Of a DNA stretch of 47,173 nt, positions 1-47,173 are shown piece after piece. Location of the stretch: positions 1-47,173 of the forward strand of contig WFSG01000016.1 in NCBI GenBank assembly GCA_015486075.1. The letters run 5' to 3'. The position numbers and the translations under genes were made by a program. Each line of letters opens with the position of its first letter. Within the stretch, counting starts at the first letter, position 1. Origin of the DNA: Deltaproteobacteria bacterium. GTDB lineage: Bacteria; Desulfobacterota; Desulfomonilia; UBA1062. The notes beneath the pieces were generated by a model. That model did not search any database and was not told the origin of the DNA. It was given only the letters and a program-made list of their open reading frames with translations.

Positions 1-2
1 AT

Positions 3-458
3 TTGTACCTGGTTGATTCAGGTGGAGACAGCACTTACACGGTAAGCGTACACAAGATCATAAACCATGATCCCGTGTTAGGTTCGTGTAACGGCTATAC
101 CTATGACGGCACCAATTCCTGGACAGCGAACAGCCAGTGTTATAACAACATCCCTCTTGCACAGGCTGACATAAGTACTGCAGAAGACAGCCAGGACATA
201 GGGACAGATGTGGGTTACAAGGTTTGGGATATAACGAACATGGTAAAGGATTGGGTATCTAACCCAGCTACTAACTATGGTGTTCTCATAAACTCTGACG
301 GTCAAGCAAGCCAGGACAGCTACAGGTACTTTGCATCTTCTGAGTACAGTGACAGCACAAAGAGACCCAAGCTGGTAATTACGTATACTGTGGGACCCGC
401 GCCTGATACCACTCCGCCAGCACCGCCGACAGGGGTAAATATCACGATAGAGAAGTGA
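3..458 (+). CDS. C-terminal part of a DNRLRE-domain surface protein (5' truncated by window edge)
   Basis: The reading frame is open to the window edge, so only the last 151 residues are seen and the true start lies outside. The visible part reads like a DNRLRE (CBM96-like) beta-sandwich domain: an opening LYLV-type strand, a central W-containing stretch, then the signature order 'VWDITNMVKDWV', 'NYGVLI', 'YFASSE' and 'KRPKLVITY'. These domains occur in secreted or surface-anchored bacterial proteins, often several per chain, and are thought to bind carbohydrate or act as spacers. After the domain comes a proline/threonine-rich tail (PDTTPPAPPTGVNI) that looks like a linker into a fibronectin-type domain, but the frame stops after about 20 residues. 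The protein may therefore be shortened at its C-terminus. A strong terminator follows at 564. Family assignment is fairly sure; function is not known. Confidence 0.6.
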   Translation: MYLVDSGGDSTYTVSVHKIINHDPVLGSCNGYTYDGTNSWTANSQCYNNIPLAQADISTAEDSQDIGTDVGYKVWDITNMVKDWVSNPATNYGVLINSDGQASQDSYRYFASSEYSDSTKRPKLVITYTVGPAPDTTPPAPPTGVNITIEK

Positions 459-563
459 TGAAAAACATGACCCAGGGTGCAAGGCCTAAGGCAAACAGCC
501 CAAAGGGGTGAAGAGAGGGATTTGGGTACCAGGTAAAAGAGGAAGATACTAGATAAGTTTAAG

Positions 564-600
564 GGCCCGGCAGGTAGAAAACCTGTCGGGCCTTTTTGTT
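564..600 (+). terminator. Rho-independent terminator after the DNRLRE gene
   Basis: A 12-bp stem (564-575 with 581-592, one G-T wobble) encloses the five-base loop AGAAA and is followed at once by TTTTTGTT. It ends the unit of the DNRLRE gene and separates it from the alcohol dehydrogenase operon. Confidence 0.9.
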
Positions 601-709
601 ATGATATAGATCCATGATTGATTTGGAGGGTAGTTAGCGTGTATATACTTGCTGGTTGGCGTGATAATGCTTAATGCAAATGGGTAAAGAAGGTTTGCAA
701 GGAGGGGCC

Positions 710-1018
710 ATGCTTATTGTGCACGTGCATGTACATGTAAAACAAAAGTATGTTGAGGCATTTAAAGAGGCTATCACGGAGAATGCAAGGGAGAGCCTAA
801 AGGAAGAAGGTGTTGTGCGCTTTGATATCATGCAGCGCTCAGACGACCCTGAGAGGTTTGTGCTGCAGGAGGTCTACAGGGACGAGGATGCACCCAAAAG
901 GCACAAGGAGACAGCACATTACAAGAAATGGCGCGCTGTTGTTGAAGAGATGATGGCTGAACCCAGGTATAGCATCAAGTACCAGAACATCTTTCCAGGA
1001 GATGGTGGGTGGGGATAG
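710..1018 (+). CDS. Antibiotic biosynthesis monooxygenase (ABM) domain protein, LsrG-like
   Basis: A 102-residue single-domain protein. Its first strand is the alternating MLIVHVHVHVK, followed by the helix YVEAFKEAITENARESLKEEG and the strand VVRFDIMQRSDDPERFVLQEVY. This is the usual ABM/dimeric alpha-beta barrel order, and ABM proteins are generally about 100 residues. Members include quinol monooxygenases and LsrG, which handles the quorum signal phospho-AI-2; others have no known substrate. I chose ATG 710 because AAGGAGGGG (699-707) sits just before it; the frame is open from 674 but without a ribosome site. The stop lies 3 bases before the Fe-alcohol dehydrogenase start, so the two are surely co-transcribed. 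A role in handling an aldehyde or quinone linked to that enzyme is inference. Confidence 0.8.
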   Translation: MLIVHVHVHVKQKYVEAFKEAITENARESLKEEGVVRFDIMQRSDDPERFVLQEVYRDEDAPKRHKETAHYKKWRAVVEEMMAEPRYSIKYQNIFPGDGGWG

Positions 1019-1021
1019 ACC

Positions 1022-2176
1022 ATGAACTTTGAGTTTGCAACTGCAACACGCATTATCTTTGGCCAGGGAAGGGTTAGAGAGGCCGGTCAGATTGCAAGGC
1101 AGATGGGCAAACACGCACTTGTAATCACAGGTAGCCATGTTGAGCGTGCAGCAGGGCTCATCAAAGGTCTTAAGGACAGTGGCTTGCAAGTTACTACCTT
1201 CCAGGCCAGGGGAGAGCCTACAACAGATATAGCGGTTGAAGGCTCAAGGCTTGCCCGGCTTAAGGGCTGCGATGTTGTCATTGGCATGGGTGGAGGGAGC
1301 GTTATTGATGCAGGTAAGGCGATTGCTGCGCTTGTGACCAACCATGGGAATATATTCGACTTCCTGGAGGTTGTAGGTAAGGGCCAGGCCATAAGAAGGA
1401 AGCCTTTAGCATATATCGCCATACCAACAACAGCAGGAACAGGGGCCGAGGTAACGAAAAACGCAGTGCTCGTATCCAGGGAGCACAGAGTAAAGGTGAG
1501 CATGCGCTCGGCCATGCTTTTGCCCAGGTTGGTTATAGTGGACCCTGAGCTTACCTATTCCATGCCCCCTCATGTTACTGCAAGTACAGGGCTTGATGCA
1601 TTTACCCAGCTTATAGAGGCATATGTTAGTGTGGGGGCAAACCCCATTACTGATGGCCTTTGCAAGGAAGGCATCGTGCGGGCAGCAAGGTCCCTTGAGA
1701 TAGCTTACAGGGATGCTAACAACGCATCTGCCAGGGAAGACATGGCCATAGCAAGCCTTTTAAGCGGGATGGCGCTTGCAAATGCAAAGCTCGGTGCTGT
1801 TCACGGGTTTGCAGCCCCTCTTGGCGGTAGGTTTAAAGCACCTCATGGTGCTATCTGCGCTAGGCTTTTGCCCATTGTTATGGAGACAAATGTCAGGGCG
1901 CTAGAGGATAGAGATGCCAAAGCTGTGGCGCTTAAACGCCATGACGAGATAGCAAGGATGATCACAGGGGATCAGCATGCCACAGCAATGGAGGGGGTGG
2001 AGTGGGTGAGGGCCTTGTGCGAGAGGCTTAATGTGAGGCCTCTTTCTGACATGGGACTCACACGGGAGGATATCCCCGGTATTGTTGAAGGGGCAAAAAA
2101 GGCAAGCAGCATGAAGGGAAATCCCGTGAAGCTCACGGACGAGGAGCTTACAGGTATTCTGGAGCAAGCCCTATAG
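1022..2176 (+). CDS. Iron-containing alcohol dehydrogenase family protein
   Basis: A 384-residue group III (Fe-ADH) dehydrogenase, the usual family length, expected to interconvert an alcohol and aldehyde or ketone with NAD(P)H in the cytoplasm. The nucleotide-binding GGGSVIDAGKAIA motif is near residues 95-107, and GTGAEVTKNAVL lies at about 140-151. The metal site shows Asp192, His261 and His275 with the normal H-x13-H spacing. The first histidine of the D-x3-H motif is replaced by Gln196 (LDAFTQLIEAY). Similar Gln-bearing proteins are common in anaerobes, so it may still be active with an altered metal site. It is the second gene of an operon with the ABM protein. Substrate cannot be told from sequence. 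Confidence 0.9.
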   Translation: MNFEFATATRIIFGQGRVREAGQIARQMGKHALVITGSHVERAAGLIKGLKDSGLQVTTFQARGEPTTDIAVEGSRLARLKGCDVVIGMGGGSVIDAGKAIAALVTNHGNIFDFLEVVGKGQAIRRKPLAYIAIPTTAGTGAEVTKNAVLVSREHRVKVSMRSAMLLPRLVIVDPELTYSMPPHVTASTGLDAFTQLIEAYVSVGANPITDGLCKEGIVRAARSLEIAYRDANNASAREDMAIASLLSGMALANAKLGAVHGFAAPLGGRFKAPHGAICARLLPIVMETNVRALEDRDAKAVALKRHDEIARMITGDQHATAMEGVEWVRALCERLNVRPLSDMGLTREDIPGIVEGAKKASSMKGNPVKLTDEELTGILEQAL

Positions 2177-2271
2177 GGAGGAGAATGTAGGTATGATTGG
2201 GAAGGTAGCATTACTGAAGCGATACAGGGGGTAAGACCAAAAAAAATGAGGGTTGTCAAGAAGAAACGAGG

Positions 2272-2307
2272 CCAGGTCTTGAACTTGATACTTTCAAACA
2301 GCTTGGC
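2272..2307 (+). repeat. Left-edge repeat of the AbiE module (copy 1)
   Basis: The segment beginning CCAGGTCTTGAACTTGATAC recurs as a direct copy at 3954-3989 with about four differences in 34 bases. It recurs in inverted form at 4057-4076 with 19 of 20 matches. The three copies frame the abiEi-abiEii pair. Confidence 0.7.
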
Positions 2308-2325
2308 CTTATTATCTTTAGTACA

Positions 2326-2355
2326 TTGATTATTATATAAATGTATTGCTAGTAT
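2326..2355 (+). promoter_or_regulatory. Possible sigma-70 promoter of abiEi-abiEii
   Basis: TTGATT (2326-2331) and TAGTAT (2350-2355) are separated by 18 bases in an AT-rich stretch ending 19 bases before the abiEi start codon. This is a visual match only. Confidence 0.35.
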
Positions 2356-2374
2356 CAAAAAAGAGTTACTATTT

Positions 2375-3205
2375 ATGAAGAAATATAAAAAGAAGCCGAA
2401 AAATGAATTTAAAAAGGGCCTCACTACCAGGGAATCCTTTCTGATATCTGCGCTCGCAAGAGAGGACAAGCAGATATTCAACATTGAGGACGTCCGAAAG
2501 CTCATTGACAACAATTCCAGGAGAGTTATGTCATCACTTATCAGAAAGAAGTGGGTTTTGCCTCTCAGAAAGGGTCTCTATGCAATAGTTCCCCTTGATG
2601 TAGGCGTAAGAGGTGCAGATAGTTTTATACTCCATAATTTTGTGATAGCTACACGCCTTGTTGAGCCTTATTACATAGGATTTTGGTCCGCACTGAATTA
2701 CCACGGCCTTACAGAACAAATACCAAGAACAACTTTCATAGCTACAAGTAAACCCAGAATGCCTTTGGAGATAATGGGTAATGAATATTACTTTGTACGA
2801 CTCGTGAAAAGAAAGTTTTTTGGCTTCACCGAAGTTCCCATAGAAGGTGTCAAAATCAACATTTCAACACCAGAGAAAACAATCGCAGACTGCCTTGATC
2901 ATCCCGAACACTGTGGTGGCATAGAGGAAATAGCAATTTCAATATACTTTAACCACGAAGAACTCGATCTCCGTAAAGTTTATAAGATTTCACTAGGAAT
3001 GGGTAACAATACAATTCTAAAAAGGTTAGGCTTTATCCTCAAATCTACGGGCTTAATCAAAAGATACTCCGACCTTTTTAAGAATTTCCAGCCTTCCAAA
3101 GGCTATCCTCTTCTGGATTCACTTTCCCCGAGAAAGGGCAAATACGATTCTAAATGGAATCTTCTGATAAATGCTGACCTAAATCCAGAAAGGTGGATGT
3201 ATTGA
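2375..3205 (+). CDS. Type IV toxin-antitoxin system antitoxin, AbiEi family
   Basis: A 276-residue protein with the AbiEi layout. An N-terminal winged helix (about 15-75, 'FLISALAREDKQIFNIEDVRKLI') ends in the conserved 'LIRKKWVLPLRKGLYAIVP' turn. It is followed by a transcriptional-regulator-like C-terminal domain containing 'YYIGFWSALNYHGL' and 'TPEKTIADCLDHPE'. AbiEi proteins repress their own operon and neutralise the AbiEii nucleotidyltransferase. The downstream toxin gene overlaps its 3' end, the standard abiE order. No good ribosome site precedes ATG 2375. The gene is more AT-rich than its neighbours and is framed by repeats, which suggests acquisition by transfer. Family call is firm; phage defence versus plasmid-style maintenance cannot be told here. 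Confidence 0.85.
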   Translation: MKKYKKKPKNEFKKGLTTRESFLISALAREDKQIFNIEDVRKLIDNNSRRVMSSLIRKKWVLPLRKGLYAIVPLDVGVRGADSFILHNFVIATRLVEPYYIGFWSALNYHGLTEQIPRTTFIATSKPRMPLEIMGNEYYFVRLVKRKFFGFTEVPIEGVKINISTPEKTIADCLDHPEHCGGIEEIAISIYFNHEELDLRKVYKISLGMGNNTILKRLGFILKSTGLIKRYSDLFKNFQPSKGYPLLDSLSPRKGKYDSKWNLLINADLNPERWMY

Positions 3206-3978
3206 TAGACAAAAGGGAATTGCTCGAGAAGGCAAGGGAGAGAAATCTGACACTCGGGATAATTGAAAAAGACTATGTGCTAGGTTGGATCCTCTTTGGT
3301 CTGATAAACATAAAAGGCCTTATATTCAAAGGCGGGACTGCCCTTTCTAAGATATACCTCCCGGAAATGTGCAGACTTTCTGAAGACCTTGATTTTGTTT
3401 ATTTAGATGATTTCACAAACATCACTAGGGCTATTGATTCTGTTTTTGAAAGTATTGAGAAACGGTCCAGAATAGTATTAAGGCTGAAGAGTAAATATGA
3501 AAATCCAGACTATCTTCAGCTTAAGATCCAATATGACGCGGTGCTCGCTAGAAACTGGGTAAAGGTGGATGTAACAAGAGAAGCCCCAATTGACAGGGTA
3601 CGGCTAAAACACCTAAAGAGGATCTATTCCGACTACCCAGATTTTAAGATAAAAGTTGAAAGCATTGAAGAGATTGCAGCTCAAAAGATTCGTTCTCTAG
3701 TTGAAAGAAAAAAATGCAGAGATTTCTTTGATGTGTGGCAGTTGATGAAAATTGAACTTAATCAAGAAAAATTGCTAACCCTCCTAGAACAAAAATTCTA
3801 TTACAAAGGATTAGAATTTGCAGATTCATCACAGCTTTTCCCTGATGATCTCTCTGAGACTCTCAAGAATTACTGGAGGAGAGAACTTGGAAGGCTAGTC
3901 TATCCTGTTCCTGATATGGAGAAAACGATATCTGAGCTTAACGAGAAATGGGGTCAAGTCTTGAACTTGATACATTGA
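3193..3978 (+). CDS. Nucleotidyl transferase AbiEii/AbiGii toxin family protein
   Basis: A 261-residue member of the AbiEii family (DNA polymerase beta-like nucleotidyltransferase fold). It carries 'FKGGTALSKIYLPEMCRLSEDLDF': the GG-T helix and the SEDLDF acidic motif expected at the catalytic site. Further family marks are 'WVKVDVTREAPI' and 'SIEEIAAQKIRSLVERKKCRDFFDVW'. AbiEii-type toxins transfer nucleotides to RNA (tRNA acceptor ends in studied relatives) and block growth or phage production. The frame can start at GTG 3193 or at TTG 3202. The latter has AGGTGG (3191-3196) at good distance and gives the family-like start MIDKRELL, so 3202 may be the true start. Either way it overlaps or abuts the antitoxin. 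The coding end lies inside copy 2 of the flanking repeat. Confidence 0.87.
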   Translation: MDVLIDKRELLEKARERNLTLGIIEKDYVLGWILFGLINIKGLIFKGGTALSKIYLPEMCRLSEDLDFVYLDDFTNITRAIDSVFESIEKRSRIVLRLKSKYENPDYLQLKIQYDAVLARNWVKVDVTREAPIDRVRLKHLKRIYSDYPDFKIKVESIEEIAAQKIRSLVERKKCRDFFDVWQLMKIELNQEKLLTLLEQKFYYKGLEFADSSQLFPDDLSETLKNYWRRELGRLVYPVPDMEKTISELNEKWGQVLNLIH

Positions 3979-3989
3979 AACAGCTTGTA
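3954..3989 (+). repeat. Direct copy (copy 2) of the AbiE-edge repeat
   Basis: TCAAGTCTTGAACTTGATAC and the bases after it repeat 2272-2307. The last codons and stop of the AbiEii gene are encoded within it. A degenerate relative of the REP-like palindrome at 5075 follows at about 3985-4019. Confidence 0.65.
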
Positions 3990-4056
3990 AGTTGAGTAGG
4001 ATTTTAGCTGAACCCAACAAGGGGAGGAACGGGCCGGGTTTTGCATAGTGCACGAG

Positions 4057-4076
4057 GTGTCAAGTTCAAGACCTGG
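4057..4076 (-). repeat. Inverted copy (copy 3) of the AbiE-edge repeat
   Basis: GTGTCAAGTTCAAGACCTGG is the reverse complement of 2272-2291 with one mismatch. It ends 11 bases before the start codon of the transporter gene, so that gene has no visible ribosome site of its own. Confidence 0.65.
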
Positions 4077-4087
4077 CTCTATTACAT

Positions 4088-4954
4088 ATGTGGTTATTTT
4101 TATCGCTTCTTGCTGCATTCAGCCTGGCAACGGCGGATACCATAACAAAGAGGCATTTCAGCGTCCTGGATCCATACGAGATGGGTATTATCAGGCTCAC
4201 CTATACCTTACCCTGGCTCGTGGGCGCTGTCTTCTTTATATCCTGGCCGCACCTGGACAGGGTGTTTTTCATGTGCCTTGCGTGCGGGCTACCTCTCGAG
4301 GCACTTGCATTCTACTGCTACATGAAGGCCATCAAGGTCTCGCCTTTATCCCTTACACTGCCTTTCCTTGCCTTTACACCCATCTTCATTATCCTAACGG
4401 GATGGATAGTCTTGGGTGAGACATTGACATACCCTGGTGTTGCAGGCATCGTGCTCATTGTCATCGGCTCTTACTTCTTAAACCTGTCGCAGGCCAAGAC
4501 AGGGTTTCTCGAGCCGTTCAAGGCCATATTCAAAGAGACAGGCTCATGGCTCATGCTCATCACATCATTCATATATTCACTTACATCCGTGATAGGTAAG
4601 CTTGCCATACTCCACTCCAGCCCATATTTCTTTGCAGTAAGCTATTTCATCATGTTTACACTGGTTATGCTATCTTTTATCCCCCTGGTGCCAGGGGTAA
4701 AGGTTCAGCACTTTTTAATAAAGCCCAGGTGGGGCATTGCCCTTGGAGGGGTGATGGCAGTCATGATATTCAGCCACATGCTCGCCATATCCATGATTCA
4801 GGCAGCTTACATGATAGCGATCAAGAGGACTAGCCTTGTCTTTGGAGTGCTCTACGGTGCATTGGTGTTCAAGGAGGAAAACATCCCAGAGCGCCTGGTC
4901 GGGGCCCTTATAATGATATCAGGGGTGTTTATCATAGCGTGGTCAATGTATTGA
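4088..4954 (+). CDS. EamA/DMT family transporter
   Basis: A 288-residue very hydrophobic protein with about ten membrane helices in two halves, as in the EamA (drug/metabolite transporter) family. The first half carries the usual hairpin 'LPFLAFTPIFIILTGWIVLGETLTYPGVAGIVLIVIG'. The second half ends 'VLYGALVFKEENIPERLVGALIMISGVFII', the matching repeat motif. Such proteins export or import amino acids, nucleotides, sugars or small metabolites; the substrate cannot be predicted. No Shine-Dalgarno sequence precedes ATG 4088, because an inverted repeat lies directly upstream. The original leader may have been replaced, and translation may be weak or start elsewhere. It stands alone between the AbiE and VapBC modules. 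Confidence 0.82.
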   Translation: MWLFLSLLAAFSLATADTITKRHFSVLDPYEMGIIRLTYTLPWLVGAVFFISWPHLDRVFFMCLACGLPLEALAFYCYMKAIKVSPLSLTLPFLAFTPIFIILTGWIVLGETLTYPGVAGIVLIVIGSYFLNLSQAKTGFLEPFKAIFKETGSWLMLITSFIYSLTSVIGKLAILHSSPYFFAVSYFIMFTLVMLSFIPLVPGVKVQHFLIKPRWGIALGGVMAVMIFSHMLAISMIQAAYMIAIKRTSLVFGVLYGALVFKEENIPERLVGALIMISGVFIIAWSMY

Positions 4955-4961
4955 CATTGTC

Positions 4962-5042
4962 CGTAGTCAGTGGTCCGTTGTCCGTGGTATAAAAGCATTA
5001 GGTACAGGGTGTAAGGTAAAAAATGGGCACCAGGCACCAGGG
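4962..5042. repeat. Short heptamer repeat array
   Basis: Seven-base phased units such as GTCCGTA/GTCAGTG/GTCCGTT, then GGTACAG/GGTGTAA/GGTAAAA and GGCACCA, follow the transporter gene. They belong to the same family as the larger arrays at 19085, 20795, 37436, 38695, 40551 and 47035. Confidence 0.7.
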
Positions 5043-5074
5043 AAAAACATAGGAGTTTACAAGGGATAAAACTT

Positions 5075-5110
5075 GTAAGTTGGGTTGAGCATGAGCGAAA
5101 CCCAACCTAC
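5075..5110. repeat. REP-like palindrome
   Basis: GTAAGTTGGGTT (5075-5086) pairs with AACCCAACCTAC (5099-5110), 11 of 12 positions, around a 12-base loop. It resembles the GTAGGTTGGGTT...AACCCAAC palindromes found scattered in many proteobacterial genomes. No REP-associated transposase is visible. Confidence 0.65.
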
Positions 5111-5159
5111 AGTCTGAGACCTGGCACCTGAGGTCTTTGGCGTTTAAGCCATGATCAAC

Positions 5160-5621
5160 TCAGGTATCAAAGGTTAAAATATAATCACTTGGAATAGCCT
5201 TTCTGAAATGTTTGTCATTAGAAATAAAGAGATCTACATCCTTTGCTAAGCCTGAGGCAATTATCAAAGAGTCAACAGTTCTTAATTTTGTCCAGTCTAT
5301 TCTCCGATCTGTCCCAATGAGTTCCAGTACGTCTGAATTGATCTCCTGAGTGAATGAGTTGGGGAAATTAAAAAGATAATCTCTGATATCCTTGGCGTTT
5401 TGCATAGCTCCCTTTCTCAACGGTCCCTGCATTACTTCAGCTATAGAGATTATAGAAAATATCGCAGATGTTTTCCCTTCCTCGACCATTTCAAAGAGCA
5501 GCCTTGACAGCGATGCATAGGGCATTACCATGTCGGTAAGATATATAATGATGTTGGTATCAACTAGCACCCGCTTTCCAGAAATACTCTTCCGTAAGAA
5601 CGTAGGCGTAATCAACTTCAC
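5160..5621 (-). CDS. vapC: PIN-domain toxin, VapC family
   Basis: A 153-residue PIN-domain protein expected to be a Mg-dependent ribonuclease toxin. The acidic residues of the PIN active site are visible in order: Asp in 'RVLVDTNIIIYL' near residue 22, Glu in 'ISIAEVMQG', Asp in 'RTVDSLIIASGL' and Asp in 'LFISNDKHF'. The start codon is GTG, overlapping the stop of the upstream antitoxin gene by four bases (GTGA), so the pair is translationally coupled. The C-terminus is complete. Targets of VapC toxins are usually tRNA or rRNA; which one applies here is unknown. Confidence 0.87.
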   Translation of the reverse strand: MKLITPTFLRKSISGKRVLVDTNIIIYLTDMVMPYASLSRLLFEMVEEGKTSAIFSIISIAEVMQGPLRKGAMQNAKDIRDYLFNFPNSFTQEINSDVLELIGTDRRIDWTKLRTVDSLIIASGLAKDVDLFISNDKHFRKAIPSDYILTFDT

Positions 5622-5857
5622 CTGTCTTTTCTTTCTTTGTCTATATATTCTTCAACCTGTTTTGCATCATTGCCGAAGCTACCAGCTGTCAGCCCTGATA
5701 ATTTCTGGGTGAACGAGGGGACAGGTTGAAGAATAATCTTATTTTTTTCCCTGTTTAATAATATCTTTGTACCTGGCTTTATATTCATCTCTTTCCGTAT
5801 GTTTGCAGGTATAATTATGTATCCCTTATTTAAAACTGTCACACTTTTTTGTTTCAT
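5618..5857 (-). CDS. vapB: AbrB/MazE-type antitoxin (VapB)
   Basis: A 79-residue protein whose first half is a SpoVT-AbrB swapped-hairpin DNA-binding domain ('VTVLNKGYIIIPANIRKEMNIKPGTKILL', the family's K-G-x-I-x-I-P-x-x-I-R pattern). The second half ('SFTQKLSGLTAGSFGNDAKQVEEYIDKERKDR') is the charged toxin-binding tail. It should neutralise the PIN toxin encoded immediately downstream and repress their joint promoter. A promoter-like sequence lies just upstream on the minus strand at 5889-5916. Confidence 0.87.
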   Translation of the reverse strand: MKQKSVTVLNKGYIIIPANIRKEMNIKPGTKILLNREKNKIILQPVPSFTQKLSGLTAGSFGNDAKQVEEYIDKERKDR

Positions 5858-5888
5858 ACATCAATCTCCATCTTATATGTCTTATTTA

Positions 5889-5916
5889 AGATTATCGGTA
5901 TTTTTATTAATGTCAA
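5889..5916 (-). promoter_or_regulatory. Predicted promoter of vapBC
   Basis: On the minus strand TTGACA (5911-5916) and TAATCT (5889-5894) are 16 bases apart. The -10 is about 30 bases before the antitoxin start, and GATGGAGATTG provides the ribosome site. The CTTAAATAAG sequence overlapping the -10 is nearly palindromic and could be the antitoxin's operator. Confidence 0.55.
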
Positions 5917-5990
5917 GCATTAAAGAATAGATGGGGTCGTGTCTCAACATTTGATTTTATGAAGGTTTTCTTGGGTAAAGTCCACTTCCT

Positions 5991-6104
5991 GTTTTAGGCT
6001 CCGAGCGCCTGTCAACTGATAGCTTTTCTGCCTGGCGCCCGGAGCCTGATGCCTAAAACTTTGTGCCTCTGTACCTTTGTCCCTTTGTGCCTTGCCTTTA
6101 CCCA
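5991..6104. repeat. Long imperfect inverted repeat plus octamer-like repeats upstream of rpsB
   Basis: GTTTTAGGC (5991-5999) is exactly inverted at 6051-6059, and CTCCGAGCGCC (5999-6009) pairs with 6034-6044 in 10 of 11 positions. Together they form a long hairpin with an internal bulge. Just after it (6060-6104) come eight-base units of the type TTTGTGCC/TCTGTACC/TTTGTCCC. These are the reverse complement of the GGCACAGA/GGCACAAA units at 40674-40733. Confidence 0.65.
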
Positions 6105-6363
6105 TTTGATCGGCTGCTTATCTCCAAGGCCCAACTGGAGGGTCTGTGTATCATAACAGCCGAGCCCAGATCAGCCAATACCCGGTAGATGTGTTATGGT
6201 GAAGATCTACTGCTCTTTTTTTGGCTTGAAAGCTTATACCTTCTATGGTAGAAGCCCACACTTGAATACGCACGCCCCTTTCTTTTAACCGGTGGCCCCT
6301 GGCTGAGTCCAGGGGTTGATCAACAAAAGGGGCGGAGGAAAAACCGTAGAGGAGGATCCTTAC
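6105..6363 (+). other. Leader region of the rpsB operon
   Basis: A 259-base non-coding stretch before rpsB. Close to the gene a perfect 7-bp hairpin, CCCCTGG-CTGAGT-CCAGGGG (6296-6315), precedes the strong ribosome site GAGGAGG (about 6349-6356). Structured leaders controlled by S2 protein are known upstream of rpsB in several bacteria, so this may be one, but I cannot match it to a described leader. I see no clear -10/-35 pair. Confidence 0.4.
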
Positions 6364-7407
6364 ATGTCAATAGTGACCATGAAGCAACTATTGGAGGCAG
6401 GTGTGCATTTCGGGCACCAGACACCCAGGTGGAACCCGAAGATGAAGCCCTATATATTCGGTGCAAGGAATGGCATACACATAATAGACCTGCAGAAGAC
6501 AGAAAAGCTCTTTGAGGTGGCCTACGCGTTTGTGCGAGATACCATGGCTGCAGGTGGAAGCATGCTCATGGTGGGCACCAAGAAGCAGGCGCAGGATGCC
6601 ATAGAAGAGGAGGCCCAGAGGGCAGGGGTCTTCTATGTCAATTACCGCTGGGTAGGTGGCATGCTGACCAACTTCGAGACAGTAAGAAAGAGCATTGAGA
6701 AGCTCAAGTGGCTGGAGTCCATAATAGATAATGGCACCATTGAGAACTACCCCAAGAAAGAGCAGATCAGCATGAAGAGAAAGAAGATGAAGCTGGACAG
6801 GGCACTACTTGGCATAAAGGAGATGGAGACACTACCTGACGTGGTCTACATCGTTGATCCATCCAGGGAATACATAGCAGTGAGAGAGGCAAGAAAACTA
6901 GGCATACCCATAGTTGCCATAGTGGATTCAAACTGCGATCCAACCTTGATAGACTACATAATACCAGGCAACGACGATGCCATAAGGGCAATAAGGCTAT
7001 TCACCTCTAAGATTGCAGATGCCTGCATAGAGGGCCATGCGCTCTACGAGGAGAAACTCCAGGCAGAGGAGAAAGAAGCAGAAGAGGCACTTGAGGAAGC
7101 AGGTGCAGGAACAGCACAAGAGGCTGAAGAAGCCTATATTGGTAAGGATATAGAGGAAGATGTGGAGGTTATAGTAAAAGAGGCTAGAGACAATGACAAA
7201 GAACCCATTGACAAGGTCCAGATAAAGGAAGCGGATGAGGTGGATGTAGAACCAGGGGTTGAAGACGAGGGTGCACTTGCAGAATCCGGAGTGGAAGAGG
7301 AAACCAGGGATGAAGCAGTCCAGGAAGATATACAGAAGAAAGACACGGGTGAGACCGGGGTAGACAAAGCCGAAGAAGAGAAAGACACTGAAGGCAATGG
7401 AGATTAG
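6364..7407 (+). CDS. rpsB: 30S ribosomal protein S2 with long acidic C-terminal tail
   Basis: Ribosomal protein S2, a component of the small-subunit body. The start [19 protein letters not shown] is the family's standard N-terminus and follows GAGGAGG, so ATG 6364 is preferred over the in-frame upstream extension. Conserved blocks include '[22 protein letters not shown]', 'GTKKQA', '[14 protein letters not shown]', '[10 protein letters not shown]' and '[12 protein letters not shown]'. The S2 core ends near residue 225. It continues with about 120 residues made mostly of Glu, Asp, Ala, Val and Lys, giving 347 residues against the usual 230-260. The tail is in frame and ends at a normal stop 36 bases before tsf. 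First gene of rpsB-tsf-pyrH-frr. Confidence 0.97.
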
Positions 7408-7443
7408 ACACTCGGGATAAACTAAGTATCCAGGAGGTAGAAA

Positions 7444-8049
7444 TTGCAGATATCAGCAACAGATGTAAAGAAATTAAGGGAGAAAACAGGTGTTGGTTTC
7501 ATGGATTGCAAGAGGGCTCTTGAGGAGACCAACGGCGACTTTGACAAGGCCATAGAACTCTTGAGAAAGAGGGGCATAGCCGTTGCCCAGAAGAGGTCAG
7601 GCAGGGTTGCTGCACAGGGCGTGGTAGGTTCCTATATACACATGGGAGGTAAGATTGGTGTACTGGTCGAGGTGAATTGCGAGACCGACTTTGTTGCAAA
7701 GTCCGACGAGTTCAAGAACTTTGTCAAGGATATTGCCATGCACATAGCTGCATCTAACCCCAGGTGGCTAGCAAGGGAAGATGTACCTACCGAGGTATTG
7801 GAAAAGGAAAAGGACATCCTGAGGGAGCAGGCAGAAAAGTCAGGTAAGCCCGAGAAGGTTATTGACAAGATCGTGGAGGGCAAGTTATCAAAATTCTTTA
7901 CTGAAAATTGTCTTATGGAACAGCCATTTGTAAAGAATACAGATATTACCATAAAGCAATACCTCGACGAGCTCATGGGCAAGACCGGCGAGAAGTGTAT
8001 AATAAGGCGCTTTACCAGGTACCAGATGGGGGAGGAACTTGAAGCCTAG
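7444..8049 (+). CDS. tsf: Translation elongation factor Ts (short form)
   Basis: A guanine nucleotide exchange factor for EF-Tu, 201 residues, matching the short form of EF-Ts found in many bacteria rather than the roughly 280-residue E. coli form. The N-terminal UBA-like domain reads '[20 protein letters not shown]' and the core begins '[20 protein letters not shown]', both diagnostic. The start is TTG 7444 with AGGAGGT (7431-7437) at good distance. The last codons overlap the start of pyrH by 11 bases, so the two are translationally coupled. Confidence 0.96.
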
Positions 8050-8761
8050 GTATTCCCGCATACTACTGAAATTGAGCGGTGAGGCCCTTGCAGGTAGTAC
8101 TGGCTATGGTATTGACACCAACGTGTTAATGTCTATCACCGCGGGAATCAAAGGGGCCCACTCCATGGGTACGGATATTTCCATAGTCATAGGGGGCGGC
8201 AATATTCTGCGGGGAGTAGGAAACGCTATAGTTAAAGATAGGGTTACCGCCGATTACATGGGTATGTTCGCAACGGTTATAAATGCCCTTGCATTGCAAG
8301 ACTCGATAGTCTCCCACGGCATGGAGTGTAGGGTAATGAGCGCCATCGAGGTTACTGGTGTAATCGAACCATTCGTAAGGGCCAGGGCGCTAAAACACCT
8401 GGAAAAAGGGAGAGTGCTTGTGTTTGCTGGTGGTACAGGTTCACCGTTTTTCACCACGGACACAACTGCTGCGCTAAGGGCACTGGAGATAGGCGCTGAC
8501 GTGCTTATAAAGGCAACAAAGGTGGATGGCGTCTACAATAAGGATCCCGAGAAATACCCTGATGCCGAGTTTTACCCGGTCGTAAACTACAACCAGGCCC
8601 TAGAACAAAGACTTGGCGTGATGGACATGGCTGCAATCAGCCTTTGCAGGGACAACGGGCTAGAGATCCGTGTTATAAGCATAAAGGATCCAATGAACCT
8701 GAAAAGGCTGCTTGAAGGCAATGAAATAGGCTCAGTAGTACGGAGGGTTGACAATGATTAA
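8039..8761 (+). CDS. pyrH: Uridylate kinase
   Basis: A 240-residue UMP kinase of the amino-acid-kinase fold, converting UMP to UDP in pyrimidine nucleotide synthesis. Recognisable segments are '[13 protein letters not shown]', '[11 protein letters not shown]', '[18 protein letters not shown]', '[20 protein letters not shown]' and '[13 protein letters not shown]'. The start is TTG 8039 within the 3' end of tsf, with GGAGG only a few bases before it. The 3' end overlaps frr by 8 bases. Bacterial PyrH is hexameric and typically regulated by GTP and UTP; nothing odd is seen in its length or motifs. Confidence 0.96.
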
Positions 8762-9311
8762 CGAGGTCAAGCAGGAGCTTAAAAAAAAGTTTGAAGATGC
8801 CATAGAAGCCATGAGGCAGTCCTTATCCAAGATAAGGACTGGCAAGGCCTCAGTTGGCCTGCTAGATGGCCTGATGGTGGATTACTACGGGAGTCCAACA
8901 CCCATAAATCAGCTTGCCACACTTTCTACCCCAGAACCAAGGCTCATTGCAATTCAGCCATGGGACAAGGGGGCACTTGCCAGCATTGAAAAGGCCATAC
9001 TCAAGTCAGAGCTAGGCCTTAACCCAAATAACGATGGTAAGATAATAAGAATTCCCATACCGCCACTAACTGAGGAAAGAAGGAAAGAGCTTGTAAAAAT
9101 GGTGAAGAAAATAGCCGAAGAATTCCGCGTGGAGATAAGGAACCACAGGAGAGAGGCAAACACCATGCTGAAGGACATGGAAAAGGATAAAGAGATAACA
9201 AAAGACGAACTTAAGAAGGCCCTTGACGATGTCCAGGAACTCACAAACAAGTATATGAAAGAGATTGACCAGCTTTCAGGAGAAAAAGAGAAAGAGATAA
9301 TGGAGATATAA
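8754..9311 (+). CDS. frr: Ribosome recycling factor
   Basis: A 185-residue protein, exactly the usual length. It splits post-termination ribosomes together with EF-G. The long helices of domain I ('FEDAIEAMRQSLSKIRTGKASVGLLDGLMVDYYGSPTPINQLA' and 'LTEERRKELVKMVKKIAEEFRVEIRNHRREAN') are unmistakable. ATG 8754 is chosen over an in-frame TTG at 8748 because GGAGGG (8742-8747) lies six bases before it and the length then matches the family. It ends the rpsB operon; uppS, cdsA and dxr, which follow in many genomes, are not here. Confidence 0.96.
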   Translation: MINEVKQELKKKFEDAIEAMRQSLSKIRTGKASVGLLDGLMVDYYGSPTPINQLATLSTPEPRLIAIQPWDKGALASIEKAILKSELGLNPNNDGKIIRIPIPPLTEERRKELVKMVKKIAEEFRVEIRNHRREANTMLKDMEKDKEITKDELKKALDDVQELTNKYMKEIDQLSGEKEKEIMEI

Positions 9312-9356
9312 AGTTGTCCAAAGTTCTTGACGCATAGATAAACTATGATGCACAAT

Positions 9357-9385
9357 GGTTATACTTTAATTATCTAGCCATAACC
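9357..9385. promoter_or_regulatory. Inverted repeat just upstream of the tandem RHH gene
   Basis: GGTTAT (9357-9362) is exactly inverted as ATAACC (9380-9385), one base upstream of the GGGGAGG ribosome site at 9386. The ribosome site and start codon of the next gene follow directly. It could be an operator for the encoded DNA-binding protein or a small hairpin over the ribosome site; this is inference. Confidence 0.35.
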
Positions 9386-9396
9386 GGGGAGGTACA

Positions 9397-9969
9397 ATGT
9401 CAAGTCCAAACAGAACCAATCAAAATTATGCACGGTTTATGATGTATTTTAAGCCATCTACCCTTAACGAGTTACGGGTGTTATCCCGCATGTTAAACAT
9501 AGCCATGGTGGATTTCGTAAACGCTGCAATGCAAGCGTACGTGTTTGCCAGGGAAAAGGAGATCGGGACAAAGATACCTCCCCGCAAGCAAAAGAGGTAT
9601 GTTGGTCCGAGAACAGAGTTGCTTCAAAACAGGGTAAGGTATGTAATGAGGCTTGAGAAAGACGTGGTTGAAAGACTGAGAGATATTGCATATTTTGATA
9701 ACCAGAGGTTCACCAATGTATGCGACGAGGCCCTCTCAGACTTTATAAGGTTCACGAAACAGGCAAAGAACCTGAATAACGTGTGGTTGTCCCGCTCCGA
9801 TGTAGAGGCAATCAGGGGAAGGAAAAGCCTAAAGTCCAGTAAGACCGTGAGGGAATTGCTCAGTAAATACATGAATGTGGAAAACCAGGGCCGAGACAAG
9901 AAGGTTGTAGAGAAAAAGATGCGATCTGGGAGAAAGCCAATGAAAAAAAGGCGGGTGCGCTTCAGGTAG
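9397..9969 (+). CDS. Basic protein with two ribbon-helix-helix-like segments (unknown function)
   Basis: I do not recognise a named family. The 190-residue protein holds two segments with the strand-helix-turn-helix pattern of ribbon-helix-helix DNA-binding proteins. One is at about 14-52 ('MMYFKPSTLNELRVLSRMLN' then 'MVDFVNAAMQAYVFA') and one at about 80-120 ('YVMRLEKDVVERLRDIAYFD' then 'FTNVCDEALSDFIRF'). Both share a hydrophobic strand, an E/R-rich first helix and an A-x-x-x-Y/F second helix. The tail (166-190) is very basic, ending KKRRVRFR. RHH proteins usually act as dimers; two in one chain could form an intramolecular pair. GGGGAGGTACA precedes ATG 9397 and an inverted repeat lies upstream. 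It follows frr by 85 bases and may be transcribed with it. Confidence 0.6.
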   Translation: MSSPNRTNQNYARFMMYFKPSTLNELRVLSRMLNIAMVDFVNAAMQAYVFAREKEIGTKIPPRKQKRYVGPRTELLQNRVRYVMRLEKDVVERLRDIAYFDNQRFTNVCDEALSDFIRFTKQAKNLNNVWLSRSDVEAIRGRKSLKSSKTVRELLSKYMNVENQGRDKKVVEKKMRSGRKPMKKRRVRFR

Positions 9970-10029
9970 AAAGTTGGAGAAAAACACAACCAAACCTACA
10001 CAGGGCATAGGCCTTAGCCTCAGTACTCA

Positions 10030-11490
10030 ATGAAAAGAGATAGCCTCTACTGGTTCGGCGCGGTATTTCTTGGCTTGATTGCATGTATATTATTATACAC
10101 CTGCCTTGGTTATCTATTGGTAAGAACACATGCAACCTTTATATCGGCCGAGATGCAGATCTTCGCACATTTCCACATGATACCCGTTGTGCTACCTGGT
10201 GATGTATATATAACTTCAAAACTGCACCTACTCGGTAGCTCGTTGTTCTTTGGACTTACCCTGGGCACATTTATCGCGATCATTGCATCCATACTATCCA
10301 TACCTATCTGGATAAGGAAAAGGGTAGGGGTAAAGTTCGGCATGCTTACATACGTTCTACTTGCAACTATAGCATGCATTCTTGGTTACAGCAAGGAGAT
10401 GCCAGTTCCATCGCTGTTTACAGGTATGCTAGCCCCTAGCTTTTTCTTTTTACCATGGTGGGCTATTGCAAGACATGCAGTGCCCCAGGAGAGGCAGGTA
10501 ACAACATGGCCCGTGTTCTTTATTATCATCTTGCTACCCGGCCTGGTCTTGCTACCTGGCCTAAACTATACCCGGGTAAGGGACATGATGGTAAGCACCC
10601 CAATACTAAGGAGCCTCAGCAGGTTTTACTATGACCATACCCTTCTTGCCGCGCACGTGATAAAGCCTATCAAGTACAGGACGCAAAATGTGATTGCCAT
10701 ACCACCAGATACCAGGGTCGTTGCATTCTCACCCCCTGGTACGCTATGGGTAAGGACAGCCAAGCCCTGTTCAATGAACGGGATAGCATTTGCTGTAAAC
10801 CAGACAAGGCTAAATTGTCCTCATGTCCTAGTAAAAGACACAACAGAGCTGAACAGGGATAACGAGCTTGTTGATAAGGCAAGTATTGCCCTCGACTTTA
10901 ACAGGTCTATTCGTAGGACCATAGGGACTTTCCTGCACGGGCCAGAGTTGCTCGTACCTTTATTCTTACTGGGCTGGATCTCGGCCATTCTATCTCGCTT
11001 ATACACCACGAGGGGATTTGCGGCTATTGTTCTTATATTGGCGTATTACGCGCTCTTTATGCCGTCTTTAAGGGGTATTTACATAACAAGAAAGGTAATG
11101 CATGATCCTGGCCTTGTGCACGAGTATGCTATCTCCGAAAGCCGGGAAAAAAGATATGCGTGCCTTGTTACCCATCCTGAGAGGCTGAATCCATCTGAGC
11201 TCAAAAGACTCGCCAGGGACGACAACCCAGGGACCAGGCTGAATGCCCTTATTGAAATGGGCAGGAGACATAGCTCTAGGTTTATCCCGGACCTAATACG
11301 TGGGGCAAGGGATCCACAGTTAAACGTAAGGACAAAGGCGTGCGAGGCGCTTGGTGTCATCGGTGGCAAACGTGCACTTCGTGAGCTAGAGGAAGTACTT
11401 AACACAGAGACCAACTGGTACGTGAGGGACTATGCATACAATGCAGCATGCAGGATAAGGCCTATCGCAGCCGTAGTAGACGCCCCCTGA
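10030..11490 (+). CDS. Multi-pass membrane protein with C-terminal HEAT repeats (unknown function)
   Basis: A 486-residue protein not recognised as a named family. Hydrophobic segments suggest about seven membrane helices. The first is at residues 8-31. Four more lie between about 67 and 178, and two lie near 310-355 after a soluble loop of about 130 residues. The loop contains 'IPPDTRVVAFSPPGTLWVRT'. The C-terminal part, about 385-480, reads as two or three HEAT-like repeats: 'LNPSELKRLARDDNPGTRLNALIEMG', 'FIPDLIRGARDPQLNVRTKACEALGVIG' and 'ALRELEEVLNTETNWYVRDYAYNAACRI'. HEAT repeats normally bind proteins. The arrangement suggests a membrane scaffold, but no function can be given. It ends 3 bases from the convergent gene at 11494. 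Confidence 0.6.
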   Translation: MKRDSLYWFGAVFLGLIACILLYTCLGYLLVRTHATFISAEMQIFAHFHMIPVVLPGDVYITSKLHLLGSSLFFGLTLGTFIAIIASILSIPIWIRKRVGVKFGMLTYVLLATIACILGYSKEMPVPSLFTGMLAPSFFFLPWWAIARHAVPQERQVTTWPVFFIIILLPGLVLLPGLNYTRVRDMMVSTPILRSLSRFYYDHTLLAAHVIKPIKYRTQNVIAIPPDTRVVAFSPPGTLWVRTAKPCSMNGIAFAVNQTRLNCPHVLVKDTTELNRDNELVDKASIALDFNRSIRRTIGTFLHGPELLVPLFLLGWISAILSRLYTTRGFAAIVLILAYYALFMPSLRGIYITRKVMHDPGLVHEYAISESREKRYACLVTHPERLNPSELKRLARDDNPGTRLNALIEMGRRHSSRFIPDLIRGARDPQLNVRTKACEALGVIGGKRALRELEEVLNTETNWYVRDYAYNAACRIRPIAAVVDAP

Positions 11491-11493
11491 ATT

Positions 11494-12267
11494 TTACGGC
11501 AAAAGCAGGTCCTGTATGCGTAGCATGAACGTACCGAGTTTTCCTCCGTATTCCGGGGATCCCTCCACGGAGACATCGCCATCAGCCATGGCCTGAACCG
11601 TGTCCTTTGACTCGGCCATGACCTTGTATGCCCCCTCTATACCATTAAACTTCATATGCAGGAACGGCGCCTTCCTCGTGTACAGGCCGTGACCAGACTT
11701 TGTTTTACCTGCCTTCACCCTCAAGTAGGCAGCAGGCCCGCTTGGCTGTACTGAGAGCTGGTATATCCTGTCTGGTTGCTTGGAAGTCCACTCCATCATG
11801 TCCTCATCTCCCCCCTTGTTCAGCTGGCTCAAGGCATTGGTTACCATGTACATAATCATCTTTATCTTCAATTCTCTTTTTGCGGGGTCCTTTGGATTCT
11901 TATTCGGCATGAGCATGGTCAGGCCGATGAAAAGGGGGATAAGCTTTAAGAGTAGCCTTACGTGGTGAAGACCCTTGAGCCTGGGGAATACAACCTTGCC
12001 CGTAAACATGCCGTTCATGTCCTCAACGCTCTTGAAGATAAAGGCAATATCCGGGCTTGGATGTCTACCCTGGTATACCTCTAACCTGGATGCAGCGAAC
12101 TCCAAGTAGGTGCCAATGTCTGTATCCTTCACGGCAAACTGCACAATACCATCCACGCCTTTCAATAGCCTTGTTACCGGGTCATCAGCCTCATCATAAA
12201 GCACCTTGAACAGGGGCAGCACTGACATCCTTATTATCCTGTTTGTAAGCATTGTCTTATCAGCCAT
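11494..12267 (-). CDS. Conserved hypothetical protein, SCP2-like lipid-binding candidate
   Basis: A 257-residue soluble protein except for one hydrophobic stretch ('LLLKLIPLFIGLTMLMP', about 105-121). The N-terminal 'SPDIAFIFKSVEDMNGMFTGKVVFPRLKG' and the C-terminal 'FLHMKFNGIEGAYKVMAESKDTVQAMADGDVSVEGSPEYGGKLG' resemble the strand-helix pattern and 'G-x-x-x-x-x-G-x-P' feature of SCP2 sterol/lipid carrier domains. The match is by eye and only partial. It is the last gene of the TetR-transketolase unit, 29 bases after the transketolase C-terminal subunit gene. Its link with sugar metabolism is unexplained. A lipid- or acyl-binding role is inference. Confidence 0.45.
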   Translation of the reverse strand: MADKTMLTNRIIRMSVLPLFKVLYDEADDPVTRLLKGVDGIVQFAVKDTDIGTYLEFAASRLEVYQGRHPSPDIAFIFKSVEDMNGMFTGKVVFPRLKGLHHVRLLLKLIPLFIGLTMLMPNKNPKDPAKRELKIKMIMYMVTNALSQLNKGGDEDMMEWTSKQPDRIYQLSVQPSGPAAYLRVKAGKTKSGHGLYTRKAPFLHMKFNGIEGAYKVMAESKDTVQAMADGDVSVEGSPEYGGKLGTFMLRIQDLLLP

Positions 12268-12296
12268 GACAATCTCCGTTTAGTGAATTATATATC

Positions 12297-13304
12297 TTAT
12301 GTCTCGTCTTCCCAGTCCTCGTCTTCCTCTATCTCTTTACCCATGAGCTCGGATGCAGCCTCGGCTATTCCATCCGCATCTATCTTGTAGTAATGGTAGA
12401 GATCCTCGGGATAACCCACGATTGCATAGATATCTGGTATACCAAGCTTCTTAAACGCACAGGCCTTGCCACTCTCTATAATTACTTCGGCCACGGCAGA
12501 GCCAAGGCCACCAACGATGTTATGCTCTTCTACGGTTATTATTCTCCTTGTTTCCTTCACAGCCTCTATAATAACATCCCTATCAATGGGTTTTACTGTG
12601 TGCATATTTATGACCCTCACGCTTAGGCCCTGTTTCTCCAGGACCTCAGCTGCCCGCATGGCCTGTAAAACACCAACCCCGCATGCTATTATGGTGAGAT
12701 CCGTGCCATCCCTCATCTTGACAGCCTTTCCAATCTCAAAGCCATAATCCTTGTTCTTGTATGCAGGAGGTTCAAAACCCCTTCCTATCCTTATGTACAC
12801 GGGCCCTGGCCACTCCATTGACGCAACAACCGCGTTGCCTGTCTCTATTCCGTCTGCGGGTACAATAACAGTCATATTCGCAAAAGACCTCATTACAGCT
12901 ATATCCTCGGTGCAGTGATGAGTAGTGCCTGCCTGGCCGAATGATATACCGGCATGCGTTGCAATTATCTTTACGTTCAAGTTCTGATAGCATATATCTG
13001 TACGTACCTGTTCCGCGCTCCTCAGCGAGGTGAACACAGCAAATGTCGATACAACGGGCCTGAGCCCTGCAAGGGCAAGACCTGCTGCTATACCAAACAT
13101 GGAGTTCTCAGCAATCCCGACATTTATGAAACGATCAGGGAACTTCTTCTCGAATCTCCCTATCTTTGTGGATTTTGCCAGGTCAGCCGTCATGGCTATT
13201 ATATCAGTGTACTTCTCACCTAGCTGGCTCAACACGTCGCCGTATATCTCGGCCTGTGTAAGCCTATCACCGTCCTCAACAGTCCAGGTCATTCCTTCAG
13301 CCAT
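12297..13304 (-). CDS. Transketolase, C-terminal subunit (split transketolase)
   Basis: A 335-residue protein with the pyrimidine-binding and C-terminal domains of transketolase. 'DIIAMTADLAKSTKIGRFEKKFPDRFINVGIAENSMFGIAAGLALAG' carries the conserved glutamate (VGIAEN) that activates thiamine diphosphate. 'GISFGQAGTTHHCTEDIAVMRS' follows, and the C-terminal domain begins near 'GKAVKMRDGTDLTIIACG'. It pairs with the N-terminal subunit encoded 16 bases upstream to transfer two-carbon units between sugar phosphates. Split transketolases are common in anaerobes and archaea. The chain ends in an acidic tail (KEIEEDEDWEDET). Confidence 0.93.
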   Translation of the reverse strand: MAEGMTWTVEDGDRLTQAEIYGDVLSQLGEKYTDIIAMTADLAKSTKIGRFEKKFPDRFINVGIAENSMFGIAAGLALAGLRPVVSTFAVFTSLRSAEQVRTDICYQNLNVKIIATHAGISFGQAGTTHHCTEDIAVMRSFANMTVIVPADGIETGNAVVASMEWPGPVYIRIGRGFEPPAYKNKDYGFEIGKAVKMRDGTDLTIIACGVGVLQAMRAAEVLEKQGLSVRVINMHTVKPIDRDVIIEAVKETRRIITVEEHNIVGGLGSAVAEVIIESGKACAFKKLGIPDIYAIVGYPEDLYHYYKIDADGIAEAASELMGKEIEEDEDWEDET

Positions 13305-13320
13305 TTTTAACCTCCTTTGT

Positions 13321-14169
13321 TTAAGCTAGTATCCCGGAATAATAGCGGTCTATAGACTCAAGCGCCTTGTCCCTTAAGTCAGAATCCAGGCCACCATAAT
13401 GCCACCTAAATTCATTCTCCATGAAGTCAACGCCCTTGCCCTTTATGGTGTCGCATATGATAACGGTTGGTTTACCCTTTGTTTCCTGTGCTTTCTCTAT
13501 GGCATCCCCAATCTGGGCAAAATCATGGCCGTCTATCCTTATGGTCTCCCAGCCAAATATATTGAACTTTTCCTCAATGGGTTCAAGTGTTGTTATATCC
13601 TCAGTTGGTCCATCTATCATGAGCTTGTTGCGATCAACGAGCCCTGTAAGGTTATCCAACCCGTGATGAGCAGCTATGATGGATGCCTCCCACACAGAGC
13701 CCTCGCAGAGTTCACCATCGCCCATCATGACATACGTGCGCCAAGATTTGCCCATCTTTTTTGCACCAAGGGCAAGGCCTACACCAATTGCAAGACCGTG
13801 GCCCAGAGAGCCGGTTGATGCATCACAACCAGGCACCTTTAGCCTGTCCAGGTGCATTCCAAATGGTGATCCTGTCTTGTTGAAGTCCTTGAGCTGTTCC
13901 CTGTCAAAGTAGCCTTTATCGCCGAGTATGGCCGCCCATCCAAGACCGCCGTGGCCCTTGCTCAGGATCATCCTGTCCCTGTCTTTCCAGTCAGGTCTCT
14001 TGGGGTCTATGTTCAGGTACTTATAGTAAAGCGCGACAAGGACGTCTGTCTGGCTCAACGATCCGCCTATGTGTCCGCCTCCTGCTGTGAACGTGATTTC
14101 CACGATCATCTTCCTGATCTGCCATGACTTTTTGTGAAGCTCCTTGATCTCTTCATCACCTAGCGGCAT
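13321..14169 (-). CDS. Transketolase, N-terminal subunit (split transketolase)
   Basis: A 282-residue subunit with the thiamine-diphosphate-binding half of transketolase. The motif 'GDGELCEGSVWEASIIAAHHGLDNLTGLVDRNK' is the classic GDG-x(24-27)-N cofactor site. 'SKGHGGLGWAAIL' and 'STGSLGHGLAIGVGLALGAK' are also typical. It begins at ATG 14169 after a GGAGG-type site and lies 16 bases after the end of the TetR gene, so regulator and both subunits form one operon. With the C-terminal subunit it should run the non-oxidative pentose phosphate exchange of ketol groups, likely supplying ribose and erythrose phosphates in an anaerobe. Confidence 0.94.
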   Translation of the reverse strand: MPLGDEEIKELHKKSWQIRKMIVEITFTAGGGHIGGSLSQTDVLVALYYKYLNIDPKRPDWKDRDRMILSKGHGGLGWAAILGDKGYFDREQLKDFNKTGSPFGMHLDRLKVPGCDASTGSLGHGLAIGVGLALGAKKMGKSWRTYVMMGDGELCEGSVWEASIIAAHHGLDNLTGLVDRNKLMIDGPTEDITTLEPIEEKFNIFGWETIRIDGHDFAQIGDAIEKAQETKGKPTVIICDTIKGKGVDFMENEFRWHYGGLDSDLRDKALESIDRYYSGILA

Positions 14170-14185
14170 ACAGTAAAACCTCCTT

Positions 14186-14836
14186 TCAGTGTTTTCCAGA
14201 AGGCCTGGACAAGGCCTTCCTTAATATCTTTATTGTGTTGTCTATAACGTGATCCGTTTCTGAATTATTATCAAGAAATTCCTCTTGCCTGAGCTTTAGA
14301 TAGAGCGATACCTGGGAGAATGCAAACATCATCAGGTGATTGTCTAAAAAAAATGCGAGCGCATCAATATCTATGCCATCATTACTTATGTGCCCGCTGT
14401 GTATACCATCTTGGATCAGCTTCTTAAAGAACTCGCTACCCACGCTCTCTATTCTCCTGGCATACTTCTCGGCAAAGTAGTCCATACCGCCGGAAAGCAG
14501 GTTTAAGTAAAGGTTGAGGTAATATGGTTTCTCTCTGGCAAAGCTGACAGGAAGCTCAAATATACGCCTTATCTTTGAAAATGTATCGGCATCAGTTTCT
14601 AGCACCCTGAAGAAATCTTCCCTCAGCATCCGTATGCCGTTTTCAAGGGTTTCCGAGAAAAGGTCCTCCTTGCTTGAGAAGTACTTGTACATGGACCCCA
14701 CAGAGATACCTGCCCTGGATGCAATGGTATTCACGTTTGCCTTGTGGAAACCATTTGCTGCAAATTCCCTGGCAGCAGTATCAAGCACCATGAGCTGCTT
14801 TTCCCTGGGAATATGCTTGAATGTATCTTTGGGCAT
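14186..14836 (-). CDS. TetR/AcrR family transcriptional regulator
   Basis: A 216-residue regulator with the TetR N-terminal helix-turn-helix '[38 protein letters not shown]' (residues about 25-62) and an unclassified C-terminal ligand domain. ATG 14836 (MPKDTFKH) is preferred because GGGAAGG lies just upstream. An in-frame GTG at 14875 would place the start inside an operator-like palindrome (14859-14876). That palindrome, AGTGAG-N6-CTCACT, sits directly after a predicted promoter, so the gene probably represses itself and the transketolase genes that follow in the same operon. The inducer is unknown. It is divergent from the Mrp gene. Confidence 0.85.
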
Positions 14837-14858
14837 ACGACCTTCCCTTATAGCAAAT

Positions 14859-14904
14859 AGTGAGCGATTACTCACTCTCTATAGTATTTTTTTCCTTGTG
14901 TCAA
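14859..14904 (-). promoter_or_regulatory. Promoter and palindromic operator of the TetR-transketolase operon
   Basis: On the minus strand TTGACA (14899-14904) and TATAGA (14878-14883) are 15 bases apart. They are followed immediately by AGTGAG-TAATCG-CTCACT (14859-14876), an 18-base palindrome with perfect 6-base arms. A repressor bound there would block transcription. The site could also influence the divergent Mrp gene. Confidence 0.6.
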
Positions 14905-15035
14905 CACTGTTCTTGATATTGTATGGATCAGGGATCCCATTAACTACAACTTGCGGAAACCATTGTATCTCCTTGCTATCAATGAATATGTATGTTACTA
15001 AAGCTCAGATTTTACCTGTAACAGGAGGAAACCAG

Positions 15036-15878
15036 ATGAATCAAAGGGGAAGGGACAAGCAAGAATCTCAGAAGCAACTGAAAGAGAGGCTTTCAAAGAT
15101 AAAGCATACCATTATGGTTATGAGTGGAAAGGGAGGGGTTGGCAAGTCAACCGTAGCAGTAAACCTTGCCATAGGACTCTCCCAGCAGGGCTATAAGGTT
15201 GGAATCCTCGATGCGGATATACACGGTCCAAACATACCAAAAATACTTGGCATAGAAGAGGAAAGATTACTTGCCGACGAAGAAGGCTCAATAAGGCCAG
15301 TAGAGGCACTTGGTACATTAAAGGTGGTATCTGTTGGCTACCTGTTGGATAGCAAGGATACCCCTGTTATATGGCGTGGGCCCATGAAGCACGGGGTTAT
15401 AAACCAGTTCCTCAAGGACGTGAACTGGGGCGAACTTGATTTCCTTGTGGTGGATCTCCCCCCTGGAACAGGTGACGAGCCACTTTCCATAGCCCAACTC
15501 ATAAAAAACACCGAGGGCGTGGAAGCCCCGCTTGCAGTGGTTGTTACAACGCCACAGGACGTGGCCTTGCTGGATTCCAGGAAGAGCATAGGTTTTGCCA
15601 GAGCCCTTGGTTTAGAGGTGCTGGGCGTGGTAGAGAACATGAGCGGGTTCAAGTGCCCACACTGCGGCAAGCCTATTGACCTGTTTAAAACAGGTGGAGG
15701 AGAGAAAGCTGCAAACGAACTTGGAGTCAGGTTCTTAGGTGCCGTGCCCATTGACCCGGATATTGTGACCGATACAGATGCTGGCGTGCCCTTTATTACC
15801 CATAAAAAGACATCGGATGCAACAAAGGCGTTTAAGAACATAGTATCCAATCTACTGGATGAATTTAAAACTACGTAG
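15036..15878 (+). CDS. mrp: Mrp/NBP35 family P-loop ATPase (iron-sulfur carrier)
   Basis: A 280-residue deviant-Walker-A ATPase. '[24 protein letters not shown]' carries the KGGVGKST loop near residues 29-37. '[16 protein letters not shown]' and '[16 protein letters not shown]' are switch and Walker-B segments. A CxxC pair (FKCPHCGK) in the last third is where dimeric family members hold a shared 4Fe-4S cluster for delivery to target enzymes. ATG 15036 follows ACAGGAGGAAACCAG, a strong ribosome site. The frame is open far upstream across the divergent TetR gene but that part is not coding. In a genome rich in iron-sulfur enzymes such a carrier is expected. Divergent from the TetR operon. Confidence 0.93.
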
Positions 15879-15935
15879 GTTCAGTACATACTGGAACTGA
15901 CCATACATAAATAATTAAAATACCATGCATGGGAT

Positions 15936-16835
15936 ATGAAGACCTATATTGAGTGCCTAGCCTGTCTCGTAGGGCAGGCCATAGACATAGCTAATGCAAG
16001 CCTTGATGAACAAGGAGAAAAGGAAGGGTTCATGAGGTTTGTGCTCAAGAACTTAAGCACTTTTGATTACGAGAACCCCCCTCCAATCATGGCCATGCAG
16101 ATGTATGCACGCATAAGGGAGCTCTCCAGCATAGATGACCCATATGAAGATATAAAGAAGCGCTATAACGACAGGGCACTTGAGATGTACCCGATTCTAA
16201 AGAAAATGGTAAGCGAGTCACCTGACCCATTCAACACTGCACTGCGCCTTGCCATAGCTGGAAATATCATAGACTTCGGGGCAGGCCAAAGGCACGAGGA
16301 CATATCACTGGATGATACAGTGGAACGCACACTTAAAGAGCCATTTTCAATCGATAACACACTCGAGCTCAAGCATAGACTCGAGCATGCATCTACCATA
16401 CTATACATAGGTGACAATGCAGGTGAGATCGTCTTTGATAGGATACTGATCGAAGAGATAGGTCCGAAGAAGGTAACGTTCGTGACAAGAGAAGTGCCTG
16501 TCATAAACGACGCAACCATTAAAGACGCCAGGTACGTGGGCCTGGACAGGGTGTGCAGGGTTGTATCGAGTGGTTCAAGGGCACCCGGGACACCTCTTGA
16601 TATCTGTTCAAAGGAATTCAAAGACATGTTCTTCTCTTCTGACGTAGTTATCTCAAAGGGACAGGGAAACTTCGAGACCCTGTCTTCAGTTCCCAGGGAG
16701 GTGTTCTTCGTACTAATGGTTAAGTGTCCGGTGATATCGCGCGATATAGGAAGCGAGGTGGGAGGGCTTGTGGTATTAAGGAGCCCTGCCTCAACCGTCG
16801 ATGCTAACAAGGTAAGGGGCAAAGAGGCAGGGTGA
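15936..16835 (+). CDS. DUF89 (ARMT1-like) metal-dependent damage-control phosphatase family protein
   Basis: A 299-residue protein of the DUF89 family, whose studied members are metal-dependent phosphatases that remove damaged or excess phosphometabolites. Family marks are the N-terminal 'YIECLACLVGQAIDIA' with the C-x-x-C pair, 'LRLAIAGNIIDFGAG', 'LYIGDNAGEIVFDRILIEEI' (metal-binding Asp/Asn), 'REVPVINDATIKDARYVG' and 'DVVISKGQGNFETLS'. Length fits the short prokaryotic subgroup. The start at ATG 15936 lacks a strong ribosome site. It ends 6 bases before the symporter gene and is probably co-transcribed with it. The substrate is not predictable. Confidence 0.87.
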   Translation: MKTYIECLACLVGQAIDIANASLDEQGEKEGFMRFVLKNLSTFDYENPPPIMAMQMYARIRELSSIDDPYEDIKKRYNDRALEMYPILKKMVSESPDPFNTALRLAIAGNIIDFGAGQRHEDISLDDTVERTLKEPFSIDNTLELKHRLEHASTILYIGDNAGEIVFDRILIEEIGPKKVTFVTREVPVINDATIKDARYVGLDRVCRVVSSGSRAPGTPLDICSKEFKDMFFSSDVVISKGQGNFETLSSVPREVFFVLMVKCPVISRDIGSEVGGLVVLRSPASTVDANKVRGKEAG

Positions 16836-16841
16836 TAATAC

Positions 16842-18329
16842 ATGGAAGGTAGAGATAGGTGGTCATCCAGGGCGGCCTTTGTCATGGCAAGTATAGGGTC
16901 TGCTGTCGGGCTCGGTAATGTATGGCGTTTTCCCTACATGGTCTATGACAACGGAGGAGGGGCATTCCTCATACCCTACTTCATTGCACTCATAACCACG
17001 GGTATACCGTTACTGATGCTGGAGTTCAACGTAGGCATTAAGATGCAGAAGGGCCCTGCCTTTGCCCTTGACAAGATAAGAAGAGGGGCGGGTTTCATAG
17101 GCTGGTTTGCCCTTCTGGTATCCTTTATTATAGTCTCTTACTATTCGGTCGTGATATCCTGGGTATGGAACTACATATACTACTCCTTTACCGTTGCATG
17201 GGCAGGCCATGCAAAAGAATTCTTCTTCAGCCATGTCCTCAACATATCCAGCAGCATTTCCAAGACCGGTGGCATTGTCTGGCCTGTGTTTGCAGGATTA
17301 CTCCTAACATGGACATTAATGTACTTTATTATATTCAAGGGCCTGGGTGTTATTGGCAAGGTTGTTGCGTGGACCGTGCCACTGCCATTCGTACTCCTTT
17401 TCGTGCTCCTGTTAAGGGGTATAACGCTTAAAGGGGCAGTGACCGGTCTTAACTTCTACCTTGACCCTGATTTCAGCGTGCTTTTAAATCCCAGGGTCTG
17501 GCTCGCGGCCTATGGCCAGATCTTTTTCTCCCTCTCGCTCGGTTTTGGTGTAATGATAGCATACGCATCCTACATGGCAAGGCATTCTGACATATCAGGT
17601 AATGCCTTTGTGACTGCCCTTACCAACTCTGGTATATCTTTCTTTGCAGGTTTTGTGGTGTTTTCCACCCTCGGATATCTGGCCCAAGCAGTTGCACAGC
17701 CGATAAGCAAGGTAGCTGGCTCAGGGGTTGGACTGGCTTTCGTGATCTTTCCAACGGCAATATCCAGGCTTCCGGGTGGCACTATCATACATGCAATCTT
17801 CGCCCTGATATTCTTTGTAACACTTATAAACCTTGCCATAAACTCGGCATTCTCACTGGTGGAAGCCATTGTCACGGGCCTGAAAGACATCTTTAGTGCC
17901 AGCAGGGAGAAAATAACCTTTTTTGTTTGCCTTGCAGGCCTTGTTGCTGGCCTTATATTCTGTACCAGGTCCGGGCTTTACTGGCTTGACATAGTGGATC
18001 ACTGGGCCAACAACTTTGGTGCGATCATAGTTGGACTCATGGAGGCCTGCCTTATTGGCTGGATATATGGCCCAGAGGAGTTCAGGGCAGACATTAACAA
18101 GTATTCAGACATACACGTTGGCAGGTGGTGGACCTTGTGCGTGAAATGGATTACCCCGATTATAATCATAACCTCGGTGAATTTAAGCTTTTACTCCGAG
18201 CTCAAGAAGTCATATGGAGGATACCCCCAATGGGCGGTAATGGTAGGGGGTTGGTTACTCATAGAGGCACTCTTTATTGGTGGCATTATAATGAACCTTA
18301 AGGCAAGGAACAGGAGAAAGGCATTATGA
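16842..18329 (+). CDS. Sodium-dependent neurotransmitter/amino acid symporter (NSS/SNF family)
   Basis: A 495-residue transporter of the LeuT-like NSS family. The first helix has the signature 'MASIGSAVGLGNVWRFPYMVYDNGGGAFLIPYF', containing the sodium- and substrate-binding unwound segment. Eleven to twelve membrane helices follow, ending in a short basic tail (KARNRRKAL). Family members import amino acids, most often hydrophobic ones, with sodium. It overlaps by four bases (ATGA) a 47-residue gene that matches the small subunit required by MetP-type members. That makes it likely a MetPS-type importer of methionine or alanine-like amino acids, although the substrate remains inferred. Confidence 0.93.
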   Translation: MEGRDRWSSRAAFVMASIGSAVGLGNVWRFPYMVYDNGGGAFLIPYFIALITTGIPLLMLEFNVGIKMQKGPAFALDKIRRGAGFIGWFALLVSFIIVSYYSVVISWVWNYIYYSFTVAWAGHAKEFFFSHVLNISSSISKTGGIVWPVFAGLLLTWTLMYFIIFKGLGVIGKVVAWTVPLPFVLLFVLLLRGITLKGAVTGLNFYLDPDFSVLLNPRVWLAAYGQIFFSLSLGFGVMIAYASYMARHSDISGNAFVTALTNSGISFFAGFVVFSTLGYLAQAVAQPISKVAGSGVGLAFVIFPTAISRLPGGTIIHAIFALIFFVTLINLAINSAFSLVEAIVTGLKDIFSASREKITFFVCLAGLVAGLIFCTRSGLYWLDIVDHWANNFGAIIVGLMEACLIGWIYGPEEFRADINKYSDIHVGRWWTLCVKWITPIIIITSVNLSFYSELKKSYGGYPQWAVMVGGWLLIEALFIGGIIMNLKARNRRKAL

Positions 18330-18469
18330 GCGCAGGTGCATGGATAATGCTACTCTTTGGCACGACCGTACTCTATGGTGGGCTTGCCATAGTGTTTGTA
18401 AAGATATTCAAGGCAAACGAGAGAAAGAGGACACATTATCATAAAAAGAATCAGGCCATGCCCTCGTAG
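18326..18469 (+). CDS. metS: MetS-type small subunit of the NSS symporter
   Basis: A 47-residue gene starting with ATG inside the stop of the symporter gene (ATGA overlap). It encodes one membrane helix, 'AWIMLLFGTTVLYGGLAIVF', followed by a basic cytoplasmic tail (KANERKRTHYHKK). This is the layout of MetS, the small protein needed by MetP of Corynebacterium, with the typical small-residue GG pair at the end of the helix. The 3' end overlaps the convergent NUDIX gene by 19 bases. Position, size and sequence pattern all fit; function in this organism is inferred from the family. Confidence 0.78.
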   Translation: MSAGAWIMLLFGTTVLYGGLAIVFVKIFKANERKRTHYHKKNQAMPS

Positions 18470-19002
18470 AGCATGAGAAAGGCAAAGGCAGCAATAACCA
18501 ATGCATGGGTTATTTCGCCATTCCTTATCATACCAAGTATATCTTCCAGCCCCAATAACTCTAGCTCTATTGCCTCTGTCGGATCAAGTGACTGTTCTGA
18601 CACCAGGTGTACATCCCGCGCAAGGTAAGTATGGCACCTGTTGTTTTGTATGGCAGGGTTAGGCTCAACCGTGCCAATGTGTACCACGTCATCGCTGGAA
18701 TAGCCTGTTTCTTCCTTCATCTCTCTCACGGCCGAGACCATTGGATCTTTCTCTCCCGGGCCCATCATGCCCCCGGGTATCTCCAGGCTCAACCTCTTCA
18801 TGGCATGGCGGTATTGCCTGACCATGACTATCCTGCCATCCGGCCTCACGGGTATGATGTTAACCCAGTCTCCAAATTCGAGGACGGTAAAATCCCTGGT
18901 AATATCATTGGGAACAAAGTGATATCTGTCATGCCTTAGCCTCAATATATGATCCTCGTAAACATGTTGCGTACCAAGGTATTCCCACAGTCTCTTTATC
19001 AT
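18451..19002 (-). CDS. NUDIX hydrolase, ADP-ribose pyrophosphatase-like
   Basis: A 183-residue protein with a NUDIX box 'GGMMGPGEKDPMVSAVREMKEETGY' near residues 89-113. The spacing between the first Glu and the RE pair is one residue longer than the textbook G-x5-E-x7-RE. The start 'MIKRLWEYLGTQHVYEDHILRLRHDRYHF' and the strand 'IIPVRPDGRIVMVRQYRHAM' are typical of the ADP-ribose/sugar-nucleotide pyrophosphatase group (NudF-like). ATG 19002 is chosen. The frame stays open to 19206 only because it runs into the heptamer array, whose translation (PYTLYLIP-type low complexity) is not a real N-terminus. The macro-domain gene that could act on related ADP-ribose species is 450 bases away. Confidence 0.87.
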   Translation of the reverse strand: MIKRLWEYLGTQHVYEDHILRLRHDRYHFVPNDITRDFTVLEFGDWVNIIPVRPDGRIVMVRQYRHAMKRLSLEIPGGMMGPGEKDPMVSAVREMKEETGYSSDDVVHIGTVEPNPAIQNNRCHTYLARDVHLVSEQSLDPTEAIELELLGLEDILGMIRNGEITHALVIAAFAFLMLYEGMA

Positions 19003-19084
19003 TACTTGTCTCCGATCCACGGTAATAAGTAAGTCCTTGTAATGCCTTAAAAGACATTTGTCCAGTGGTTTGAGGAACTCAGAA

Positions 19085-19402
19085 GGCGGAAGGCGGAAGG
19101 TATTAAGACAGGGTATAAGGTACAAGGTATAGGGTATAAGGTAAAAGATACAGGTCTCGGGTATCGGGTTCCGGGTGCCGGGTAAAAGAAAAGGCATAAT
19201 GAGCATCCAGCTGTCAGCGAGAAAACTTTGGCCATAAACCTCGTACCGTAAACCTTATACCTTGTTTCTAGCTATCAGCCCTCAGCTTTCAGGTTATTTG
19301 CCTGGAACCTGATACCTGGCACCTGGTACCTGACACCTGGTCTCGGGTATCGGGTTCCGGGTAAATAACCTTGTCACTGATCGCTGAAAGCTGACAGCTT
19401 AT
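19085..19402. repeat. Heptamer-based repeat array A3
   Basis: About 320 bases of phased heptamers in blocks. AAGGCGG units come first, then GGTATAA/GGTACAA units, AAAAGATACAGG, GGTATCG/GGTTCCG/GGTGCCG units and a 65-base unique core. After the core the same blocks appear in reverse orientation (CCTTATA, CAGCTTT, CCTGGCACC), then GGTATCG units, AAATAACC and GCTGAAAGCTGACAGC. It fills the gap between NUDIX and macro-domain genes; I see no gene in it. Confidence 0.85.
19153..19309 (+). repeat. 157-bp direct repeat, copy 1 (partner at 20817-20973)
   Basis: The two 157-base segments differ at about six positions. A shared unique core (starting AAAAGAAAAGGCATAATGAG, about 65 bases) is identical in both. 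The copies bracket the macro-domain and pseudopilin genes. Confidence 0.9.
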
Positions 19403-19449
19403 TTATAAAAAGCTTGAACAGAACTTAACCATGGTGCTAGGCAATAAGT

Positions 19450-19923
19450 ATGCCCATTGACTACGTAAAGGGTGATGCAACAAGGCCAAAGGGCCAGGGC
19501 CTAAAGGTTATAGTTCATGTGTGCAATGACATCGGCGCATGGGGCAAGGGCTTTGTGCTTGCTATATCCAGGAGATGGAACGAGCCTGAGGCCACATACA
19601 GGCAATGGTACAGGGGAAAACTGGACATCCCGTTCAAGCTTGGAGAGGTGCAGTTTGTTAAGGTAGAAGATGACATATACGTGGCCAACATGATAGGCCA
19701 AAGGGGGCTCCGCAAGGTTAGAGGCATCCCCCCTGTCCGATATGATGCAATAGAGGAGGGCCTGAAAAAGGTAGCAGACTTTGCCATTGAGAACAATGCA
19801 ACGATCCACATGCCCCGCATAGGATGCGGCCTTGCAGGTGGCTCCTGGGACAGGGTGGAAGCAATAATAGAAAAGGTACTTGTCTCAAGGGGCATACAAG
19901 TTACTGTGTACGACTATAAATAG
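19450..19923 (+). CDS. Macro-domain protein (ADP-ribose-processing, OARD1/TARG1-like)
   Basis: A 157-residue stand-alone macro domain. 'VKGDATRPKGQGLKVIVHVCNDIGAWGKGFVLAISRRW' matches the ADP-ribose-binding N-terminal half, with the N-D-x-G-x-x-G-x-G-F segment. 'IHMPRIGCGLAGGSWDRVEAIIEK' is the G-x-G-x-A-G-G catalytic loop of the group that removes ADP-ribose from glutamate or hydrolyses Appr-1''-p (yeast Poa1p, human OARD1). No toxin-like ADP-ribosyltransferase (DarT) is adjacent, so it is not an obvious DarTG system. The ribosome site is weak. It lies between two near-identical 157-bp repeats, with a NUDIX hydrolase upstream. Confidence 0.88.
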   Translation: MPIDYVKGDATRPKGQGLKVIVHVCNDIGAWGKGFVLAISRRWNEPEATYRQWYRGKLDIPFKLGEVQFVKVEDDIYVANMIGQRGLRKVRGIPPVRYDAIEEGLKKVADFAIENNATIHMPRIGCGLAGGSWDRVEAIIEKVLVSRGIQVTVYDYK

Positions 19924-20034
19924 CCATGCAGATCCCAAGTTAACAAAATAACCCAGTGTTTTAACAAATTTCTTTAAAGTTAGTTTTTCTACCATCCGAT
20001 AGTCACCAATATAGAAAAACCAAAGGAGCTTTTT

Positions 20035-20604
20035 ATGAAGAGCTTAGTACTACGTAACAAGGAAGGATTCACACTTGTTGAGCTATCCCTGGTGCTTGTC
20101 ATAATTGGCCTGCTGATGGTGAGTATACTCAAGGGAGAGGCCCTTATTGAAAATGCAAAGATAAAAAGCTTGGTGAGGCAAAAGGATTCCTTTGTGGCTT
20201 CCATCTATACCTTTTACGACAAGTATGGGATGTACCCGGGTGATGAAAACCTGGGTCCCAATGTTCCTACCGGTGATACGCACGATGGAAACGGTAATGG
20301 CAGGATAGATGGTGGAGAGCGTTACTACGTGTTCGAAGACCTGGCACTTGCAAACCTGATACACGGAAATTATACCGGTGCAACCAACAATGACATAATA
20401 CACCCGTTTGGAGGCCACATGTACGTGCAGTGGCAGACGCGTAATGGTATAACAGACCACTGGGTAACCATCACCAATCTCCCTGCGGAGGTTGCCGAGA
20501 CCATAGACAGGAAGTACGATGACGGCGTGTACAACACAGGATCAATCATATCTTCCTCCAACTACACAAACCAGAGTTCAAAAACAATATACTGGCGTAT
20601 TTAA
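20035..20604 (+). CDS. Type II secretion/type IV pilus pseudopilin
   Basis: A 189-residue protein with a class III signal: 'KEGFTLVELSLVLVIIGLLMVSIL' places prepilin peptidase cleavage after Gly11 with Phe at +1 and Glu at +5. The rest is a periplasmic head, 'KDSFVASIYTFYDKYGMYPGD' being typical of GspG/GspH-like pseudopilins. Residues 84-95 (DGNGNGRIDGGE) form a perfect EF-hand-type calcium loop, with Asp/Asn/Asn/Asp/Glu at positions 1, 3, 5, 9 and 12. AAAGGAGC precedes the start and a terminator follows at 20635, so it is a single-gene unit. It probably feeds the machinery encoded from 21128, of which a second pseudopilin is part. Confidence 0.85.
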   Translation: MKSLVLRNKEGFTLVELSLVLVIIGLLMVSILKGEALIENAKIKSLVRQKDSFVASIYTFYDKYGMYPGDENLGPNVPTGDTHDGNGNGRIDGGERYYVFEDLALANLIHGNYTGATNNDIIHPFGGHMYVQWQTRNGITDHWVTITNLPAEVAETIDRKYDDGVYNTGSIISSSNYTNQSSKTIYWRI

Positions 20605-20634
20605 CATACAGGCTCCTTTTATCTCATGGCTAAG

Positions 20635-20668
20635 GGAAGGATGGCCGTCTCACTGCCATCCTTCCTTG
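20635..20668 (+). terminator. Terminator of the pseudopilin gene
   Basis: GGAAGGATGGC (20635-20645) pairs perfectly with GCCATCCTTCC (20655-20665) around a nine-base loop and is followed by TTG and a T-rich stretch. Confidence 0.75.
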
Positions 20669-20794
20669 TTTATGTACTTTTCCCCGCAACATTCTGGTAT
20701 CATAATTATCCTTGTCCTTGCCCCAGCATCCAGGCTTTAGCTCTTAGGTTATTTACCCGGCAACTTTTTGCCTATATGTCTTCTTTCTCCTTTC

Positions 20795-21063
20795 TTTTAC
20801 CCGGCATCTGACACATGGTCTCGGGTATCGGGTGCCAGGTGCCAGGTAAAAGAAAAGGCATAATGAGCATCCAGCTGTCAGCGAGAAAACTTTGGCCATA
20901 AACCTCGTACCGCAAACCTTATACCTTGTTTCTAGCTATCAGCCCTCAGCTTTCAGGTTACTTGCCTGGCACCTTATCTTTTTTTTGCCTTCCGCCTTCC
21001 GCCTTAAACCTTGAACCTTATACCTTACACCTGTTTTTTTACTTTGTCCCTTTGTCCCTTACA
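20795..21063. repeat. Heptamer-based repeat array A4
   Basis: The array contains the second copy of the 157-base repeat (20817-20973). It is followed by CTTCCGC/CTTCCGC heptamers, CCTTGAACCTTATACC units and TTTGTCCC octamers. Together with the terminator region it fills the 520-base gap before the ATPase gene; no gene is seen. Confidence 0.85.
20817..20973 (+). repeat. 157-bp direct repeat, copy 2
   Basis: Same orientation as 19153-19309 and about six substitutions away from it. The high identity of non-phased unique sequence means a recent duplication or shared mobility of the unit, rather than independent heptamer expansion. Confidence 0.9.
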
Positions 21064-21127
21064 TTAAAGTTCAAAATCCCGCTTGTCGAGAAGTAAGAAC
21101 AATAGCAGACATCCAGGAAGGTGTTAG

Positions 21128-22759
21128 ATGCCCAGACGTATCGGGGATATCTTAAAGGAAGAAGGTATAATTGGTGACCAGGAAATCAACTTTGCCCTCA
21201 AAGAACAGCAATCCACAGGGGAGCGTATAGGTGACATACTTATACGCACCGGGCTTGCTACACAGACAGAGCTGGCAATTGCCCTTGCCCGGCAAACAGG
21301 TAAGGAATATTTAAATTTAAGGGAATTCGTACCTCAAAAAGAGGCCTTAAAGGCCTTACCATTCTCGTTTGCAAAGGATAACCAGGTGCTTCCCGTGCGA
21401 GTGGAAGACCACACCCTTGTGGTTGCAACCAGCGAACCCGACAACCTTAGGATGCTCGACCTTGCATCCAGGATATCAAAGAGAAAGGTTAAGTGCTGGG
21501 TGGCGTCTGCCGCCATGATACAGAGGCACATAGAAAAAGAATATTACCTCCTGGAGCACCCAATTGACGAGGACATACGATCCATGCAGGAGCAGTCAAA
21601 GAAAGATGTAAAGGCAGTGAGTGTTGAAAAGCTCACGCAGCTCCTTTTCTTATCTGCCATAAATACAAGGGCAACCGACATCCATATCACGCCCACGAGC
21701 AAGACAACCCACGTGAGATACCGCATCGACGGGGTTGCCTACACGTTTTACACATTCCCAATTGCGCTTCACACGAGGATTGTATCCAACATAAAGGTAA
21801 AGGCAGGCATGGACATATCAGAGCAAAGAAGGCCCCAAGACGGTCGCATGACCTTTGAATTCCTTAACGAGAAGTATGACATGAGGATATCCACGATAAA
21901 GACTTCGGATGGCGAGAACATGGTTATAAGGATACTTTCCACTTCTGACGAGCTCTTTAGCCTAGTTAACCTAGGACTGGAAGATGATGCCATAGGCAAG
22001 CTCAAACATGCCTTTAACAAACCATTCGGCATGGTCCTCATGGCAGGTCCAACCGGTTCAGGTAAAACAACCACACTCTACGCCGCGCTGAGGGAAATCA
22101 ATGCCCTGGAGAAAAACATCCTCACAGTGGAGGACCCTATAGAATATCATTTTCCACTCATAAGGCAGACCCAGGTAAATGAAAAGGCCGGTTATACCTT
22201 TGCCAGTGCAGTGAGATCATTCCTCAGGCAGGACCCGGACGTGATACTCATAGGCGAGATACGTGACAAGGACACGGCAAGCATGGCCGTGCGTGCTGCT
22301 ACCACGGGCCATCTGGTACTTTCCACCATACACGCAAACAACGCAGTTGGCGCCGTTCCTAGGCTAAAGGACCTAGGCATAGGAGACATAATGCTATCCT
22401 CGTCGCTCGTCGCAGTAGTGGCACAAAGGCTGGTAAGGAAGCTCTGTCCCTTCTGCAAAAAGGAATACGAGTCAGGAGAAATGGAAGAAGAGACCTTTGG
22501 AATACCAAGGGGTACAAGACTGTACGAGTCAGAAGGATGCGAAAACTGTCATTATACAGGTTTTAACGGCAGGACACTGGTTAGCGAGATATTCCTGGTA
22601 TCCGATGAAATCGAGATGATGATATCAGACGGGAAACACCCGGTGGAGATCAAAAAAGCTGCCGTTAATGAAGGAATGAGAACACTTATGCAGGATGCAA
22701 AACTCAAAATAATCTCTGGAATTACAAGTGCCAGGGAGGCCATAAGGGTACTGAGTTAG
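21128..22759 (+). CDS. gspE: GspE/PilB/MshE-type secretion ATPase with tandem c-di-GMP-binding (MshEN) motifs
   Basis: A 543-residue assembly ATPase. Residues 4-27 and 33-56 are two 24-residue RIGDIL...G...L...Q motifs joined by five residues, exactly the tandem motif by which MshE-type N-domains bind cyclic di-GMP. The catalytic part has Walker A GPTGSGKTT at 307-315, 'LTVEDPIEYHF' (Asp box), Walker B 'DPDVILIGEIRD' and 'TGHLVLSTIHAN'. A CxxC pair at 'LCPFCKK' and a second at 'GCENCHYTG' make the zinc-binding C4 domain. It should drive assembly of the pseudopilus encoded in the cluster. ATG 21128 follows AGGAAGGTGTTAG. The neighbouring gspF starts three bases after its stop. Confidence 0.95.
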   Translation: MPRRIGDILKEEGIIGDQEINFALKEQQSTGERIGDILIRTGLATQTELAIALARQTGKEYLNLREFVPQKEALKALPFSFAKDNQVLPVRVEDHTLVVATSEPDNLRMLDLASRISKRKVKCWVASAAMIQRHIEKEYYLLEHPIDEDIRSMQEQSKKDVKAVSVEKLTQLLFLSAINTRATDIHITPTSKTTHVRYRIDGVAYTFYTFPIALHTRIVSNIKVKAGMDISEQRRPQDGRMTFEFLNEKYDMRISTIKTSDGENMVIRILSTSDELFSLVNLGLEDDAIGKLKHAFNKPFGMVLMAGPTGSGKTTTLYAALREINALEKNILTVEDPIEYHFPLIRQTQVNEKAGYTFASAVRSFLRQDPDVILIGEIRDKDTASMAVRAATTGHLVLSTIHANNAVGAVPRLKDLGIGDIMLSSSLVAVVAQRLVRKLCPFCKKEYESGEMEEETFGIPRGTRLYESEGCENCHYTGFNGRTLVSEIFLVSDEIEMMISDGKHPVEIKKAAVNEGMRTLMQDAKLKIISGITSAREAIRVLS

Positions 22760-22761
22760 CA

Positions 22762-23973
22762 ATGATCATAACGTATTCTGCCATAACTACGGATGGTACT
22801 GTTGTCAGGAAAAGGGGCGAATTCAGGCGCATTCATGAACTCCTGGATTCAGTTGCATCAGAAGGGCTTATACTCCTGGACTACAGCAAGGATAATGCAT
22901 TCAATAGGGATAAGCTTTCAGACATGTTGCTTCCTGCCATCAAGAGGGTGGATATAATAGAGTTCTGCGAGTCAATGTCCTCCATGCTTGAAGGTGGCCT
23001 ACCTCTCCTTGAGTCCCTGGAAACACTCAGGGATACGACAAGGGTAAAACGGCTGAGAAAGGCCCTAGACATGGTAATATCCGATATATCCGGCGGGGAG
23101 TCGTTTTCAGGTGCACTGGCAGTCCATCCAAACGTGTTCCCTGACATAATGGTATTTCTAACCCGCATAGGAGAAGAAACAGGTAACCTGCAGGGTACAC
23201 TCAAAGACACGGCATACCACCTCAAGAGGGTGGATGACATCGTATCCAACACAAAAAGGGCACTTGCCTATCCTATATTTGTATTCATATCCATGACAGC
23301 GGTCCTGTTCTTCTGGATCTTATACGTGCTCCCCAAGCTCGCAAGTGTATTCAAGGACATGAACCTTGAACTGCCCCTTATTACAAGGACAGTAATGTCA
23401 GTATCAGCCGCCATGAGGACATACTGGTATACAATGCCCTTGGCACTGGTGGCATGCATAGTGGCCTTTGTTCTTGCAAGGAAAAACAGTAACACAAGGC
23501 TTGTCCTTGACCGTATAGGTTACAGGTTACCCGTGGCAGGCAGGGTTGCAAAGGCATCATCCCTAGCCATATTCTTTGCCTACATGTCAATGATGCTGGG
23601 ATCAGGCCTTACCCTTACCAGGAGCTTCGAGGTAATGGAGAAGACATTCAGGAACCTTGCCCTAAGGGAGGTTGTGGGGCGTATCAAGGACATGACCTCA
23701 AGCGGGTTCTCCCTATTCGATGCCTGTAAGAACACGAGGTTCTTTGACCTGTTTGCCCTGCAGATAATAAAGGTGGGAGAGACTACGGGCAGACTTGATG
23801 ACAGGCTCAAGTACCTGGCAGACACTTACCAGGAGAAACTTGAAAGGCTCGTAGACATGGTGGGCAAGATGCTTGAGCCCATGGTGCTTGGCATTGCGGG
23901 CGGGCTTTTTATATTCATCATAATATCCTTGATAGGCCCTGTGTACGACCTCATCAGTAAGGTAGGAGGATAG
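22762..23973 (+). CDS. gspF: GspF/PilC/MshG-type inner-membrane platform protein
   Basis: A 403-residue polytopic platform protein with two T2SSF domains (about 65-190 and 265-390). Each has the 'F...M..ML..G..L..sL' pattern: 'IEFCESMSSMLEGGLPLLESLE' and 'AIFFAYMSMMLGSGLTLTRSFE'. The hallmark 'VFLTRIGEETGNLQGTLKDTAYHL' and 'LQIIKVGETTGRLDDRLKYLADTY' segments follow each. Three membrane helices are visible, ending 'MLEPMVLGIAGGLFIFIIISLIGPVYDLIS'. It connects the ATPase with the growing pseudopilus and is co-transcribed with both neighbours. Confidence 0.95.
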   Translation: MIITYSAITTDGTVVRKRGEFRRIHELLDSVASEGLILLDYSKDNAFNRDKLSDMLLPAIKRVDIIEFCESMSSMLEGGLPLLESLETLRDTTRVKRLRKALDMVISDISGGESFSGALAVHPNVFPDIMVFLTRIGEETGNLQGTLKDTAYHLKRVDDIVSNTKRALAYPIFVFISMTAVLFFWILYVLPKLASVFKDMNLELPLITRTVMSVSAAMRTYWYTMPLALVACIVAFVLARKNSNTRLVLDRIGYRLPVAGRVAKASSLAIFFAYMSMMLGSGLTLTRSFEVMEKTFRNLALREVVGRIKDMTSSGFSLFDACKNTRFFDLFALQIIKVGETTGRLDDRLKYLADTYQEKLERLVDMVGKMLEPMVLGIAGGLFIFIIISLIGPVYDLISKVGG

Positions 23974-23977
23974 TGGT

Positions 23978-24628
23978 TTGAAACCGTTGAGAGGCATACA
24001 TTTGTGTTCCCGTGCCACATGGCAGGACAACAAGGGCTTCACACTCATCGAGATTGCCCTGGTACTGGTTATCATAGGTATACTAGTTGGCCTGGGAGCT
24101 GACCTTTTTCCGGTCCTTGTCAGGCAAAACAAGCTAAAGGAAAACAGGGCCATCGTGGAGGAAACCAGGGTTGCAATACTAGGATATGCCCTTGCAAAGG
24201 GCAGGCTTCCCTATGCCAGCAGCACTGCAGATGGCACAGAGGATACGGGTGTTACCAGCGGCTACTTGCCCTACATAACCGTTGGTGGCAGGGAAAAGGA
24301 CATATACCTCAAGACCCTTTACTACGCAGTTGACCCTTACCTATGCAACACAACAGGCCCGTCTGACTTGAAGAGCCATCTACAAGATCTTATAACAGGC
24401 GCGCATACCCCTGATCTCTTTTACTCAACCAGCATTGCAGCGGCATTTATTGTCCTGTCCTCTGGAGAAAACCTAGTAGTGGACTCCCCCAACGATGACA
24501 ATGGAAACGGCAGGGTGGACATGGGCGATAACAACCAGTTCGCCGACCCTGATGCACCGGTGACAAGCACGTACGACGACATAATTGGCTCTGCCAGTGA
24601 TACCTACCTCTACGGCAGGATGCCATAG
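23978..24628 (+). CDS. Pseudopilin with EF-hand-like loop
   Basis: A 216-residue prepilin-like protein whose signal 'NKGFTLIEIALVLVIIGILVGLG' predicts cleavage after Gly20 with Glu at +5. The start is TTG 23978, seven bases after GGTAGGAGGA. The head domain is unlike the major pseudopilin GspG. It contains two well-separated cysteines at most and, at 173-184, DDNGNGRVDMGD. This is an EF-hand-type loop close to that of the other pseudopilin (20035) and probably a calcium site that stabilises the fold. The long leader peptide before the cleavage site is unusual but within known range. It may be a minor pseudopilin or the main one of a compact system. Confidence 0.82.
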   Translation: MKPLRGIHLCSRATWQDNKGFTLIEIALVLVIIGILVGLGADLFPVLVRQNKLKENRAIVEETRVAILGYALAKGRLPYASSTADGTEDTGVTSGYLPYITVGGREKDIYLKTLYYAVDPYLCNTTGPSDLKSHLQDLITGAHTPDLFYSTSIAAAFIVLSSGENLVVDSPNDDNGNGRVDMGDNNQFADPDAPVTSTYDDIIGSASDTYLYGRMP

Positions 24629-24728
24629 GCATAACACCTTAAAGATAAATCTCGCAAAATCCGAAACAACTGAACAGAGCAAGGACACGAGTGAGAACCC
24701 ATGGCCGGCACTTTGCGGGGGATAAGTT

Positions 24729-26126
24729 GTGAGAAACGGATACTCCATATGTTTTGGTGAACAGGGCAACAAGATTGCCAAGTGGCGTGTATCCAAGAAA
24801 AAGATAATCCTGTATGATGTAAAGACAATCCAGGACCAAGCCATCAGGGACATGTCTGGCTCCATAAAAAAGGTCACTGCATGCTTCAACCCTTCCACCA
24901 TTTACGCTGACATCGGGGTGTTCACGAGTATAAGCGAGGATGCCACGCAAGCACACATAAGGTCCACCATAGACAGCCTTGGACTATTTACGTCTGACTA
25001 TTCTATCGCCTTCAAGAAACTGGAGGATATCGATAAGATCAGGGCCAGGTTCTCGTATCTGGCTGTACCAAAGAGGGATATAGTCAAGGTAAATCTACTG
25101 GATGACAAAACCACAGTGCTTTCCACATTATGCCCCATTGAGGCTGCCCTTGCAAAAGCAGTATCTATCAGGGATAACAGGGCTGCCGTTATCGTTTACG
25201 AAGACCCGGATAACCTCAGGATAATAGGTTCCAAGGGTGCAACGGTCTTCTTTGCCAGGACAGTATCCAAGAAAGAGGCATTTGACCCATTAAACGACAT
25301 GAAATCCAACCTTGAAGAGACCATGTCTTTCATGGAGAGTGAGTACGGCGAGACAGTGGCCAATATATACGTGGCAGGCATCAAAGAAACACCTCTGGAA
25401 TCGGAAAAGCCCGTTATTCCAATAGAGATACCTGGACTGCAAAATGTTTCAAAGGGAGAGGAACAATACCCTGAGCTAGTGGGCAGCATATTTGCATCCG
25501 ACTACGATTTCTCGCCAGCCTCGTTCCAGGAAACACGTAACTACAAGAGCGTATCTAAATACTCCATAGGCGTATCCACTGCCATGATGATACTCGGGAT
25601 CATATTTCTCTTCTTTTCAATGCTAAACATTCACAATGCAAGGACCTACAGGGCCATGGCAGATGTTGCCCTCGAACAGTACACCCAGGATGTCAACAAG
25701 CTTGAAAAGAACTATGAATCATTTGTAAAGGAAAACCCATCCTCAGGAAATCAGGTAAACCTCTCCAGGCTGATTTTAGACTTCCAGAATGAACCCAAGC
25801 TCTATAACATCCTGACGCGCATAATCCGCTCGGTACCCTCCGATGTATACATCAGGAAGATCAGCATAAGGAGGCCAGAGGTCAAACAGGCTGGCCCAAG
25901 GCCAAGGGCAAAAAGTTCCAATGAAAACAAGCCCAAGTATTCTACCAGCACGAAGACCTTCAACGTTGATATAGAAGGCAACATATTCGGGCCTTATAGG
26001 GATGCAAAGAAGAGGTTCCTGGGCCTAGTATCTGCCATTGACAAGGTCTATCCTGGAGGCAAGGCAGACTTCAACTACGGCAAGTCCGACGCCAGGTTTA
26101 TCCTGGATCTAAAGGTAGAGAAATGA
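24729..26126 (+). CDS. PilM/PilN- or GspL-like assembly platform protein (bitopic)
   Basis: A 465-residue protein with a cytoplasmic part of about 275 residues, one membrane helix ('VSTAMMILGIIFLFFSML', about 282-299) and a periplasmic part. The cytoplasmic part has the irregular strand pattern of actin-like GspL/PilM proteins, but the phosphate-binding motifs are not obvious. The segment after the helix ('YTQDVNKLEKNYESFVKEN' coiled coil, then 'ILTRIIRSVPSDVYIRKISI') is the hallmark of PilN/GspL. It therefore looks like a PilM-PilN fusion, as in GspL and some MSHA systems. Start is GTG 24729 after GGGGGA. Its stop overlaps the next gene by four bases. Confidence 0.68.
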   Translation: MRNGYSICFGEQGNKIAKWRVSKKKIILYDVKTIQDQAIRDMSGSIKKVTACFNPSTIYADIGVFTSISEDATQAHIRSTIDSLGLFTSDYSIAFKKLEDIDKIRARFSYLAVPKRDIVKVNLLDDKTTVLSTLCPIEAALAKAVSIRDNRAAVIVYEDPDNLRIIGSKGATVFFARTVSKKEAFDPLNDMKSNLEETMSFMESEYGETVANIYVAGIKETPLESEKPVIPIEIPGLQNVSKGEEQYPELVGSIFASDYDFSPASFQETRNYKSVSKYSIGVSTAMMILGIIFLFFSMLNIHNARTYRAMADVALEQYTQDVNKLEKNYESFVKENPSSGNQVNLSRLILDFQNEPKLYNILTRIIRSVPSDVYIRKISIRRPEVKQAGPRPRAKSSNENKPKYSTSTKTFNVDIEGNIFGPYRDAKKRFLGLVSAIDKVYPGGKADFNYGKSDARFILDLKVEK

Positions 26127-26521
26127 GGTACCTGAAGATATCCATTCTAATGGCAGTAATAAGCATGGTGTTTCTGCCAACCGCATTCTACGCCTTGAGG
26201 TATACCAATGCAATGGCAGGTTATGAGCACTCCAGGTTCAACACGATTCACAAGGGCCAAAGCATAGTTTACCAGTATGAGAAAAAGTTTTCACGTATAG
26301 CTGGACAATCGAACAGCATGGTTCCCAATACCATTACAACCAACATAGACTATGACATCGAGCTAGAAGGCCATGACATAAGGGAACTCTACAAGAAAAT
26401 CCTTTACACCTACCAGGGTGGCCTGTTCTTCCTCGTTGATGCAGAGATAGAGGCTAAACCACATTCAATCAGGCTTGCCATGAAGGGCTTCAAGGTAGGA
26501 GGTGCATCCAGTGAAAACTAA
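26123..26521 (+). CDS. PilO/GspM/MshJ-like inner-membrane protein
   Basis: A 132-residue protein with an N-terminal membrane helix ('ISILMAVISMVFLPTAFYAL') and a small periplasmic domain. The domain's pattern 'DYDIELEGHDIRELYKKILYTYQGGLFFLVDAEIEAKPHSIRLAMKGFKVG' fits the ferredoxin-like fold of PilO/GspM (a helix of the type 'l..fl..l......l..i'). Position after a PilN/GspL-like gene with an ATGA overlap, and before the PilP-like and secretin genes, supports this. Sequence similarity alone is too weak to be certain. Confidence 0.55.
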   Translation: MRYLKISILMAVISMVFLPTAFYALRYTNAMAGYEHSRFNTIHKGQSIVYQYEKKFSRIAGQSNSMVPNTITTNIDYDIELEGHDIRELYKKILYTYQGGLFFLVDAEIEAKPHSIRLAMKGFKVGGASSEN

Positions 26522-26921
26522 AACACTCCTTTTCTACGTCTTTCCAGGCATTGCATTTGCTGCCTGTGCTATCATAGCCCTGGTGGGGCCAAGACAAAAG
26601 GATTTCACCCTGGATACACCCAGATTCTTCTACAGCATAGACAGGATGAGCGTATGTTACCAAGACCCTTCAAATCCCGAGATACCGAGGAACATAAGGA
26701 ACGTGTTTCGCTATTCGTCTGATGTTGTTCAGAGGGACAATCCCATAAAGGTAAGCCTTATAGTAAAATCGCCCAATGGTTCCTATGCTGTTATTAACGG
26801 GAAGAAGATAAAAAGGGGCCAGAGTTACAAGAACTTTGTAATAACTTCCATAGCAGCTGATTCCATAACCATAAGATACAATAGCGGTTCAAAGGAGATC
26901 ATTCATGTCAAGGTTTACTAA
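26511..26921 (+). CDS. PilP/MshK/GspC-like periplasmic protein
   Basis: A 136-residue protein with an N-terminal helix ('LLFYVFPGIAFAACAIIALV') and a C-terminal 'AVINGKKIKRGQSYKNFVITSIAADSITIRYNSGSKEIIHVKVY'. This is the homology-region pattern of GspC/PilP/MshK proteins that contact the secretin. I chose GTG 26511, with GGTAGGAGG eight bases upstream, over GTG 26502, which overlaps that ribosome site. It overlaps the previous gene by 11 bases and the secretin gene by 17, so the three are tightly coupled. Confidence 0.6.
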   Translation: MKTKTLLFYVFPGIAFAACAIIALVGPRQKDFTLDTPRFFYSIDRMSVCYQDPSNPEIPRNIRNVFRYSSDVVQRDNPIKVSLIVKSPNGSYAVINGKKIKRGQSYKNFVITSIAADSITIRYNSGSKEIIHVKVY

Positions 26922-28446
26922 TTATATTGTATGCGTGGTGTGCATAATGCTGCTTTTTTCCTGTGCGACCACGAAGAGGATAGAGAAAGAACAATTCTCC
27001 ATGAAACAGGAGATGTCGAAGGTCACCCCGATAAAACCAAGAGAACTGCCCAAGGTAAAGCCTCCTATTATAAGGAAAGTTTCACCCCTCGAGGGAAAGA
27101 CCATAACGCTCACTGCAAAGAACTCTGATTTCAGGGACGTTCTGAACGCAATTGCGAGCGAGGCAGGCCTTAACCTGGTAATCGACTCAAGGTTGAGAAG
27201 CACGGTAAGTACGAATGCAACAAAGCAGGCAGATTCCTCGGGTGACATACTGGTCTCAAGCGTAACTGTAACACTCAAGAACTCACCCTTAAAGGACGCA
27301 CTTGATGACATAACAAGGTCCATAGATGTCTTCTACCAGATAGATGATAAGACCCTGTATATAAAAGGGTTAGAGTCACGGATATACCACCTGAACTGTA
27401 TTGCATCGCAGAAGGATGTGACTGTCTCAGTTGGTGGAGATGTGCTGGGCAGTTCTACACTTGCCGAGAGTGCAACATCACCACTAACCGGAGAGTTTAC
27501 CATAAGGGACAAAAAGGATACAACCAGCACAGATATATACGCACAGATCCAGGCCACCATAAAATCTATGCTAAGTCCGCTCGGCCATTTTTCCCTTAAC
27601 AGGAGCATAGGCCTGCTAGAGGTAACAGACAGAAGAAGCTCACTCGAACGCATTGATGCCTACCTTGCGAGGGTTGTAAAGTATTACACGTCCCAGGTAC
27701 TCATAAAGGCAAGGGTCCTGGAGGTAACGCTGAACGACGAGAGCCAGTACGGCATAGACTGGTCAAGTATACATGGTAATATCGGCAATTACAAATTCAA
27801 CCCCATCAGGCAAAACCTGAAACTCCCCACGGGTGGCTCCAACCCGACCCCGGCACTGGAGATGATAATATCCTCGGAAAAGCATGGGTTCGATGCAACC
27901 ATAAACGCCCTGGAGCAGTTTGGCAAGGTAAAGGTTCTCTCTGATCCGAGGATTAGGGTTATAAACGGTCAACCAGCGCTCATCAGCATGGGCGAGTCAA
28001 GGTCTTTCATAAAGCACATAGAGATTACTACAACCACAACAGAAGGCGGCACAACAATAACCCAGCCAGATGTTGAGATAAGTAACATATTCGACGGCAT
28101 CATGCTAGGTGTTTTACCCTACATAGATTTTGAAAAGAACTTTGTTAACATGAGTATCACGCCAATAAAGAGCGATCTCATAGACCTTGAGGAAAAAAAG
28201 ATCGGCGAGGACACCTACACCCTGCCAAGGATTGCACTAAAAGAGGCGTCCACACAGGTAAGGGTCAAAAGCGGTGACATAGTGGTGCTCGGTGGCTTAC
28301 TAAGTAAGAATATTGAAAGAAACCGAAAGAGCATACCCATCCTGGGTGACATACCTTACCTGGGCTACCTGTTCAGCCAGAGGGATGACGTTGTTAAAAC
28401 AAAGGAGATGGTAATCCTCTTAGAGCCGATAGTCCTGTCACAATAA
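26905..28446 (+). CDS. mshL: Secretin, MshL/PilQ/GspD family lipoprotein
   Basis: A 513-residue outer-membrane secretin. The signal peptide ends in a lipobox (LFSC, Cys20). An N0-like domain follows ('TITLTAKNSDFRDVLNAIASEAGLNLVID' and 'VTLKNSPLKDALDDITRSIDVFYQIDDKTLYIKG'). The secretin domain runs from about 250 ('QVLIKARVLEVTLNDESQYGIDWS', 'LSDPRIRVINGQPALISMG') to the end ('VKSGDIVVLGGLLSKNIERNRKSIPILGDIPYLGYLFS'). The single lipoprotein chain without long N1-N3 repeats is closest to MshL. It overlaps the upstream gene by 17 bases and closes the cluster. Acts as the outer-membrane channel for a pilus or secreted protein. Confidence 0.92.
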   Translation: MSRFTNYIVCVVCIMLLFSCATTKRIEKEQFSMKQEMSKVTPIKPRELPKVKPPIIRKVSPLEGKTITLTAKNSDFRDVLNAIASEAGLNLVIDSRLRSTVSTNATKQADSSGDILVSSVTVTLKNSPLKDALDDITRSIDVFYQIDDKTLYIKGLESRIYHLNCIASQKDVTVSVGGDVLGSSTLAESATSPLTGEFTIRDKKDTTSTDIYAQIQATIKSMLSPLGHFSLNRSIGLLEVTDRRSSLERIDAYLARVVKYYTSQVLIKARVLEVTLNDESQYGIDWSSIHGNIGNYKFNPIRQNLKLPTGGSNPTPALEMIISSEKHGFDATINALEQFGKVKVLSDPRIRVINGQPALISMGESRSFIKHIEITTTTTEGGTTITQPDVEISNIFDGIMLGVLPYIDFEKNFVNMSITPIKSDLIDLEEKKIGEDTYTLPRIALKEASTQVRVKSGDIVVLGGLLSKNIERNRKSIPILGDIPYLGYLFSQRDDVVKTKEMVILLEPIVLSQ

Positions 28447-28492
28447 CATGCAGGGACTTCCCCATATTCCCCATAGCTAGCTTCATCAGTAT

Positions 28493-28518
28493 AAATGGTG
28501 ACTAACTTGGCACCATTT
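28493..28518. other. Perfect 8-bp hairpin in the gap before rplU
   Basis: AAATGGTG (28493-28500) pairs exactly with CACCATTT (28511-28518) around a 10-base loop. No T-run follows, so it is at best a weak terminator for the secretin unit or an RNA-processing site. Confidence 0.45.
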
Positions 28519-28631
28519 GATATACTGGAGGACTAATATCACCTTACCAATGTTTTGAACTGTCCTGATTGACAAGTGCCTAATTGCACAGAGAGTAAAG
28601 GGAGCCAACGTGCGTCCAGGCTTGAAATAGC

Positions 28632-28660
28632 TTGACAACAGCACCTGTATCCATTAATAG
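28632..28660 (+). promoter_or_regulatory. Predicted sigma-70 promoter of the rplU operon
   Basis: TTGACA (28632-28637) and TAATAG (28655-28660) with the ideal 17-base spacer lie about 42 bases before the rplU start codon. This is the best promoter match in the window by eye. Confidence 0.65.
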
Positions 28661-28702
28661 CTTTGCATCCACGAGAAAACAGTCTAGAACAGGAGTGATA
28701 AC

Positions 28703-29029
28703 ATGTACGCAGTTATAAGCACGGGTGGAAAGCAGTACAAGGTACAGGAAGGCGATAGGATTCGAGTTGAGAAAATAAAGCAAGATAAGGGAGATGAAGT
28801 TATATTCGAAGACGTTCTCCTAGTAGGGGAAGAGGGCAAGGAATATAGCCTTGGTACACCAGTCGTGGAGACAGCAAAGGTAAGAGCAAGGGTCTTAAGA
28901 CAGCTCAGGGGAAGGAAGATCATCGTGTTCAAGATGAAGAGGAGAAAGGGCTACAGGAAAAAGATGGGACACAGGCAGTATCTTACCGAGCTGATCATAA
29001 CTGGCATTGAGGTAGGTAAGGAGGCTTGA
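28703..29029 (+). CDS. rplU: 50S ribosomal protein L21
   Basis: A 108-residue L21, beginning 'MYAVISTGGKQYKVQEGDRIRVEKI' as in nearly all bacteria. The RNA-binding C-terminus 'IIVFKMKRRKGYRKKMGHRQYLT' is also present. It binds 23S rRNA. GTGATAAC precedes the start, with AGGAG further upstream. First gene of a long operon: rpmA follows after 3 bases. Confidence 0.97.
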   Translation: MYAVISTGGKQYKVQEGDRIRVEKIKQDKGDEVIFEDVLLVGEEGKEYSLGTPVVETAKVRARVLRQLRGRKIIVFKMKRRKGYRKKMGHRQYLTELIITGIEVGKEA

Positions 29030-29032
29030 GGC

Positions 29033-29290
29033 ATGGCTCACAAGAAATCTGGGGGGACATCGAGAAACGGCAGGGACACGGCAGGAAAACGCCTTGGTGT
29101 AAAAAGGTTTGATGGCCAGAGAGTAAGTGCAGGAAGCATAATAGTACGCCAGAGGGGAACAAAGATACACCCGGGTGAAAACGTTGGTTGTGGCAGGGAT
29201 TACACCTTGTTTGCCCTCAAGGAGGGTACTGTCAAGTTTGAGACTCTCTACAACAAAAAAAAGAGGGTGAGCGTAGTTCCAATCACTTAA
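29033..29290 (+). CDS. rpmA: 50S ribosomal protein L27
   Basis: An 85-residue L27. The N-terminus [15 protein letters not shown] reaches the peptidyl-transferase centre and is immediately in its mature form, without the cleavable extension found in Firmicutes. Typical segments are '[27 protein letters not shown]' and '[16 protein letters not shown]'. It lies between rplU and obg in the standard bacterial order. Confidence 0.97.
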
Positions 29291-29293
29291 TGT

Positions 29294-30307
29294 ATGGACT
29301 TCATCGACGAGTCCAGGATATTTGTCAAGGCAGGTGACGGCGGCAATGGCTGTTGTTCATTCAGGCGCGAAAAGTACGTACCAAGGGGCGGGCCTGATGG
29401 CGGTGACGGCGGAAAAGGTGGTGACGTCATAATACAGGCAAGTCCTGGTATACATACCCTTCTTGACCAGCATTACCATCCCCATTACAAGGCTGGACGA
29501 GGCCAGCACGGCCAGGGCAAGAACAAGACAGGCAAGTCAGGCCAGGATTGCATCATACGCGTACCCATAGGTACCATTGTAAAGGACGCACAAACAGGGG
29601 AGGTCCTGGCAGATCTCAAGGAAATTCATCAATCCATTGTAGTTGCCGTTGGTGGTAAAGGCGGCAGGGGTAATGCCAGGTTTGCAACTCCCACTATTAG
29701 GGCGCCGAGATACTGCGAACATGGCGAGAAGGGCCAAGAGAGATCACTGTTGCTGGAGTTGAAACTCCTTGCAGATGTCGGACTCGTAGGCTTCCCCAAT
29801 GCAGGCAAGTCAACACTTATATCAAGGGTATCAAGGGCAAGGCCAAAGATAGCAGACTATCCCTTTACAACGCTTACCCCTAACCTCGGCATGGTCTCCT
29901 GGAAAGGGACCGATTTTGTGATGGCAGATATACCAGGTATCATAGAAGGCGCACACGAGGGTCACGGACTTGGACTGAGGTTTTTGAGACACATAGAGAG
30001 GACGAGCATCATCATCTATGTCATAGACCTTGCGAGCGAGCGAGACCCCACACACGAGCTGGCCATATTGAAGGAGGAGCTCAGGGGTTACTCCGAGGCG
30101 CTTGCAAAAAGGAGCCACGTGGTTGCATTAAACAAGTGTGACATACCGCATGCCATGGAAAAGGGAAAGAAGACGCTTAACACGCTTATGCAAAGGGGCT
30201 ATAATTGTATAATTATATCGGCAGCCACGGGCGAGGGTACTGATACCCTCCTGGATATCATTGCAGAGGAGATGGATGCAAGGCAAGCTATCAAGGCCAA
30301 GCTTTAA
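29294..30307 (+). CDS. obgE: GTPase Obg (CgtA)
   Basis: A 337-residue Obg protein, a GTPase for large-subunit assembly and stress signalling. The glycine-rich Obg fold is at the N-terminus ('KAGDGGNGCCSFRREKYVPRGGPDGGDGGKGG'). The G domain begins near residue 160 with G1 'GFPNAGKST', G3 'DIPGIIEGA' and G4 'NKCD'. The C-terminal OCT domain seen in some species is absent, as in many Proteobacteria. The 3' end overlaps proB by 32 bases. Confidence 0.97.
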   Translation: MDFIDESRIFVKAGDGGNGCCSFRREKYVPRGGPDGGDGGKGGDVIIQASPGIHTLLDQHYHPHYKAGRGQHGQGKNKTGKSGQDCIIRVPIGTIVKDAQTGEVLADLKEIHQSIVVAVGGKGGRGNARFATPTIRAPRYCEHGEKGQERSLLLELKLLADVGLVGFPNAGKSTLISRVSRARPKIADYPFTTLTPNLGMVSWKGTDFVMADIPGIIEGAHEGHGLGLRFLRHIERTSIIIYVIDLASERDPTHELAILKEELRGYSEALAKRSHVVALNKCDIPHAMEKGKKTLNTLMQRGYNCIIISAATGEGTDTLLDIIAEEMDARQAIKAKL

Positions 30308-31421
30308 AAACGTAAAACGTATACTTGTCAAGATAGGTTCGCGTGTCCTGAACACAGGACAAGGCCTCAATTACAGGGTGATAGAAAGGATCTGCGACGA
30401 CCTGTCAATGCTCAAAGACAGGGGTATCGACATAGGCATAGTTTCTTCGGGAGCCATTGCAGCAGGGAACGCATTACTCGGTATAAGGGATCACAACGTG
30501 GGCCTTTCCAAAAAGCAGGCACTTGCCGCTGTTGGCCAGGGAAAGCTCATGAGCGCATATAACGATGCATTCACAAGGTATGGCTACAAGGTTGCCCAAA
30601 TACTCATAACGCTGGAGGACCTCGAAAACAGGAAAAGGTACTTGAACGTAAGGAACACGCTTTCTGCCCTGCTTGAGTTCGGAGTGATACCCATCATAAA
30701 CGAGAACGACACGGTTGCAGTAGAAGAGATACAGTTCACGGATAATGACATGCTGGCTTCCATGATACTCCCCATCATGGAGGCAGGGTTGCTCATTATA
30801 CTTACCGATACTGATGGCGTGTACTCCGCTGACCCTAAGAGATCCAAAAACGCGGAGAGGATATCTGTCATAGAGCACCTGAAGTCCTCAGACGTGGACA
30901 GGGCTAGTCCCCTTGCCGGGAAGTGGGGTAGGGGAGGCATTGAATCAAAGTTAAAGGCTGCCTACCACGCATCCTTGCTCGGAGTACCAACTATAATCGC
31001 GTCTGCATACACGGACCACGTTGTAAGTGAAGCAATCAACGGCAATGATCTGGGCACGGTTGTTTTGCCATCCAGGAGAAAAAAAATAACATCCAGGGGC
31101 CACTGGATGAGCTTTGTAAAGAGGCCAAAGGGAAGCATATATGTCGACGATGGGGCGCTGAGGGCAATACTTGACAGCGGTAAAAGCCTTCTACCATGCG
31201 GTGTAACAGGTATCAAAGGCGAGTTCAAGACAGGCGATGCAGTAGAGATAGTGGATAAAACAGGGAAGGTCATAGCAGTGGGTCTCAGCAACTTTCCTTC
31301 CCATGAGTTGGAACAGGTAAAGGGAGCAAACACCAAGGATATAGCCAGGATCCTTGGCAAGGAATGCGACGACGAGGTTGTGCACAGGGATAACATGATA
31401 TTGAGAAAGGAGATGGCCTAA
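30276..31421 (+). CDS. proB: Glutamate 5-kinase with PUA domain
   Basis: A 381-residue enzyme for the first step of proline synthesis (glutamate to glutamyl-5-phosphate). The amino-acid-kinase domain shows '[11 protein letters not shown]', '[10 protein letters not shown]', '[20 protein letters not shown]' and '[20 protein letters not shown]'. A PUA RNA-binding-like domain follows from about residue 280 ('[25 protein letters not shown]'). ATG 30276 has AGAGGAGA just before it, while the open frame could begin earlier at TTG 30261. It overlaps the end of obg and is followed one base later by proA. Confidence 0.96.
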
Positions 31422-31422
31422 C

Positions 31423-32676
31423 ATGAAAGCAAATGATGTAAAGACCATAGCTTCAGTTGCGAAAAAGGCTTCAAGAAGCCTTGCAATGCTCTCCAGCAGT
31501 GAAAAGGAGAACATTCTTAAAAACATGGCATCATCCATAAGGGATAACGCTGATTTATTGAAAGAAGAGAACAAGAAGGACCTTGCAAAGGCCAAGGACA
31601 TGGAGCTAAGCAGAGCAATGGTAGATAGGCTCACCTTGAGCGACAAGGTAATCGAATCCATGGCATCTGCACTGGAAGAGATAGCAATGCTACCCGATCC
31701 AGTGGGTAGAATCACGGGCATGATCAGGAGACCCAATGGACTAATCGTGGGCAAGATGCGTATCCCACTTGGTGTAATTGGCATGATATACGAGTCAAGA
31801 CCCAATGTCACTGCAGATGCAGCGGGACTTTGCATCAAGTCCGGCAATGCCGTTGTACTCAGGGGTGGGTCCGAGGCGTTCCACTCGAACATGGCCATTG
31901 CAGGGGTCTTGAAGGACTCGATAAGTGCATCAGGCGCTGATCCCGGTATAATAGGCATGATACCCATAACGGATAGAAAGGCAGTGATGGAGATGCTTAC
32001 ACTAGAGGACTACATTGACCTTATCATACCAAGGGGAGGAGAAGGCCTCATACGTACCGTTGTAGAGAACTCCAGGATACCTGTGTTGAAGCATTACAAG
32101 GGTGTATGCCATGTATTCGTGGACAGGGATGCTGACATGGAAAAGGCCTACAGGATATGCATGAATGCCAAGGTCCAGAGACCAGGCGTATGCAATGCCA
32201 TGGAGACACTCCTCGTGGACAGGCCTGTTGCACCAGAGTTCTTGCCTAAGATGGCAAAAATGCTTAAGGACAAGGGCGTTGAGCTAAGGGGGTGCAAGGA
32301 TACCATGGCCATGGTGGACGGTGTTGTTGAGGCAACAGAGGATGACTGGTACCAGGAATATCTTGATCTTATACTCGCGGTGAAGGTGGTCAATGACATG
32401 GAAGAGGCCATAGACCACATAGAAAAGTACGGATCTAACCACACAGAGGCCATTGTTACCGAGAACTACACGCGTGCCATGGAATTCTTGAAGAGGGTGG
32501 ATTCTTCAACCGTACTGGTGAACGCAAGCACACGTTTCTCGGACGGTGGAGAATTTGGACTGGGTGCCGAGGTGGGCATAAGCACATCAAAGATACACGC
32601 ATACGGACCAATGGGCGTGGAGGACCTCACCATAGAAAAGTTCATATGCTTTGGTGACGGGCAGATCAGGCAATGA
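31423..32676 (+). CDS. proA: Gamma-glutamyl phosphate reductase
   Basis: A 417-residue aldehyde-dehydrogenase-fold enzyme, reducing glutamyl-5-phosphate to glutamate semialdehyde with NADPH. The catalytic cysteine sits in '[15 protein letters not shown]'. Other family blocks are '[28 protein letters not shown]', '[13 protein letters not shown]' and '[12 protein letters not shown]'. Full usual length. Together with proB it makes the proline precursor; proC is not in this window. It overlaps nadD by four bases. Confidence 0.97.
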
Positions 32677-33302
32677 ACATAGGTATACTGGGAGGCACAT
32701 TCAATCCCATCCATATAGGGCACCTGAGGGCAGCCCAAGAGGTTGCAGAAGACATTGGCATAGACAAGGTCCTTTTTGTGCCCAGCTTCATGCCTCCTCA
32801 CAAGGAAATGGAAGAACCCGTTGAGGCTGGCAAGAGGCTTGAGATGGTGCACATGGCCATTGAATCCAATCCCCTTTTCGAGGCGTCTTCCTTTGAAGTA
32901 GATAAAATGGGCATATCTTACTCCATAAACACCATAGAGTTTGTAAGGAAAAACTATAAAACTACTCCCTACTTCATACTGGGCATGGATGCGTTCAACG
33001 ACATATCTACCTGGTTCGAATTCAAAAGGCTATTCTCTCTCTCACACTTTGCCGTTATGTCCAGACCCGGCTCCTCTAGGTTACCCCTGAGTGAGGTGCT
33101 TGGTGACCTTGCTTCCTCGTTCAGGCCAGGCCCAAGGGGCTACGTGAATCCTGAAGGGTGCGAGATTGTATACGTTGAGATTTCCAACCTGGACATATCA
33201 TCATCGATCATAAGGAAACTATTGAAAAAAAGAAGATCCATAAAATACCTGGTTCCAGCATCCGTGGAGGATTATATAGAAAAGGAGGGTCTATATAGGT
33301 AG
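32673..33302 (+). CDS. nadD: Nicotinate-nucleotide adenylyltransferase
   Basis: A 209-residue member of the nucleotidyltransferase superfamily that makes nicotinic acid adenine dinucleotide for NAD synthesis. The ATP-binding '[18 protein letters not shown]' lies at the N-terminus and the ISSSIIRK motif ('[13 protein letters not shown]') near the C-terminus. The middle carries '[21 protein letters not shown]'. It starts inside the proA stop (ATGA). Its neighbours rsfS and rlmH are its usual partners in bacterial genomes. Confidence 0.96.
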
Positions 33303-33623
33303 ATGAACGATACTTGCCAGCAGGTCTTCTCGGCACTCGAGGAAAAAAAGGCGCGTGACATCGTCATTCTGGACGTACGCGGCATATGTTCCTTTGCAGA
33401 CTACGTAATAATATGCACGGGCATGTCTGACAGGCAGATAAAGGCACTCGCAGAAAACGTTATGATGAGAGTGGGAAAACCCTTTGGTACAGAGGGCATA
33501 GAACTTGGCAGGTGGGTCTTGCTGGATTACATGGACGTAATTGTACACATCTTCCAGGAAGACCTGAGAAGATACTATGATCTAGAGGGCATGTGGCTGG
33601 AGGCCAAGAGGGTGGTTGGCTAG
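33303..33623 (+). CDS. rsfS: Ribosomal silencing factor RsfS (YbeB/iojap)
   Basis: A 106-residue single-domain protein that binds L14 and prevents subunit joining during starvation. 'KKARDIVILDVRGICSFADYVIICTGMSDRQIKALAENV' and 'WVLLDYMDVIVHIFQEDLRRYYDLEGMWLEAKRV' are the conserved family blocks. The start codon follows directly on the nadD stop, and rlmH begins 3 bases after its own stop. Confidence 0.96.
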   Translation: MNDTCQQVFSALEEKKARDIVILDVRGICSFADYVIICTGMSDRQIKALAENVMMRVGKPFGTEGIELGRWVLLDYMDVIVHIFQEDLRRYYDLEGMWLEAKRVVG

Positions 33624-33626
33624 GTT

Positions 33627-34040
33627 TTGAGGATTGTCTTTGTATTCACTGGAAAGACCTTTAAAGGACCTATCTCTGAGTTGGTATCTGACTATAAAAG
33701 ACGTATATCAAGGTATGTACCTGTTGAGGTAATTGAGGCAAAAAACCCAAGGTTACAGTCAAGGCAAGGTCTTCACGTGGTTCTATCTCACAAGGGAAAG
33801 GAGCTCGGCTCACTGGAGTTTGCAAATCTCCTTGAAAGGCATGAAACCAGGGGCACAAAGAACATCTTCTTCTACGTTGGCGGACCTGACGGCTTTGGTA
33901 GTTCATTCGATGAAGACAAGGCAGATATCAGTATATCATTATCTATAATGACCTTTAACCACCAGGTCATAAGGGTCATGCTCTTAGAACAGGTCTACAG
34001 GGCACTTACCATAATAAATTCAAGCCCTTACCATAGGTAA
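33627..34040 (+). CDS. rlmH: 23S rRNA pseudouridine(1915)-N3-methyltransferase RlmH
   Basis: A 137-residue SPOUT-type methyltransferase acting on the pseudouridine of helix 69. The knot region 'FFYVGGPDGFGSSF' and the C-terminal 'LSIMTFNHQVIRVMLLEQVYRALTIINSSPYHR' are diagnostic. The protein is about 18 residues shorter than the E. coli one, with the gap in the middle of the N-terminal half (the central loops), while the cofactor site is complete. Start is TTG 33627. The ribosome site is weak, suggesting coupling to rsfS. Confidence 0.93.
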   Translation: MRIVFVFTGKTFKGPISELVSDYKRRISRYVPVEVIEAKNPRLQSRQGLHVVLSHKGKELGSLEFANLLERHETRGTKNIFFYVGGPDGFGSSFDEDKADISISLSIMTFNHQVIRVMLLEQVYRALTIINSSPYHR

Positions 34041-34042
34041 AA

Positions 34043-34681
34043 ATGACCGGGAAGGATATACAAGGCATAATCAAGAACGGCGAAGGTACAAGCGTGGAGT
34101 TCAAGCTAAGGCTCCCGAGGCCCTGGAGACTTGCAAGGGAGATAGCAGCCTTTGCAAACACGCTCGGTGGAACAATCGTTATAGGCGTTGACGACAAGGC
34201 ACAGATAGTAGGGGTGGATTCTGTAAAAGAAACAATAGACGACATAGAGCACACAATAGGCCTCGTGGAACCGAGACCCGAGACAAGTACACAGGTGATA
34301 AGCGTAAAGGATTCAAACCTGGTCATATTAAAGGTGGCAAGAGGTAAGAAGAAGCCCTATAGAATAGTGCCCTATGCCCCTGGTGGCGTGGCTTACAAGG
34401 TGTACGTTAGGACAGGTGCATCGGTTGAGCCCGTTGAAGAAGGTAAGGCCAGGAAACTGAGGGACCAGGACAGGATAAGAAAAGGCCTAAGGCTTACGAA
34501 CGAGCAAAAAGCCCTTATAGCAGTGCTCAGGCTATCAGAGGCCATGACATTGAAAAAGCTGGCACACAGGCTAAACATGTCCACTAGGAGGATTACCAGA
34601 TCACTTGTGCCCTTATTAAAGGCTGGCATGGTGGTTGAGACCAAGACAGCAGACGGCCCCAAGTATACACTAAATCAATAA
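34043..34681 (+). CDS. AlbA_2 (Schlafen-type) nucleic-acid-binding domain protein with C-terminal winged helix
   Basis: A 212-residue protein. Residues 8-130 form an AlbA_2/Schlafen-type domain: 'IKNGEGTSVEFKLRLP' (E-x-x-x-x-E-F-K), 'REIAAFANTLGGTIVIGVDDKAQIVGV' and 'YRIVPYAPGGVAYKVYVRTGASVEPV'. The C-terminal 60 residues form a winged helix-turn-helix ('ALIAVLRLSEAMTLKKLAHRLNMSTRRITRSLVPLLKAGMV'). Proteins of this build are often called transcriptional regulators or ATP-binding proteins, but the role is unproven. It begins two bases after rlmH and is evidently part of the same operon, at its end. A bidirectional hairpin terminator follows. Confidence 0.82.
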   Translation: MTGKDIQGIIKNGEGTSVEFKLRLPRPWRLAREIAAFANTLGGTIVIGVDDKAQIVGVDSVKETIDDIEHTIGLVEPRPETSTQVISVKDSNLVILKVARGKKKPYRIVPYAPGGVAYKVYVRTGASVEPVEEGKARKLRDQDRIRKGLRLTNEQKALIAVLRLSEAMTLKKLAHRLNMSTRRITRSLVPLLKAGMVVETKTADGPKYTLNQ

Positions 34682-34722
34682 CAATAAGATTTCCTATTGT
34701 TTAGCAAGGACAAAAGGCAGAA

Positions 34723-34768
34723 AAAGAGGGGAGCAGATGAAAACAACCCTAACAATGCTCCCCTCTTT
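34723..34768. terminator. Hairpin terminator between convergent genes
   Basis: A perfect 13-bp stem (AAAGAGGGGAGCA at 34723-34735 with 34756-34768) has a T-run only on the minus-strand side (TCTTTTTCTGCC). It best serves the lipoprotein gene that ends at 34783 and may also stop the plus-strand operon. Confidence 0.85.
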
Positions 34769-34782
34769 ATGTATCAATTTTA

Positions 34783-36567
34783 TTACTGTGAGACGGTGTA
34801 AAGGATTATGCCGTACTGACCCACACTGACAAAGCGAGATCCGTTCCAGGCAATGTTATACAAATCCTTATCTGTGGGCGAGGTCTGTTCAGTCCAGTCT
34901 TTTCCGTTCCTGCTGCATATGATGGTGCCACTTGATCCCACGGCAAGAAGTTCATGGCCGCTCCATGTTAACCCGCGAAGGTTAACGTTAGGACATGTCT
35001 GGGGAGGTACCTGGCTAGTCCATGTATCACCGTCAGAGCTGGTAAGTATGGTACCAGTATCCCCAACCACAACAAACATGGACCCATTCCACGTAACTGC
35101 AGATAAATCATTTGAAGTGCCAGAAGACTGAGATGTCCACGTAACACCATCACTACTGGTAAGTATGGTACCAGCCGTACCAACTGCAACAAACATGGAC
35201 CCATTACATGCCACAGCATAAAGGTACTCCGTTGTATTCGATGTCTGGCTAGTCCATGTATTCCCATCAGAACTAGTGAGTATGGTCCCATTCTGGCCTA
35301 CTACAACAAACATGGACCCATTCCACGTAACTGCAGATAAATCATCTGAAGTGCCGGAAGACTGAGATGTCCACGTAACACCATCACTACTGGTAAGTAT
35401 GGTACCAGCCGTACCAACTGCAACAAACATGGACCCATTCCACGTAACTGCCTGGAGATATTCTGTAGTTACATTGGTATCAGTCTTATCATCCCATGTT
35501 ATTCCATCAGTACTTGTGAGTATGGTCCCACTCTGGCCTACTATAACAAACTCTGAATTACCCCAGGTAATGCCATCAAGATAGACTGTCATACCCACAG
35601 GGGCCTGGATATCCCACGTGCTACCATCTGGACTGGTGGCTATGACCCCTATGGTCCCCACAGTTACAAATTCAGAACTGCCCATGGTAACATACATAAG
35701 TGCGTATGTGTACGACGTATTCAGGTTTGCAGCTGTCCAGGATGTGCCGTCAGAGCTGGTAAGTACGGTATTGCCAGCACCCACGGCAACGAACTTGTTC
35801 TGACCCCATGTAACGCTATAGAGATAATTCGACGTACCTGATGCCTGAGCTGTCCAGGTTATCCCATTAGGGCTCGTGTGTATCTCTCCGTTTTGACCCA
35901 CAGCTACAAATTTGTTATTACCCCAAGTAACGCCGTTGATAGTCTTGGTTGTATTAGAGGTTCTTTGTGTCCAGGAATTACCATTATCACTGGTCAGTAT
36001 AATACCTTTGTAACCTACCGCAACAAACCTTGACAAGGTATTACTCCAGGTGATGTCTGTAAGGGAGTCTGTAGCGCCAGAAGACTGAGACGTCCATGTG
36101 ACACCGTCAGAGCTGGTAAGTATGGTACCATGAGCACCCACGGCAACGAACCTCAATAAAGACCCAGCCCATGCAATGCTTGTAAGCTCGTAAATTGTGC
36201 CTGATGTCTGAGCTGCCCAGGTTATCCCATCAGGACTCGTAAGTATGGTACCGTTATCACCTACTGCAACAAACTTGGAATCACCCCAAGTAATGCCCCT
36301 TATATTCTCTGTTATACCAGAGGCCTGGAGCGTCCAGTCAACCCCGTTTGTACTAGTTAGTATGGTTCCATTATCACCTACCGCAACATACGTATCAGAG
36401 CCATTATAAGCAACTGATCTAAGCGTATTCGCCTGTGGTAACGGGTTGGCCCAGTGCCATGTGTAGTTGTAAGAATAGCTGGTAGCCAGAACCCCATGGC
36501 TGCCGCCGCTACTACAGGCAGAGAGCAGAAGCAAGACAAGTGCTAACCATGGTAATATTTTTTTCAT
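34783..36567 (-). CDS. Repeat-rich lipoprotein with 13 beta-propeller-like repeats
   Basis: A 594-residue protein. The signal peptide ends in lipobox LSAC (Cys18), so it is a lipoprotein. The rest is made of 13 repeats of about 39-44 residues, each with a 'VTWNGSMFVAVGTAGTILTS' half and a 'SDGVTWTSQ' half. This S-x-D-G-x-T-W pattern is shared with BNR/sialidase-type and YCF48-like propeller blades. They probably fold into one or two propellers on the cell surface or in the periplasm. Two of the later repeats are nearly identical at DNA level (35070-35203 and 35304-35437, 234 bases apart), showing recent expansion. Partners and ligand are unknown. It is monocistronic, with a strong terminator. 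Confidence 0.8.
   Translation of the reverse strand: MKKILPWLALVLLLLSACSSGGSHGVLATSYSYNYTWHWANPLPQANTLRSVAYNGSDTYVAVGDNGTILTSTNGVDWTLQASGITENIRGITWGDSKFVAVGDNGTILTSPDGITWAAQTSGTIYELTSIAWAGSLLRFVAVGAHGTILTSSDGVTWTSQSSGATDSLTDITWSNTLSRFVAVGYKGIILTSDNGNSWTQRTSNTTKTINGVTWGNNKFVAVGQNGEIHTSPNGITWTAQASGTSNYLYSVTWGQNKFVAVGAGNTVLTSSDGTSWTAANLNTSYTYALMYVTMGSSEFVTVGTIGVIATSPDGSTWDIQAPVGMTVYLDGITWGNSEFVIVGQSGTILTSTDGITWDDKTDTNVTTEYLQAVTWNGSMFVAVGTAGTILTSSDGVTWTSQSSGTSDDLSAVTWNGSMFVVVGQNGTILTSSDGNTWTSQTSNTTEYLYAVACNGSMFVAVGTAGTILTSSDGVTWTSQSSGTSNDLSAVTWNGSMFVVVGDTGTILTSSDGDTWTSQVPPQTCPNVNLRGLTWSGHELLAVGSSGTIICSRNGKDWTEQTSPTDKDLYNIAWNGSRFVSVGQYGIILYTVSQ
35070..35203 (-). repeat. Intragenic duplication, copy 1 (second copy at 35304-35437)
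   Basis: The 134 bases match the second copy with only two differences, and the offset of 234 bases is exactly two 39-residue propeller repeats. Copies lie in frame within the lipoprotein gene. Confidence 0.85.
35304..35437 (-). repeat. Intragenic duplication, copy 2
   Basis: Second copy of the 134-base segment at 35070, encoding nearly identical blade sequence. The offset of a whole number of repeats suggests slippage or unequal recombination. Confidence 0.85.
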
Positions 36568-36712
36568 AGGGACCTCCTTGAGTTTTTATAGCTGGACTTT
36601 TACAAATAACACTAAAGGCTAAATCCTTAACTTGTTCAAAGTATATGATTAGGATACATGTGTAAAGGTCTTTTTCAACTTAAGCAGGATTCTGTTGCTA
36701 GATTTTGAACTT

Positions 36713-37297
36713 CTATTGCCCTGATTTCTTCTTGAGCAGCGGGGATGCAAGTATTTCATCCAGAAACCTGAGCGCATTATTCATGGTCCCTGGTTTTGAA
36801 TAGATTACCTTAAACCCTCCATGTGTTAAATATAACACAACAAAGCAGGGGGTCCTTATCCCCTTTAGGGAATAGTATAGGCTGTAGGTCTTGTCATCAA
36901 ACAAGGGGAAAGGCAACTCGTACTTGTTTTTATAGAGTTTCACCTCGTAGGGAGAGTTGCCCACACCTATGCCAAGAATTTTGAACTTCCCATATAAATC
37001 AGGCCTTGATTGTATGAGCCTATAAACCTCTTTAACATTTGGCACATCTTTCTGGCAGTAAGGGCAGTACATGCTGAATATGTATATTATGACCACGTCT
37101 GCCTTTACCTGAGGTATGGTAAAGAAACCCTTAATACCGACGAGCCCAAGGTAGTCTCTCATCTTAGCATCCTCGGGAACGCGGAACTTCTGGCTTGCAA
37201 GCAACTCGCCATATCTTGGGGCTGTCTTTGAGGCATAACCTGCTTCAACAAAGAAAATCACGAAAGCACTCAAGACTATTCCAAGGAAATACTTCAT
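36713..37297 (-). CDS. Secreted thioredoxin-like protein (TlpA/AhpC-TSA family)
   Basis: A 194-residue protein with an N-terminal signal or anchor ('KYFLGIVLSAFVIFFVEAGYAS') and a thioredoxin fold carrying the redox pair CPYC (Cys78 and Cys81, 'SMYCPYCQKD'). The cis-proline region is 'KGIRTPCFVVLY', which adds an unusual third cysteine right after the proline. It should handle thiol-disulfide or peroxide chemistry in the periplasm. I placed the start at ATG 37297, just before the signal peptide; the frame has in-frame ATGs at 37315 and 37303. No clear ribosome site is seen for any. No cytochrome maturation or Dsb partner is close by. Confidence 0.75.
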   Translation of the reverse strand: MKYFLGIVLSAFVIFFVEAGYASKTAPRYGELLASQKFRVPEDAKMRDYLGLVGIKGFFTIPQVKADVVIIYIFSMYCPYCQKDVPNVKEVYRLIQSRPDLYGKFKILGIGVGNSPYEVKLYKNKYELPFPLFDDKTYSLYYSLKGIRTPCFVVLYLTHGGFKVIYSKPGTMNNALRFLDEILASPLLKKKSGQ

Positions 37298-37435
37298 AGG
37301 CATCGCATGATCCAAAATACATTAAGCACCTGATACGGTCAAGACAATTCAAGTGGCTTAATAGTAAAAATTTAACACCTATGCATCTTCCCTGGTTTAG
37401 CCCGGGGCAAAACAATAATGGCTTGCGAAAGACCC

Positions 37436-37690
37436 AAGGTATGAGGTACGGGAATGTATGGTGCAAGGATGAAGGTAAAAGATACAGGTAAAAGATACAG
37501 GGTATCAGGTATCGGGTGCCGGGTTCCAGGTGTCAGGTAAAAAGGACAGAGGCACAAAGTAAAAACAGGTATAAGGTAAAAGGTACAAGGTATAAGGTAC
37601 AAGGTGTAGGGTATAAGGTAAAAGATATAGGTTCCAGGTGCCAGGTAAATGAGCTTAGGGCTGAAGGCTGACGGCTGATAGCTAAATAAA
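37436..37690. repeat. Heptamer-based repeat array A5 (left of cysK)
   Basis: On the plus strand the blocks come in a fixed order: AAAGATACAGG, GGTATCAGGTATCG/GGTGCCG/GGTTCCA/GGTGTCA units, GGACAGAGGCACAAAG, then GGTATAA/GGTACAA/GGTGTAG units. They continue AAAAGATATAGG, GGTTCCA/GGTGCCA, AAATGAGC and GGCTGAAGGCTGACGGCTGATAGC. The array fills the 400-base gap between the thioredoxin and cysK genes. It lies as an inverted partner to the array at 38695. Confidence 0.85.
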
Positions 37691-37732
37691 AGACAAGTTT
37701 ATGCTCAATGAGATAGCAAGGTGAAGGACAGG

Positions 37733-38692
37733 ATGAAGACAAAGAAAACAAATGGGAATAAAAAGCCAAGGATTGCAGGGGATATAACCAAGCTCATAGG
37801 CAACACGCCCATGGTAAGACTGGGTAAGGTAGCCAGAGACCTACCTGGTCAGGTTATTGCAAAACTCGAATTCTTTAATCCTTTATCCAGCATAAAGGAC
37901 AGGATAGGGCTCAGCATGATAGAGGCAGCAGAGGCAGATGGCATATTAAAGCCCGGCATGACCATAGTAGAATCCACAAGTGGCAACACGGGTATTGGTC
38001 TTGCCTTTGTTGCAGCAGTAAAGGGTTACAGGGTAATCATTACCATGCCTGATACCATGAGCATTGAAAGGCGAAAGCTACTGAAAGCCCTCGGTGCAGA
38101 AGTAGTCCTGACACCCGGCAAGCTTGGTATGAAGGGGGCGCTAAAAAAGGCCCGGGAGATACTTAAGACAAATAATAATTGTTTCATGCCGCAACAGTTC
38201 ACAAACCCTGCAAATCCAAAGGTTCACGAAGAGACAACAGCAATTGAGATATGGGAAGACACTGAGGGCAAGGTGGACATGGTGGTGGCAGGGGCAGGGA
38301 CAGGTGGTACGATAACAGGCATAGCTAGGGCCATAAAGGCATTAAAGGCCTCCTTCAGGGCAATACTCGTGGAACCAGCCGAGTCTCCCGTAATATCAGG
38401 CGAAAGGCCGGGCCCACATAACATACAAGGTATTGGTGCAGGTTTCATACCTGATGTACTGGATATGAAACTAATCGACGAGGTCGTAGCAGTGTCCTCA
38501 TTAGATGCAAAGGAGGCTACCCTGAGACTCGCTAGGGAGGAGGGCATACTTGCGGGCATCTCTTCTGGTGCAGCACTTAGTGCGGCCATACAGGTTGCAA
38601 AGAGAGAGGAGAACAGGGATAAGATCATAGTCGTAATCTTTCCGGATACAGGGGAGAGATACGTGTCAAGCTGGCTTTTTGAGGATATCTAG
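37733..38692 (+). CDS. cysK: Cysteine synthase A (O-acetylserine sulfhydrylase)
   Basis: A 319-residue fold-type II PLP enzyme making cysteine from O-acetylserine and sulfide. The cofactor lysine lies in '[17 protein letters not shown]', the asparagine loop is '[11 protein letters not shown]', and the phosphate-binding glycine loop is '[10 protein letters not shown]'. '[25 protein letters not shown]' is also typical. The first residues ([11 protein letters not shown]) form a lysine-rich extension before the usual core start '[17 protein letters not shown]'. ATG 37733 is chosen over GTG 37721. The gene stands alone between two inverted heptamer arrays, and its stop codon touches the right-hand array. 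Confidence 0.96.
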
Positions 38693-38694
38693 CA

Positions 38695-38851
38695 GCTATC
38701 AGCCTTCAGCGATCAGGTTATTTACCCGGCACCCGATACCTGGAACCCGATACCTGACACCTGGAACCTGGCACCCGGCACCTATATCTTTTACCTTGAA
38801 CCCTGTACCTTGTACCTTATACCTTGTATCTTATACCTTGTACCTTTTAGC
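38695..38851. repeat. Heptamer-based repeat array A6 (right of cysK)
   Basis: Read on the minus strand this repeats the block order of array A5: GGTACAA/GGTATAA units, AAAAGATATAGG, GGTGCCG/GGTTCCA/GGTATCG units, TAAATAACC and GCTGAAGGCTGATAGC. It fills the space between two convergent stop codons. Confidence 0.85.
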
Positions 38852-39677
38852 CTGAGTGGCCATTAATAAGCCTTAGGCCGTTTTCAAAGAATACCCTTGA
38901 ATAGAATTCATCGGATAGGTCGAGCCCGGAGAGAAACCTTAGCTCTTCTTCCCTTGGTAAAATGAGGTTAGGGAAGTCAGAACCGTATACTATCCTGTCC
39001 TTGGCATTCTCCAGGTCCTCGGTTGAAATAGCCGACATAACGGGCGAGATGGAAAGAAACGTAAAGGCGGTATCCATGTATATATTGGGATAGTCTTTTA
39101 GAAGATCCATGAACTCCCTGTACTCGTAGCCTCCCAGGTGAGCAACATTTGCAGGGAGCTCCGGGTACCTGTCCAGCAGCTTCCTGAAGTTCTTTATGCC
39201 CACGAACTTACTCCCAACAGGGCCTGTTCCCACATGGAAGAGTATTCTTTTATCTCTATCCATCACCATCTCGTATAAGGGAAAAAGCCTCTTGTCGTGG
39301 GGATAAAAATTCTGCACGAGCAACTGTAGCTTGAACCCAAGGACCCTCGGATAAGAAAGCACCTTCTCTGCCACCTTGATGGCATTCTCATCGTCCGGGT
39401 GAAAGGCTGCAAAGCAGTACAGGTCAGGCATCTCATCAAGTACTCTCAAATTCCATTCATTGAGTTCTTCTGCAACGCCCTTCTTGTGGGCATAATTAGA
39501 ATACACTATGGGGCTTACGTTATGTTTCTTTAGATAGTCGATGCACTCCCTGTAATAGAACTGGTAAAGTACGTCCCACTTGTATACCTTTGAGAAATAA
39601 TCCCATATGGAATCAAAGAGCCTGTCTGGGAAAAGGTGCACGTGGAAATCAATAATCCTGCTAGGTATTTTATTCAT
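38847..39677 (-). CDS. Amidohydrolase family protein (amidohydrolase_2 type)
   Basis: A 276-residue TIM-barrel hydrolase. 'IIDFHVHLFP' near the N-terminus is the metal-binding H-x-H strand. Further ligands are likely the His in 'KRILFHVGTG', in 'PANVAHLGGYEYREF' and the Asp in 'DRIVYGSDFPN'. The family includes decarboxylases (ACMSD, resorcylate decarboxylase) and hydrolases, so the reaction is open. ATG 39677, with AAGGAG ten bases upstream, is preferred over an ATG at 39704. It is divergent from the TetR gene, with the 20-base palindrome between them. It may therefore belong to the same regulon as the acyl-CoA dehydrogenase operon. Its stop is within array A6. Confidence 0.83.
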   Translation of the reverse strand: MNKIPSRIIDFHVHLFPDRLFDSIWDYFSKVYKWDVLYQFYYRECIDYLKKHNVSPIVYSNYAHKKGVAEELNEWNLRVLDEMPDLYCFAAFHPDDENAIKVAEKVLSYPRVLGFKLQLLVQNFYPHDKRLFPLYEMVMDRDKRILFHVGTGPVGSKFVGIKNFRKLLDRYPELPANVAHLGGYEYREFMDLLKDYPNIYMDTAFTFLSISPVMSAISTEDLENAKDRIVYGSDFPNLILPREEELRFLSGLDLSDEFYSRVFFENGLRLINGHSG

Positions 39678-39791
39678 AGTAATCTTACTCCTTACTTGTG
39701 GCATTGCAACGCAATAAGCATAATACCTGAATAATATAGATAGCCACGCCTGTCAAACCCAGGCAGTGAATATTTTATCTTTCTACTGGAC

Positions 39792-39839
39792 TTGACAATG
39801 GAGTAGTTGAGATTATCATAATAATGAAATTTCATTATT
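39792..39839 (+). promoter_or_regulatory. Promoter with 20-bp perfect palindromic operator for the TetR gene
   Basis: TTGACA (39792-39797) and TATCAT (39814-39819), 16 bases apart, are followed at once by AATAATGAAATTTCATTATT (39820-39839), a perfect 20-base palindrome spanning the expected transcription start. It is centred in the divergent gap between amidohydrolase and TetR genes. The geometry is that of an autorepressed TetR promoter. Confidence 0.6.
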
Positions 39840-39916
39840 GATAAAATCCAGGTCAGAGAGATAACTGGATTTAAGTTTTTATTGATGTTTGTTCACAATA
39901 TATAATGGAGGTTTAG

Positions 39917-40543
39917 GTGTCAAAGATCTCTGAAGTCAAGCGCGAGAAAACAAGGAAGAAGATAGTAGATGCAGCGAGCGAGCTGTTCAGCAAGCACGGC
40001 TTCCACAACACCCAGGTAATGGATATCGTCAAGGCAGTAGGCATGTCTGCCGGAACTTTCTACAATTATTACAAGGACAAGAAGGACCTTTTTGAACAGG
40101 TCATAATGCAGAATTTCGAAGTCATGAGGCACAAGATAAAGGAGCTACGCCAGCCGCTAAACATAAGCGACAGGCAAGACAGGTTAAAAAAGATCCGCGA
40201 GTCATGGACAACGTTCTTTGATTACCTGGATAACAACCCCCAACAGGTACTCATGCTCCTAAGGAGCAGTTTTGGAGTGGATGAGCTATTTGATCTGAAT
40301 ATATGGGAACAGATAAGCGTATGCGCAAGGGACCTGGCCGATGACGTGCAAAAATGGATAGACGAAGGGTTGATGGAGGGGATCAAACCAGTATTGCTGG
40401 GCCATGCTATCGTTGGCATGGCCATGCAAATAGCGCACAGCTACCTCGTGGAGAACAAGTTCACAAGGGATGAGGCCATTGAGGCACTGGTCAACATGAG
40501 TATGGCAATGTTTGATATGTATACGAAGGAGGCGGAAGGTTAA
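39917..40543 (+). CDS. TetR/AcrR family transcriptional regulator
   Basis: A 208-residue TetR repressor. The N-terminal helix-turn-helix is 'ASELFSKHGFHNTQVMDIVKAVGMSAGTFYNYYKDKKDLFEQVI' (about 18-61). The C-terminal domain resembles TetR_C regulators of fatty-acid and CoA-ester metabolism ('FGVDELFDLNIWEQISVCARDLADDVQKWI'). Start is GTG 39917 with GGAGGTTT upstream. The last codons (ending KEAEG) run into heptamer-like sequence. It lies just before, but separated by a 363-base element from, the acyl-CoA dehydrogenase operon, which it probably controls together with itself and the divergent amidohydrolase. The ligand is perhaps an acyl-CoA; that is inference. Confidence 0.88.
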   Translation: MSKISEVKREKTRKKIVDAASELFSKHGFHNTQVMDIVKAVGMSAGTFYNYYKDKKDLFEQVIMQNFEVMRHKIKELRQPLNISDRQDRLKKIRESWTTFFDYLDNNPQQVLMLLRSSFGVDELFDLNIWEQISVCARDLADDVQKWIDEGLMEGIKPVLLGHAIVGMAMQIAHSYLVENKFTRDEAIEALVNMSMAMFDMYTKEAEG

Positions 40544-40550
40544 ATGCGAA

Positions 40551-40913
40551 AGGCATAAGGTTCAAGGTATAAGGTACGGGGTACAAGGTACAAGGTATAG
40601 GGTTTAGGGCAAAAGATACAGGTTCAGGTACCAGGTGCCGGGTGCCAGGTGTCAGGTACCAGGTAAATGACAAGGCACAAAGGGACAGAGGCACAGAGGC
40701 ACAAAGGGACAAAGGCACAGAGGCACAAAGTAGTAACAGGTATAGGGTTCAGGGTATTGGGTTAGGTACCAGGTTCCAGGTATGGGGTATCGGGTAAATA
40801 ACCTGAAAGCTGATAGATGAAGGCTCATTACACCTCTTTTTTACCCGGCACCTGGTACCCGATACCTGAGACCTGTATCTATCCCCATACCTTATACCTT
40901 GTACCTTATGCCT
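40551..40913. repeat. Fold-back heptamer element A7 with 31-bp terminal inverted repeats
   Basis: The ends 40551-40581 and 40883-40913 are inverted copies with 29 of 31 matches (outer end AGGCATAAGGT). Inside, AGATACAGG and GGTACCAGGTGCCGGGT units on the left are again mirrored on the right (40848-40882). The middle contains GGCACAGA/GGCACAAA/GGGACAAA octamers (40674-40733) and GGTATAGG units. No gene is encoded. It separates the TetR gene from the operon start, leaving about 25 bases to the ATG. Confidence 0.85.
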
Positions 40914-40938
40914 ATTTTTCAAGACACAAGGAGGTCAT

Positions 40939-42180
40939 ATGAAGAAAAAACCAGACGACGTGTTTATCTACCCAGGCACGTGGATAAACGAAGACGCAAG
41001 GGACTTTGTTGCAACCGTTGAAGACTGGGCAAGGAAGGAGATCATATCAAAAAGGCTCGAATACCAGAAGGAATACAAGAAGCTATTCCACGAAAAGAGG
41101 AAAAAGTTGCTTTTTGACATTGGGCTGGACAAGATTATCTTACCCGAGGAATACAATGGTTTTGGCTGGAACACGCCCGAGAGGGCACCTGACTTGTTCA
41201 GTATATTCACGGAGATAGGAAAGGCCGATGCATGTGTGGGTTTCCTGGCTGCAGTAAAGTACGCGTGCTTTGCACTCGTCTCCATGGAACCAGATATAGA
41301 CAAGAAACTACTGGATGACCTCGTTCCAACTTACTTTGCAGAAGATCCCAAGGATGTAGCAATCATATTACCTGGCCCTGGTATCATGGGTAAAGAGACA
41401 CCCCTTTTCAAGGCAAGATCAATAATGGCGAACGTAAAGTCCACAAAGGCTGGCAACACTATCGAGGGTAAAGACCTAAGGCCAACAGGGGGCGGTGCAG
41501 ATGCTGAGCTATTCTGCGTGGTGTGTGCAGACAAGGGGAAAGAAGCATGCATAGGGTTCGTACCTGCAGATGCAGAAGGGGTCAAGAAGGGTGCACCCAT
41601 AAAGGAGACAGGCCTTGATGCATGCACAAACGCGGACGTGAGCTTTGATAAGGTAAAGGTTCCGAGCTCCTACCTGGTCAAGCGGAAAGCTGCTGTCCAA
41701 GAGCTCTACGTTTGGCTGAACCTGCTCTTCGGCAGTACAAGCCTGGGTGCTGCAATGAATTTCTACGAGATACTCTATGACTGGGCAGATACGCGTACAA
41801 TAAAGGGTGGGGGGCGTCTCAAGGAGAATCCCCTGTGTGCATCCGTCCTCGCAGACGTGGCTAGAGAGATATCAATGGCAAGGATCTCTGGCCTGGGCCT
41901 GGCCCACATCATGGCACAGTCAGGGGAAAGAGGCGGAATTGGGAGCCCTGGTGTATACACATTTGCACAGATGATTGGATCAAGCATGCAGAAAAGCGCG
42001 CTATCTGCACTGAACCGGGGCATGGAGCTAATGGGATCTGCAGGCTATTCCAAGGAATGGCACGTGGAAAAACACTGGAGGGATATCAAGACAATACAGG
42101 CATACCTATCTGGCGTGGGCTCTGATATCCCGGTGAAAATGGATATTGCCAGGTTTTTCTATGACACAGAGGAGGTGTAG
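40939..42180 (+). CDS. Acyl-CoA dehydrogenase family protein, subunit 1
   Basis: A 413-residue flavoprotein of the acyl-CoA dehydrogenase fold. It has the N-terminal helical domain ('LLFDIGLDKIILPEEYNGFGWNTPERAPDLFSIFTEIGKADACVGFLAAV'), a beta domain ('ITGG'-like segment 'DLRPTGGGADAELFCVV', 'PADAEGVKKG') and a C-terminal helical domain. At the position of the usual catalytic glutamate (the YEGT motif), the sequence after RDIKTIQAY reads LSG, so that glutamate is missing. The beta domain is also short of standard FAD-binding motifs. It is followed two bases later by a second acyl-CoA dehydrogenase. The pair is likely a heteromer, as in steroid-side-chain dehydrogenases. AAGGAGGTCAT gives a strong start. 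Confidence 0.85.
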   Translation: MKKKPDDVFIYPGTWINEDARDFVATVEDWARKEIISKRLEYQKEYKKLFHEKRKKLLFDIGLDKIILPEEYNGFGWNTPERAPDLFSIFTEIGKADACVGFLAAVKYACFALVSMEPDIDKKLLDDLVPTYFAEDPKDVAIILPGPGIMGKETPLFKARSIMANVKSTKAGNTIEGKDLRPTGGGADAELFCVVCADKGKEACIGFVPADAEGVKKGAPIKETGLDACTNADVSFDKVKVPSSYLVKRKAAVQELYVWLNLLFGSTSLGAAMNFYEILYDWADTRTIKGGGRLKENPLCASVLADVAREISMARISGLGLAHIMAQSGERGGIGSPGVYTFAQMIGSSMQKSALSALNRGMELMGSAGYSKEWHVEKHWRDIKTIQAYLSGVGSDIPVKMDIARFFYDTEEV

Positions 42181-42182
42181 AC

Positions 42183-43466
42183 ATGAATAGCTTTGAAGAC
42201 TTCTCAAGACCTGAAGAATATGTATCCCCTGGAATAAAGTACTTCCGCATGGTGCTGAGGGACCTTATTGAAAAAGAGGTTATGCCTGTTAGGAAAGAAT
42301 TCGACGAGGACTGGGAAGAGCACAAGCTAATAGAGCCCCTCTTCGACAAGATCATGGGTAATAAAGGGCTTGGCACGCAAAAAAGCCTGTTCCCAGAGGA
42401 AGTGGGGGGATGGGGCCTCGGGCACTCAGACTACCTAGGCGGCTTTGCATATGCAATGGCAGAAGAGGTGGGCAGGGCAGACACGGGATTTGCCGTAGCA
42501 TACCTAGTAACCCTGTGGCCGCTTCTAACCATACTTGTTGAACCATACGTGAACTGGAGACTCGCAAGGGAATTTGCACCCATGTTCTGCAACTCGGACA
42601 AGGCTGTGTTTGCTGCCATGTGCATGACAGAACCCCAAGGAGGAGCTGACATTGAAAACCTTGAACTACTAAAGGGTAAGACCATACGTACCACTGCAAG
42701 GCTGGAAGGTGATGAATGGGTCATAAACGGCCACAAGCTCTGGCCAACCAACACGGGTGGTGTGGCTGATCTCATGGCAGTACCCTGCACCACGAACCCT
42801 GGGTCAGACAACCCTGACGACTATGCACTTATATTTGTGCCTGCAGATACAAAAGGAGTAACACAAGGCAGGCCCTACGAAAAGGCAGGCATGGCTGCAG
42901 ATAAAAACGGGGATATCTGGTTCGAGGACGTAAGGGTTCCTAGTTGGTACAGGGCACATGGTCCGGGTACAGATGCAAAGGTGTTCATGAAATTCGTAAT
43001 CCCACTCGGTAACGTTGGAAGCATGGGCATGCTGGTAGGCGCCATGCTGAACCTATATGAAAGGCTCTACGAGTTCGTGTCCACGAGGACTTACAACAAC
43101 AGGCCTTTAAAGGAAAATGATGCAATAGCAGGGCTCATAGGCAAGATCGCGGGCGATATCGATGTATGCAGAATAATAGGGCATGAAGCTGCCATGATAA
43201 TCGACAGGCGCAACAAGCCCTATGGCAAACCCCTTGATTCAGCCGAGGTCATAGGAAAGACAAGGAGCATGAAGAAATTCATTGCAGATACAGCAGTAGA
43301 GGACTTTGGCCTGGCAATGGACGTCCTCGGAGTATACGGGGTTGACAGGGAATGGGATATTGAAAAGCACTGGAGAGACATAAAGATGATACAGCTCTGG
43401 ATGGGCGGAAAACAGCTCTGCCAGATGGAGGCAGCCAGGTACTTCTACAACTGTGAAACTCTCTGA
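42183..43466 (+). CDS. Acyl-CoA dehydrogenase family protein, subunit 2
   Basis: A 427-residue acyl-CoA dehydrogenase with more of the standard FAD-binding features: 'MCMTEPQGGADIENL', 'GDEWVINGHKLWPTNTG' and 'IPLGNVGSMGMLVGAMLN'. A C-terminal 'GVYGVDREWDIEKHWRDIKMIQLWMGGKQLCQMEAARYFY' aligns with the family's last helices. The YEGT catalytic glutamate is replaced here too: WMGG follows RDIKMIQL. It pairs with the preceding subunit. It is followed 22 bases later by three helical proteins of unknown function. Substrate is not predictable; a cyclic or branched acyl-CoA is plausible given the iron-sulfur subunit at the end of the operon. Confidence 0.87.
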   Translation: MNSFEDFSRPEEYVSPGIKYFRMVLRDLIEKEVMPVRKEFDEDWEEHKLIEPLFDKIMGNKGLGTQKSLFPEEVGGWGLGHSDYLGGFAYAMAEEVGRADTGFAVAYLVTLWPLLTILVEPYVNWRLAREFAPMFCNSDKAVFAAMCMTEPQGGADIENLELLKGKTIRTTARLEGDEWVINGHKLWPTNTGGVADLMAVPCTTNPGSDNPDDYALIFVPADTKGVTQGRPYEKAGMAADKNGDIWFEDVRVPSWYRAHGPGTDAKVFMKFVIPLGNVGSMGMLVGAMLNLYERLYEFVSTRTYNNRPLKENDAIAGLIGKIAGDIDVCRIIGHEAAMIIDRRNKPYGKPLDSAEVIGKTRSMKKFIADTAVEDFGLAMDVLGVYGVDREWDIEKHWRDIKMIQLWMGGKQLCQMEAARYFYNCETL

Positions 43467-43488
43467 TGCCAGTGAGAAGGAGGTAGGC

Positions 43489-43905
43489 ATGGACCAAAGT
43501 AGAGGCTTGATTGATGCGGCAAACAGGACATTGGAAGAACTCCTCTCGCGCCCTGTGTTCAAGGATTCACTGAGGAGCATGATCAAGAACATAGACCCTG
43601 AGTCCACGAGGAGACTGGTAAACACCATCATGTGGAAGGACCAGGAGGTATTTCTTGCCCTATTGGGATCAATCCCACTCGTTGCAAATACTCTCATAAC
43701 AGCACTTGATGAACTCCTGGCCCAGATGGATCAGAAGTTCACTCCTGAGCTCCTTAAAGGTTTTACTGAATCCATACTGGCCGACATTGACCTGAAAAAG
43801 GCGTTGAGCGTGGTCTCAAGACTCCAGGACCTCATCAAAGAACTCTCTCCAGCACTGAACAAAGCCCTGGAAAATGCAAGTCCTGACAAGGGAAAAGGAG
43901 ACTGA
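43489..43905 (+). CDS. Helical protein of unknown function, paralog 1
   Basis: A 138-residue, almost all-helical protein without recognisable family motifs. Its centre shares a clear pattern with the next gene: 'LEELLSRPVFKDSLRSMIKNI' and 'NTIMWKDQEVFLALLGSIPLVANTL' here, 'LKTPVFKEVLRGHLKAIDA' and 'RSIMWQDVEVFLAILGSFPPIIN' there. This is followed by a matching 'FTPELLKGFTESILADIDL'. The start is ATG 43489 with AAGGAGGT. One base separates its stop from the next start. The moderately hydrophobic segment in the middle is not long enough for a certain membrane helix. Function unknown. Confidence 0.65.
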   Translation: MDQSRGLIDAANRTLEELLSRPVFKDSLRSMIKNIDPESTRRLVNTIMWKDQEVFLALLGSIPLVANTLITALDELLAQMDQKFTPELLKGFTESILADIDLKKALSVVSRLQDLIKELSPALNKALENASPDKGKGD

Positions 43906-43906
43906 C

Positions 43907-44542
43907 ATGGCGTTTAACGAACCAAAGAGGGGAAGCATAATAGATGAGATACTAAAGACACCGGTTTTCAAGGAGGTCTTGAGAGGCCATCTAAAGGCAA
44001 TTGATGCGGGTAAAGGCCCTAGAATGGCCAGGTCAATAATGTGGCAGGATGTCGAGGTATTCCTCGCCATCCTAGGGTCCTTCCCACCCATAATAAACAA
44101 GTGGATAGCAACAATAGGGGAATCAGGCAGGCAAATCAGCGAGAAGTTTGCGCCCCAGCTCCTAAAGGAATTCATGGGGAACCTGCTAAAAGACATTGAT
44201 CTAGATGCTATCAAGGAGTGTGGAACCACTTACAAAGAGCTCTCAAGGAGATTTCTGGAACACTCGCCAGAGATAACCTCAGGCATAGGTGACAGGCTTG
44301 CAAAGGCCATGGCTAAAGGAATCAACTCTTTTTCCTACATGGTAAACGCAAAGGCACAACATGACCCTGGTTTCTTAGACAGGTTCATGTCCCAAGTGTC
44401 AAGGCACGTGGATAAAGATGCCTTAAGAGATGCAAGCCTTATAATTACAGATGCAGTGCTTGACCACAGGCCACATATTGCCCCGCTTGCAGGTAAGGTC
44501 ATTGCGAGGAGGGTAAAGAAACGCATGAAAAAAAATAAATAA
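43907..44542 (+). CDS. Helical protein of unknown function, paralog 2
   Basis: A 211-residue protein whose first 110 residues are clearly related to the preceding gene and carry the same 'IMWQDVEVFLAILGSFPPIINKWI' core. It then has a second helical part (about 120-211) with 'LEHSPEITSGIGDRLAKAMAKGINSFSYMVNAKAQHDPGFLDRFMSQVSRHVD' and a very basic end (ARRVKKRMKKNK). The ATG 43907 start has AAAAGGAG before it. Its tail could touch membrane lipid or nucleic acid, but there is no direct evidence. Unknown function. Confidence 0.65.
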   Translation: MAFNEPKRGSIIDEILKTPVFKEVLRGHLKAIDAGKGPRMARSIMWQDVEVFLAILGSFPPIINKWIATIGESGRQISEKFAPQLLKEFMGNLLKDIDLDAIKECGTTYKELSRRFLEHSPEITSGIGDRLAKAMAKGINSFSYMVNAKAQHDPGFLDRFMSQVSRHVDKDALRDASLIITDAVLDHRPHIAPLAGKVIARRVKKRMKKNK

Positions 44543-44589
44543 AAGTGACTGCAGGCCCATGAGTCCAGGAAAAGACACAGGAGAAGCCA

Positions 44590-45894
44590 GTGAGCACAAG
44601 TGTGCAGGCAAGTAGCACCGAGGTAGAAGAACTTCTTAAAAGTATTACTAGAGAGATCATTCAGAGACCAGGGTTAAGGAAACTGGCCTTTTCCCTCCTG
44701 GAAGGATCTATAGACAGGTGGTCTGGAAAGAGCAGGATAAAGAAAGCTCTATCAAGGCCAGTAAAAAGGCTTTTCTCGGGCTTGGCCAGGCCTGGCATAA
44801 CAAGACAGGACCACGACCATTTACCAGCTCACCTTGGAAGGCTCATAACAGCTCTTGCAAGGGACCTAAATGAAGGCCGCAAAAAAGACCGGGAAAAACA
44901 CGAAACCAAGAGGGAACAGGCAATAAGTGATTTCATCGTAAACACGGATCTAGGCGAGATAAGGGAGATGGTACAGGCTTCCGAGGAGACCGTGCTCAGG
45001 ACCCTGGACATGACAAACATAACATTATTCAGGTATCCAGCCAAGATAGCAAGCATACTGGCAATCCTTGTAGACATCATGAATATCACTCTCAAGTCCA
45101 TTGTACACCTCATAAAACCCCTCATGGACAACCTGGGCCCTGATCTCACGGCAGATATTATGCTCACCTCGTTCAGGAACATACAGGGGAAAGAGGTTGG
45201 AAAGATCATAGGCAACATAACCGAGATGTTAAGAAGGCTCCATGCAGGAAGCCTTTTACTTGGAAAGGGTGGGACACCCTTGTTCAAGGTTTATCTCTCC
45301 GACTTTCTTAATGATCTAATATCAGGTATTGACCCTGAGATACTGCAAAAAGCAAGGATTGCACTCTCTGAGGACAGAAGAAGCCTCCAGGAGGCACTTG
45401 TAGAGAACCTGCAGGACAACCACGACCTGCTGAAATCCTTCATAACATCGTATTCAGACGTTAAGAACCCCTCTATACAGGCATCATCCATCAAGGTAAG
45501 GATGTTCGAGGACCTGGCACCCAAAGAGCTCGCAGATGCCATGCAAGAAGGTCTATCAGGTCTTGATGTCCAGGAGGCAGCAGAGATTGTAAACTCAGTT
45601 ACAAGGATAGCCAACAGCATTCACGAAGAAAACCCGGATCTTTTCTATAACCTGTTCAAGAGCTTTTCCGATGCCATTGATCCTGAAGAGCTAAAATTTG
45701 CCATGGAATGGATGGTCCCCGAGCTGACGGAAAGTATCAGGCCCTTGGCGTACGCGTTCATGCCTCAACTAGTAAATGCCTTTTGTGAGCTCATCACGCC
45801 ACTGGAAGGTGACGAAACCCCGGAACACATAGAAGCAATGCAAAGGCTAAGAAAGATACTGGCCGAGTCAAAAGGTGATAAAAATGATCAATAA
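44590..45894 (+). CDS. Large helical protein of unknown function, paralog 3
   Basis: A 434-residue protein with a basic N-terminal part. At about 130-200 a core ('LFRYPAKIASILAILVDIMNITLKSIVHLIKPLMDNLGPDLTADIM') resembles the cores of the two preceding proteins. Two further helical units repeat related patterns (GIDPEILQKARIAL, GLDVQEAAEIVNSV, AIDPEELKFAMEWMVPELTESI). It looks like a multi-copy version of the same helical unit. The start is GTG 44590 with CAGGAGAAG before it, and its end overlaps the iron-sulfur subunit gene by 11 bases. That coupling suggests a functional link. No catalytic motif is visible. Confidence 0.65.
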   Translation: MSTSVQASSTEVEELLKSITREIIQRPGLRKLAFSLLEGSIDRWSGKSRIKKALSRPVKRLFSGLARPGITRQDHDHLPAHLGRLITALARDLNEGRKKDREKHETKREQAISDFIVNTDLGEIREMVQASEETVLRTLDMTNITLFRYPAKIASILAILVDIMNITLKSIVHLIKPLMDNLGPDLTADIMLTSFRNIQGKEVGKIIGNITEMLRRLHAGSLLLGKGGTPLFKVYLSDFLNDLISGIDPEILQKARIALSEDRRSLQEALVENLQDNHDLLKSFITSYSDVKNPSIQASSIKVRMFEDLAPKELADAMQEGLSGLDVQEAAEIVNSVTRIANSIHEENPDLFYNLFKSFSDAIDPEELKFAMEWMVPELTESIRPLAYAFMPQLVNAFCELITPLEGDETPEHIEAMQRLRKILAESKGDKNDQ

Positions 45895-47056
45895 GGCACG
45901 GGACATAGCAAGGAGCATATACAACCCCTACGTGGAAGACTGGAAAAACCAGGGCAAGAAGGTCATTGGCTATCCATGCACATACGTACCCGAAGAGATC
46001 ATACATGCCTCATCCATGCTCCCTTTCAGGCTGAGGGGTATTGGCACCACGTCCTTATCCATTGGGGACACGTATTTTGGCCCTGTTATATGCAGCTTTC
46101 CAAAGGCCATACTCCAGCTTGCAGGTGAGGGGAAATATAACTTTTTAGACGGTGTCATCATAACACCTGGATGCGATTCCATGCGGAGGATACACGAGTG
46201 CTGGAGAAAGGCAGGACAGGACTTCGAGGGCATACTACCTGGCTACTTCTATTATTACGGGGTACCGCACAAGGTGAGTGACTACAGCATAAGGTGGTTT
46301 GTAGAGGAGACATTTTTACTCATAAAGAGCCTGGAAGATCACTTTGGCGTGAAGATAAGAGATGGAGATCTTGAAAACTCAATAAGTGTCTACAACAGGG
46401 GAAGGGAGCTCCTTAAAAAGCTCGACCAGATGAGGATGTCGGATGATCCGCCCGTTACCGGGGAAGAGGCACTTGCCATTATAATAGCAGGCTTTGGCAT
46501 GCCAAGAGAGGACTACAATGATCTCTTGCAGGGTGTCCTGTATGAGCTGGAACATAGGAAAGTGGATACAGGTGGCAGTAAGAAAAGGCTCATGCTTGTT
46601 GGCAGTGCAAACGATGACCTGGATTTCGTGAACCTAATAGAATCGTGCGGGGCAGTGATTGTCGCTGACACCATGTGCTTTGGATCGAGGTCATACAATG
46701 ACATGGTCGAGGAAAATGATTCCCCGGTGGTGGCACTGGCAAAACGCTACCTAAACCACAGCTACTGCCCAAGGATGTTTGGTTACTACAGGGATAGGTT
46801 CAATTACCTCTTAAAAAGGGTAAAGCAAGCAAGAGTGGATGGCGTGATACTCCAGAACATACGGTTCTGCGACCTGCATGGCTCGGAGAACAGTATCTTT
46901 GAGAGGGACCTCGAGAAAATGGGCATCCCCTGCCTCAAGATAGAGAGGGAATACGGTCCCTTGGTGGAAACAGGAAGGATAAAGATGAGGGTAGATGCGT
47001 TTATCGAACGGATAAGTTCTATGAATAAGGTAGAAGGCGGAAGGCAGAAGGCGTAA
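45884..47056 (+). CDS. 2-hydroxyacyl-CoA dehydratase / benzoyl-CoA reductase (HgdB/BcrBC-type) subunit
   Basis: A 390-residue iron-sulfur protein of the 2-hydroxyacyl-CoA dehydratase component D family, which also contains benzoyl-CoA reductase BcrB/BcrC-type subunits. The three conserved cysteines of the 4Fe-4S site are present: Cys32 ('GYPCTYVPEEIIHA'), Cys97 ('TPGCDSMRR') and Cys329 ('IRFCDLHGSE'). Such subunits work in pairs, with an ATP-driven activator that supplies one low-potential electron. Neither partner nor activator is in the window, although they may lie beyond the edge. I chose ATG 45884 over GTG 45875. Its last residues (VEGGRQKA) are encoded by the heptamer array that follows. 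Confidence 0.87.
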   Translation: MINKARDIARSIYNPYVEDWKNQGKKVIGYPCTYVPEEIIHASSMLPFRLRGIGTTSLSIGDTYFGPVICSFPKAILQLAGEGKYNFLDGVIITPGCDSMRRIHECWRKAGQDFEGILPGYFYYYGVPHKVSDYSIRWFVEETFLLIKSLEDHFGVKIRDGDLENSISVYNRGRELLKKLDQMRMSDDPPVTGEEALAIIIAGFGMPREDYNDLLQGVLYELEHRKVDTGGSKKRLMLVGSANDDLDFVNLIESCGAVIVADTMCFGSRSYNDMVEENDSPVVALAKRYLNHSYCPRMFGYYRDRFNYLLKRVKQARVDGVILQNIRFCDLHGSENSIFERDLEKMGIPCLKIEREYGPLVETGRIKMRVDAFIERISSMNKVEGGRQKA

Positions 47057-47173
47057 GGTATTAAAACAGGGTATAAGGTAAGAGATACAGGTTCCAGGTA
47101 TCGGGTGCCAGGTGCCGGGTAAAAAGGGACAGAGGCACAAAGTAAAAACAGGGTATAAGGTACAAGGTAAAAG
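47035..47173. repeat. Heptamer-based repeat array A8 (continues past window)
   Basis: AAGGCGG units are followed by TATTAAAACAGGGTATAAGG, AGAGATACAGG, GGTTCCA/GGTATCG/GGTGCCA/GGTGCCG units, GGGACAGAGGCACAAAG, then GGTATAA/GGTACAA units. It shares its opening block order with array A3. The array begins inside the 3' end of the iron-sulfur subunit gene and runs off the window. Confidence 0.85.

Follow-up and report, generated by a model that had tools for sequence, protein, structure and literature searches.

A conserved operon of anaerobic bacteria, probably encoding an ATP-driven iron–sulfur reductase, and its family of helical partner proteins

INTRODUCTION

What would be encoded by an operon in which three helical proteins stand between a pair of acyl-CoA dehydrogenases and an iron–sulfur subunit of the HGD-D family? 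This question is raised by a contig of 47,173 nucleotides from a Deltaproteobacteria bacterium of the UBA1062 lineage (WFSG01000016.1; hereafter the window, which is the entire contig), whose ORFs and DNA display six genes on the plus strand in the order ACD1-ACD2-HA-HB-HC-HGD (Table 1). Enzymes of the superfamily to which HGD belongs carry out reductions that are among the lowest in potential in biology, and to our knowledge the physiological reactions known for them are few.

RESULTS

The operon extends beyond the window

The preliminary description gave intergenic gaps of 2, 22, 1 and 47 bases and an 11-base overlap between HC and HGD, and these figures matched the window exactly. All six genes share one direction, and its reading of them as a single transcription unit is supported. 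The genes themselves are real; however, the count of six in the proposed ‘six-gene operon’ was an artefact of the contig end, and the genome contains at least 11 genes of this operon. The final 133 bases of the window are identical to the opening 133 bases of another contig of the same genome (C38), on which the ORFs HGDb, ACT1, ACT2, ACSd2 and CooC follow the overlap. HGDb is a second HGD-D subunit, and ACT1 and ACT2 are two ATPase activators; a second HgdBC/BcrBC-type subunit and an activator had indeed been proposed to lie past position 47173. It had foreseen neither ACSd2, a fragment resembling domain 2 of acetyl-CoA synthase, nor the CooC-type ATPase. The six genes of the window are the front half of an operon that is widely conserved in anaerobic bacteria.

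The TetR-family gene upstream of ACD1 is a probable local regulator. TetR genes with 50–55% identity adjoin ACD1 upstream in loci of the UBA1062 family, where a further TetR copy often lies between HB and HC, and the gene just upstream of ACD1 belongs to the cluster in these relatives.

Table 1. Features of the operon region in the window
Feature	Position	Strand	Supporting match
TetR-family regulator gene	39917..40543	+	PF00440, E 2.4e-16
ACD1, divergent acyl-CoA dehydrogenase	40939..42180	+	PF00441, 45 bits; PF02771, 28 bits
ACD2, acyl-CoA dehydrogenase	42183..43466	+	PF02770, 62.7 bits; PF00441, 54.1 bits
HA, small helical paralog, 138 aa	43489..43905	+	homologous to HB
HB, helical paralog, 211 aa	43907..44542	+	no Pfam match reaching the cut-off
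HC, large helical protein, 434 aa	44590..45894	+	no Pfam or NCBIfam family
HGD, BzdN-like subunit	45884..47056	+	PF06050 (HGD-D), E 8.9e-88
Contig-end overlap with C38, 133 bases	47041..47173		exact suffix–prefix identity

Gene order is conserved and HC is the core partner of HGD

Genomes of the UBA1062 family and of Smithella keep the order ACD1-ACD2-HA-HB-HC-HGD-HGDb-ACT1-ACT2-ACSd2-CooC, and gene order was retained in all relative loci complete enough to be judged. HGDb followed HGD wherever the contig extended far enough. Because HC directly adjoined HGD upstream in 76 of 77 untruncated loci from several phyla, the association of the two genes is not due to chance; their overlap was 4 bases in 51 of the 74 loci measured. 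The distances of HC and HGD were correlated across 44 loci (r = 0.86, a value reached in 0 of 2000 permutations), although shared phylogeny accounts for part of this co-divergence. The helical genes had been put forward as conserved partners of the iron–sulfur enzyme, on the understanding that the association would be likely chance if no other genome showed them side by side, and other genomes do show this adjacency.

HA was present only in loci that also have ACD1 and ACD2. The flavoprotein genes are swapped at the same position, being either the acyl-CoA dehydrogenase (ACAD) pair or a GMC-type flavoprotein depending on the lineage, and the small ORFs left unnamed in the vicinity of GMC-type clusters are not related to HA or HB. 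HC, not HA or HB, is the core helical partner of HGD, and HA and HB accompany the ACAD pair, a division that the preliminary description had not anticipated. An exception was the HGD locus L158, on a short archaeal contig, which reads ACD1-ACD2-HGD without any helical gene.

HA, HB and HC form a family outside the family libraries

The kinship proposed earlier for the three helical proteins was borne out by both sequence and profile matches: HB and HA share 43% identity (E 2e-20), the HC profile retrieves HA and HB of other genomes (E 7e-7 to 8e-9), and profile–profile comparison links HB with HC (E 1.7e-15, probability 98.5%). Searches of Pfam with the three proteins and with HB and HC alignments, and of NCBIfam with the proteins of the window and an alignment of HC, returned only sub-threshold matches for the helical proteins. 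HA, HB and HC are a family of all-helical proteins described in neither library. The AF2 model of HC was confident (pLDDT 87.3, pTM 0.72) and had no significant Foldseek match in the PDB and viral libraries; that of HB was all-helical with low confidence (pLDDT 66, pTM 0.39) and likewise gave no Foldseek match. A weak likeness to AP-1 beta in a PDB sequence search (E 0.004) was judged to be a helical-repeat artefact.

Residues of the enzymatic subunits

The closest solved structure to HGD was BzdN (8s02_B, E 4.4e-51). The BzdN cysteines C36/C73/C100/C263/C293/C327 correspond to C32/C70/C97/C265/C295/C329 of HGD, which are invariant in 16 homologs, and R53, R267 and H330 are likewise kept. Since the published count of ligand cysteines is six, these residues presumably ligate an [8Fe-9S] double cubane. 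For HGDb, whose best score in the PDB was to HadB, local alignment pairs C134, C163 and E103 with C95, C128 and Glu65 of BzdO; C413 is also invariant, its pairing with BzdO C380 falling outside the local alignment. His131 of BzdO, which adjoins the cluster-bound water, is replaced by an invariant Asn166.

Both activators exceeded the TIGR00241 cut-off (locus L037), and the cluster cysteines C125/C164 are invariant in each. The P-loop GKGGVGKT and the CxC motif of the CooC-type ATPase are invariant in 51 sequences. The CxxCx5C motif of ACSd2 is invariant too; the match of ACSd2 to CdhC covers only residues 18–158 of 464, and the A-cluster domain is absent.

ACD1 and ACD2 passed the Pfam cut-offs for the N- and C-terminal acyl-CoA dehydrogenase domains, and the middle domain was above cut-off in ACD2 and below it in ACD1. 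At the YEGT-type position of the canonical Glu base, ACD1 reads YLSG and ACD2 reads WMGG, and the C45 paralog of ACD2 retains YEGG. The loss of this base from both proteins makes it doubtful that the pair carries out ordinary acyl-CoA oxidation.

Comparison with known systems

The operon resembles the Bzd-type class I benzoyl-CoA reductase (BzdNOPQ) in having two HGD-D-fold subunits with two different activator ATPases, the six BzdN-type cysteines in HGD, and, in HGDb, two aligned BzdO-type cysteines with the equivalent of the catalytic Glu. It differs in the Asn that replaces His131 and in the addition of HC, ACSd2 and CooC and, here, of HA, HB, ACD1 and ACD2. HGD and HGDb scored far under every curated equivalog cut-off, including those of the bzd and bcr families. 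The bzdN, bzdO and bzdQ scores of 176, 23.1 and 198.7 bits widely missed cut-offs of 453.8, 448.6 and 380.2. (R)-2-hydroxyisocaproyl-CoA dehydratase (HadBCI) shares the fold, the three-Cys cluster predicted for the catalytic subunit and ATP-dependent activation, whereas the operon has two activators and a partner subunit with the double-cubane cysteine set. The 2-hydroxyacyl-CoA dehydratases known to us have a single homodimeric activator. Two of the six BzdN-type positions are non-Cys in HadC, and HadC-type subunits carry a reduced cysteine set ([4Fe-5S]) compared with the six double-cubane cysteines (PMC11971306). The HadB and HadC cut-offs (750 and 700) were unmet by HGDb of L037 (35.9 bits) and HGD (161.5 bits).

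Double-cubane cluster protein (DCCP) also has the cysteine set of HGD, but it is a homodimeric enzyme from a single HGD-D gene, whereas HGD is paired with HGDb and scored 181.6 bits against model NF040772, under its 350-bit cut-off. ACSd2 resembles part of CdhC, the acetyl-CoA synthase beta subunit, yet it lacks the A-cluster domain, and no CODH/ACS genes were seen in the cluster; the CooC-like ATPase shares its P-loop and CxC motif with CooC. Plasmalogen synthase/glycerol ester reductase (PlsA/Ger) similarly combines activator and dehydratase-type domains, but detectable similarity is limited to the activator domains and the operon uses separate genes. We found no description of the cluster in the open-access papers that were searched.

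BamA is missing from nearly all carriers tested

The ring-opening hydrolase BamA (TIGR03200) exceeded the cut-off in none of 24 UBA1062-family genomes and in 1 of 13 other carrier genomes, compared with 15 of 18 sister-family genomes that served as a positive control. Because BamA is absent from 36 of the 37 genomes tested, canonical benzoyl-CoA degradation by the carriers is unlikely, and the aromatic substrate suggested earlier is, in the benzoyl-CoA sense, unsupported.

DISCUSSION

Gene content and order, homology, cluster and activator residues and co-inheritance are direct observations. Judged from the sequences, the operon probably encodes an ATP-driven, low-potential iron–sulfur reductase with the architecture of a class I benzoyl-CoA reductase and with HC as a dedicated partner. 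We infer an electron path in which ACT1 and ACT2 would pair into an activator dimer, bridged by a [4Fe-4S] cluster, that spends ATP to drive electrons into HGD, which would hold them on its [8Fe-9S] double cubane. HGDb would bear the substrate-reducing three-Cys [4Fe-4S] cluster next to the catalytic Glu, where the substrate, probably a CoA thioester, would receive electrons and a hydrogen atom. HC may be a dedicated helical subunit of the HGD complex or its assembly or scaffold partner, and HA and HB, as duplicated relatives of HC, may recruit the ACD1/ACD2 flavoprotein pair, in place of which other lineages would use the GMC-type flavoprotein. The probable role of ACSd2 and the CooC-type ATPase is to insert metalloclusters or to take part in another step gated by ATP.

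One alternative is a true aromatic-ring reductase of benzoyl-CoA degradation, with ACD1 and ACD2 acting on the cyclic acyl-CoA products. The BzdNOPQ-like layout, the closeness of BzdN to HGD and the retained Glu65 equivalent are consistent with it; however, the distribution of BamA, the His131-to-Asn replacement and the failure to reach any bzd or bcr equivalog cut-off make it unlikely. It is also improbable that, upon one-electron activation, HGD and HGDb dehydrate an (R)-2-hydroxyacyl-CoA: the superfamily is shared and the best PDB score of HGDb is to HadB, but HGD has six double-cubane cysteines and not the reduced HadC-type set (PMC11971306), the operon conserves two distinct activators, and the scores fall far under the HadB and HadC cut-offs.

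ATP-driven reverse electron transfer in syntrophic fatty-acid oxidation, in which the helical proteins would relay electrons from the ACAD-like pair to the cluster enzyme that ATP drives, would fit the interchange of flavoprotein genes at one position. UBA1062 and some Spirochaetota, two groups that carry the cluster, are reported putative fatty-acid syntrophs (PMC13248872), the Spirochaetota families with the cluster not being matched to those of that report. However, one ATP per electron, the cost of class I-type systems (PMC11971306), looks too expensive for syntrophs. Neither an ETF gene nor one for a menaquinone oxidoreductase was noticed in the cluster, and both dehydrogenases lack the Glu base; we regard this route as quite unlikely. 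Least credible is a split PlsA/Ger that converts ester to ether lipids. PlsA/Ger likewise joins dehydratase-type domains to activator domains, and Desulfatibacillum alkenivorans, which makes ether lipids, has the cluster (locus L129; PMC11150832), but the Ger enzymes that have been demonstrated consist of a single chain (PMC11150832, PMC13274423). We rejected this reading, as the candidate PlsA-like protein of the genome (1392 aa) matches ACT1 and ACT2 only, and none of HGD, HGDb and HGDc matches it significantly.

Within the preferred reading of an ATP-driven reductase, we tentatively propose a further step, which is possible but less than even in likelihood: HC, together with HA and HB where the ACAD pair occurs, may be an integral subunit of an ATP-driven radical reductase of a new class. 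This multi-flavoprotein, double-cubane system would have its own CooC-type maturation arm and would act on a non-aromatic acyl-CoA, for instance a fatty or an alicyclic one, in syntrophic anaerobes and in those associated with hydrocarbons.

The absence of BamA speaks against the obvious substrate. The HC/HA/HB partner family is covered by neither a Pfam nor an NCBIfam model, and the confidently predicted fold of HC finds no match in the PDB. The conserved cluster occurs in several phyla, mostly in uncultured anaerobes, and is co-inherited with this family. Because its core module occurs in at least one cultured strain, D. alkenivorans DSM 16219, the cluster is open to testing.

A conserved operon continues beyond the window

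The gene positions proposed in the preliminary description were borne out by the open reading frames and the DNA. For HA, HB and HGD we chose the starts following clear ribosome-binding sites, and the spacings from ACD1 to HGD were then 2, 22, 1, 47 and –11 bases. The window comprises the whole of contig C16 in a draft genome of 2.3 Mb, and its last 133 bases are identical to the opening 133 bases of contig C38. The operon extends past the six window genes: the second HGD-type subunit and the ATPase activators that had been proposed to lie past the window end are present on C38.

Features of the operon and related loci (window positions unless another contig or locus is named)
Feature	Position	Strand	Remark
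ACD1	40939-42180	+	acyl-CoA dehydrogenase (ACAD)
ACD2	42183-43466	+	acyl-CoA dehydrogenase
HA	43489-43905	+	helical protein
HB	43907-44542	+	helical protein
HC	44590-45894	+	helical protein
HGD	45884-47056	+	HGD-D-type subunit
HGDb	C38	same direction	HGD-D-type subunit, 467 aa
ACT1, ACT2	C38	same direction	BcrA/D-type activators
ACSd2	C38	same direction	249 aa; homolog resembles CdhC residues 18-158
CooC	C38	same direction	CooC-like ATPase
TetR gene	39917-40543		ahead of ACD1; likewise in relatives
Amidohydro_2 protein	38847-39704	–	
Intergenic 7-base-unit arrays	19097-19361, 37473-37645, 38723-38846, 40550-40866, 47027-47119		also at both ends of locus L088
Tandem repeat	35011-35448		117/234-base period, 3.7 copies
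Second ACAD pair	C45:1178-3722		locus L005
PlsA/Ger-like candidate	L170:924-5102 (C44)		1392 aa

The unit of the 7-base arrays is degenerate (GGTACCA/GGTGCCG-like, with AGGTATA and AAGGCACA variants); GGTACCAGGTGCCRGG with ≤3 mismatches gave 35 matches versus 0.7 expected. Such stretches lie at contig termini, namely the end of C16 and the start and end of C38.

Pfam assigned acyl-CoA dehydrogenase domains to ACD1 and ACD2 and an HGD-D domain (PF06050) to HGD, and gave zero matches for HA, HB and HC. As had been suggested, these three proteins are paralogs: HB finds HA (43% identity, E 2e-20), an HC profile detects HA and HB of other genomes (E 7e-7 to 8e-9), and HB and HC align profile-to-profile with E 1.7e-15. 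HC was predicted with good confidence to be all-helical (pLDDT 87.3, pTM 0.72), and Foldseek returned no significant match for this model in the PDB or a viral library; the HB model was of low confidence. No clear membrane segment was found in HA, HB or HC; a moderately hydrophobic helix lies in the conserved stretch of HA and HC, and a weaker one in HB. These proteins could plausibly serve as a scaffold, in assembly or as acyl carriers.

Distribution of the cluster

The cluster is real and conserved. Using the HGD alignment to scan 84,980 species, we found 79 HGD loci, distributed over Desulfobacterota, Spirochaetota, SAR324 and other groups. Among the 77 loci without truncation at this point, 76 have HC as the immediate upstream neighbour of HGD (74 according to an ORF test, plus L128 and L135, where HC ORFs end beside the HGD match), with a 4-base overlap in 51 of 74 loci measured. 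The sole exception, a 3.6-kb contig of Bathyarchaeota archaeon BA2 (LIHK01000034.1), reads ACD1-ACD2-HGD with no helical genes between, possibly an archaeal minimal version or a binning error. HA and HB occur only where ACD1 and ACD2 also occur (22 loci); the remaining clusters examined carry a GMC-type flavoprotein gene in the upstream position. HC changes faster than the enzymes (mean distance 0.71 vs 0.45 for HGD), but across 44 loci HC distances correlate with HGD distances (r = 0.86) and with ACT1 distances (r = 0.88). Given this adjacency and correlation, the chance association considered in the preliminary description, with helical genes beside these enzyme genes in no other genome, clearly fails.

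HB was found in 20/42 genomes of the class, all in the family UBA1062; of 395 genomes sampled across the phylum, 14 had it, each belonging to this family or to the genus Smithella. Both keep the order ACD1-ACD2-HA-HB-HC-HGD-HGDb-ACT1-ACT2-ACSd2-CooC, sometimes with a second TetR gene between HB and HC and a second HGDb copy. Many relatives carry an extra block (flavodoxin/4Fe-4S protein, another HGD-D pair, 4Fe-4S protein and third activator); no close ortholog of the HGD-D-type subunit HGDc was found in the source genome. Syntrophaceae bacterium isolate Zod_Metabat.41 has a further activator and HGD-D set between ACT2 and ACSd2, and the cluster therefore expands by duplication. Homologs 63–64% identical to the Amidohydro_2 protein are located downstream of the same cluster in L076 and L081/L161, so this protein may be linked to it in function.

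Enzyme identity and alternative functions

The closest PDB match of HGD was BzdN, a class I benzoyl-CoA reductase subunit (E 4.4e-51). PMC11971306 describes an [8Fe-9S] cluster in BzdN and states six cysteine ligands. Six BzdN cysteines (C36, C73, C100, C263, C293, C327) are kept in HGD, as are R53, R267 and H330; we infer that these cysteines are cluster ligands. HGDb aligns weakly with BzdO and with HadB, a 2-hydroxyisocaproyl-CoA dehydratase subunit. It retains Cys95, Cys128 and Glu65 of BzdO, and its invariant C413 probably corresponds to Cys380, whereas an Asn, also invariant, stands in place of His131. Both ACT1 and ACT2 show the hallmarks of activators: invariant cluster cysteines and nucleotide motifs.

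A dehydratase function of HGD and HGDb is probably not the case, as the six-cysteine HGD counts against it. HGD, HGDb, ACT1 and ACT2 follow the plan of class I benzoyl-CoA reductase; however, all scores fell far below the curated equivalog cut-offs. A canonical aromatic pathway is also unlikely, because BamA, the ring-opening hydrolase of benzoyl-CoA degradation, exceeded the cut-off in 15/18 sister-family genomes but in 0/24 UBA1062-family genomes and 1/13 other carriers of the core module. Nor is the cluster likely to encode a plasmalogen synthase/glycerol ester reductase (PlsA/Ger), which has only activator domains in common with it. Elsewhere, the source genome encodes a candidate protein resembling PlsA/Ger that carries two activator domains, which points to possible plasmalogen or ether lipids in this organism.

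In ACD1 and ACD2 the usual catalytic Glu motif is changed to YLSG and WMGG, respectively, as in nearly all homologs; the pair might rely on a different base, work as a reductase or transfer electrons. A paralogous pair on C45 has no helical neighbours and keeps an intact YEGG in its second member. Judged by eye, an MBL-fold-like protein follows that pair, with FAD-oxidase-like and cysteine-rich 4Fe-4S-like proteins close by on the opposite strand.

Proposed mechanism

ATP hydrolysis by ACT1/ACT2 would drive electrons onto the HGD double cubane and from there to a three-Cys cluster of HGDb, where substrate would be reduced. HC would hold or assemble the HGD/HGDb/ACT complex, HA/HB would attach the ACAD pair, and ACSd2/CooC might help to insert clusters or support another ATP-gated step. 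Since syntrophic fatty-acid degradation has been proposed for UBA1062 and for certain families of Spirochaetota (PMC13248872), fatty or alicyclic acyl-CoAs are reasonable candidate substrates. No description of the cluster was found in the open-access literature searched. Here, a variation on a known kind of enzyme comes with a partner protein family that is missing from family libraries.
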